Assembly (NCBI GenBank): GCA_009781675.1
Contig: WQVG01000012.1
Span: forward strand, 1-32,742
DNA length: 32,742 bases
Direction of reading: 5' to 3'
Source of the DNA: Candidatus Bathycorpusculum acetigenes
GTDB lineage: Archaea > Thermoproteota > Bathyarchaeia > Bathyarchaeales > Bathycorpusculaceae
In this document: piece by piece, positions 1-32,742 of the stretch
Position numbering within the stretch: position 1 is the stretch's first letter
How the letters are laid out: the number at the start of each line of letters is the position of its first letter
Position numbers and translations under genes: made by a program
Notes under the pieces: model-generated
The model's input: the letters and a program-made list of their open reading frames with translations, nothing else
The model's database searches: none
What the model was told of the DNA's origin: nothing

Positions 1-11
1 GCACGTTTTTC

Positions 12-106
12 ATGGGGGTAATTATGGGGGTAACTATATTTAAGATTTGTGTTCTAATGTTCAAACGGAGGCAGTATTGGGTGTTACTTAGTTTTTATGG
101 GGGTAA
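12..106. repeat. Three copies of ATGGGGGTAA upstream of the first gene
   Basis: The 10-mer ATGGGGGTAA occurs at 12-21, 24-33 and 97-106. The first two copies are separated by 2 nt (period 12). A 37-codon open frame (12-125) runs through them but looks like no known protein. The G-run repeats may be regulatory or simply local sequence bias; no function is assigned. The rest of 1-179 is AT-rich leader for the gene at 180. Confidence 0.4.
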
Positions 107-179
107 AAATGCAGAGTTACGGTAAATAATTCCCGTTATTTTTAAAAATGTCCAGAGCAGATAAAGTTTAGGGGCCATC

Positions 180-1019
180 ATGAGTATAGAATTTCCAGAA
201 GCATACATCATAGCACAACAGATGCATCGGGAATTAATTGGCAAGCAGGTTGCCGCCTGCATATTGTCAAACTGTACAAAACTCCAAAACTTAGGCTTTA
301 TCAACATGTATATTTCCGATTTTGAGCGGTTATGCAGAAAAACTGTTGAAGTTATTCTCTGCAGGGGTAATGTTATCCGAGTAAAGTTCTCTAGTGCGAT
401 GAATCTAATTTTGGCACCTGAATATGGTGGAATAATTCTTTTCAACAAAACAGATAGTCCCATCCCCGAAAAATTTCACCTAAAATTAAGCTTCACTGAC
501 CAAACAGCGGTAACAGTTACACTGACAGGTATGGGGGTTATCCATGCGCTCGCAGATGATGAACTCAGCCACAGTTACCTATTCAAAAGAGATTTTTCTC
601 AAACGGCTTCGCCAATGGATACCGACTTCACTTTCGATAACTTCTCAAAGGCGCTTTTGGATAAAAACGTAAACCTCAAGACGGCGCTTGTAGGCAAGGA
701 TGCCGTTGTTGTAGGTTTAGGTAACAGCGCCTTTCAAGATGTTCTTTATCGTGCAGGTATCCACCCTAAACAGAAAGCCTCAGAACTCACCGAAGTCGAA
801 CGGCATAAACTCTATGACGCCATACGCCTTATGGTAGAACAGCGTCTTCAGCTGGGAGGTAAAACTCACTTTATTGATTTCTACGGTAGACACGGCGAAT
901 ACGAGCCGGTTATGGGCCATAGTATGGCAAGCAAACTCTGCCGTGTATGCGGCACTGAGGTGGTGAAGCTGAGTTTAGGCGGCGGACACTGCTATATATG
1001 CCCAGACTGCCAGAAATAG
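180..1019 (+). CDS. Fpg/Nei-family (MutM-like) DNA-binding protein, catalytically divergent
   Basis: 279 aa, about the normal length of Fpg/Nei (formamidopyrimidine-DNA glycosylase/endonuclease VIII) proteins, which excise oxidised bases. The family layout is visible: an N-terminal beta-sandwich domain; an H2TH segment at about 160-215 containing GLGNSAFQDVLYRAGIHP (179-196) with the conserved Gly-Asn; and a C-terminal zinc finger C254-x2-C257-x16-C274-x2-C277 ending CPDCQK. The canonical start is M-PELPE, where the Pro forms the Schiff base. Here it is M-SIEFPEA, so Glu4 is kept but the catalytic Pro is absent. The usual RRxGK region is also not recognisable, and the zinc-finger Arg position is Gly/His (268-270). 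It resembles the IELPEA-type subgroup of archaea and Firmicutes. Fold assignment is strong; glycosylase activity is doubtful. ATG start preceded by AGGGG at 169-174. Confidence 0.85.
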   Translation: MSIEFPEAYIIAQQMHRELIGKQVAACILSNCTKLQNLGFINMYISDFERLCRKTVEVILCRGNVIRVKFSSAMNLILAPEYGGIILFNKTDSPIPEKFHLKLSFTDQTAVTVTLTGMGVIHALADDELSHSYLFKRDFSQTASPMDTDFTFDNFSKALLDKNVNLKTALVGKDAVVVGLGNSAFQDVLYRAGIHPKQKASELTEVERHKLYDAIRLMVEQRLQLGGKTHFIDFYGRHGEYEPVMGHSMASKLCRVCGTEVVKLSLGGGHCYICPDCQK

Positions 1020-1115
1020 CTGTTATTGCATAGATTAAACGGCGGGTATAAGCATTAAGTTTTTAAAAGGTCGACAAATAAATATTCTAAGTCCTAATCA
1101 TGTGTTGGTGGTTGA

Positions 1116-1544
1116 ATGGGAATTAAACTATCAAAATCCGATAAAGCTTTCATACAAAAACTCCCCGTTGGGCGTCTAGCGACAGCAACCGAGGACTGTG
1201 AACCCGTTGTGCGGCCGGTTTGGCCCGTCTTTGACGGTGTCTATTTCTACATAGCCTCTGACCCTGACACCCCTAAACTGGAGCATATAGAGGCTAACCC
1301 GCAAGTTTCCTTAGTTATTGATGACTACGACCGCGAAAACTGGTCTAACCTCAAAGGCATCCGTATCCAAGGCGAAGCCGAGATGCTTTGGAACGGCGAA
1401 GAATACCGATATGCTCATGATCTGCTTAAAGAAAAATTCCCCGAGTACCAAACAGAAGAAGGTGGATGGAAAGAAGGTGACTTGCCCATAATTAAAATTA
1501 CTCCAACCAGCTTTTACCGCTGGACCCAGGGCAACTGGAAATAA
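1116..1544 (+). CDS. Pyridoxamine 5'-phosphate oxidase (PPOX) family protein
   Basis: 142 aa, the normal size of single-domain split-barrel PPOX proteins that bind FMN or, in many archaea, coenzyme F420. The opening segment KAFIQKLPVGRLATATEDCEP followed by VRPVWPVFDGVYFYIAS is the usual N-terminal strand pattern (small hydrophobic helix, G-R-L-A-T, then P..FD...Y), and PQVSLVIDDYD followed by IRIQGEAEML continues the barrel. Substrate and cofactor cannot be read from the sequence; heme-degrading or F420-dependent reductase roles are alternatives. It lies 96 nt after the Fpg-like gene on the same strand and may be co-transcribed with it, but the gap is wide enough for its own promoter. Confidence 0.82.
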   Translation: MGIKLSKSDKAFIQKLPVGRLATATEDCEPVVRPVWPVFDGVYFYIASDPDTPKLEHIEANPQVSLVIDDYDRENWSNLKGIRIQGEAEMLWNGEEYRYAHDLLKEKFPEYQTEEGGWKEGDLPIIKITPTSFYRWTQGNWK

Positions 1545-1729
1545 CCTCCCTATTATGGTGCTAATGTCCGCGTTAAAAGTCGGCTTTAATGCAACAAAAA
1601 TAAACAAGGGTCGTATCAATATCCTTTCACCTCTCTATTCCCTTTCTTGTGGTAGCAACTAACCGATTGGCTTAAACAGCAAATAGTAGGTGCTTGATTG
1701 TCTTCTTTTTAACCACCGATAGATGGCTA

Positions 1730-1764
1730 AATATTCAATACTGTATAACCTGTTTATGAATATT
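1730..1764. repeat. Inverted repeat AATATTCA/TGAATATT
   Basis: Perfect 8-bp arms at 1730-1737 and 1757-1764 with a 19-nt spacer, inside the 315-nt gap 1545-1859. In AT-rich DNA a chance match is possible. It lies about 100 nt before the gene at 1860 and could be an upstream operator or the terminator of the preceding gene. The remainder of 1545-1730 shows only AT-rich sequence with no convincing frame. Confidence 0.4.
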
Positions 1765-1787
1765 AACGTACGCAATAACCATTATTA

Positions 1788-1860
1788 GTTGTTACAACAC
1801 ATTGTTGTTGTATTCTCAGCTTTGCAAAAGTTTTTAAGTCTATCTTCTTAACGGTTGCTA
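1788..1860 (+). promoter_or_regulatory. Promoter with overlapping palindromes; probably leaderless start
   Basis: A TATA-like TTTTTAAG lies at 1831-1838, about 25 nt before the ATG at 1860. No Shine-Dalgarno sequence precedes the ATG, so the transcript probably starts at or next to the start codon (leaderless). Just upstream are two overlapping dyads: GTTGT-T-ACAAC at 1788-1798 and ACAACA/TGTTGT at 1794-1808. That placement is typical of an archaeal operator upstream of the BRE, but the regulator is unknown. Confidence 0.45.
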
Positions 1861-2666
1861 TGGAAAACATCAATCCCATATTCATATTGCAACCTATACT
1901 TGTTATAATCTTTAGCAGTGCCATTATGGGTTATTGGTACAAAAAACGTCGTTTTCACAAAAGCATCTGGCTCTACACACTGATTGCATACGCCGGTGCC
2001 ATTGCACTTAAGTATGCGGTGCAACTGCCAACTATCCATCTTGTACTGGATGCTGGTCCCACTGCATTAGGTATCTACTATGGGGTACAAACGGTGGTTT
2101 TTGAAGTGGGATTGGCTTATGCGTTGGCATATTTTGCGGTTAAACGTGGTAAACTTGATCATCGTGATAGTGAAGCATATGGCTCAGGTTTAGCCTTTTG
2201 GGAAAACGTAGGTTTCCTGAGTGTTTTCTCACTTATCAACTTGGTTGCTTATTACTTTCTCATATCCGGAGGGGGATCACTTGCACAGTTAATCTATGAT
2301 CAACTCGTTGAATACGCGCCCGCAATGTTCTCATCTAATTCTCAGGCACTGAGCCTTGTCGCGCTTGGTACAGTGGAGCGGTTATCCTCAGCTATGTTTC
2401 ACATTGCATGGGGGTATCTATGCGTTATGGCAGTTGTATATCGCAAGAAAAAGTTGCTTCTTATAGCGTTGCCCATGGGTTTTATTGATTTCCTTGTTCC
2501 ATTCGCTGGAGATTCGATGTTGCTGTTTGAAGTTGTGCTTTTCATTTTAGCTTCAGCTTCGCTGTTTGTTGCTTGGTATGTAACAAAAGATTTGCGCAGA
2601 AAAACTCCTGATTCTCAGATATCCCCCACAGTTCTGACTATAGATGCTCAAAAAGAAAGCGGTTAA
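1860..2666 (+). CDS. YhfC-like integral membrane protein (putative intramembrane peptidase family)
   Basis: 268 aa with about seven predicted membrane helices (roughly 8-25, 36-55, 64-92, 110-134, 163-192, 197-215, 218-240) and a charged cytoplasmic tail. The pattern GSGLAFWENVGF (108-119, Glu115) followed by LGTVERLSSAMFHIAWG (169-185, Glu173-Arg174 and His181) resembles the conserved E...ER...H signature of the YhfC (PF10086) family, grouped with CPBP/PrsW-type intramembrane proteases. Catalysis in this family is largely predicted, so substrate and activity are unknown. ATG at 1860 has no ribosome binding site and fits a leaderless transcript. Confidence 0.6.
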   Translation: MENINPIFILQPILVIIFSSAIMGYWYKKRRFHKSIWLYTLIAYAGAIALKYAVQLPTIHLVLDAGPTALGIYYGVQTVVFEVGLAYALAYFAVKRGKLDHRDSEAYGSGLAFWENVGFLSVFSLINLVAYYFLISGGGSLAQLIYDQLVEYAPAMFSSNSQALSLVALGTVERLSSAMFHIAWGYLCVMAVVYRKKKLLLIALPMGFIDFLVPFAGDSMLLFEVVLFILASASLFVAWYVTKDLRRKTPDSQISPTVLTIDAQKESG

Positions 2667-2820
2667 ATCTTCATACACCGATTGCTTGAGTTACCGAACT
2701 TTCAGTTGGAAAAAGACTAAGTGTATGATGAATATGATGAATACTGGATACTTTTGTATGAAGCATCTGGTGTTTTTCGGGGTTTTTTAGCGGCTATACA
2801 CCAACCGCAGATCAATATAA

Positions 2821-2865
2821 AAAACCTTATAAATTAAAAATACCTAGCGCTATGTAATTGGAGGT
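2821..2865 (+). promoter_or_regulatory. BRE/TATA promoter and strong ribosome binding site
   Basis: A BRE-like AAAACC followed by TTATAAAT (2827-2834) predicts a transcript start near 2857. GGAGGT at 2860-2865 is a near-perfect archaeal Shine-Dalgarno sequence 6 nt before GTG 2872. The nearer ATG at 2868 is out of frame (stop after four codons) and too close to the SD, so the GTG is the start. Confidence 0.6.
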
Positions 2866-2871
2866 TTATGG

Positions 2872-3648
2872 GTGTCACTTGAATCCGGAAAAAAATTATG
2901 TTTTATATCTAGCTTGATCACAATTATTGCTCCCATTGCCGCAGTGATTGCCTGCATAGCTTTTTTCATACAACTTTTTAATTCTTTAGCCTTATCGCTC
3001 TCTTCAGATATGGTTTATACACCTAGTGGGTCAATTTTTCTATTCCAGACTATAGTGGTCGGTTCTGCGATTTTATCCATGGTTAGTCTTGTGCTTTTCA
3101 TAGTGGGAATGTATTATTTATCCAAGTACTATGATACGCCCAAAATATTTAATAATATTCTCAAAGCCCTTCTCATAAACATAGTTGCAACTGTGATAAT
3201 AGTTATTGTAACATTTATTTCAGGAAATGCTTGGGTCTCTTCTATTATAGAGCCAACTTACACCGGAACAGCATCAATTTCCAGTGGCGTTTACACCTTT
3301 TTAATATTCATGATATTGATTTTTTTGGCGGCTTATGCTATAGCGATTTTCTGTGCTATTCTCTACAAGCGGGCTTTTGATGCCTTAGCAGACAAATCCG
3401 GTGTAGGTGACTTTAAAACGGCGGGTTTACTGACCTTAATCGGTGCCATAATACCCATAGGTGTTCTCTCTTGGATAGGTTGGATTTTTGCCGCCATGGG
3501 TTACAATAAACTCAAATCGGTTCAACCTCAAACTGAGGCCTATCCGCCTCAACAGGATGTCCAAACAATAAAATATTGTTCCCATTGCGGTGTTGCGAAC
3601 GTCAAAGATGCAAGCTATTGCTATGTGTGTGGGTGCCAAATACAGTAG
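2872..3648 (+). CDS. DUF996-type membrane protein with C-terminal zinc ribbon
   Basis: 258 aa. Six hydrophobic segments (about 13-35, 57-82, 98-117, 138-162, 183-205 plus a shorter one) surround the patterns IVGMYYLSKYYDTPKIFNN and FDALADKSGVGDFKTAGLL, which are characteristic of the archaeal DUF996 family of unknown function. After a proline/glutamine linker the protein ends in a double-CxxC zinc ribbon (YCSHCG ... CYVCGCQIQ, about residues 235-258), presumably cytoplasmic. Such zinc-ribbon-tailed membrane proteins are common in archaea and may mediate protein interaction. GTG start is fixed by the GGAGGT 6 nt upstream. No substrate or pathway can be assigned. Confidence 0.75.
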   Translation: MSLESGKKLCFISSLITIIAPIAAVIACIAFFIQLFNSLALSLSSDMVYTPSGSIFLFQTIVVGSAILSMVSLVLFIVGMYYLSKYYDTPKIFNNILKALLINIVATVIIVIVTFISGNAWVSSIIEPTYTGTASISSGVYTFLIFMILIFLAAYAIAIFCAILYKRAFDALADKSGVGDFKTAGLLTLIGAIIPIGVLSWIGWIFAAMGYNKLKSVQPQTEAYPPQQDVQTIKYCSHCGVANVKDASYCYVCGCQIQ

Positions 3649-3734
3649 CAAGCGGATTTTGGGCACCCGCTTGATTTATGGTTCGCAATAAATCTTATAT
3701 CTGGGGAATGGTTCCATTTTAGTAGGTAATTTTT

Positions 3735-4715
3735 ATGGCAGTCAAGGTAACACCCGATTATATTGATCTGTTAAACAAAGCGGTTGAACATGAACTAGGT
3801 GTCTCTGTCCAGTACATTCTTCAGCATGGAAAAATGGAGAAGCTGATCAAAAAACTTATTCCTGAAAATATATTGCTCGACAAAACTACCTATGATGCAG
3901 TCGGTAAATTCCTCCGTGAAATAGCTATCCAAGAAATGAAGCATGCTTCCGACATTATCGAACGTATTTATTATCTTGGCGGAAAAGCCGTTACAACTTC
4001 TGGTAAAGTCAACATCGGCAATAATATACGTGAATTTGCCCAGAACGGTGTTACAGCCGAGGAGGAGGCATTGATGCTCTACCGTCAAATCATCGAGGCC
4101 GCTGGAAAAATAGGCGACTGGCAGACAAGGACACTTTTTGAAAGAATCTATCGCGAAGAGGAAGATCATCTCTTCAAATTCCAAGAGTACGTAAAGTTTC
4201 AAGATGAACCCGATCAACCAAGTAAGGTGCCTATGCCCGAGTGGCGAAACATATACACAAACGACTACTTTACACTTCTCAACAAAGCGGTATCTGCCGA
4301 AATCACTGGTATCATTCAATATATTAATCAGCATGAAAAAATGAATTTTGTAGATCTAAGAGCAAAGAACACTGTGCTTGAAACTATAACGGAAACAAAT
4401 GGTGCTGTGGTGGTTAGTAAGATTCTCAGAGGCGTATTTATGCAGGAGATGGATCACCTTGAAAAAATCAGCGAACGTATCTATCTCCTTGAGGGTGAAG
4501 CAGCAACCAATCCCAATCCCCTTCCTGTTGTGGGTGAAACCGTCCAGGACTTCTTGGTATTAGATCACAAACTTGAAAGCGATACCATCGTACTATACCG
4601 TAAAATCATCGCTAAAGCTCTCGAACTCGGTGACACAACGACGCGGCGTTTATTTGAAGACATAATCATTCAAGAAGAAGAGCACTTCTGGGTATTTGAT
4701 GACTACCTAAAGTAG
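3735..4715 (+). CDS. Tandem-duplicated ferritin-like (bacterioferritin-type) protein
   Basis: 326 aa, about twice the usual 150-160 aa of bacterioferritin-like proteins. Two homologous four-helix domains (about 6-156 and 174-326) start with matching segments DYIDLLNKAVEHELGVSVQY and DYFTLLNKAVSAEITGIIQY. Each keeps a full diiron ligand set: domain 1 E20, E67-x2-H70, E109, E142-x2-H145; domain 2 E189, E238-x2-H241, E281, E314-x2-H317. Both halves carry a similar insertion after helix A (about 25 residues), so it predates the duplication. The likely role is iron oxidation/storage or peroxide protection in the cytoplasm, with the fused chain mimicking the bacterioferritin dimer. A heme-ligating Met cannot be assigned. 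ATG start; single gene followed by T-rich terminator sequence. Confidence 0.85.
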   Translation: MAVKVTPDYIDLLNKAVEHELGVSVQYILQHGKMEKLIKKLIPENILLDKTTYDAVGKFLREIAIQEMKHASDIIERIYYLGGKAVTTSGKVNIGNNIREFAQNGVTAEEEALMLYRQIIEAAGKIGDWQTRTLFERIYREEEDHLFKFQEYVKFQDEPDQPSKVPMPEWRNIYTNDYFTLLNKAVSAEITGIIQYINQHEKMNFVDLRAKNTVLETITETNGAVVVSKILRGVFMQEMDHLEKISERIYLLEGEAATNPNPLPVVGETVQDFLVLDHKLESDTIVLYRKIIAKALELGDTTTRRLFEDIIIQEEEHFWVFDDYLK

Positions 4716-4727
4716 TCGCTTCTTTAG

Positions 4728-4765
4728 TTCTCTTATTTTTTAGCCTTTTTTTATTTTTATTTCCT
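4728..4765 (+). terminator. T-rich transcription terminator
   Basis: Several T tracts (TTATTTTTTAGCC, TTTTTTTATTTTTATTTCC) follow within 50 nt of the ferritin-like gene stop, without a stable stem. Oligo-T termination is usual in archaea. Confidence 0.55.
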
Positions 4766-4990
4766 ACCGAATTTTAAGCCAAAATTATTGATAAAGGGCC
4801 TGTCAGCTGCTGTTTTTAAGCCTGCTGAGTTGGGTTTGTATTTATAGCCGACTTCTTTTTATGTATAGATTGTTGCGGTTTTTGTAGTAACCACTTTTGT
4901 TGGTGCTGTGTGGCTGTTATATACAGATATGACCTGTTCCAGAGGAAACCTTATGTATTATAGATAATTTACGTAGTTATCTTCAGTTAG

Positions 4991-5431
4991 ATGATGCTAA
5001 AATTGCACTCAGAAAAACCAAATAAACCTTCAGCTAAGATATGTAAGGCTAAATCACAAATGCAGTTAGTGGATGCGCTTAGAGTCGAATGGAAATCCAT
5101 GTGGCATGAGCAGTTTAACGATAAAATCCGCGCTGAGGGTGTATCAGTTGCTGATTATGAGCGTCTGAAAATCAGCCGAGGTACTGTACTGCATGCTACA
5201 AGAAGCTGTGAAACACCCGAATTCAAGGATATCTTGAAAGAGAATTTAGTTGATAATCCAGATCGCTATACGCAACCAAACAATGTGGAAGGCGGTTGGA
5301 AAAAATTTATAAAATCAAATATAGCCCCCGGAACATTTAAAACAAAACCGGCTATTGGCTGTTCTGTAGTCTCTAAACCTAGGGGTAACCAACCCAAGAA
5401 AGGCGGCCGCGGCTGGTTGCATGTATCTTAA
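4991..5431 (+). CDS. Hypothetical protein (146 aa)
   Basis: Not recognised. A basic, soluble 146-aa protein with no membrane segment or signal peptide. It has a Lys/Pro-rich start, a charged central part (LRVEWKSMWHEQFNDKIRAE, then VADYERLKISRGTV), and a basic glycine-rich tail (PRGNQPKKGGRGWLHVS). The composition could suit nucleic-acid binding, but no motif supports that firmly. There is no clear SD before the paired ATG ATG at 4991. The frame is open for 441 nt in an otherwise gene-poor, AT-rich stretch and shows normal codon use, so it is probably real. The preceding gap 4716-4990 contains only the T-rich terminator and AT-rich sequence. Confidence 0.5.
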   Translation: MMLKLHSEKPNKPSAKICKAKSQMQLVDALRVEWKSMWHEQFNDKIRAEGVSVADYERLKISRGTVLHATRSCETPEFKDILKENLVDNPDRYTQPNNVEGGWKKFIKSNIAPGTFKTKPAIGCSVVSKPRGNQPKKGGRGWLHVS

Positions 5432-6121
5432 TTTCAGCGTTTAATCGTATTGTTTTTTTCCAATGTTGTGGTTACATATTATTAACTCATAAAAAAGTTA
5501 ACGATGGTGTGATATGTAGGTCCGGCTTAATTGCTGTATCTAACCCGTTTCTGTCTGCACATGAGTTTGTGTGTTGTTCAGAGCTACACTGAGCTTCTAA
5601 TCTAACCTCTTTGTTTTGAAGATATCTATGAGAAAAATGGTGGGATGGTAGTAAAAGAGGAAGATGGTGGGATGGTAGTAAAACTATCGCGTTAACATTT
5701 CCTGCGGTAGGCTCTTAACAAACTCTATGGTCATTGAGATCTGCACAGATGCAAATAGAGCTGACGATAAGGCAGGCCTGGCGGAAGGAACTTGGACAGG
5801 GAAAATTGGTTTTGTGCCATTTTCTTATAGTTCTTTCTGTGCTGGTTTGATTTTATTGTTTCGTGCATATCTATTGATAGTTGGAGTTTGAACTGGCATC
5901 TTAGGTGACCTTTTTAGAGAACTGTGGTGAGTACGTAGTTTGGACTCTGTTCTATCTTTTTAGTTAACTTTAAGCGTTTGCAAACTTGGGTTTGCAAGCT
6001 TGTCAAGTTGTCTTCGCTTCATGTGTAATTTCCTTTACTAACAACAAAGTTGCGTTCTCAAAAACAATTAAATAAACTTCTGGTGCTTGTGCTTGGTTGT
6101 TTAAACATCAATGGAGTAGGG
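5432..6121. other. 690-nt AT-rich intergenic stretch
   Basis: No recognisable gene. It holds the 27-bp tandem repeat at 5637-5683 and a 54-codon frame at 5727-5891 whose predicted peptide (a polar start and a hydrophobic end) has no supporting SD or family. The last 70 nt before ATG 6122 are presumably leader for the winged-helix gene. No tRNA-like or hallmark structural-RNA motif was seen. Confidence 0.6.
5637..5683. repeat. Two-copy 27-bp tandem repeat
   Basis: ATGGTGGGATGGTAGTAAAA occurs exactly at 5637-5656 and 5664-5683 (period 27 nt, with 7 intervening bases). Each copy itself contains a short internal echo (GATGGTGGGATGGTAGT). Two copies with no spacers rule out a CRISPR array. It could be a regulator site upstream of the gene at 6122 or a slippage product. 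Confidence 0.7.
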
Positions 6122-6517
6122 ATGTATATGGTTAGACGATCTGTGTTAGAACAGATATATAAAGAAATGATGAGTATTCGTGTGCGGCTAGATGATATCG
6201 AGAACAATTTTTCAAAGATTAATCCTCCACCCATGCCCATGACTGAATCTAATCTAATCAGTCTGCCGGATCATCTTCGGAAAACATATATGATTGTGAT
6301 GTCAAAGGGTGAATGTGACGCTGTTCAGGTTTCCAATCTCACCGGTAGGTGTCGAGCTGTCGAGAGTAACTATCTAAATCAGCTGTCAAGAATGGGCTGG
6401 CTAAACAAACGTCGAATTTCTAAAGTTGTGTATTTCCGATCCTCTCATACGGTAAACTCTCCTCTACAAAATCTGAAAGCTAAACATGAAATAGTTAGTA
6501 CTCGTAACGTCTGCTAA
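6122..6517 (+). CDS. Winged-helix (MarR/ArsR-like) transcriptional regulator
   Basis: 131 aa from ATG 6122, chosen because GGAG at 6113-6116 sits 5 nt upstream; a longer TTG start at 6050 adds residues of no family resemblance. An N-terminal helical/coiled-coil stretch (VLEQIYKEMMSIRVRLDDIE) is followed by a proline-rich hinge (INPPPMPMT). A winged-helix domain then begins at about residue 46: LISLPDHLRKTYMIVMSKGE, DAVQVSNLTGRCRAVESNYL, NQLSRMGWLNKRRISKVVYF. The recognition helix lies around TGRCRAVESNYLNQL and the wing around RRISKVVYF. This pattern occurs in archaeal single-domain regulators. It is isolated in a gene-poor region, so no target can be inferred except possibly itself. Confidence 0.68.
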   Translation: MYMVRRSVLEQIYKEMMSIRVRLDDIENNFSKINPPPMPMTESNLISLPDHLRKTYMIVMSKGECDAVQVSNLTGRCRAVESNYLNQLSRMGWLNKRRISKVVYFRSSHTVNSPLQNLKAKHEIVSTRNVC

Positions 6518-7176
6518 ATTTTCTATGATACATCGATCATTTCAAAATTTAGCTGGCGGCTGTGGGTTTTAATGTTGTGGGTATGTTACATGGTGTTTTG
6601 CCCTAATAATGTTTTAAACTAGTCACAAGTTGTTGGCGTCTTTGGCATGCTTTTGTTCTTTGCTTTGTTACTGCATTAGGCTAAATTATGTAAATATTGT
6701 GCAAACTTGGTATGTTGCTGATGAATTAATGTGATGATACTTTGTCATATGTGGTGTGTAGTTTATATTAAAACTATCAAAAATTGTGTGAAATATTTTC
6801 TGAAATGAATTATTACTTTGAAAATATGTTCAAATGTGTGATATTGGTTTTTCCTTAACTTTGTAGTGTTGTGGACGCGCGCTAACATGGTGTAAGCATT
6901 GCTATCTTTTCTGGCAAACAAAAATCAGGTGGGCACATTTTAGGATAAGCTACCGATGAGTAACATGATTGTTGTGTGATCTTGGGTTTAGGGAGGTAAC
7001 GATATCCATCGAATAATGACTCAGGGTGAACCTTGACATTCTATAGTTCGCTGTGCGAATAGACGGGATGGATGGGTTTTATTTTGATTTGTTGGTGCCC
7101 ATACTAAAAATCCCTGGCTCTATTGGAATTTTACAGCCCTGTATAGCGTGTTGTTTGATGTTAAGCTACATGCATT
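6518..7176. other. 659-nt intergenic stretch, no gene identified
   Basis: GT-rich, AT-rich DNA between the winged-helix gene (+) and the glyS 3' end (-). Neither strand has a convincing frame; the forward frame 7053-7316 mostly overlaps glyS antisense and shows no family. A lone C-box-like GTGATGA (6730-6736) has no matching D boxes at suitable spacing. This may be a decayed gene or a long convergent 3' region. Confidence 0.55.
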
Positions 7177-8946
7177 CTATGGTATTATCTGCCCTAATTC
7201 TTCGAAATCTGCTTTCCCCTCAAAGTACTTGTGCAGTAAATTGGGTAAATCTTTTACAACAACACGGATCTGCTTCCAAGTGTTCCGGTCCCGGATGGTC
7301 ACTGTTTCTTCGCTGAGCGTATCGTGATCGATGGTTATGCCTATGGGTATGCCTGCTTCATCTGCGCGTGCATAGCGTCTGCCGATGCTACCTGCCTCAT
7401 CAAAGTCTGTCATGAAGCCCTCACAGGAGAGCACTCTTTGGATTTCTTTAGCTTTGGTGTCTAGGCCGTCTTTGCTCATCAAGGGGTAAACGCCGATTTG
7501 TATGGGTGCAATGCTTCTTGGGAATTTGAGTACTATTCGGTCATCGTTTAAGCTGTAAGCATACTCCAGTGCAACGTAGAAGAGACGATCGCAACCAAAA
7601 CTGGGTTCGACCACATGAGGAACAAAACGTTTGCCGCGTACAGTTGTTTTCTGTTTGCATACGTCGACTTGTTCTTTGAAGATCTGATAGCCTTCAACAA
7701 TGATACTCCCCGTCTTCGCCAGAGCATCAGCAACCTGTTGTGCAGGTACTTTAGTGAGCGCCGCGGCAACTTTGCCTGCTTCGTCTTTGTAAACAGGCCC
7801 TAATTTGGACATAATAGGCTTCACGATGAGTGCTTCGGTTTCGACAGGGTTCGCATATTCTTTATAAACAGTCATGTCGGCACCACTTGCCTTCATATGA
7901 CAGGTTAAGTCATAATCTGTCCGGTAGGCATGTCCTGACACTTCGACCCAGCCCCAGCGATTAACCAGCACCTCTTGATCGAAGCTTTGGCTACTATAGT
8001 GCGCTTTTTCCCAAGTTAGTTTCTCAATGAATCGTTGGTTATCTGAGGGCACGCCCAACTCGATTAGGAGCAGTTTTGCCTGCGCCATGAAGTAGGCTTG
8101 CCACTCACTTCGGATAATGCCCTTATCGAGTGCTTCACGCACAGTAAAGTTGGTTATATCCTCGCAGTCTTTTAGGCGGGTATCACCGAGTAGTATTGGG
8201 AGAACCTCATTTTCAACCTCGCCTATACGGTCGCATGTGGGTTCTTCTGGGTCAAAGAAGAATTCCAAATCGGCAATCGTAAATTCCCGAAGCCGAATTA
8301 AGCCTTGACGTGGCGAAATCTCGTTACGGAGTGCTTTACCGATGTTTATACATCCAAACGGCAAGCGTTCTCGGGCAACATTATAGAGGCGATTGAATTC
8401 AACAAATATATTTTGTGCTGCTTCAGGTCGACCATAACCCACTGAACCAGCATATGGACCGATGGTCGTTTCAAACATTGTTAAGTATCGAGTGGGTTCG
8501 CCGAATGCGCCTTTGCAATCCGGACAGATTATGTTGTGACGTTGTAACTCGACTTTAACTTCCTCAAGACTCATTTTTTCTGCTTCAGCACTGCTGATAC
8601 CTTTTTCTTCGAGGAGGTGATCAGCGCGGAAACGTGTGTGACAATTCTGACATTCCACCATTGGCTCCTTAAAGTGTGCTACGTGCCCTGAAGCCTCAAA
8701 AATTTTGCCAGGCACTATAACAGACGATTCTATTTCGTAAATACCGATTTTTTTTACCATAACTTCACGGAGTTTGGTTTCAATGTTTTGTTTTAATCGG
8801 GCACCCAGTGGTCCGTAAGTGACAAAACCGCCGCTTCCACCGTAGATTTCAAAACTGCTCCAGAAGAAGCCTCTGCGTTTTGCTAGCTCGTTGACTGCAA
8901 CAAATGTGTCATCTCCCACTCTATTGCATTTAGCGTCACTACTCAA
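7177..8946 (-). CDS. glyS: Glycyl-tRNA synthetase (archaeal/eukaryotic alpha2 type)
   Basis: 589 aa, the normal length for the single-chain class II glycyl-tRNA synthetase, which charges tRNA-Gly in the cytoplasm. The N-terminal segment KRRGFFWSSFEIYGGSGGF with GPLGARLKQNIE is diagnostic. An inserted zinc-binding region has C99-x2-C102 and C141-x2-C144. Class II motif 2 is at about 207-222 (RNEISPRQGLIRLREF), and a motif 3 region follows around PSFGCDRLFYVALEYAY. The C-terminal anticodon-binding domain begins near IAPIQIGVYPL. The start is TTG at 8946; the next in-frame alternative, GTG (residue 10), would remove little. asnS lies upstream in the same direction, separated by 237 nt with a hairpin/T-tract, so the two are probably transcribed separately. 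Confidence 0.97.
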   Translation of the reverse strand: MSSDAKCNRVGDDTFVAVNELAKRRGFFWSSFEIYGGSGGFVTYGPLGARLKQNIETKLREVMVKKIGIYEIESSVIVPGKIFEASGHVAHFKEPMVECQNCHTRFRADHLLEEKGISSAEAEKMSLEEVKVELQRHNIICPDCKGAFGEPTRYLTMFETTIGPYAGSVGYGRPEAAQNIFVEFNRLYNVARERLPFGCINIGKALRNEISPRQGLIRLREFTIADLEFFFDPEEPTCDRIGEVENEVLPILLGDTRLKDCEDITNFTVREALDKGIIRSEWQAYFMAQAKLLLIELGVPSDNQRFIEKLTWEKAHYSSQSFDQEVLVNRWGWVEVSGHAYRTDYDLTCHMKASGADMTVYKEYANPVETEALIVKPIMSKLGPVYKDEAGKVAAALTKVPAQQVADALAKTGSIIVEGYQIFKEQVDVCKQKTTVRGKRFVPHVVEPSFGCDRLFYVALEYAYSLNDDRIVLKFPRSIAPIQIGVYPLMSKDGLDTKAKEIQRVLSCEGFMTDFDEAGSIGRRYARADEAGIPIGITIDHDTLSEETVTIRDRNTWKQIRVVVKDLPNLLHKYFEGKADFEELGQIIP

Positions 8947-9109
8947 TTAGGATTACCTGCTTCAACCCTTTAGGAAGCACTAAGAATTAAAATGTTACCC
9001 TTGTCCTACGGTATCATGCTGTGAAAAAAGGAACTAATGACAAACGTATATGCATATATCCCCTGAGAAATATGGGCTTAAGAAAATAAAGGATAAAACC
9101 CATAGGAGT

Positions 9110-9150
9110 AAAAAAATGCCACGTTCCGGATAGAAAAAGAGCCGGAGCGT
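9110..9150 (-). terminator. Hairpin plus T7 terminator after asnS
   Basis: On the minus strand ACGCTCCGG (9150-9142) pairs with CCGGAACGT (9129-9121) with one G-U pair and a 12-nt T-rich loop. It is followed by TTTTTTT at 9116-9110. It lies about 35 nt past the asnS stop and resembles an intrinsic terminator or an attenuator ahead of glyS. Confidence 0.6.
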
Positions 9151-9183
9151 TCAGATGTAGTTGGTTTTTATCAGGAAAAATAT

Positions 9184-10467
9184 TTAGGGATAGAACCGTC
9201 GGGTTGTTCTGGGGAACGGGATGGCATCGATGATGTTGTCGAGGTCTAGCATCCATACTAGTAGTCGCTCCAAGCCCATGCCGAAACCTACGTGTGGTAC
9301 TGTACCGTACCGTCTTAAATCCAAGTACCACTCGTAATCTTCGGGTTTTAGTCCCTGTTCTTTCATGCGTTCGATGAGGATATCTTTGTTGTCTTCTCTT
9401 GCGCCGCCTGTGCTTATTTCGCCTATGCGCGGCACCATCATATCCACAGACATTGCTATTTCTGGGTGGTCTTTGTAAGTTTTACAGTAGAAGGCTTTGA
9501 TTGCTGTGGGGTAATCGTAGACAAAGAATGGTTTACCGAAGTCTTCTGCGAGTACTTTTTCATCTTCATAGCCCAAGTCGCTACCCCAGTCGAGCTGAGA
9601 ATTTTTGGGTTTGAGTCGTGCTATGGCTTCTTTGTAGGTGATACGTGGAAACGGTGCTTTGACAGCTTTGAGTTTTTCGATGTCTGCACCGAGTTCTTTG
9701 AATTCTTTCACACACTTATCGGCGATGGTCTGGCAGATGTGGGTCATCAAATCTTCCTCGAACTTCATGAGGTCCTCCATATCGGCAAAAGCCCATTCAC
9801 CTTCCATGTGCCAGTATTCAGTGAGGTGACGGATTGTGCGGCTTTTTTCAGCGCGGAATGAAGGGGCGATGCAGTAGACGTTTTCAAGAGAGTACATCAG
9901 AATTTCCAAGTAGAGTTGACTGCTCTGGGTTAAGTAGAGTTGCTGATCGAAATATTTCAAACCGAAGAGAGTGGAACCGCCTTCCACAGCCGCTGAGATG
10001 AACATGGGTGGGGAAACTTCGGTGTATTTTTGTTTGTTAAAGTATTCCCGGGCGGCTTGCATGGTCTCTGCGCGGACTTTCATGACTAAGTTCATTTTAC
10101 GGCTTCGAAGCCAAAGGTGTCTCATGTCACGGATGAATTCTTCACTTTTATCTTTGCTGATTGGGAAGGTTTCGGCTAATCCGATGATTGTGAGGTGTGT
10201 TGCACCGATTTCAAAGCCTCCGGGGGCGCGTGTATCGATTTTAACGTTGCCTTCTAGTGTGAGGCTGGATTCGATAGTGAGTTTTTGGGCCTCACTCCAG
10301 TTTGGGTTATCTTTTTTAATGGTTGATTGAAGTACCCCTGTGGAGTCTCGGATTAAGATGAATATGAGTTCTTTGCCTTCACGTTTGCGGTAGACCCAAC
10401 CGCGTATGGTAACTTTTTGGTCGGTGCATTTGCCCTCTAAGATTTGATTGATCTTCACCAGTGTCAT
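9184..10467 (-). CDS. asnS: Asparaginyl-tRNA synthetase
   Basis: 427 aa, the normal length for archaeal class IIb AsnRS, which attaches Asn to tRNA-Asn. The N-terminal OB-fold anticodon-binding domain (about 1-105) contains VTIRGWVYRKREGKELIFIL and RDSTGVLQ. The catalytic core has PPMFISAAVEGGSTLF, the motif 2 block FRAEKSRTIRHLTEYWHMEGE with the AsnRS-type RHLTE(Y/F)W, and motif 3 GFGMGLERLLVW. The protein ends IPFPRTTRRFYP, typical of AsnRS. The intact OB domain argues against the asparagine-synthetase-related paralogue. I use ATG 10467 rather than TTG 10476: the ATG matches the family start, and a TATA-like GATATA about 20-25 nt upstream with no SD suggests a leaderless transcript. Confidence 0.95.
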   Translation of the reverse strand: MTLVKINQILEGKCTDQKVTIRGWVYRKREGKELIFILIRDSTGVLQSTIKKDNPNWSEAQKLTIESSLTLEGNVKIDTRAPGGFEIGATHLTIIGLAETFPISKDKSEEFIRDMRHLWLRSRKMNLVMKVRAETMQAAREYFNKQKYTEVSPPMFISAAVEGGSTLFGLKYFDQQLYLTQSSQLYLEILMYSLENVYCIAPSFRAEKSRTIRHLTEYWHMEGEWAFADMEDLMKFEEDLMTHICQTIADKCVKEFKELGADIEKLKAVKAPFPRITYKEAIARLKPKNSQLDWGSDLGYEDEKVLAEDFGKPFFVYDYPTAIKAFYCKTYKDHPEIAMSVDMMVPRIGEISTGGAREDNKDILIERMKEQGLKPEDYEWYLDLRRYGTVPHVGFGMGLERLLVWMLDLDNIIDAIPFPRTTRRFYP

Positions 10468-10476
10468 GTGTATCAA

Positions 10477-10574
10477 CTTTGCAGGTATATCAGGTCTTGT
10501 AACCTAAATGCCTATCGATTTAGGGCTTTCATTTTGGTGCCCTTGTAGGTCATGTATCCAGTTCGAGTCGGTAG
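10477..10574. promoter_or_regulatory. Divergent promoter region with 7-bp inverted repeat
   Basis: The gap between asnS (-) and the membrane protein gene (+) contains CCTAAAT (10503-10509) and ATTTAGG (10518-10524), a perfect inverted repeat with an 8-nt loop. It lies about 20 nt upstream of the TATA-like element proposed for asnS. It is a candidate operator shared by both genes. Confidence 0.4.
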
Positions 10575-11174
10575 GTGCTGAAAAAGCAATATATGGAAAA
10601 ACCACTTAGAATAGCACAAGGCAATCTGGACATGAACCAATCCTCATTTCGGCACCGCGTAACGAGTTACATAGTAGCTCGCAGGCTATCCTTAGGTTTA
10701 CTTTTAGCTGCCTATGGTGTTTTCTATCTTTCAGCAGTAATCACAGGCGGCTGGACTCCTGTTGATTGGGGTAAAAACACCTTTGCGATAGCGCCTTTTG
10801 CTGTTCAAGCCCTCATATCACACAATGCAATCAGTCCTATCTTTTTTGCTACAAGTCTTCCTGCACTGTTGGTAGGTGCTATTCTGCTATGTAAAGACAG
10901 TATAGGTGGTCTGCGTAGTCTGACCTCTGAGAGTCAGTATGTAGCCATACTTTTGACGATTTTTGGGTTTGTTTATGTTGTTGTAGGGGCTTGGCCGCTT
11001 CAGAACAGAGTTGATTTTCCTTGGGAGTGGCAGAAGCAGATTATCGATTATGGCTTGTTTTTTGCTTGGATGCTTTATGCGCTGAGCCTTGTTGTGCTTA
11101 CCATTGGGGTTATTTCGCTCTATGTGCACAGCAGAGATTATCGTCGGCGGCATCCAGAGGTTATGTTTGACTGA
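10575..11174 (+). CDS. Four-helix integral membrane protein, unknown function
   Basis: Up to 199 aa from GTG 10575; ATG 10593 and ATG 10632 (starting MNQSS) are equally plausible because none has a clear SD. After a hydrophilic N-terminus there are four hydrophobic helices at about 40-62, 75-105, 116-137 and 155-183, and a basic cytoplasmic tail (HSRDYRRRHPE). I recognise no family signature. It is divergent from asnS and followed by a stem plus T-rich tract, so it is probably a single-gene unit. Possible roles such as a redox-associated or DoxX-like small membrane protein are only guesses. Confidence 0.65.
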   Translation: MLKKQYMEKPLRIAQGNLDMNQSSFRHRVTSYIVARRLSLGLLLAAYGVFYLSAVITGGWTPVDWGKNTFAIAPFAVQALISHNAISPIFFATSLPALLVGAILLCKDSIGGLRSLTSESQYVAILLTIFGFVYVVVGAWPLQNRVDFPWEWQKQIIDYGLFFAWMLYALSLVVLTIGVISLYVHSRDYRRRHPEVMFD

Positions 11175-11211
11175 TTGAATTGCACTTTTGTTTGTAGTTG
11201 TCTACGCAAAA

Positions 11212-11310
11212 GGGTTGTAAACATAAAATCAGCCAACCCATAAAATGACGCAACGGCTGTTTAGAGCATTTTTATTTTTTGTTTTTTCAGTTTTCAGACC
11301 ATTTTTTGTT
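11212..11310 (+). terminator. Stem plus long T-rich tract
   Basis: GGGTTG (11212-11217) pairs with CAACCC (11234-11239). It is followed about 25 nt later by T-rich DNA (TTTTTATTTTTTGTTTTTTC, about 11270-11289). This ends the membrane-protein gene; it may also delimit the ATPase promoter. Confidence 0.45.
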
Positions 11311-11361
11311 GATTTGTTCATTTTATCTATTAAACCGTGAATTAGCTCAAGCCTAAATAAT

Positions 11362-14208
11362 ATGTCATACTGTATGTTGAATGTAGGCAGGAACAAGAGT
11401 AACTTGGCTAAGCTCTGGCACAGCAAAACAGTAGATGAAACAGTTGATGAATTAAAAGCAAGTATCAATGGGTTAACTTCACAAGAAATACAGCATCGCT
11501 TGATTACATATGGATCAAATGAACTTAAAAAAGAAAAAGGTAAATCGCCTCTTAAGATCCTGCTTGAACAATTCACTGACATACTTATGCTTATTCTGCT
11601 TTTTGCTGTGGTGCTTTCCATGGGGGTTGGCATCTATCAGGGCTCAATGGATGAAATGATAGATGCAACAATTATCCTCACAATAGTCATCGCCAGCGCA
11701 ACCTTGGGTTTCACTCAAGAGTACCGTAGTGAAAAAGCGATGGAAGCCCTCAAAAAAATGACTGCACCAACCGCTAGTGTGTTACGCGAGGGCAAAGAAG
11801 TTCGAATTCCTGCAACTGAACTGGTGCCAGGTGACATCATTCTACTCTATGCTGGCGATAAAGTCCCAGCCGACGGCAGACTCATAGAAGAGTTCACCCT
11901 AAAAACTGATGAAGCATCCCTCACTGGCGAATCAACCCCTATGCAGAAATCAACTGAAGCATTGCCTGAGCAGACACAGCTAAACGACCGAAAAAATATG
12001 GTTTTCACTGGAACTGTCGTCGTCTATGGAAGGGGTAAAGCAATTGTAACCAGCACAGGAATGAGTACTGAATTTGGTAAAATCGCTGGGATGGTTCAAA
12101 CGGCCCCTCAAGAGCAGACGCCACTTGAGAAACATTTAGCCGGCGTAGGTAAAACAATAGGTATCCTAGCTTTAACCGTTGCGATAAGCACGGGTATTAT
12201 CGGCATAATCGTTGAGAAACGGCCCGTCTTTGACATGGTTTTGTGGGCCATAAGCTTAGCAGTTGCCGCTGTTCCAGAAGCCCTGCCCGCCATCGTCACT
12301 GGTGCATTAGCAATCGGTATGTACCGCATGACTAAATCCAATACCCTCATCAAGCGGTTGCCGGCAGTGGAGACGTTGGGTAGCACCAGCGTAATCTGTA
12401 GCGACAAAACAGGTACTATGACCAAAGGGGAAATGACTGTTCGCAATATCTATGTTAATGAACAATCCATCAAAGTTACCTGTATCGGCTATACCCCCGA
12501 AGGCGAATTTCAAGTTAGCGACCAAAAAATCGAACCTAAAGACGACATAAAATCGCTTCTCGAAATTGCTGTGCTCTGCAACGACTCCGAGCTCGAACAG
12601 AACAACCAAACGGGCAAATGGACAGTTAAAGGTGACCCTACTGAAGGCGCATTGATTGTTGCCGCCGCAAAAGCAAACATACGAAAAAAAACCCTTGACA
12701 CAGAGCAACCACGCATAAACGAAGTACCCTTTTCCTCTGAACGCAAACGCATGACAACCATCCACACCAAAGAAGACACACAAATGGCCTACATGAAAGG
12801 CGCCCCAGAAATGGTCATGGACTGTTGTAGCCAAATCCTGATCAACGGAAAAATAGAACCCTTCACCAAAGAAAACCACACCAAATACTTCAAAGTAACT
12901 GAAAATCTATCCCAACAGGCATTACGTAATCTTGCATTTGCCTACAAAAAACTCCCAACTGATACAGTATTCATAGAGGATATGGAAAAGGACTTTGTGT
13001 TTGTAGGCATCATAAGCATGATTGACCCGTCACGACCAGAAGTCAAAGAGGCCATAGCCGTCTGCAAGAAAGCAGGCATACATGTAGTCATGATTACAGG
13101 AGACCACAAACTCACCGCTATGGCAGTGGGTAAAGAACTCAAACTCTTAGACGAAAACGCAACGGACAACCAAGTACTAACCGGTCAGGAACTTGAAAAA
13201 ATAACAGATGAACAACTCGCAGACATCGTAGAGAGAGTAGTGATTTATGCCCGTACCTCGCCCGAAGATAAGCTACGCATCGTCAAGGCTTGGAAACAAA
13301 AAGATCATGTTGTCGCGATGACAGGCGACGGAGTCAACGATGCTCCAGCACTCAAGGTGAGTGACATAGGTATTGCTATGGGCATCAGCGGTACAGAAGT
13401 CTCCAAAGAAGCCGCCGACATGGTACTTGCTGATGACAACTTTGCAAGTATCGTCAAAGCTGTACGGGAAGGCAGAGAAATCTTTGAGAACATAAAAAAA
13501 TACCTCACATATCTGTTGCAATGTAACGTTATGGAAATCATCGTCATGTTCGTAGCCATCATTGCAGTGCCCTACCTTGCAGGTATATTCAATCCTGGAC
13601 TAAGCGCTACCACTACGGGCAGAGAAACCATAAACAGTGCCGCAATTGCTCTCACAGCAGTCCAATTGCTATGGATGAACCTTGTTACAGACAGCTTACC
13701 AGCAATCGCTTTAGGCGTTGACCCCGGAGACCCTGACTTAATGGAACGCAAACCGCGCAAATCAACAGAGAGTATCTTTAGTAAAGAGGTCAAAATCTAC
13801 CTCACCGCAATGCCATTGCTTATGTCCGCGTTGTTGCTAACAGCATACTTCCTGCACACACCATGGCTAAACGAGATATCGCTGATTGAAGCCCGAACTC
13901 AGCTATTAACCGCCATGATAGTTATGGAACTGGTTATAGCGCTCTCTATGAGATCACTGAAGTATCCCGTGTTAAAGGTTGGCATCTTTAAAAACAAGTA
14001 CCTCTGGTATGCGATACTGGGCTCCTTTGCACTGCAACTAATAATTCTATACGTACCTGGTCTACAGTCAATATTTGCTGTAAACACGCCAGTGTTAATC
14101 GACTGGGGTATAGCGGCACTGTTTGGAGCTATAGTATTTTCAACCTTAGAAATCGGTAAATGGATCACAAGCCGCCCAAAAAAACCAACAGGAAAAGTGT
14201 CGACCTAA
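11362..14208 (+). CDS. Ca2+-type (P2A, SERCA-like) cation-transporting P-type ATPase
   Basis: 948 aa, close to the usual 880-1000 aa. It pumps cations across the cytoplasmic membrane using ATP. The order is: N-terminal cation-ATPase domain (LWHSKTVDETVDEL, about 18-60); M1-M2; actuator loop TGES (188-191); M3-M4 with PEALP (305-309); phosphorylation site DKTGTMTKGE (Asp348); nucleotide domain; MITGDHK; TGDGVNDAP; M5-M6; and the C-terminal helices. Residues matching SERCA Ca2+ ligands are present: Glu306, the N..E of CNVMEI in M5, and N..TD of LWMNLVTDSLP in M6. Calcium is therefore the favoured ion. The M5-M6 external loop carries about 25 extra residues (NPGLSATTTGRETINSAAIA) compared with typical bacterial homologues. 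ATG 11362 lacks an SD; Met5 is an alternative start. Confidence 0.93.
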   Translation: MSYCMLNVGRNKSNLAKLWHSKTVDETVDELKASINGLTSQEIQHRLITYGSNELKKEKGKSPLKILLEQFTDILMLILLFAVVLSMGVGIYQGSMDEMIDATIILTIVIASATLGFTQEYRSEKAMEALKKMTAPTASVLREGKEVRIPATELVPGDIILLYAGDKVPADGRLIEEFTLKTDEASLTGESTPMQKSTEALPEQTQLNDRKNMVFTGTVVVYGRGKAIVTSTGMSTEFGKIAGMVQTAPQEQTPLEKHLAGVGKTIGILALTVAISTGIIGIIVEKRPVFDMVLWAISLAVAAVPEALPAIVTGALAIGMYRMTKSNTLIKRLPAVETLGSTSVICSDKTGTMTKGEMTVRNIYVNEQSIKVTCIGYTPEGEFQVSDQKIEPKDDIKSLLEIAVLCNDSELEQNNQTGKWTVKGDPTEGALIVAAAKANIRKKTLDTEQPRINEVPFSSERKRMTTIHTKEDTQMAYMKGAPEMVMDCCSQILINGKIEPFTKENHTKYFKVTENLSQQALRNLAFAYKKLPTDTVFIEDMEKDFVFVGIISMIDPSRPEVKEAIAVCKKAGIHVVMITGDHKLTAMAVGKELKLLDENATDNQVLTGQELEKITDEQLADIVERVVIYARTSPEDKLRIVKAWKQKDHVVAMTGDGVNDAPALKVSDIGIAMGISGTEVSKEAADMVLADDNFASIVKAVREGREIFENIKKYLTYLLQCNVMEIIVMFVAIIAVPYLAGIFNPGLSATTTGRETINSAAIALTAVQLLWMNLVTDSLPAIALGVDPGDPDLMERKPRKSTESIFSKEVKIYLTAMPLLMSALLLTAYFLHTPWLNEISLIEARTQLLTAMIVMELVIALSMRSLKYPVLKVGIFKNKYLWYAILGSFALQLIILYVPGLQSIFAVNTPVLIDWGIAALFGAIVFSTLEIGKWITSRPKKPTGKVST

Positions 14209-14235
14209 GAAAATCAACCCGCTCTATTTAGGGCC

Positions 14236-14254
14236 ACATCTTTTATGTTTTTTT
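14236..14254 (+). terminator. Short stem with T7 tract
   Basis: ACAT/ATGT (14236-14239, 14245-14248) with a T7 run (14248-14254), about 30-45 nt after the ATPase stop. The stem is weak; the T tract is the main evidence. Confidence 0.4.
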
Positions 14255-14315
14255 CTATATCGCCGCGGAAGGTGTTTAAACGGGAAGCAACAACTACGCA
14301 CCTTGTGAGAAAAAA

Positions 14316-14639
14316 ATGCACATATTACAGGTTTATACCCATGCTCCAGAGAGTTGTCCAATAGGTAACCCAAAAAACCTGCAGATAACTATGGATTGGC
14401 TAAAAAGAGTGGACATGTTAGCAGCTAAACATAATATTAAGGTTATAGGTATATGGATTGACCGTTGGGGTCATCAAGCGTGGGCAGTTTATGATACACC
14501 TAATATGGAGGCGTTTGAGGCTTTCGAGCAGGAGCCAGAACACCTCAAAAGAGTTTCTTTCACTGATACCCAAACCAAAATCGTGACTACCTGTATGGAA
14601 ACAATTTCATTTTTTGAGAGAATACAAAAAGAACACTAA
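14316..14639 (+). CDS. Small alpha/beta-barrel-like protein (DUF3303-like), unknown function
   Basis: 107 aa, soluble, no signal peptide. The beta-alpha-beta pattern (MHILQVYTHAPE, helix to about 37, IKVIGIWIDRWGHQAWAVYD, helix MEAFEAFEQEP, then IVTTCMETISFFERI) suggests a ferredoxin-like dimeric alpha/beta-barrel fold like DUF3303/muconolactone-isomerase-type proteins. No catalytic residues can be named. It is 107 nt after the ATPase gene on the same strand, beyond a T tract, so probably separately transcribed. Fold inference is tentative. The gap 14640-14830 that follows is AT-rich with a TATA-like CATAAATA near 14792. Confidence 0.6.
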   Translation: MHILQVYTHAPESCPIGNPKNLQITMDWLKRVDMLAAKHNIKVIGIWIDRWGHQAWAVYDTPNMEAFEAFEQEPEHLKRVSFTDTQTKIVTTCMETISFFERIQKEH

Positions 14640-14830
14640 TTAAAAAACTAGATAAGACCTGTTTATCGATCCTTTTCTATTATATGTCTATCATCTAAGA
14701 TTATCCTATCCAAAAGTAGGAACACCAAGACAACTAAATTTGTCTACATATGCTATTATGATAGGGCAATCAAAGAGGTGCCGAGGAAAAGCATAAATAG
14801 TTATTAAGTTAAAGCGGACAGCGAAAGACA

Positions 14831-15406
14831 ATGATCACTAAACTGGCTAACCCTGCCCCCCTTGGACTTTTAGGCTTTGGTCTAACCACAGTTCTGCTCA
14901 ATCTGCATAATGCAGGTTTGTTTCCGTTGGACACTATGATTTTTGCAATGGGTTTGGCTTATGGCGGCTTAGCACAGGTTATCGTGGGCGTCATGGAATA
15001 CAAGAAAGGTAACACCTTTGGCACCGTCGCCTTCAGTTCCTATGGTCTATTTTGGTGGTCTCTTGTCGGTCTATTGCTTCTGCCCAAATTAACCATATTT
15101 GAGGGGCTCAGTGCACCCACAGAAACCGCCATGGCGGCCTACTTTTTGATGTGGGCAGTGTTCACTTTTGCGATGTTTTTTGGTACTCTAAAAGCGAATC
15201 GTGCATTGCAGTTCGTGTTCGCAAGCCTGTTTGTTCTGTTTTTCCTTTTGACTGTAAGGGAGCTTATGGGAAATCCCGTATGGTTTAGCACAATCACCGG
15301 TATTGAAGGCGTCATCTGTGGCGCTAGTGCCATCTATCTTGGCGTTGCAGAAGTGTTAAATGAGATACATCAAAAAACCGTTCTGCCCATCTGTCCATCG
15401 ACATAA
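14831..15406 (+). CDS. GPR1/FUN34/YaaH-family (SatP) acetate-type transporter
   Basis: 191 aa, the normal length of this six-helix family of acetate/succinate-proton symporters or channels. The family signature NPAPLGL is at residues 7-13, followed by helix 1. Further family-like blocks are [36 protein letters not shown] and the late segment [28 protein letters not shown]. All six hydrophobic helices are present and no segment is missing. In an anaerobic archaeon it would plausibly move acetate across the cytoplasmic membrane, but direction and substrate are not shown by the sequence. ATG start without a strong SD. Confidence 0.9.
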
Positions 15407-15712
15407 ATTATTTTCTCTAATTTTGTTGTTTTGCTTTTTGGTTTAGTTCACTGATATAAATATCATAAACGTATATGTTTTTATTTCGATGAAAACGATG
15501 TAATGATGATTTAAACACAAAAATGTTGGTATTATTTGCAAAATATTTGTTTAAAAATTATGTTGAATTTGTCATAAAACAATTCCGGTGTAATGTACAT
15601 TTTTTCCCGCATTCTAAAAGAGGCTCATATTCGCCTTTGTCAGTTGTTGTCACAATTCTATCACAAATCATTAAAGAAGATGGTCATACGTTTTCTATTT
15701 CACGGGATTATA
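15407..15712. other. 306-nt AT-rich intergenic region
   Basis: It begins with T-rich DNA (TTATTTTCTCTAATTTTGTTG...) that probably terminates the transporter transcript, then runs as AT-rich DNA into the DUF5752 gene. The frame is open back to 15593, but those extra residues (basic and hydrophobic) do not match the family. Confidence 0.5.
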
Positions 15713-16021
15713 ATGGCAGATATTCCAGAAAATCAAAAAGGTTTAATCAACGTCCCATTCGAGCGGGGCTTCCACTTCTGCACTCACGGAGGCCGATATA
15801 CAGGAATATCAGCGACAAGTCTTGCGGATCTAGCGGAGAAGCTCAAAACGATAGATAAAAACGCAATTTCGTTTCATCTTGTGCGGAATGATTTTCAGAA
15901 ATGGGCAACTGACGTTCTTTTCGATGAGGAATTAGCGTGGAAAATTGACAAATTAAACGTGGATGACACTGATGCAAGAGACAAACTAGTAGAAATTGTG
16001 ATGGCCCATATGAATTTTTAA
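15713..16021 (+). CDS. DUF5752 family protein
   Basis: 102 aa from ATG 15713 (MADIPENQKG). An upstream ATG at 15593 would add 40 residues without family resemblance. The core F-H-F-C-T-H-G-G-R-Y-T-G followed by ATSLADLAEKLKTI, ISFHLVRNDFQKWATDVL and FDEELAWKIDKL is the pattern of DUF5752, an archaeal family of unknown function often seen near carbohydrate-metabolism genes. That fits the glycosyltransferase gene 360 nt downstream on the same strand. No catalytic role can be assigned. Confidence 0.72.
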   Translation: MADIPENQKGLINVPFERGFHFCTHGGRYTGISATSLADLAEKLKTIDKNAISFHLVRNDFQKWATDVLFDEELAWKIDKLNVDDTDARDKLVEIVMAHMNF

Positions 16022-16108
16022 TCTCAATATAACTGCTATAATCCAGCTTTAACGCCATTTTCCTAGATTACCTCTGTTGTTATTCATCGCATAGAAAATA
16101 CTGCGTCT

Positions 16109-16246
16109 ATGCACCCCTTATTGGTCCTACTAAAATCGGGGTATGATTCTGTTTTAACATCATATCTCAAGGATCTCAGCCAAATCATATCGGCGAATAT
16201 TGAAACGTATGATGCAATTGAGCCCTCAGATGCAATATATTCGTGA
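16109..16246 (+). CDS. Possible small protein (45 aa), doubtful
   Basis: An ATG-initiated 45-codon frame in the 360-nt gap 16022-16381. The predicted product is amphipathic (HPLLVLLKSGYDSV..., then DLSQIISANIETYDAIEPSD) and of plausible composition, but it has no SD and no recognised family. It could be a remnant of a larger gene or noise. The rest of the gap holds the 10-bp inverted repeat at 16261-16320. Confidence 0.22.
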   Translation: MHPLLVLLKSGYDSVLTSYLKDLSQIISANIETYDAIEPSDAIYS

Positions 16247-16260
16247 CTGAATAATTATAG

Positions 16261-16320
16261 AAATATTTGATAGTGTGATATATTAACTGCATAAGTAACA
16301 ATACTATGTTTCAAATATTT
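16261..16320. repeat. Perfect 10-bp inverted repeat upstream of the glycosyltransferase
   Basis: AAATATTTGA at 16261-16270 and TCAAATATTT at 16311-16320 are exact reverse complements with a 40-nt spacer. Each arm also contains the self-palindrome AAATATTT. A TATA-like ATTTATAAC overlaps the right arm (16316-16324), 58 nt before ATG 16382. Two operator half-sites flanking the promoter are possible. Confidence 0.5.
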
Positions 16321-16381
16321 ATAACACAGACCTCATACTTTAATCCAACACTATTCGGACATAATAACTGAAGTGCGATAG

Positions 16382-17566
16382 ATGGAAAAATTCCGCTTGT
16401 CAATCCTAAACACGCAACCGCCACACCTTTACTTTGGCGGTGTTGAACGACGCATAATGGAGACAACTAAGCGGTTGCAAGGCCAAATAAATAGCGTGGT
16501 TTACTGTGGAACAAAAGCCGGCTTCAAAACAGCTACTACCGTCAATGGGGCAATAATCATTCCCTGTAACTCAACAGACATTGTTTTTCCACTGGATAAT
16601 TGGTACTTTAATCGAAGTCTCATAAAAACTTCAAGCATAGATGCCGATGTTTTTGAGGCTCATGCTGTAAGCGGATATGGGTTTCCAAGAAAGATTCGAC
16701 AAAGGGGCACCAAGAAGCCTTTCATTCACACAATTCATGGTGTTCTTGCAGATGAGTATGAGCAGGCAAAGCTGAATGGTTATCAAACGTTTAGTGGCAG
16801 AGTGGCGAACAATTTTATGCTACATCTTGCAAGGCTGGAAAAACAGATGGCTCAAGATGCAGATTTAATCGTGACTATAAGTGGTTATTCACTTGAGAAA
16901 ATTCAGCACCATTACGGTATAGATACAGGCAAAGTCAGGATTGTGCCAAACGGGGTGGACATTGGAAGATTCAAACCAGCAAATGCTGATGCGGCTAAAC
17001 AACAGTTTGGGTTAGGTACTGAGCAATGTGTGCTCTTTGTGGGTAGCTTAATTCCCCGTAAGGGACTACCGTTTTTGGTTGAAACAGCAAAAAGAGTGAT
17101 TGCCAAGCGCGCGGATATCAAATTCCTGATTGCAGGTGATGGTCCACTTCGGAGAAACCTCCACGAAACTATTAAATCCGCAGGTTTGACAGCTAATTTT
17201 TTGTTTTTAGGCCAGGTCAAAGATGAGGTTCTTCCCTTGCTCTATAACTGTGCAGATGTGTTTATCTTGCCCTCTGTTCAAGAGGGTCAGGGCATAGTTT
17301 TGCTTGAGGCCCAGTCGTCAGGTAAACCTGTGGTTGCTTTTGATATTGGTGGTGTTAATGAAGCTGTTCGCAACGGGGAAACAGGGTTACTTGTGGATCG
17401 GGGTGACGTTGATGGCTTCGCAGAGGCAGTACTAAAGCTTATAGGCGATGGCGTTTTGCGTGAAAGGATGGGGTTAAATGGGCGTCGAGTTGTTTCCGAA
17501 AACTATACATGGGAACTATGTGCACAGAAAATGTTTAAAGTATACCGTGAAAGTTTAGGTGTTTGA
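16382..17566 (+). CDS. Glycosyltransferase family 4 (GT-B fold)
   Basis: 394 aa, the normal length. It transfers a sugar from a nucleotide sugar to an unknown acceptor, probably cytoplasmic or membrane-peripheral in glycan, lipid or S-layer glycoprotein synthesis. The N-terminal Rossmann domain has the GT4 acceptor loop FGGVERRIMETTKRL (18-32). The C-terminal donor domain contains VPNGVDIGRFKP, LFVGSLIPRKGLPFLVE, FLIAGDGPLRRNL and the E-x7-E block EGQGIVLLEAQSSGKPVVAF (about 300-320), whose glutamates hold the sugar nucleotide. It is near a DUF5752 gene. Its 3' end overlaps the convergent HExxH gene by 12 nt. Confidence 0.92.
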   Translation: MEKFRLSILNTQPPHLYFGGVERRIMETTKRLQGQINSVVYCGTKAGFKTATTVNGAIIIPCNSTDIVFPLDNWYFNRSLIKTSSIDADVFEAHAVSGYGFPRKIRQRGTKKPFIHTIHGVLADEYEQAKLNGYQTFSGRVANNFMLHLARLEKQMAQDADLIVTISGYSLEKIQHHYGIDTGKVRIVPNGVDIGRFKPANADAAKQQFGLGTEQCVLFVGSLIPRKGLPFLVETAKRVIAKRADIKFLIAGDGPLRRNLHETIKSAGLTANFLFLGQVKDEVLPLLYNCADVFILPSVQEGQGIVLLEAQSSGKPVVAFDIGGVNEAVRNGETGLLVDRGDVDGFAEAVLKLIGDGVLRERMGLNGRRVVSENYTWELCAQKMFKVYRESLGV

Positions 17567-18082
17567 GATGTTGACTGATTTTACGAGTTGTTCAAAATCG
17601 CGATCACTCATCCATTCTGTGCGAAGGTAGCGCCGGATGCGTTCTTCACTAAAGCCCAGTCTGCGGGCTTCTTTTGTACAATAACGATAGGCTTCAATCT
17701 CAGTGGGGCGGTTCACGTATGCATAACGTGGGTCAAAGAGTTCTTTGCCTTCCATAAACTGCTTTACATGACAAAGTTCATGGATTAGATCAAGGTAGAT
17801 TTCGGTTCGGTTACCACTGTTTAGGTAGCTTCTGCTTATAACTATGTGCCCATCGTTGCCATCTACATACATATAACCGTTTAGCCAGCTTAACTCCACC
17901 GTTAGTTTACTAAGTACCTCAGTGGTTTTGTTACCGAATATTCCTCGCGCTGCAGGTATCTTATCGAAGTCTTTGAAGTATTCAAGAAACATTTTCTTTT
18001 GATTACCTATGCTCAGCGGATTCACTGGCAGATAATTGAATATACGCATTATACGAAATAGGTAGTAGTCTATGCCTGGCAA
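17555..18082 (-). CDS. HExxH putative zinc metallopeptidase
   Basis: 175 aa from TTG 18082, chosen because AGGAG (18094-18090) lies exactly 7 nt upstream and just after the previous gene's stop. The longer TTG start at 18121 would overlap that gene by 26 nt. The motif DLIHELCHVKQFMEG carries HELCH (residues 101-105 of this form) with a downstream PTEIEAYRYC segment offering a third Glu ligand, as in gluzincins of the SprT/minigluzincin type. There is no signal peptide, so the site of action is probably cytoplasmic. The surrounding sequence (YMYVDGNDGHIVISRSYL, then RTEIYLDLIHE) looks like the beta-sheet/active-site-helix layout of such proteases. It is the third gene of an operon with an unknown protein and a double GNAT; its substrate is unknown. 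Confidence 0.6.
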   Translation of the reverse strand: MPGIDYYLFRIMRIFNYLPVNPLSIGNQKKMFLEYFKDFDKIPAARGIFGNKTTEVLSKLTVELSWLNGYMYVDGNDGHIVISRSYLNSGNRTEIYLDLIHELCHVKQFMEGKELFDPRYAYVNRPTEIEAYRYCTKEARRLGFSEERIRRYLRTEWMSDRDFEQLVKSVNISNT

Positions 18083-18095
18083 AATACCGCTCCTG

Positions 18096-19457
18096 TTATT
18101 TGAAGGCTGAGAGATATTCAAGTTTTAAGCCCCTGTGAACCAAATCGGAGATGTTTTCCACGCTACCTATGCTGGCATCGATGTTGTGGTGGATAGGGTG
18201 GCTCCAGAGGGCGTCGGGGGCTAGGTTGAATTGTAGCGGTACCTGCATGTTAAGAGAATATTTTTGGTTTAAGTTTTTAATAAAGCGGTTTGCATAACAG
18301 GCGTTTCGTGCGTTAGCGTAGCTTTGTAACAATTGAGACGAACCGACTGCACCAACTCCATGCCAAATTGCGGCATCCTCAGGGGAGGCTAGTGAGTAGA
18401 GGAAAAATTGTGGCGACGAGGGCATCTCGGCAAAGCTGTAATCAACAAACTTTTCTCCAGCTATACTAAACTTGTCATCGCATACGGCTACAGATATGTC
18501 TTGGGGATCTATGTCGTTTGGGTAGAGTTGGGTTGTCTTGTATGTGACGGTGGCGTCATTAAAGTTGCCGTTTTCGAAATGTAGCTTGCCTCGTGCGGCA
18601 CGTTTGGAGCCATAACCCTTCTTAGAGTGGGGTATAGTTAAAAGTGTGGTGCGTTTATTCATGCTTCGCCCCATACACTTGTAGGCCTCTTCCACTGCAG
18701 AGTAGTCCTGATTACTTTCACTTATTATGTAGTGGAGTGATCCGTTTTTTTCTTCTGCCTTTAGCGTGGAGAGGGGCATGCGTAAGCTGTACAGCGAGAG
18801 ATCCATGTCGAAAAGTTTGGAAAGTTCTGATAATTGATGGTATTTGATTGAATCTACAAAATCAATGTATGCGTCGTTGTTTGAATTGAGCGTCTTAGCG
18901 ATTAATTCTGTCTCTTTTTTTGAAATCAACGAGCCGTTATATTTTTTGGTGTAGGTCTCATCAATTTTTAATCCATCAGTTGTGGCATTTGCGGCGGGAA
19001 TCGCGCTTTGTCCACTGTCTATAATTGATTGTTTGAGCGGATTCATAGAGTAGCGGTCGAGTTCGACATCGTCGGTATTTAGTAGAAAAGGCACGATATA
19101 TCCCTCTGGAGGCTTTCTGAGTGCTTCCAAGAGCGCTGATGTATCATCCTGAGTAGGTGTGTGTAGTCCATGCTCAAAGTAGTAGTTAGCGCAGGCGGCA
19201 AGCAGGCGGGTTCCGATGATTCCTTGAACTTCTTCAACTGTGAGCTGTGGATTAGCGTATTCGACAGATCCACGAATGTAGAAGTGTTCAGTCTCAAATG
19301 GCACCGACACCTTTTTGTCGTTAACATATTGAAATAGTGTAACTTTACGCTTTAGGTTCTGTCCTTTCACAGTCAAAGCACCTTCAACAAGTGCTTTCAC
19401 TGTTGAGAAAGATGAAGCCAAAAAAGCTTCAAGCAAAAATTTGCAGTGCGCTTCCAT
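18096..19457 (-). CDS. Uncharacterised 453-aa protein in a GNAT/metallopeptidase operon
   Basis: Not recognised. 453 aa, soluble, with no signal peptide, membrane helix, CxxC pairs or nucleotide-binding motif that I can see. The N-terminal part looks alpha/beta (VKALVEGALTVKGQNLKRKV, then FYIRGSVEYANPQLTVEEVQ), followed by helical regions and a C-terminal part rich in aromatic residues and histidines (HGVGAVGSSQLLQSYANARN, then WSHPIHHNIDASIG). ATG 19457 starts 3 nt after the GNAT stop, with GAGG embedded in the end of the GNAT frame, so the genes are translationally close-coupled. The stop is followed 13 nt later by the HExxH gene start. Its role is presumably linked to acetylation or proteolysis of a shared target, but this is inference. 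Confidence 0.7.
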   Translation of the reverse strand: MEAHCKFLLEAFLASSFSTVKALVEGALTVKGQNLKRKVTLFQYVNDKKVSVPFETEHFYIRGSVEYANPQLTVEEVQGIIGTRLLAACANYYFEHGLHTPTQDDTSALLEALRKPPEGYIVPFLLNTDDVELDRYSMNPLKQSIIDSGQSAIPAANATTDGLKIDETYTKKYNGSLISKKETELIAKTLNSNNDAYIDFVDSIKYHQLSELSKLFDMDLSLYSLRMPLSTLKAEEKNGSLHYIISESNQDYSAVEEAYKCMGRSMNKRTTLLTIPHSKKGYGSKRAARGKLHFENGNFNDATVTYKTTQLYPNDIDPQDISVAVCDDKFSIAGEKFVDYSFAEMPSSPQFFLYSLASPEDAAIWHGVGAVGSSQLLQSYANARNACYANRFIKNLNQKYSLNMQVPLQFNLAPDALWSHPIHHNIDASIGSVENISDLVHRGLKLEYLSAFK

Positions 19458-19460
19458 AAA

Positions 19461-20300
19461 TTATCCTCTTTCTAATGATTCAGTCAGGTATATACAATTT
19501 TTTGTGCTTGATTTCCCTAAAAACATTCTTGAAACAAAAAAAACTTCATTAAAGCCAGTTTCAAGAAATATACTAGAGATAACGGTGTCTTTTTTTGGGA
19601 TTACTGTGTAGACACATTTTGCGGCTAGTTCGGTTAATATTGATTTAACAAGAGCGATTGCGATATCGCTTCGGTGTTGCTGGCAGATTAAGGGTCCAAG
19701 CCATGCGGCCTTTTCGTAAACTGTAGCCGTTGCGTACCCTAAAATTTCGCCGCCTTCGGATACATAGCAACTTGTGTTGTTTTTGTCAAGGATTATGGAT
19801 TCAAGCAGTTTTTTCCGGGTGCCGCCAAAAAAGTGCGTATCAAATTTTAATATGGCCGGTAATTCAGATTTACCTATACGCGGCAGAGTTTTTGCGGTGA
19901 CTTTGGGAAGGTTTTGAGTGTGGAGGACAGAGAAATCTATGTCATGCCTAAAGCCTAATTCGCTGTAGAAACGCAAAAGATGGGGGTACGCATAGAGGCC
20001 CACTGTTTCTACGCCTTTATTGTGCATATAGTTTATTGCGTGAGTGATAAGCTTGCTCCCGGCGCCCCTTTTACGGTATTCTTCTTTAACGATGAGGTTA
20101 CCAAACCAGCCGACTTTACCATAACTAATGCATGTTGCTATACCTACACGTTTGGTGTCATCAAGCAAAAGAAAACAGCCATTGGGTTCTAATGAAGACA
20201 TAAATTCGAAATCTTCGGTAGCCATATTCCACTCCATAGTGTTAGCTATTTCAACGGCGAAAGCATAATCGGGTTCAGAGAGCACTTTAATATTAAACAT
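19461..20300 (-). CDS. Double GNAT-family N-acetyltransferase
   Basis: 279 aa from ATG 20300; the frame extends to a TTG at 20390, but the family start fits MFNIKVLSEPDYAFAVEIAN. The first GNAT domain (about 1-140) shows VGIATCISYGKVGWFGNLIV and the acetyl-CoA pyrophosphate loop EEYRKRGAGSKL (R/Q-x2-G-x-G/A), then FYSELGFRHD. The second half (about 145-279) is a degenerate GNAT/DUF1248-like domain (GYATATVYEKAAWLGPLICQ, then a C-terminal SIFLETGFNEVFFVSRMFLG). It transfers an acyl group from acyl-CoA to an amine; the substrate is unknown. It is the first gene of the minus-strand operon with the 453-aa and HExxH genes, and is divergent from the glutamic peptidase gene. Confidence 0.85.
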   Translation of the reverse strand: MFNIKVLSEPDYAFAVEIANTMEWNMATEDFEFMSSLEPNGCFLLLDDTKRVGIATCISYGKVGWFGNLIVKEEYRKRGAGSKLITHAINYMHNKGVETVGLYAYPHLLRFYSELGFRHDIDFSVLHTQNLPKVTAKTLPRIGKSELPAILKFDTHFFGGTRKKLLESIILDKNNTSCYVSEGGEILGYATATVYEKAAWLGPLICQQHRSDIAIALVKSILTELAAKCVYTVIPKKDTVISSIFLETGFNEVFFVSRMFLGKSSTKNCIYLTESLERG

Positions 20301-20471
20301 ACAGCATAGTTTGTAGCCGCTTCCGGCAATTAAGCCTGTTGTCAAGGGGTTATTAGCATCTTTTTGGATTGTGTATATAGCCAACAACAAAGTGTTTTAT
20401 TTTCCAGTTCCCAAACGGTATTGTTTTTGGTATCTGTTCTCAAATTAGGCTCAGGTAGGAGACGAATTTAG

Positions 20472-21248
20472 GTGTTTTTTGGGAGAAAAATCAGAAAGCG
20501 TGTTTTTGTTCTATCAGCAATCTGGATTATGCTGTTGATATTAGTGTTATCGGCCATGTCACTACTTGAAGAAACGTTAACTAATCATCCGGATAGAAAC
20601 ACACTTTCAAGTTTAGGCTGGGCAGGATACATCGTTTCAAGCAATTATGACCAGCAATGTGAAATCACAAGCGTCAGCGCGTCATGGACCGTGCCACAGG
20701 TTAACACTACCTCAGGAGACGGTTATTCTTCAGCTTGGGTGGGTATCGGTGGACAGATTGATAAAACCTTGATTCAGATTGGAACAGAACACAATGTTCA
20801 TCGGGGGGAGGAGATGTATAATGTATGGTATGAGATGCTTCCCGATTATGCCATTCGAGTCGAGAATTTCACCTTGTCTCCTGGCGTTAGAGTAAGCGCA
20901 TCTATAACGCTCATAGATCCAGAAACCAACGAATGGAATATGCAGATAATTGATCTAACTAACGATAAAACCTTTGACCAAAACTTTGTCTACAACTCGA
21001 CCCGTTCTTCAGGCGAATGGATTGTGGAGCGGGCAATGGTAAACGGCCAAATCACAACACTCTCAGATTTTGGATCCATAACCTTCAACAACTGTCAGGT
21101 TGATGTAAATAACGACAGCGGTGTCATCAGCAACTTTATTCATTCCCGAGTTCACATGACAAATCAGCAGTTCGCCACATTAGCTTCTGCCTCAACACTT
21201 AACGGTGATGGCGAAGGTTTCACCGTTAGATATGCCCCGCACATATAG
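20472..21248 (+). CDS. Membrane-anchored glutamic peptidase (family G1, eqolisin)
   Basis: 258 aa. One N-terminal hydrophobic helix (about 9-32) after a basic start would anchor the protein with the peptidase domain outside the cell. The domain matches the eqolisin (G1/A4) pattern: GWAGYIVSS (49-57); SVSASWTVPQV (67-77); SAWVGIGGQIDKTLIQIGTE (87-106) with catalytic Gln102; WYEMLPD (119-125); and SGEWIVERA (180-188) with candidate catalytic Glu182; then DFGSITFNN. Known G1 enzymes are acid endopeptidases that use a Gln/Glu pair. Both are present, so activity is plausible. GTG start with GGAG at 20458-20461, 10 nt upstream. Divergent from the GNAT operon, and single-gene or upstream of ileS by 185 nt. 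Confidence 0.85.
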   Translation: MFFGRKIRKRVFVLSAIWIMLLILVLSAMSLLEETLTNHPDRNTLSSLGWAGYIVSSNYDQQCEITSVSASWTVPQVNTTSGDGYSSAWVGIGGQIDKTLIQIGTEHNVHRGEEMYNVWYEMLPDYAIRVENFTLSPGVRVSASITLIDPETNEWNMQIIDLTNDKTFDQNFVYNSTRSSGEWIVERAMVNGQITTLSDFGSITFNNCQVDVNNDSGVISNFIHSRVHMTNQQFATLASASTLNGDGEGFTVRYAPHI

Positions 21249-21433
21249 CACCCATAGTTCTCCATCTAAAGCCCTCTTCTGCGAAGCTCCCTTCTTGCCC
21301 TACATTAAGAGGAACTCCAAGAATGGCTATGGAGACTTTCGCTGATTATTAAAAACCATATCACACTTTTTGGGAATCATTGATTAACATGTTTTTATAG
21401 TCTTTTGGCGTATTTTGCGTTACGGTAATAGAT

Positions 21434-24400
21434 TTGATTGCCCCAACTGAAGCTGACCAATCTCAATCCACTCTATCTCCAAACTATACACCGTTGGAGC
21501 TCGAAAAAGAAATCCGAGAATTCTGGATCAAAAACCAGATCCGCCAAAAACTTGAAGCCCTCAAAGATGCCCCCAACCTCAAAGGCAACATAGGCTATGT
21601 TGAGGGTCCACCTACACTCAACGGTATCCCCCATATCGGTCACGCCCGCGGACGCATTATGAAAGATATCCGCTATAGATGGAAAACTATGGAAGGTTAC
21701 TACATGCCGTTTTGGGCTGGATGGGACTGTCAAGGTTTACCCGTTGAGCTCGAAGTTGAGAAGCTCTTGGGTGTACGTAACAAGCGGGAATCCATTGAGA
21801 AATATGGAATGGAACGCTTCATTGAGGAATGTAAAAAAGCAATTATGCGCTACCATGCTATGTGGCTTGAGGCCGACAGCAAACTTGGTATAGCCATCAA
21901 TCAAGACAAGGCATATTGGACCTATAAGGACAGCTATATCGAACGGGAATGGCAGATACTCAAAGCTGCGTGGGATCAAAAGTTACTCGAAGAAGGTCAT
22001 TATGTTGTTGCCTACTGCCCTGGGTGTCAAACTAGTCTCAGTAGTGCCGAAGTCGGCTACGAAGGCAGCTACAAAGAAGTTGAGGATCCTAGTCTCTACT
22101 TTAAATTCAAAGTCACAGGCACACAAAACGAGTATTTCTTGGTATGGACTACCATGCCATTCACAGTTATAACCGATACATTGCTTGCGGTACAGCCAAA
22201 TGCGGAATATGTTAAAGTCCAAGTCGGTGATGAAGTGTGGATTATGGTGCGGCAACGTGTAGAAGCTGTCATGGCTGATCTAGAAGTCGTTAAATATCAA
22301 ATCATAGAGGCCCTGCCTGGAAAGGACCTAGACGGCCGGGGCTATGATTATCCTCTAAAGGATGTAATTCCTAAACAGGCAGAACTTGAAACTAAACATC
22401 CTCTGGTTCATCATGTTGTTGGGGAAGACTTTGTCGATGTAGATACTGCCACAGGTGTTGTGCATCTCTCACCGGGTAATGGTGAAGACGACTTTTGGGC
22501 CGCTAAGCGTAGAGACATTCCTATCTTTGTACCCTATGATGATGAAGTTAAATTCACCAACGATGCGGGTATTTTTACAGGTGTATTTGCTCGCGATGCG
22601 GATATGTTGGTTGTTGAGGAACTGCGCAATCGCAACAGTTTTGTTAAAGTAAAAAAAATCAAACACGAGTACCCTACCTGCTGGCGTAGTCATCATAAAC
22701 TCGTTTGGCTTGCGCGTAAAGAATATTTTTTGCGCACAGATAAAATAAACTCGAAAGTACTTGCGGCAGCAGAGAAAGTCGAGTACTTCTATGATGAACC
22801 AAAAAATCGCTTTTTGGGTTTTCTCAAAGAGGGCAAGCCGTGGTGTATCAGCAGGGAACGCATCTGGGGTGCACCATTACCGATGTGGACATGTGAAAAA
22901 TGCGGTAACAAGCACTTGGTTGCAAGTAAAAAGGAGTTGCTTGAATCTGCACAGGAACCAATTTCGGCAGATTTTGAGTTGCATAAACCCTGGGTTGACC
23001 GTATTACATTGAAGTGTGAGAAATGTGAAGGTACGATGCGGCGGGAAGATTTTGTGCTTGACACTTGGCATAATAGTGGTGCCTCGCCGCATGCGCGCTT
23101 TACCGACGAGGATGAAGCGAAATTTGTGCCGGCTGGGTTTCTGACGGAGGGGATTGATCAAACAAGGGGCTGGGCAAACTCGCTTCTGCTCGAATATGTC
23201 ATTTTAACTGGTAAATCCATCGCGCCCTACAAGGCTTTTCTGTTCCAAGGCCTAACACAAGACGCTAAAGGCAGAAAAATGAGTAAGAGTCTTGGTAACG
23301 TCATACAGACCACTGAGTTGCTGTCTAAAATAAGTGCGGATCTTTGCCGTTTCTATATGATGCGCAAAACTTCGCCGCTTGATTTCATGAGTTTTGACGC
23401 TCAAGAACTCAGTCGTCGAAGCTATCAAGTGCTCTCAACGCTCTACCATCTAAGCCGTTTCTTTAGTGAAAACGCGGCATTCGATGGATTTAAACCCCAA
23501 AAATACTCACTGCTGTGGGCCTTAGCTGCTGGCAAGCTTCAGAATGCAGATCATTGGTTGCTCTCAGTGTTACAAAATAAAATCGAAGAATATACCCATA
23601 ATCTAGATAGATGTGAATTCAACGCCGCCGTCGCTGTCCTTGAAGACTTTGTCATTGAAACCCTCAGTAGACTCTATGTGCCCATGATCCGCAAGGAACT
23701 CTGGACAGATGAACCTGAAACGTTTGAGCGCCGTCAAACTATTTATGCGCTCCTGCATCATACGTTAAAAACAGTTACCCTGCTCTTCAACCCCGTTACC
23801 CCATTTCTAAGTGAGATGCTACACCAAAAAATCTATCGCCCACTAGAACCTAATCTGCCTGAATCAGTAAACTTGACCACCTGGCCCATCCCAGACCAAA
23901 AACTGTGCAACAAAAACCTCGAAAATCAGTTCGTTTTGCTCTTAAAGACAGTTTCCATTTCTTTTGCCGCGCGTCAGCAGGGAAAACTCAAACGTCGCTG
24001 GCCATTGAGCAAAGCAATTGTTGTTGCACCAAAGAAAACTCTAGATGCACTCAAAGATCTCGAGGAGCTGTTTCTGGAGCAGACCAACATTAAATCAGCT
24101 GAATACATCCAAGAAGTCCCTGAATATATAGAGAGCGAAACCTGGGTTTCCCGGCAAGAAGATGATATCACAGTATTTATCAGCAGACAACGTGACGATA
24201 CCCTACTAGGCGAGGGTATCATGCGGGATTTAGCCCGTCGAGTTCAAGCGTTGCGTAAGGAAATGGGATTTGTACCCACTGAAGTACTCGAATCAGTTCA
24301 CATAGCGGAACTAGATGCAGAAAGCGCGAATCTGATTGAACCCTATTTGGAAGCTATGGGTGGATTAGTTCGTACTCGAAAAGTGTATCTGCACACAAAC

Positions 24401-24472
24401 CGTAGCGAAGTCGAAACACAATGGCATGAATCAGAACTTGACGGTAAAAAAATATTCATAAATCTACATTAG
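21434..24472 (+). CDS. ileS: Isoleucyl-tRNA synthetase
   Basis: 1012 aa, the usual length for the archaeal/eukaryal-type class I IleRS, which charges tRNA-Ile and edits misactivated valine. The HIGH motif is PHIGHARG (HIGH 67-70); a GWDCQGLPVE block follows (about 97-106); the CP1 editing domain occupies about 200-400 (including LVWTTMPFTVITDTLLAV); and the KMSKS loop is at 615-619 (GRKMSKSLGN). Paired CxxC sites (CEKCGNK and LKCEKCEGT) bind zinc between them. The C-terminal anticodon domain is complete. Start TTG 21434 has a TATA-like TTTTTATAG about 40 nt upstream and no strong SD. A 56-aa zinc-finger gene follows after 8 nt. Confidence 0.97.
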   Translation: MIAPTEADQSQSTLSPNYTPLELEKEIREFWIKNQIRQKLEALKDAPNLKGNIGYVEGPPTLNGIPHIGHARGRIMKDIRYRWKTMEGYYMPFWAGWDCQGLPVELEVEKLLGVRNKRESIEKYGMERFIEECKKAIMRYHAMWLEADSKLGIAINQDKAYWTYKDSYIEREWQILKAAWDQKLLEEGHYVVAYCPGCQTSLSSAEVGYEGSYKEVEDPSLYFKFKVTGTQNEYFLVWTTMPFTVITDTLLAVQPNAEYVKVQVGDEVWIMVRQRVEAVMADLEVVKYQIIEALPGKDLDGRGYDYPLKDVIPKQAELETKHPLVHHVVGEDFVDVDTATGVVHLSPGNGEDDFWAAKRRDIPIFVPYDDEVKFTNDAGIFTGVFARDADMLVVEELRNRNSFVKVKKIKHEYPTCWRSHHKLVWLARKEYFLRTDKINSKVLAAAEKVEYFYDEPKNRFLGFLKEGKPWCISRERIWGAPLPMWTCEKCGNKHLVASKKELLESAQEPISADFELHKPWVDRITLKCEKCEGTMRREDFVLDTWHNSGASPHARFTDEDEAKFVPAGFLTEGIDQTRGWANSLLLEYVILTGKSIAPYKAFLFQGLTQDAKGRKMSKSLGNVIQTTELLSKISADLCRFYMMRKTSPLDFMSFDAQELSRRSYQVLSTLYHLSRFFSENAAFDGFKPQKYSLLWALAAGKLQNADHWLLSVLQNKIEEYTHNLDRCEFNAAVAVLEDFVIETLSRLYVPMIRKELWTDEPETFERRQTIYALLHHTLKTVTLLFNPVTPFLSEMLHQKIYRPLEPNLPESVNLTTWPIPDQKLCNKNLENQFVLLLKTVSISFAARQQGKLKRRWPLSKAIVVAPKKTLDALKDLEELFLEQTNIKSAEYIQEVPEYIESETWVSRQEDDITVFISRQRDDTLLGEGIMRDLARRVQALRKEMGFVPTEVLESVHIAELDAESANLIEPYLEAMGGLVRTRKVYLHTNRSEVETQWHESELDGKKIFINLH

Positions 24473-24480
24473 GTGATAAA

Positions 24481-24651
24481 ATGACTGAAAAAAAACCGAG
24501 TCACCACAAATGTCCTCACTGCGCCTGCATTTTTTTAACGCAAGCAGACCTACAAAAACACACCGCCACCTTTGGCGCGATTAAAGATCAGCATGAACAG
24601 AAATATAAAAAAACCCATGATAGACTCGAATTTGGTTTTAGTGATGAATAA
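24481..24651 (+). CDS. Small zinc-finger protein (56 aa) downstream of ileS
   Basis: 56 aa, ATG 24481, 8 nt after the ileS stop, with a short AGGTGA at 24471-24476 as ribosome binding site that overlaps the ileS end. The start MTEKKPSHHKCPHCACIF carries C-x2-C-x-C, and the following helix-like segment LTQADLQKHTATF has a His, giving a C2H2/C2HC-like finger. The rest is a charged, probably helical tail. Archaea encode many such tiny CxxC proteins that bind nucleic acid or partner proteins. The coupling to ileS suggests a translation-related role, but that is inference. It was found by reading the frame directly. Confidence 0.68.
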   Translation: MTEKKPSHHKCPHCACIFLTQADLQKHTATFGAIKDQHEQKYKKTHDRLEFGFSDE

Positions 24652-24810
24652 TTTCGATGTCTGCCATGTTAGATTAAAGTAACTATTTTCGCAGGGATAG
24701 GCATCAGTTTCTGACATCAGCTACCTCAAAATTATAGCGATGGTTTGGGTGCGGCCAAATTAAGCATATTAGGATTTTATTAGAAAGAAGAAAAGGGTAG
24801 AAAGAGATTG

Positions 24811-26037
24811 TTAGCGGCAGTTGTTTTCTGGAAGAATCTTTAAGATACGGAGGATCTTGTGGAATTCTTCTTCTTGGAGTGAGGCGCGGCGTCCGTTTGC
24901 GTAGAGGTCTTTGATGGTGTCAACAACTGTTGCGACTGTCGCATCATCGGGTTCGTTGCCTGTTAGTTCTTTTATTTTGTGTTTTATGATTCCTTTGCCG
25001 CTTTGTTTACCTATGGTTAAGCGGCGTGAGTTGCCGACTAGTTCTGGCGGGTAGGGTTCATAAGTCCAAGGGTCATTGAGAACGCCGTGAGTGTGGATGC
25101 CGGATTCATGGGCAAACCCATAGTCTCCGACGATGGCTTTGTTGGGGGGTACGACAAACCCTGTTGCTTTACCGATGTAGTTTGCGGTGTCTTTGAGTTC
25201 ATTGAGTCTACCCTCGAAGTGTTTGATTCCCCGTTGCAGATAGAAATTAAGCAGGATTTTTTCGGTTTCAGCGTTACCTGCGCGTTCTCCTATGCCTAAG
25301 AAAGTGGTGCTAGCGTAGACTTTGTCAAATAAGCCATCTGCGGCTTGGATAGCGGCCATGGTATTACCGACTGCATTGCCGAAGTCGTCGTGTGCATGAA
25401 TTTCGAGGGAGGCGATTTTGGTTTCTTTTTTAATTGCAACTACTTTGGCGGGTATGCCGTTTGGCAGGGGTGCATTTAGGTCGGGTAAACCTATGCCCAC
25501 AGTGTCGCAGAGTCGGTAGCATTCGGCGCCTGCATCTGCTATGGCGTTGATAAATTTTCTTTCAAACTCCCAATCAGCCCGGGTGCTGTCTTCACCATGC
25601 ACAAACGTGCGGAGGCCGCAGGTTTTTGCGGCGTATTCGGTTACATCGACGACGTTGGCTAAAATCTGCTCTGCGGTTTTTTCGGGCCATTTGGCTCTGA
25701 AATGTATGAATGAGACGGGGTGAGATATGCCGACTTCTTTGAAGCCACATTTTACCGCGCTGTCTATGTCTTCTTTGACTGCTCTGCACCAGCCTGCAAC
25801 GCGCATATCAAGGTTTTGATCTAGAATGAGTTTGGCGGCGTATTTATCAGGTTCTTGGTAGTGGAATACTTCTATACGTCCAACGCCTAGGTCACAGAGT
25901 AAGCTAGCAACTTTCGCGGCGTCTCTAGGTCCTACTGCTAAGCCAGGCATTTGAATGCCGTCACGGAGGGTAGTATCGTCTATTATGGCTTCAGTTTTTA
26001 GGGGGGGCATTTTGAAGAAGAAATCTTTTATGTCCAT
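24811..26037 (-). CDS. LeuA/homocitrate-synthase-like (DRE-TIM) acyltransferase, divergent
   Basis: 408 aa: the size of homocitrate/AksA/NifV-type enzymes, shorter than LeuA or CimA with their C-terminal allosteric domain. These Claisen enzymes condense acetyl-CoA with a 2-oxoacid. The TIM-barrel metal site is seen as DTTLRDG (21-27), HAHDDFGNAVGNT (214-226) and HESGIHTHGVL, followed by the accessory region (GKQSGKGIIKHKIKEL, then a helical end). Oddities are GIQ in place of GEQ after RDG, RIEVFHYQEPDKYAA in place of RIEAGFP-type sequence, and GISHPVSFIHFRAKWPEK where other members have the S-x2-H loop. These leave the substrate open (isopropylmalate, citramalate, homocitrate or Re-citrate synthase-like). 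GGAG is 8 nt before ATG 26037. Confidence 0.85.
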   Translation of the reverse strand: MDIKDFFFKMPPLKTEAIIDDTTLRDGIQMPGLAVGPRDAAKVASLLCDLGVGRIEVFHYQEPDKYAAKLILDQNLDMRVAGWCRAVKEDIDSAVKCGFKEVGISHPVSFIHFRAKWPEKTAEQILANVVDVTEYAAKTCGLRTFVHGEDSTRADWEFERKFINAIADAGAECYRLCDTVGIGLPDLNAPLPNGIPAKVVAIKKETKIASLEIHAHDDFGNAVGNTMAAIQAADGLFDKVYASTTFLGIGERAGNAETEKILLNFYLQRGIKHFEGRLNELKDTANYIGKATGFVVPPNKAIVGDYGFAHESGIHTHGVLNDPWTYEPYPPELVGNSRRLTIGKQSGKGIIKHKIKELTGNEPDDATVATVVDTIKDLYANGRRASLQEEEFHKILRILKILPENNCR

Positions 26038-26045
26038 TTTATGCT

Positions 26046-26106
26046 CTCCTTTGTCTAGTTTTGCGTTTCTCCTTACGCCTTTATAAGGGTAATTACGTTT
26101 ATATAT
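26046..26106 (-). promoter_or_regulatory. Promoter of the LeuA/HCS-like gene
   Basis: On the minus strand ATATATAAAC (26106-26097) is a good TATA box, predicting a transcript start near 26075. AAAGGAGA (26053-26046) is the ribosome binding site 8 nt before the ATG. The gene is therefore transcribed separately from the RNase P operon upstream. Confidence 0.55.
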
Positions 26107-26211
26107 CGTTGATAAAGTTTCTGGTATTATTTGTGTACCTTGTTCAAGAAATATTAGACTTAATCTTGAGATGTTTTATCATAAGTCAAATTAAATCTTT
26201 ACATATGTCTA

Positions 26212-26523
26212 TTAAAAGTTGGAAAAAAGTGCCTTAAGTGTCCCTGAAACAGATAACACATGTACTGATGCCTCAAAACCAGCCACAGAGGTAACAGTAG
26301 CCAAACTCGCTCTCATGGATGGCAAAGACGCAAGCGACACCCGCACCACTACAACCTTATGTATTGAATCAAAATCAATCAATGACAATCCAGTCAAACT
26401 TGCACCAATTTCGCCATAGAGCTTGGTTATAGAATCCCAAAGTGCATCCATAAATTCCCGCTCGCTTGGCAACCCCGCGCATTCCAGTTGTAGTGCTAAA
26501 TAACGGCGTTTTGTACGTTTCAC
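26212..26523 (-). CDS. rnp2: RNase P protein component 2 (Pop5/Rpp14 family)
   Basis: 103 aa, the normal size for archaeal Pop5, a protein subunit of RNase P that trims tRNA 5' ends; with Rpp30 it activates the catalytic domain of the RNA. The start KRTKRRYLALQLE, a helix ALWDSITKLYGEIGASLTGL and the strand SIHKVVVVRVSLASLPSMRASLA match the alpha/beta fold. It begins with GTG overlapping the last four bases of the Rpp30 gene (GTGA), so translation is coupled. This gene order, Rpp30 then Pop5, is conserved in archaea. Confidence 0.9.
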   Translation of the reverse strand: MKRTKRRYLALQLECAGLPSEREFMDALWDSITKLYGEIGASLTGLSLIDFDSIHKVVVVRVSLASLPSMRASLATVTSVAGFEASVHVLSVSGTLKALFSNF

Positions 26524-27254
26524 TGTGCTCCCGCTCCCTTAATTAGGGTTATACCGGGTGCCACAAACTTGGCGTGTAACTTTTCGTGGTTACGCTCTAT
26601 GAGTGCATTTGGATTTGTGGACACTGCATCTAGGGCTTCAGTTTCGTTCAACCCAAATAAATAACAAAGGCTAGCTAGGTCTTTTGGCATGCGCATTAGA
26701 CGTGCCTCTGAGACGCCGCTTGAGACCACAAGGGGTACCTGAAATTCTCGCGCAATTGCAACTTCACGGCGCAGATTGGAAAGTAACCTCACACGCGGAG
26801 GACCTTCCAAAACCAGCAGAGGCTTAACATCCACTTCAAGTGCGGCTAAACCTGCGCTGGCTAATTCAGCTTCGGCGCGGTCAAAAAAACGTTTATGGTA
26901 GTCTAGGCTGGGGAAGCTCAGCAGGTCTACTCGGCGGTCTTTGGCAGCTTGCCGGGCAATCTCTTTGTCGTCACAGCTGATACAGATGATTTCAAGTCTA
27001 CGCCTGCTTTTACGAAGAAATCGCATCAAGTCTTCGGTGTTGCGGGGTTTAAAATCCACTCGGCTAACAAAATCCAATCTAACCTGATTGCAGGCGGCTT
27101 TTAGCATGGCTATTTGTTTGTCTTCGAACTGTGCAGGGAGGGGTATGCTTATAGCGTGGTAACCAAAGCAGGCGGCACGTTCGATTAGACCCTGGGTCAT
27201 AAGCATGTCTTTGGAGTTTGCCCTAAGGTGCAGATCGATACATCTACGTTTCAT
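26520..27254 (-). CDS. rnp3: RNase P protein component 3 (Rpp30)
   Basis: 244 aa, the usual archaeal length of Rpp30, a TIM-barrel subunit of RNase P. It starts CIDLHLRANSKDMLMTQGLI and shows FGYHAISIPLP, FVSRVDFKPRN, ICISCDDKEIARQAAKDRRV, DLLSFPSLDYHKRFFDRAEA and VPLVVSSGVSEARLMRMPKD, the order of conserved blocks in the family. Its start overlaps the COG1325 gene stop by 4 nt (ATGA) and its end overlaps Pop5 by 4 nt, which fits a tightly coupled operon producing the Rpp30-Pop5 pair. Confidence 0.93.
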   Translation of the reverse strand: MKRRCIDLHLRANSKDMLMTQGLIERAACFGYHAISIPLPAQFEDKQIAMLKAACNQVRLDFVSRVDFKPRNTEDLMRFLRKSRRRLEIICISCDDKEIARQAAKDRRVDLLSFPSLDYHKRFFDRAEAELASAGLAALEVDVKPLLVLEGPPRVRLLSNLRREVAIAREFQVPLVVSSGVSEARLMRMPKDLASLCYLFGLNETEALDAVSTNPNALIERNHEKLHAKFVAPGITLIKGAGAQ

Positions 27255-27697
27255 GGCAGTAACCTAGACTGCTTAACTAACTCTAGAATTTCTCCGGTGG
27301 TTCTATTCTTAAAATGGATTTTTAGGTGGATGGGGTCATTTTGGGTAAATTTGAGTAAGCCCAAAATTGCGGCTTGTTTATCAAACCGTAAATATAGGTT
27401 GCCTTTCTCGAGGTGTAGTTTTATGTCTTGGTTTAATTGTTCTTTGTCAAGTGTGTTTAGGTCGTTGCCTAATTTTTCAAGCACTAAAGGAAGGAGTTTA
27501 CGCTCGGTTAGTTTAGCGGTGAATAAAATAATGGGGTTGGTGTGGTGTCCTGTTAATTTGGTTTTTTGGAAGATGAGGGTTTCTTGAAGTTCAGCGGGAA
27601 ACAAGTTTTTTGCTGCGCATTCAACTTTACCTGCATCTTCGGTTGCATGTGCTGACACTCGTATGTCAATGTAGCCTATGGGTAGTTTAGAAGACAT
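27251..27697 (-). CDS. COG1325/DUF54 RNA-binding (exosome-associated) protein
   Basis: 148 aa, normal for the archaeal COG1325 family, RNA-binding proteins of the exosome/RNase P neighbourhood. The blocks YIDIRVSAHATED, TKLTGHHTNPIILFTAKLTE, LPLVLEKLGNDLNTL and NLYLRFDKQAAILGLLKF are typical. The position between the ribosomal-protein genes and Rpp30 is the conserved archaeal arrangement. It probably takes part in RNA processing; the biochemical function is not established. It starts 40 nt after the L13e stop (ATG 27697). Confidence 0.85.
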   Translation of the reverse strand: MSSKLPIGYIDIRVSAHATEDAGKVECAAKNLFPAELQETLIFQKTKLTGHHTNPIILFTAKLTERKLLPLVLEKLGNDLNTLDKEQLNQDIKLHLEKGNLYLRFDKQAAILGLLKFTQNDPIHLKIHFKNRTTGEILELVKQSRLLP

Positions 27698-27737
27698 TTG
27701 TCGTCGAGTGTTTTGTGTGTATTAGATCCTTTTAGCT

Positions 27738-27935
27738 TTACGGTTTTTTAGTGTGTGCTTTGATGGCTTGAATGTTTTGGTCATGCTGACTTTTGCGGCG
27801 GACATCAACAGGTAAACCGGCTTTTTTAGCCTGTTGTTTACTAACACCGGCGGCTTTGAGCTCGTTTATGCTAAAGCCCCTGCCTTGTTTCTGTTTACCG
27901 TTGGGTTTAATGAAAGAGGGTTTGATATGATGCAT
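27738..27935 (-). CDS. rpl13e: Ribosomal protein L13e (eL13)
   Basis: 65 aa, the short archaeal form of eL13, a large-subunit protein. The core GRGFSINELKAAGVSKQQAK followed by AGLPVDVRRKSQHDQNIQAI is the family pattern, with the lysine-rich C-terminus AHTKKP. The start ATG overlaps the L15e stop by one base (TAATG). Presence of L13e is a TACK/crenarchaeal feature. Confidence 0.9.
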   Translation of the reverse strand: MHHIKPSFIKPNGKQKQGRGFSINELKAAGVSKQQAKKAGLPVDVRRKSQHDQNIQAIKAHTKKP

Positions 27936-28552
27936 TACTGTGGCCCATCTCCTTTGCGTTGGCGTTTTACGCCATGGTGCTTCTTTGCACCTTTACGATG
28001 ACTTGGACGAACTTTTTCTGCCCCGGCACCGCGATTATGCAAGCCACGGACGTTTTTGCCTGCGCTAGTCATGCTACGGAATACACGGTTTGTGTGCTGT
28101 TTTTCAGTTATCCAGCTGATGTCTTTATCAGTTTTTATGGTTGGCGCGTTGGGGTCAACGAGGATAACTTCAAACCATTTGTGTCTACCGTCTTCTCCAA
28201 CCCAGTAGCTATTGAGCACTTCAAGGTTAGGAAAGTGTTTTGCGGTGCGTTCTTCCGCGATTAATCTGATACTTTTTGCGGGTTTAAATTTGCTAACACC
28301 CATACGTTTAGGGCGTCTGCCAGAGCGGGGACGAACTTTGCGCAATCCGCCTCTGCGGACTTTGGTACGGGCAACTATAAAACCTTGCTTGGCTTTATAT
28401 CCTAATTTACGGGCTCGATCGAGCCTTGTGGGATTCTCTATTCTAAGGGTAGAGGGTTGCTTGCGCCACTGGATTAACCGCTGACGCATTAAATCGTCAA
28501 CGAAGCTTTCCTCAGGCTTTGCCCATTCTTTAGCAATATATTTGTATGCCAT
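27935..28552 (-). CDS. rpl15e: Ribosomal protein L15e (eL15)
   Basis: 205 aa, near the usual archaeal 190-200 aa, basic throughout. It is a structural protein of the large subunit. [60 protein letters not shown] and [18 protein letters not shown] are hallmark blocks, ending in an RG/KK-rich tail. I use ATG 28552 (family-like start MAYKYI), not GTG 28561; a weak GTGA SD precedes it. It is the first gene of the operon with L13e, COG1325, Rpp30 and Pop5, and the transcript has a structured leader (28587-28644). Confidence 0.96.
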
Positions 28553-28586
28553 TTTGTTCACTTTTGTCTTTTGTTTTTTTGTTTAC

Positions 28587-28668
28587 GGTTCAGCCTTTCG
28601 GCCACATCCCAGCGGACAAGATTGTCCGCCTGCAGTTCTCAACCAACAGCATGCAGTGAAATAAATCT
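28587..28668 (-). promoter_or_regulatory. Promoter and structured 5' leader of the rpl15e/RNase P operon
   Basis: Minus-strand reading: a TATA-like GATTTATTTC at about 28667-28658 predicts a start near 28640. Then come a perfect hairpin GCGGACAA-TC-TTGTCCGC (28629-28612) and GGCC-GAAA-GGCT (28603-28592), a stem closed by a GNRA tetraloop. GGTT (28644-28641) could pair with AACC (28590-28587) to close a three-way junction. An A-rich, T-free linker then runs to the start codon, so this is not a terminator. It may be an autoregulatory ribosomal-protein leader or a small structured RNA. Confidence 0.5.
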
Positions 28669-28809
28669 TTTTGCCTCTGCAAATGATTGAGTAGCCAAAA
28701 AGCATGTTTTAGATGAACCCCTCGAGGTTTGAATTATTATGCATGGATGAATCAGAAAATACGCCGAGACAGACCTAAAATAAGTGACCACGTTTGATCA
28801 TACAGACCG

Positions 28810-29106
28810 TTAGTTTTCAAGTAATTGTGATTTGGAACGGATTTTTTGCTTTAGACTGTAAACGAATGCGAGAAACCAAAATATCACCGTTGCCCAGCCA
28901 AACATAAATCCCACGATATTTCCCAACAGATAATAGGCCGCCTCAAAACCTACAATGGAGACAAACGTCAAAAATGAGCCGACTATGCTAAAGCCCCGTA
29001 GATAATTACGGTTCCTAATAACTGCTATTAGCATACAGAGTAGCGCAATAAAGTTTATGACCCCAGAAACATCCAGTAATAGATTAACAACTGCTAAAGT
29101 TTCCAT
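28810..29106 (-). CDS. Small integral membrane protein (98 aa), unknown function
   Basis: 98 aa from ATG 29106; a TTG at 29127 would add seven residues. Three hydrophobic segments are seen: about 4-26 (VVNLLLDVSGVINFIALLCM), 34-58 (FSIVGSFLTFVSIVGFEAAY) and 60-85 (NIVGFMFGWATVIFWFLAFV), with a basic C-terminal tail (LKQKIRSKSQLLEN). No family recognised. It is alone on the minus strand between the ribosomal operon promoter and a plus-strand CxxC gene. Codon use looks normal. Confidence 0.6.
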   Translation of the reverse strand: METLAVVNLLLDVSGVINFIALLCMLIAVIRNRNYLRGFSIVGSFLTFVSIVGFEAAYYLLGNIVGFMFGWATVIFWFLAFVYSLKQKIRSKSQLLEN

Positions 29107-29245
29107 TTTGTTTCGTTCCCAAGCCAAACAGGGTGTGCTTTAACTTAAGGTTGCCGCAACAACAAGCTCTGGGACGTAAAATGCCTTAAAAACATCGAAG
29201 GCCATTAATGTGCATCCGCGAAAGGAGAGGGGTGAGAAAATAAGA

Positions 29246-29380
29246 ATGATTTCGCGAGATTGCGACGGCTGCGGCTTGCAGAAACCCTGCATTAAACGTT
29301 TCCGCAAAGTAAATTTAGGTGAAAAAGTTTACTGTCCAGACGGCACAGCCCATCTAGTGGATCAAGCAAGCTTGGCATAA
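29246..29380 (+). CDS. Small four-cysteine protein (44 aa)
   Basis: 44 aa from ATG 29246, found by direct reading. Cysteines C6-x2-C9-x5-C15-x14-C30 in MISRDCDGCGLQKPCIKRF and VYCPDG would suit a zinc ribbon or a small Fe-S/zinc site. The purine-rich GGAGAGGGGTGAG (29224-29236) upstream contains SD-like GGAG and GGTG, but the spacing to the ATG is rather long. The gene is followed after 10 nt by a perfect hairpin with T tracts, which supports its being an expressed unit. Confidence 0.6.
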   Translation: MISRDCDGCGLQKPCIKRFRKVNLGEKVYCPDGTAHLVDQASLA

Positions 29381-29390
29381 ACCAACCTAA

Positions 29391-29424
29391 GGAACAGATA
29401 ACTGTTCCAACCTCATTTTGTTTT
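29391..29424 (+). terminator. Perfect hairpin plus T-rich tail
   Basis: GGAACAG-ATAA-CTGTTCC (29391-29408) has 7-bp perfect arms and is followed by CATTTTGTTTT (29414-29424). ACCAA (29381-29385) can also pair with TTGGT (29423-29427). It lies 10 nt after the 44-aa gene stop and looks like an intrinsic-type terminator. Confidence 0.6.
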
Positions 29425-29490
29425 GGTGCCAGTAGGAATCAATTATGGGAAAATAATATATAGCCTAACAGCAACGTGTGCTAAAGAGGA

Positions 29491-30207
29491 ATGAAGTTGA
29501 AGGCATTTACGGCGATCGTTATAGGTACATTTTTTCTTAGTGTTTTTCTATGTTTCAGCTTAGTTTCAGCTCTTGGATCAAACGAGGCTACAGCTTCGGT
29601 ACAATGGTCAAAACCATCACCACCGATCGGTGAAAGTGTAACAGTTACATTTACTTTCCAGAGCAACATTCAAGGGCAGTTACAGATAGCCGCTATAGGT
29701 ATACATGGAGACTGGATGCCTGCAGACAGTTTTGCTGGTCCTCAATTTATTTCAAGCCCTGTCACAATTACAAGCATGGGTAGTCACACTTTTGATCCTT
29801 ATGTACTTTCGTTCCCGATGACCACCACCCCGGGTACATACACTTATTTTATCGGAGTTGACGGATATGACTCTTCAGGTAACGCATTCTCGTGGGACTC
29901 ACAAAAATATACTATAACAATTAGTCCCCCCAACACAAGCACCACATCATCTCCCTCCCCGCGTCCAACAAACACCGGGTCCCAAGGAAATTCTAATGGC
30001 AATATATTAACAGCTATTGTCGCTATAACCGTCATAGCAGTCATTGCTGTAATCTTTGTGGCGCTCTTTATGTCACGCAGAAGAGGCAATGCAATCCCCG
30101 CTTCAGCATCTCAGTCAGCTAATGATCAATCGTGGCCGCCTGCACCAGAAGAGGAAACTAATGATTCCCAACAAAACAATGATTCCCAACAAAACTTTGA
30201 CATTTAA
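29491..30207 (+). CDS. Surface-anchored Ig-like domain protein
   Basis: 238 aa. N-terminal signal/anchor (about 5-28), then an Ig/fibronectin-like beta domain (about 33-145: PSPPIGESVTVTFTFQSNIQ, then TTPGTYTYFIGVDGYDSSGN), a Ser/Thr/Pro linker (148-168, probably glycosylated), a single membrane helix (171-194), then a basic stop-transfer SRRR and a tail with the repeat NNDSQQN. The topology puts the beta domain outside the cell. No enzyme motif. AGAGGA directly abuts ATG 29491; TTG 29497 would have a 6-nt spacing to the same GAGGA and may be the true start. Probably a cell-envelope protein whose partner is unknown. Confidence 0.65.
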   Translation: MKLKAFTAIVIGTFFLSVFLCFSLVSALGSNEATASVQWSKPSPPIGESVTVTFTFQSNIQGQLQIAAIGIHGDWMPADSFAGPQFISSPVTITSMGSHTFDPYVLSFPMTTTPGTYTYFIGVDGYDSSGNAFSWDSQKYTITISPPNTSTTSSPSPRPTNTGSQGNSNGNILTAIVAITVIAVIAVIFVALFMSRRRGNAIPASASQSANDQSWPPAPEEETNDSQQNNDSQQNFDI

Positions 30208-30242
30208 TTCAGCCGCTAATTTGTTTAACAGAGAGAGGCATT

Positions 30243-30289
30243 AAAAGGCTTTATATCCAAACATCTTTTAATAACGGTTACTATAAGGG
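30243..30289 (+). promoter_or_regulatory. Promoter of the polyferredoxin operon
   Basis: BRE-like TAAAAGG then TTTATAT (30250-30256); start predicted near 30279. AAGGG (30285-30289) lies 6 nt before the TTG start at 30296, which supports that unusual codon. Confidence 0.55.
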
Positions 30290-30295
30290 CGTATC

Positions 30296-30949
30296 TTGCT
30301 ACCTCCTGAATATCGGCCAGCCCAAGTGGGTATAGCAATTATCATTTTAGGTATAGTTGTTCTGCCGTTCCTTCTAAGTGTTCAAGCCCAAAATACAATC
30401 AATTTTCTGCCTACAGACACTTTTAGTATCCCCGAGCTTGATGGTTCCATCAACTTTGCCATAAATGGTTCCTGTAGATCGGCAGTTTTAGAAAATAACA
30501 CTTGGATTTTCAGGGGATTGGTACTTAATAACTCTCAAACTCGAGGAAACCTCCAAATCTCCACCGATAACTCTAATATAACAATCACTGATTTTCGCTC
30601 CAACAGCGCGTTTGGACGCAGTCAATACTTGAGGTACATATCAGAAGGGCAAGGTGTCCAGATAATTAATTTTGGAATCAACAGCACAACTAATGCCGCT
30701 GATTGGATGGTAACTCTTAATCGAACCCAATTTCTAACTGCAGGTGAAGGTTGGTATCTCCAACGCGACAATACAGTAGTCGTTAATGGACAAACAGGCA
30801 ACATAACGGTGATACATTATACCTACGACGACCCCAACAATAGCAATCTGCCCTTCTATGAACAACATTCGGTTGCGCTCACAATTGGGGTAGTGATCAC
30901 CGTCACCATTTTAGTAGCTGCATTAATAAGCATCAAAACAAGGCGATAA
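30296..30949 (+). CDS. Exported, membrane-anchored beta-rich protein of unknown function
   Basis: 217 aa, not recognised. N-terminal signal sequence (about 11-31, ending VQAQ), an external domain of about 155 residues rich in Asn/Thr/Ser and in beta-strand-like stretches (SINFAINGSC, WIFRGLVLNNSQTRGNLQIS, IIHYTYDD-like end), and a C-terminal membrane helix (about 190-212) with a basic KTRR tail. NNS/NNT/NAT-type sequons suggest glycosylation. One Cys pair is absent. TTG start supported by AAGGG 6 nt upstream. Its stop is only 3 nt before the polyferredoxin gene, so the two proteins probably act together at the membrane, for example as an external electron-accepting or scaffold subunit; this is inference. 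Confidence 0.65.
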   Translation: MLPPEYRPAQVGIAIIILGIVVLPFLLSVQAQNTINFLPTDTFSIPELDGSINFAINGSCRSAVLENNTWIFRGLVLNNSQTRGNLQISTDNSNITITDFRSNSAFGRSQYLRYISEGQGVQIINFGINSTTNAADWMVTLNRTQFLTAGEGWYLQRDNTVVVNGQTGNITVIHYTYDDPNNSNLPFYEQHSVALTIGVVITVTILVAALISIKTRR

Positions 30950-30952
30950 ACA

Positions 30953-32179
30953 ATGTCTGCGGTAACCGAAAACTCACCATTCATCGTCATACCCCTCTAC
31001 ATAGTGATTGTGATAATCAGCGCTATCTTTATTCTTAAGCTTACCAAGGATAAAACCCGAAAAATCAGCTCATTAAGGCTCATTATTCAAATAGCCGCAG
31101 TTGTCGCCATCTTTATGGGACTCATTTTAGGTCCTTTTAATGTACCGCTTTTTCAACCGCTGGGGCCCACACCCAGGGATCATCTCATCGGCGCAGACTT
31201 TTTAGGCAATCAGTTTCCTGATGGCATCTCCTTTCCAGTTCTAGCATGCTACTACCCTAATGGGCGCACAGTAACCTGCCCAATTTGGCAGCTTCAAGCA
31301 TACATTTTTCCGTTTTGGAATCACTCCCGTGGTTATGATGTTCTTTACTCTACCTCGGGATTGGAAAAAATCGGCATCGTAGTGGGTTTGGTGGCGGCGG
31401 CAGCCATAATACTGGGTCGCTCTGTCTGCGGTTGGCTTTGTCCTTTTGGATTGTATCAGGATGTGCTAACGCGGATTCGTAAATCGGCGCGTCTGCGGCA
31501 TCTAAGTTTTTCGGATAAAAATAGCGTTAAACTTGGCCAAGCACGATATGTTATAATTGCCATATTTCTCTTGCTGAGCGTTATTTTCGGTTCATACGCT
31601 ATATTTGGTACCGAACTCGTTCCTGGAACCATTCCGGGTGGACCACAAGGAACCGAAGCGGGGTTAGTAGGTAAAATCAACGAACCTTTCTGTCTGGTCT
31701 GTCCTGCAAGGCCTCTGTGTGTTCTAGCAGAATGTGCGGTGGGAGCTATGAAATACAGCTATGTTTCTCAGATAACCTATGGTCCACTTTGGATAGAGGG
31801 TTTCTATATATCGTCCATAAACATAGCGGTTCTTATCGCAGTTACCATTTTGGCTTTGGCATACCGGCGGTTCTGGTGTCGTATCTGTCCACTGGGTGCT
31901 ATAACAGGGTTTTTCAGCACTTTTAAACCCTTTAAGAATATCGCGCTTACCAAACTTGAGAAAAACCAGCAAAAATGCACCAAATGCGGCGTTTGTAAAC
32001 GTGTCTGTCCCACACAAGCAACAGCGATGTATGACATGAAAGGCGGCGATGTCACCGAATCCCGATGTATGCTCTGTGCAAGATGCATAGAAATCTGTCC
32101 CTATGAGGGTGCATTAAAGATGACTTTTGCCAGGAAAACTTTAGCCGAATCTCAAAATTGGTTGCAGAAGGACAAATAA
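30953..32179 (+). CDS. NapH/MauN-like membrane polyferredoxin
   Basis: 408 aa. Five or so membrane helices (about 12-30, 44-65, 138-156, 196-215, 287-304) carry cysteine motifs typical of the NapH/NosR/RdxA-type 4Fe-4S membrane proteins: CGWLCP (159-164) and CRICP (309-313). The C-terminal cytoplasmic domain holds two classical 4Fe-4S clusters, C342-x2-C345-x2-C348-x3-C352-P and C372-x2-C375-x2-C378-x3-C382-P. An extra group C247-x2-C250-x5-C256-x4-C261 lies between helices. It moves electrons between the quinol/ferredoxin pool and an external or periplasm-side partner; the partner is probably the co-transcribed 217-aa exported protein (gap 3 nt). Physiological donor and acceptor are not shown by the sequence. 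Confidence 0.88.
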   Translation: MSAVTENSPFIVIPLYIVIVIISAIFILKLTKDKTRKISSLRLIIQIAAVVAIFMGLILGPFNVPLFQPLGPTPRDHLIGADFLGNQFPDGISFPVLACYYPNGRTVTCPIWQLQAYIFPFWNHSRGYDVLYSTSGLEKIGIVVGLVAAAAIILGRSVCGWLCPFGLYQDVLTRIRKSARLRHLSFSDKNSVKLGQARYVIIAIFLLLSVIFGSYAIFGTELVPGTIPGGPQGTEAGLVGKINEPFCLVCPARPLCVLAECAVGAMKYSYVSQITYGPLWIEGFYISSINIAVLIAVTILALAYRRFWCRICPLGAITGFFSTFKPFKNIALTKLEKNQQKCTKCGVCKRVCPTQATAMYDMKGGDVTESRCMLCARCIEICPYEGALKMTFARKTLAESQNWLQKDK

Positions 32180-32551
32180 GCATGTTAGACCAGGCAGATA
32201 GGCGCTTTTTATGGGCTGAGCGAAAAAATGGTTTATCTGTTTTCTGGTAGGTTTCAGTAGTTCTCATCGGAAAATAGTCTGCCGTATTTAAATACATTAC
32301 ATAAAACGCTAAACTTATTAAAAACCAGATGAAAACTCAAAGAAAATTTTCGAAAACTAATATTGTGACTATTGTCTAAACTATTTACAAAGGTAATAAA
32401 TACTACATACAACGATAATCAATTACCCCAACAATCTCAACACGTTATGATCGATTTTGAATTATTGGATTTCAAAATTAATTAGACCAAAACTTAGATG
32501 ACCACCAAATACCAGAGCAATTTAACTGTGTCTTATAGGTTGGGTGATTTT
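32180..32551. other. 372-nt AT-rich convergent intergenic region
   Basis: Contains no convincing gene. It lies between the polyferredoxin gene (+) and a PadR-type gene (-). A perfect inverted repeat ATTTTGAA/TTCAAAAT (32454-32461, 32471-32478, 9-nt loop) is a candidate bidirectional terminator. Confidence 0.5.
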
Positions 32552-32742
32552 TTAGCAGATACAACCTGCGGTATTGTGTTCAGTTGCTGGATCAAAGGTT
32601 ATCTTCCGGCAGATAAATGCTAGTGATTCTTCAGTGAAGTTGAGTGCGCTTTGGCCGTCAGTGGTTAGGCGATAGATTTTTCTTGGGCGTTCGCAGGACA
32701 TGTCCCATTTGCTGTCGATAAAGCCTTTTTTCTCAAGTACGC
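32552..32742 (-). CDS. PadR-family transcriptional regulator, 5' end outside the window
   Basis: Only the C-terminal 62 residues are in the window; the start lies beyond 32742. The segment VLEKKGFIDSKWDMSCERPR followed by KIYRLTTDGQSALNFTEES is the PadR winged-helix wing and hinge: the family pattern is L-E-x-x-G-[FLIY]...W.....RPRK-x-Y-x-L-T-x-x-G. The tail is short and ends CIC. Target genes cannot be inferred. Confidence 0.75.
   Translation of the reverse strand, partial: VLEKKGFIDSKWDMSCERPRKIYRLTTDGQSALNFTEESLAFICRKITFDPATEHNTAGCIC

Follow-up and report, generated by a model that had tools for sequence, protein, structure and literature searches.

An operon of Bathyarchaeia pairing an exported beta-rich protein with a NapH-like polyferredoxin that carries four predicted extracytoplasmic cysteines

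The window analysed here is the whole of contig 12, 32,742 nucleotides, of the genome of a termite-gut-type archaeon, 2.14 Mb in 140 contigs. It carries two open reading frames, F1 and F0, separated by 3 nt from the end of the former to the start of the latter, and ORF calls placed both where an earlier note on this DNA had put them. Archaeal genes, including those of ribosomal protein L15e and RNase P p30, are located near the pair, and F0 is 86-89% identical to its closest named records, which belong to Candidatus Bathycorpusculum and other Bathyarchaeia MAGs. The features of the locus are given below, along with a module that is linked to the pair and lies immediately upstream of it (F3, the Cys4 ORF of 44 aa and F2), which the earlier note had missed.

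28810..29127, minus strand: F3, small membrane protein of 105 aa, divergent, belonging to the linked module; 19 genus genomes conserve it
29246..29380, plus strand: Cys4 ORF of the linked module, 44 aa, C-x2-C-x5-C-x13-C; relatives have it in this position with 80-95% identity
29491..30207, plus strand: F2, exported protein of 238 aa with an N-terminal signal and a C-terminal TM, linked but separable; same position in many relatives
30296..30949, plus strand: F1, exported membrane-anchored beta-rich protein of 217 aa, TTG start (ORF, hydropathy, AF2 model)
30953..32179, plus strand: F0, NapH-like membrane polyferredoxin of 408 aa, ATG start (Pfam Fer4_5 twice, Fer4_7)
31247..31279, plus strand: F0 extracytoplasmic loop 1, C99-x9-C109 (within LACYYPNGRTVTCPIWQLQ); invariant in the alignment, predicted outside, co-present with C247/C250
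31427..31444, plus strand: first CX3CP motif of F0, C159-GWL-C163-P (CGWLCP, residues 159-164), at the cytoplasmic edge of TM3; invariant, placed by topology
31691..31735, plus strand: F0 extracytoplasmic loop 2, C247-x2-C250-x5-C256-x4-C261 (alignment)
31877..31891, plus strand: second motif of F0, C309-RI-C312-P (CRICP, residues 309-313) (alignment)
31976..32098, plus strand: cytoplasmic two-[4Fe-4S] ferredoxin domain of F0, C342-C382 (Pfam Fer4_7/Fer4_10)

The domain content of F0 agrees with its earlier description as a membrane polyferredoxin with two 4Fe-4S clusters and CGWLCP and CRICP motifs. Fer4_5 (PF12801) is matched in two stretches with 52.5 bits against a gathering score of 22, and Fer4_7 with 36.5 bits against 27, the two C-terminal 4Fe-4S motifs being present as C-x2-C-x2-C-x3-C clusters at residues 342-352 and 372-382. 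The positive-inside rule predicts an N-out orientation, with 5, 8 and 17 lysine and arginine residues in the inner stretches; by hydropathy and charge, the ferredoxin domain and the CX3CP/CX2CP edges face inwards and residues 60-139 and 219-278 lie outside. When F0 was aligned with 22 bacterial relatives, C99, C109, C247 and C250 proved invariant, as did the eight cysteines of the ferredoxin domain and C159, C163, C309 and C312. The C-x2-C-x5-C-x4-C group pointed out earlier is present at residues 247, 250, 256 and 261, of which solely C247 and C250 are invariant, C256 being an archaeal feature and C261 variable; the invariant extracytoplasmic C99 and C109 had been overlooked. The second motif reads CX2CP here as against CX3CP in the bacterial relatives, and in the bacterial consensus all four C-P positions of the polyferredoxin read CPxG. 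The recurrence of CPxG at four positions suggests an internal repeat that would furnish one four-cysteine site on the inside and one on the outside.

When 137 sequences and the query were compared, many of the positives having been gathered by sequence pattern, all four outer cysteines were present in 119 and none in 18, with 1 ambiguous. Three of the 18 are partial or unrelated ferredoxin ORFs (NapF among them); the other 15 include E. coli NapH and YccM. A single split between two clades may be the source of this all-or-none pattern. The alignments place F0 in a branch of NapH-like proteins distinguished by four additional extracytoplasmic cysteines, which are present or absent jointly. The AF2 model of F0, built from 28 sequences, has a pLDDT of 48, which is too poor to judge whether the outer cysteines meet. 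No solved relative of the membrane part was found in the PDB, and the full F0 profile returned solely soluble ferredoxin-type domains among the PDB matches listed.

A membrane module with CX3CP motifs is common to NapH-like proteins, NosR and PceC (RdhC), and mutants of NapH and NosR reviewed in the same source show that these motifs matter for electron transfer (PMC5928378). NapH shares with F0 a C-terminal 2[4Fe-4S] domain and a membrane core that carries two Cys-x2/3-Cys-Pro motifs, but the E. coli protein lacks the additional N-terminal region of F0 and its four outer cysteines. F0 was rejected as a NapH because it falls far below the NCBIfam equivalog/subfamily cut-offs for NapH (77.3 vs 234 and 73.5 vs 213 bits) and lacks a NapG/NapA operon; neither NapG nor NapA lies beside F0 in the window, and the conserved neighbours in relatives are F1, F2 and F3. 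E. coli YccM, likewise a membrane protein that has ferredoxin clusters and motifs of the CX3CP type, differs from F0 in having none of the four outer cysteines. Flavinylated NapH-like systems have been proposed to transfer electrons to the outside (PMC8238504). FMN_bind was found in 0/32 genus genomes and in neither F1 nor F0, and ApbE passes in 1/32 genus genomes, so those systems are not applicable here and a flavinylated system of the NosR/PceC(RdhC) type was rejected. F0 is thus regarded as a variant of the known NapH-like polyferredoxins, being neither NapH nor NosR. The earlier remark that NapGH or NosR operons are not known from this group was overstated, as polyferredoxin homologues of the F0 family are present in 61/61 relatives searched, with several paralogues per genome.

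Some of these paralogues stand in a different setting. A DsbD/CcdA-like membrane protein (Pfam) lies beside several of the archaeal polyferredoxin paralogues, and the same neighbourhoods hold, by sequence reading, a 2-hydroxyacyl-CoA-dehydratase-like set and two BadF/BcrAD-type proteins. At L176 (G000:C53, 5749-10529), a paralogous polyferredoxin that has none of the four outer cysteines is flanked on one side by a DsbD/CcdA-like protein and on the other by a 2-hydroxyacyl-CoA-dehydratase-like protein with two BadF/BcrAD-type proteins; comparable sets occur at L160, L161, L175 and L195.

The partner gene F1 had been described as coding for an exported, anchored, beta-rich protein of no recognised family, and hydropathy, AF2 modelling and family searches bear this out. 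Its N-terminus is a hydrophobic signal peptide that ends in VQA-QN, a single hydrophobic helix lies at the C-terminus, and an ectodomain of ~160 residues is enclosed between the two hydrophobic segments. The AF2 model (six sequences, mean pLDDT 63) displays a beta-rich core, with its best blocks at about 70-81, followed by a helix at about 192-216 that corresponds to the C-terminal TM; the modelled ectodomain is beta-sandwich-like. Searches of Pfam, NCBIfam, PADLOC and PDB sequences returned no relative of F1, and a Foldseek fold search against the PDB gave nothing significant (best E = 0.04). On these searches F1 represents a new protein family. Its best conserved residues are F72, L75, Q122 and W153, found in 47/47 domains, along with G120 and W70, while H191, just outside the anchor, is near-invariant (43/47 domains) and the sole such histidine. 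A conserved cysteine is absent across the 47 domains, the maximum in any column being 18/47, and because of this F1 is probably a structural or docking partner and not itself the acceptor; a function as electron carrier is disfavoured on the same ground.

The neighbourhood conservation on which the earlier note had staked the pairing was found in the relatives. F1 lies immediately upstream of F0 in 29/32 genus genomes, the genomes without F1 being G022, G025 and G030, the last of which is 60% complete. The pair also occurs in G048, G054 and G057, which are members of another family, and F0 directly follows F1 at 12/13 further loci outside the genus whose neighbourhoods were read (exception G117), giving adjacency in 15/16 genomes checked there and a total of at least 44 genomes with the pair. 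A profile search with F1 over 257 genomes of the class gave 48 matches, two of them weak, and among the genomes searched the F1 family was found solely in this archaeal class (48/257). In 38 distinct pairs the intergenic gaps range mostly from -41 to +11 nt, with many 1- or 4-nt overlaps. Branch lengths of the F1 and F0 trees are correlated (r = 0.82, mirror-tree, without species-tree control), and long F1 copies (at least 500 aa, F1 domain C-terminal) form a single clade in each of the trees, modestly supported (0.67 and 0.42), as expected if the pair duplicated as a unit; a second locus carrying both genes exists. Since the pair is kept in at least 44 genomes, its adjacency is not due to chance. 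F1-F0 is a genuine conserved two-gene operon, confined, so far as searched, to one archaeal class.

F2, the Cys4 ORF and F3 often accompany F1/F0 in relatives, and F3 is often located beside the Cys4 ORF and F2 in genus genomes. G022, which is without F1, has F3, the Cys4 ORF and F2 (F2 at G022:C28); in G012 all three lie on other contigs than F1/F0 (F2 at G012:C29), as do F3 and the Cys4 ORF in G004 and G017. Membership of F2 and F3 in an F1-F0 complex is disfavoured, as they are separable from F1/F0, and F2, the Cys4 ORF and F3 are treated as a neighbouring module and not as part of the core pair. F2 was also rejected as a blue copper protein, as its weak cupredoxin HMM match (E = 6e-4) spans a low-complexity linker and F2 has no cysteine. 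Copies related to the Cys4 ORF number up to 10 per genome across most of the genus, with one outside it, and the copy at L154 (G024) contains an in-frame TGA. Elsewhere in the window, a Peptidase_A4 (G1 glutamic peptidase) family protein (20472-21248, plus strand, 115 bits) is encoded in this archaeal genome, as is a ferritin-like protein of 326 aa (3735-4715, plus strand) in which two stretches match ferritin.

The closest parallel to the pair comes from clostridial 4Fe-4S membrane proteins, which are 29-35% identical to F0, have the four outer cysteines invariant and, like F0, are linked to an exported partner gene. These clostridial polyferredoxins (L072-L146) carry the motif NCYSCP...CPIGSLQ. 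A TlpA-like thioredoxin lipoprotein (Pfam AhpC-TSA/Redoxin) is encoded within three genes upstream at 46/68 bacterial (clostridial) loci and at 0 within three genes downstream. The clostridial partner is a thioredoxin-fold lipoprotein with CxxC, whereas F1 is cysteine-poor and beta-rich. In the archaeal F1-F0 neighbourhoods no TlpA-type motif was found and F1 stands there instead; an exported TlpA-like partner was not found in the genus, where the Redoxin-family hits inspected look cytoplasmic. No relevant report of a TlpA-polyferredoxin pair was found in the literature searched.

A study of related termite Bathyarchaeia reports that Rnf and methanophenazine biosynthesis genes are absent and that ferredoxin is a central carrier (PMC7886697). 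F1-F0 may form a two-subunit membrane complex that uses ferredoxin to drive electrons outwards, the outer cysteines being the exit site and F1 docking or stabilising, a proposal to which we give an even chance. The C-terminal 2[4Fe-4S] domain of F0 would take electrons from reduced cytoplasmic ferredoxin and pass them via the inner CX3CP/CX2CP cysteines to C99, C109, C247 and C250 on the outside. Acting jointly, either as a dithiol relay or as an Fe-S centre on the outer side, these four would reduce an extracytoplasmic acceptor. F1 would be a non-redox, cofactor-free anchored ectodomain beside F0 that stabilises F0 or docks the acceptor. The pairing of the genes, the topology signals, the conserved motifs, the all-or-none outer cysteines and the lack of flavinylation parts are observations; we infer the direction of the electrons, the cofactor of the outer site and the physical contact between F1 and F0. 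The earlier note had read the pair as a membrane electron-transfer unit to an outside acceptor; the two-gene unit and a topology suited to outward electrons support this, whereas a redox role of the exported protein is not supported, as F1 has no conserved Cys. Because F1 is without conserved redox residues, the outside acceptor is not visible at the locus; by analogy with the TlpA-paired clostridial relatives it is most likely a disulfide or another thiol or metal substrate. A link to thiols is also indicated by the DsbD/CcdA-like protein next to some archaeal paralogues. That F1 takes the place of the clostridial thioredoxin without resembling it counts against the model.

A wider reading, which we hold only tentatively, treats the four-outer-cysteine polyferredoxins as a transmembrane ferredoxin:disulfide (thioredoxin-like) reductase, for which Clostridia would use TlpA and Bathyarchaeia the class-specific F1 with another acceptor. 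The inner and outer four-cysteine centres, forming the C...CPxG internal repeat, would then carry electrons across the membrane. CcdA/DsbD thiol-reduction conduits have the role proposed here for F0, taking cytoplasmic reducing power outside; however, they are built on an unrelated membrane protein, and F0 would use ferredoxin and not thioredoxin.

It is unlikely, although worth weighing, that the pair is instead a metal-reductase or metallocentre-assembly unit, in which a CcoG/NosR-like F0 reduces a metal (e.g. copper) or helps to load a cofactor outside and F1 replaces NosD as the assembly factor on the outer side. CcoG, a relative with similar motifs, is regarded as a cupric reductase. In other polyferredoxin paralogues the N-terminus is extended by an extracytoplasmic region and a NosD-family protein comes next, as in G013; a stand-alone F1 precedes an ABC ATPase and an ABC-2 permease in an arrangement like that of NosDFY (G017; L184), and another is divergent from a plastocyanin-type cupredoxin (G008; L183, 5143-5778, minus strand). 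At L182 a stand-alone F1 adjoins an ABC transporter that is metal-type by sequence reading. These F1 associations are, however, single cases; such neighbours are absent at the pair of the window and none is consistent beside F1-F0 elsewhere.

F1 also occurs as a tandem domain (L280) and as the C-terminal domain of longer proteins of 522-652 aa with the polyferredoxin still next (L162-L167). In six genomes the F1 domain follows a long N-terminal part, which in the single one scanned (L162) is a YNCE/lactonase-type beta-propeller. This architecture, the lack of conserved redox residues in F1 and the presence of F4, reading like a PAS/kinase-type protein, nearby in some genomes would suit a signal or stress sensor, in which F1 senses an outside condition and F0 reports or sets the membrane redox state. 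The core pair, however, has no conserved adjacent kinase or regulator, and the complete cluster-binding motifs of F0 imply electron transfer, which makes a sensor quite improbable. That F1 is an unrelated surface protein merely sharing a transcript with F0, as its occurrence away from F0 in several genomes might suggest, is very improbable given how tightly the two genes are coupled in at least 44 genomes, the second locus with both genes included.

Few routes for electron export are known in Bathyarchaeia, which are abundant anaerobes, and FMN_bind-type extracytosolic flavoproteins were not detected in this genus. An outward relay of F1 and F0 linked to ferredoxin would be a concrete candidate for such export. 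As the same branch of polyferredoxins is found beside exported thioredoxins in many gut Clostridia, the claim of ferredoxin-driven thiol reduction on the outer side of the membrane is testable in cultivable bacteria.
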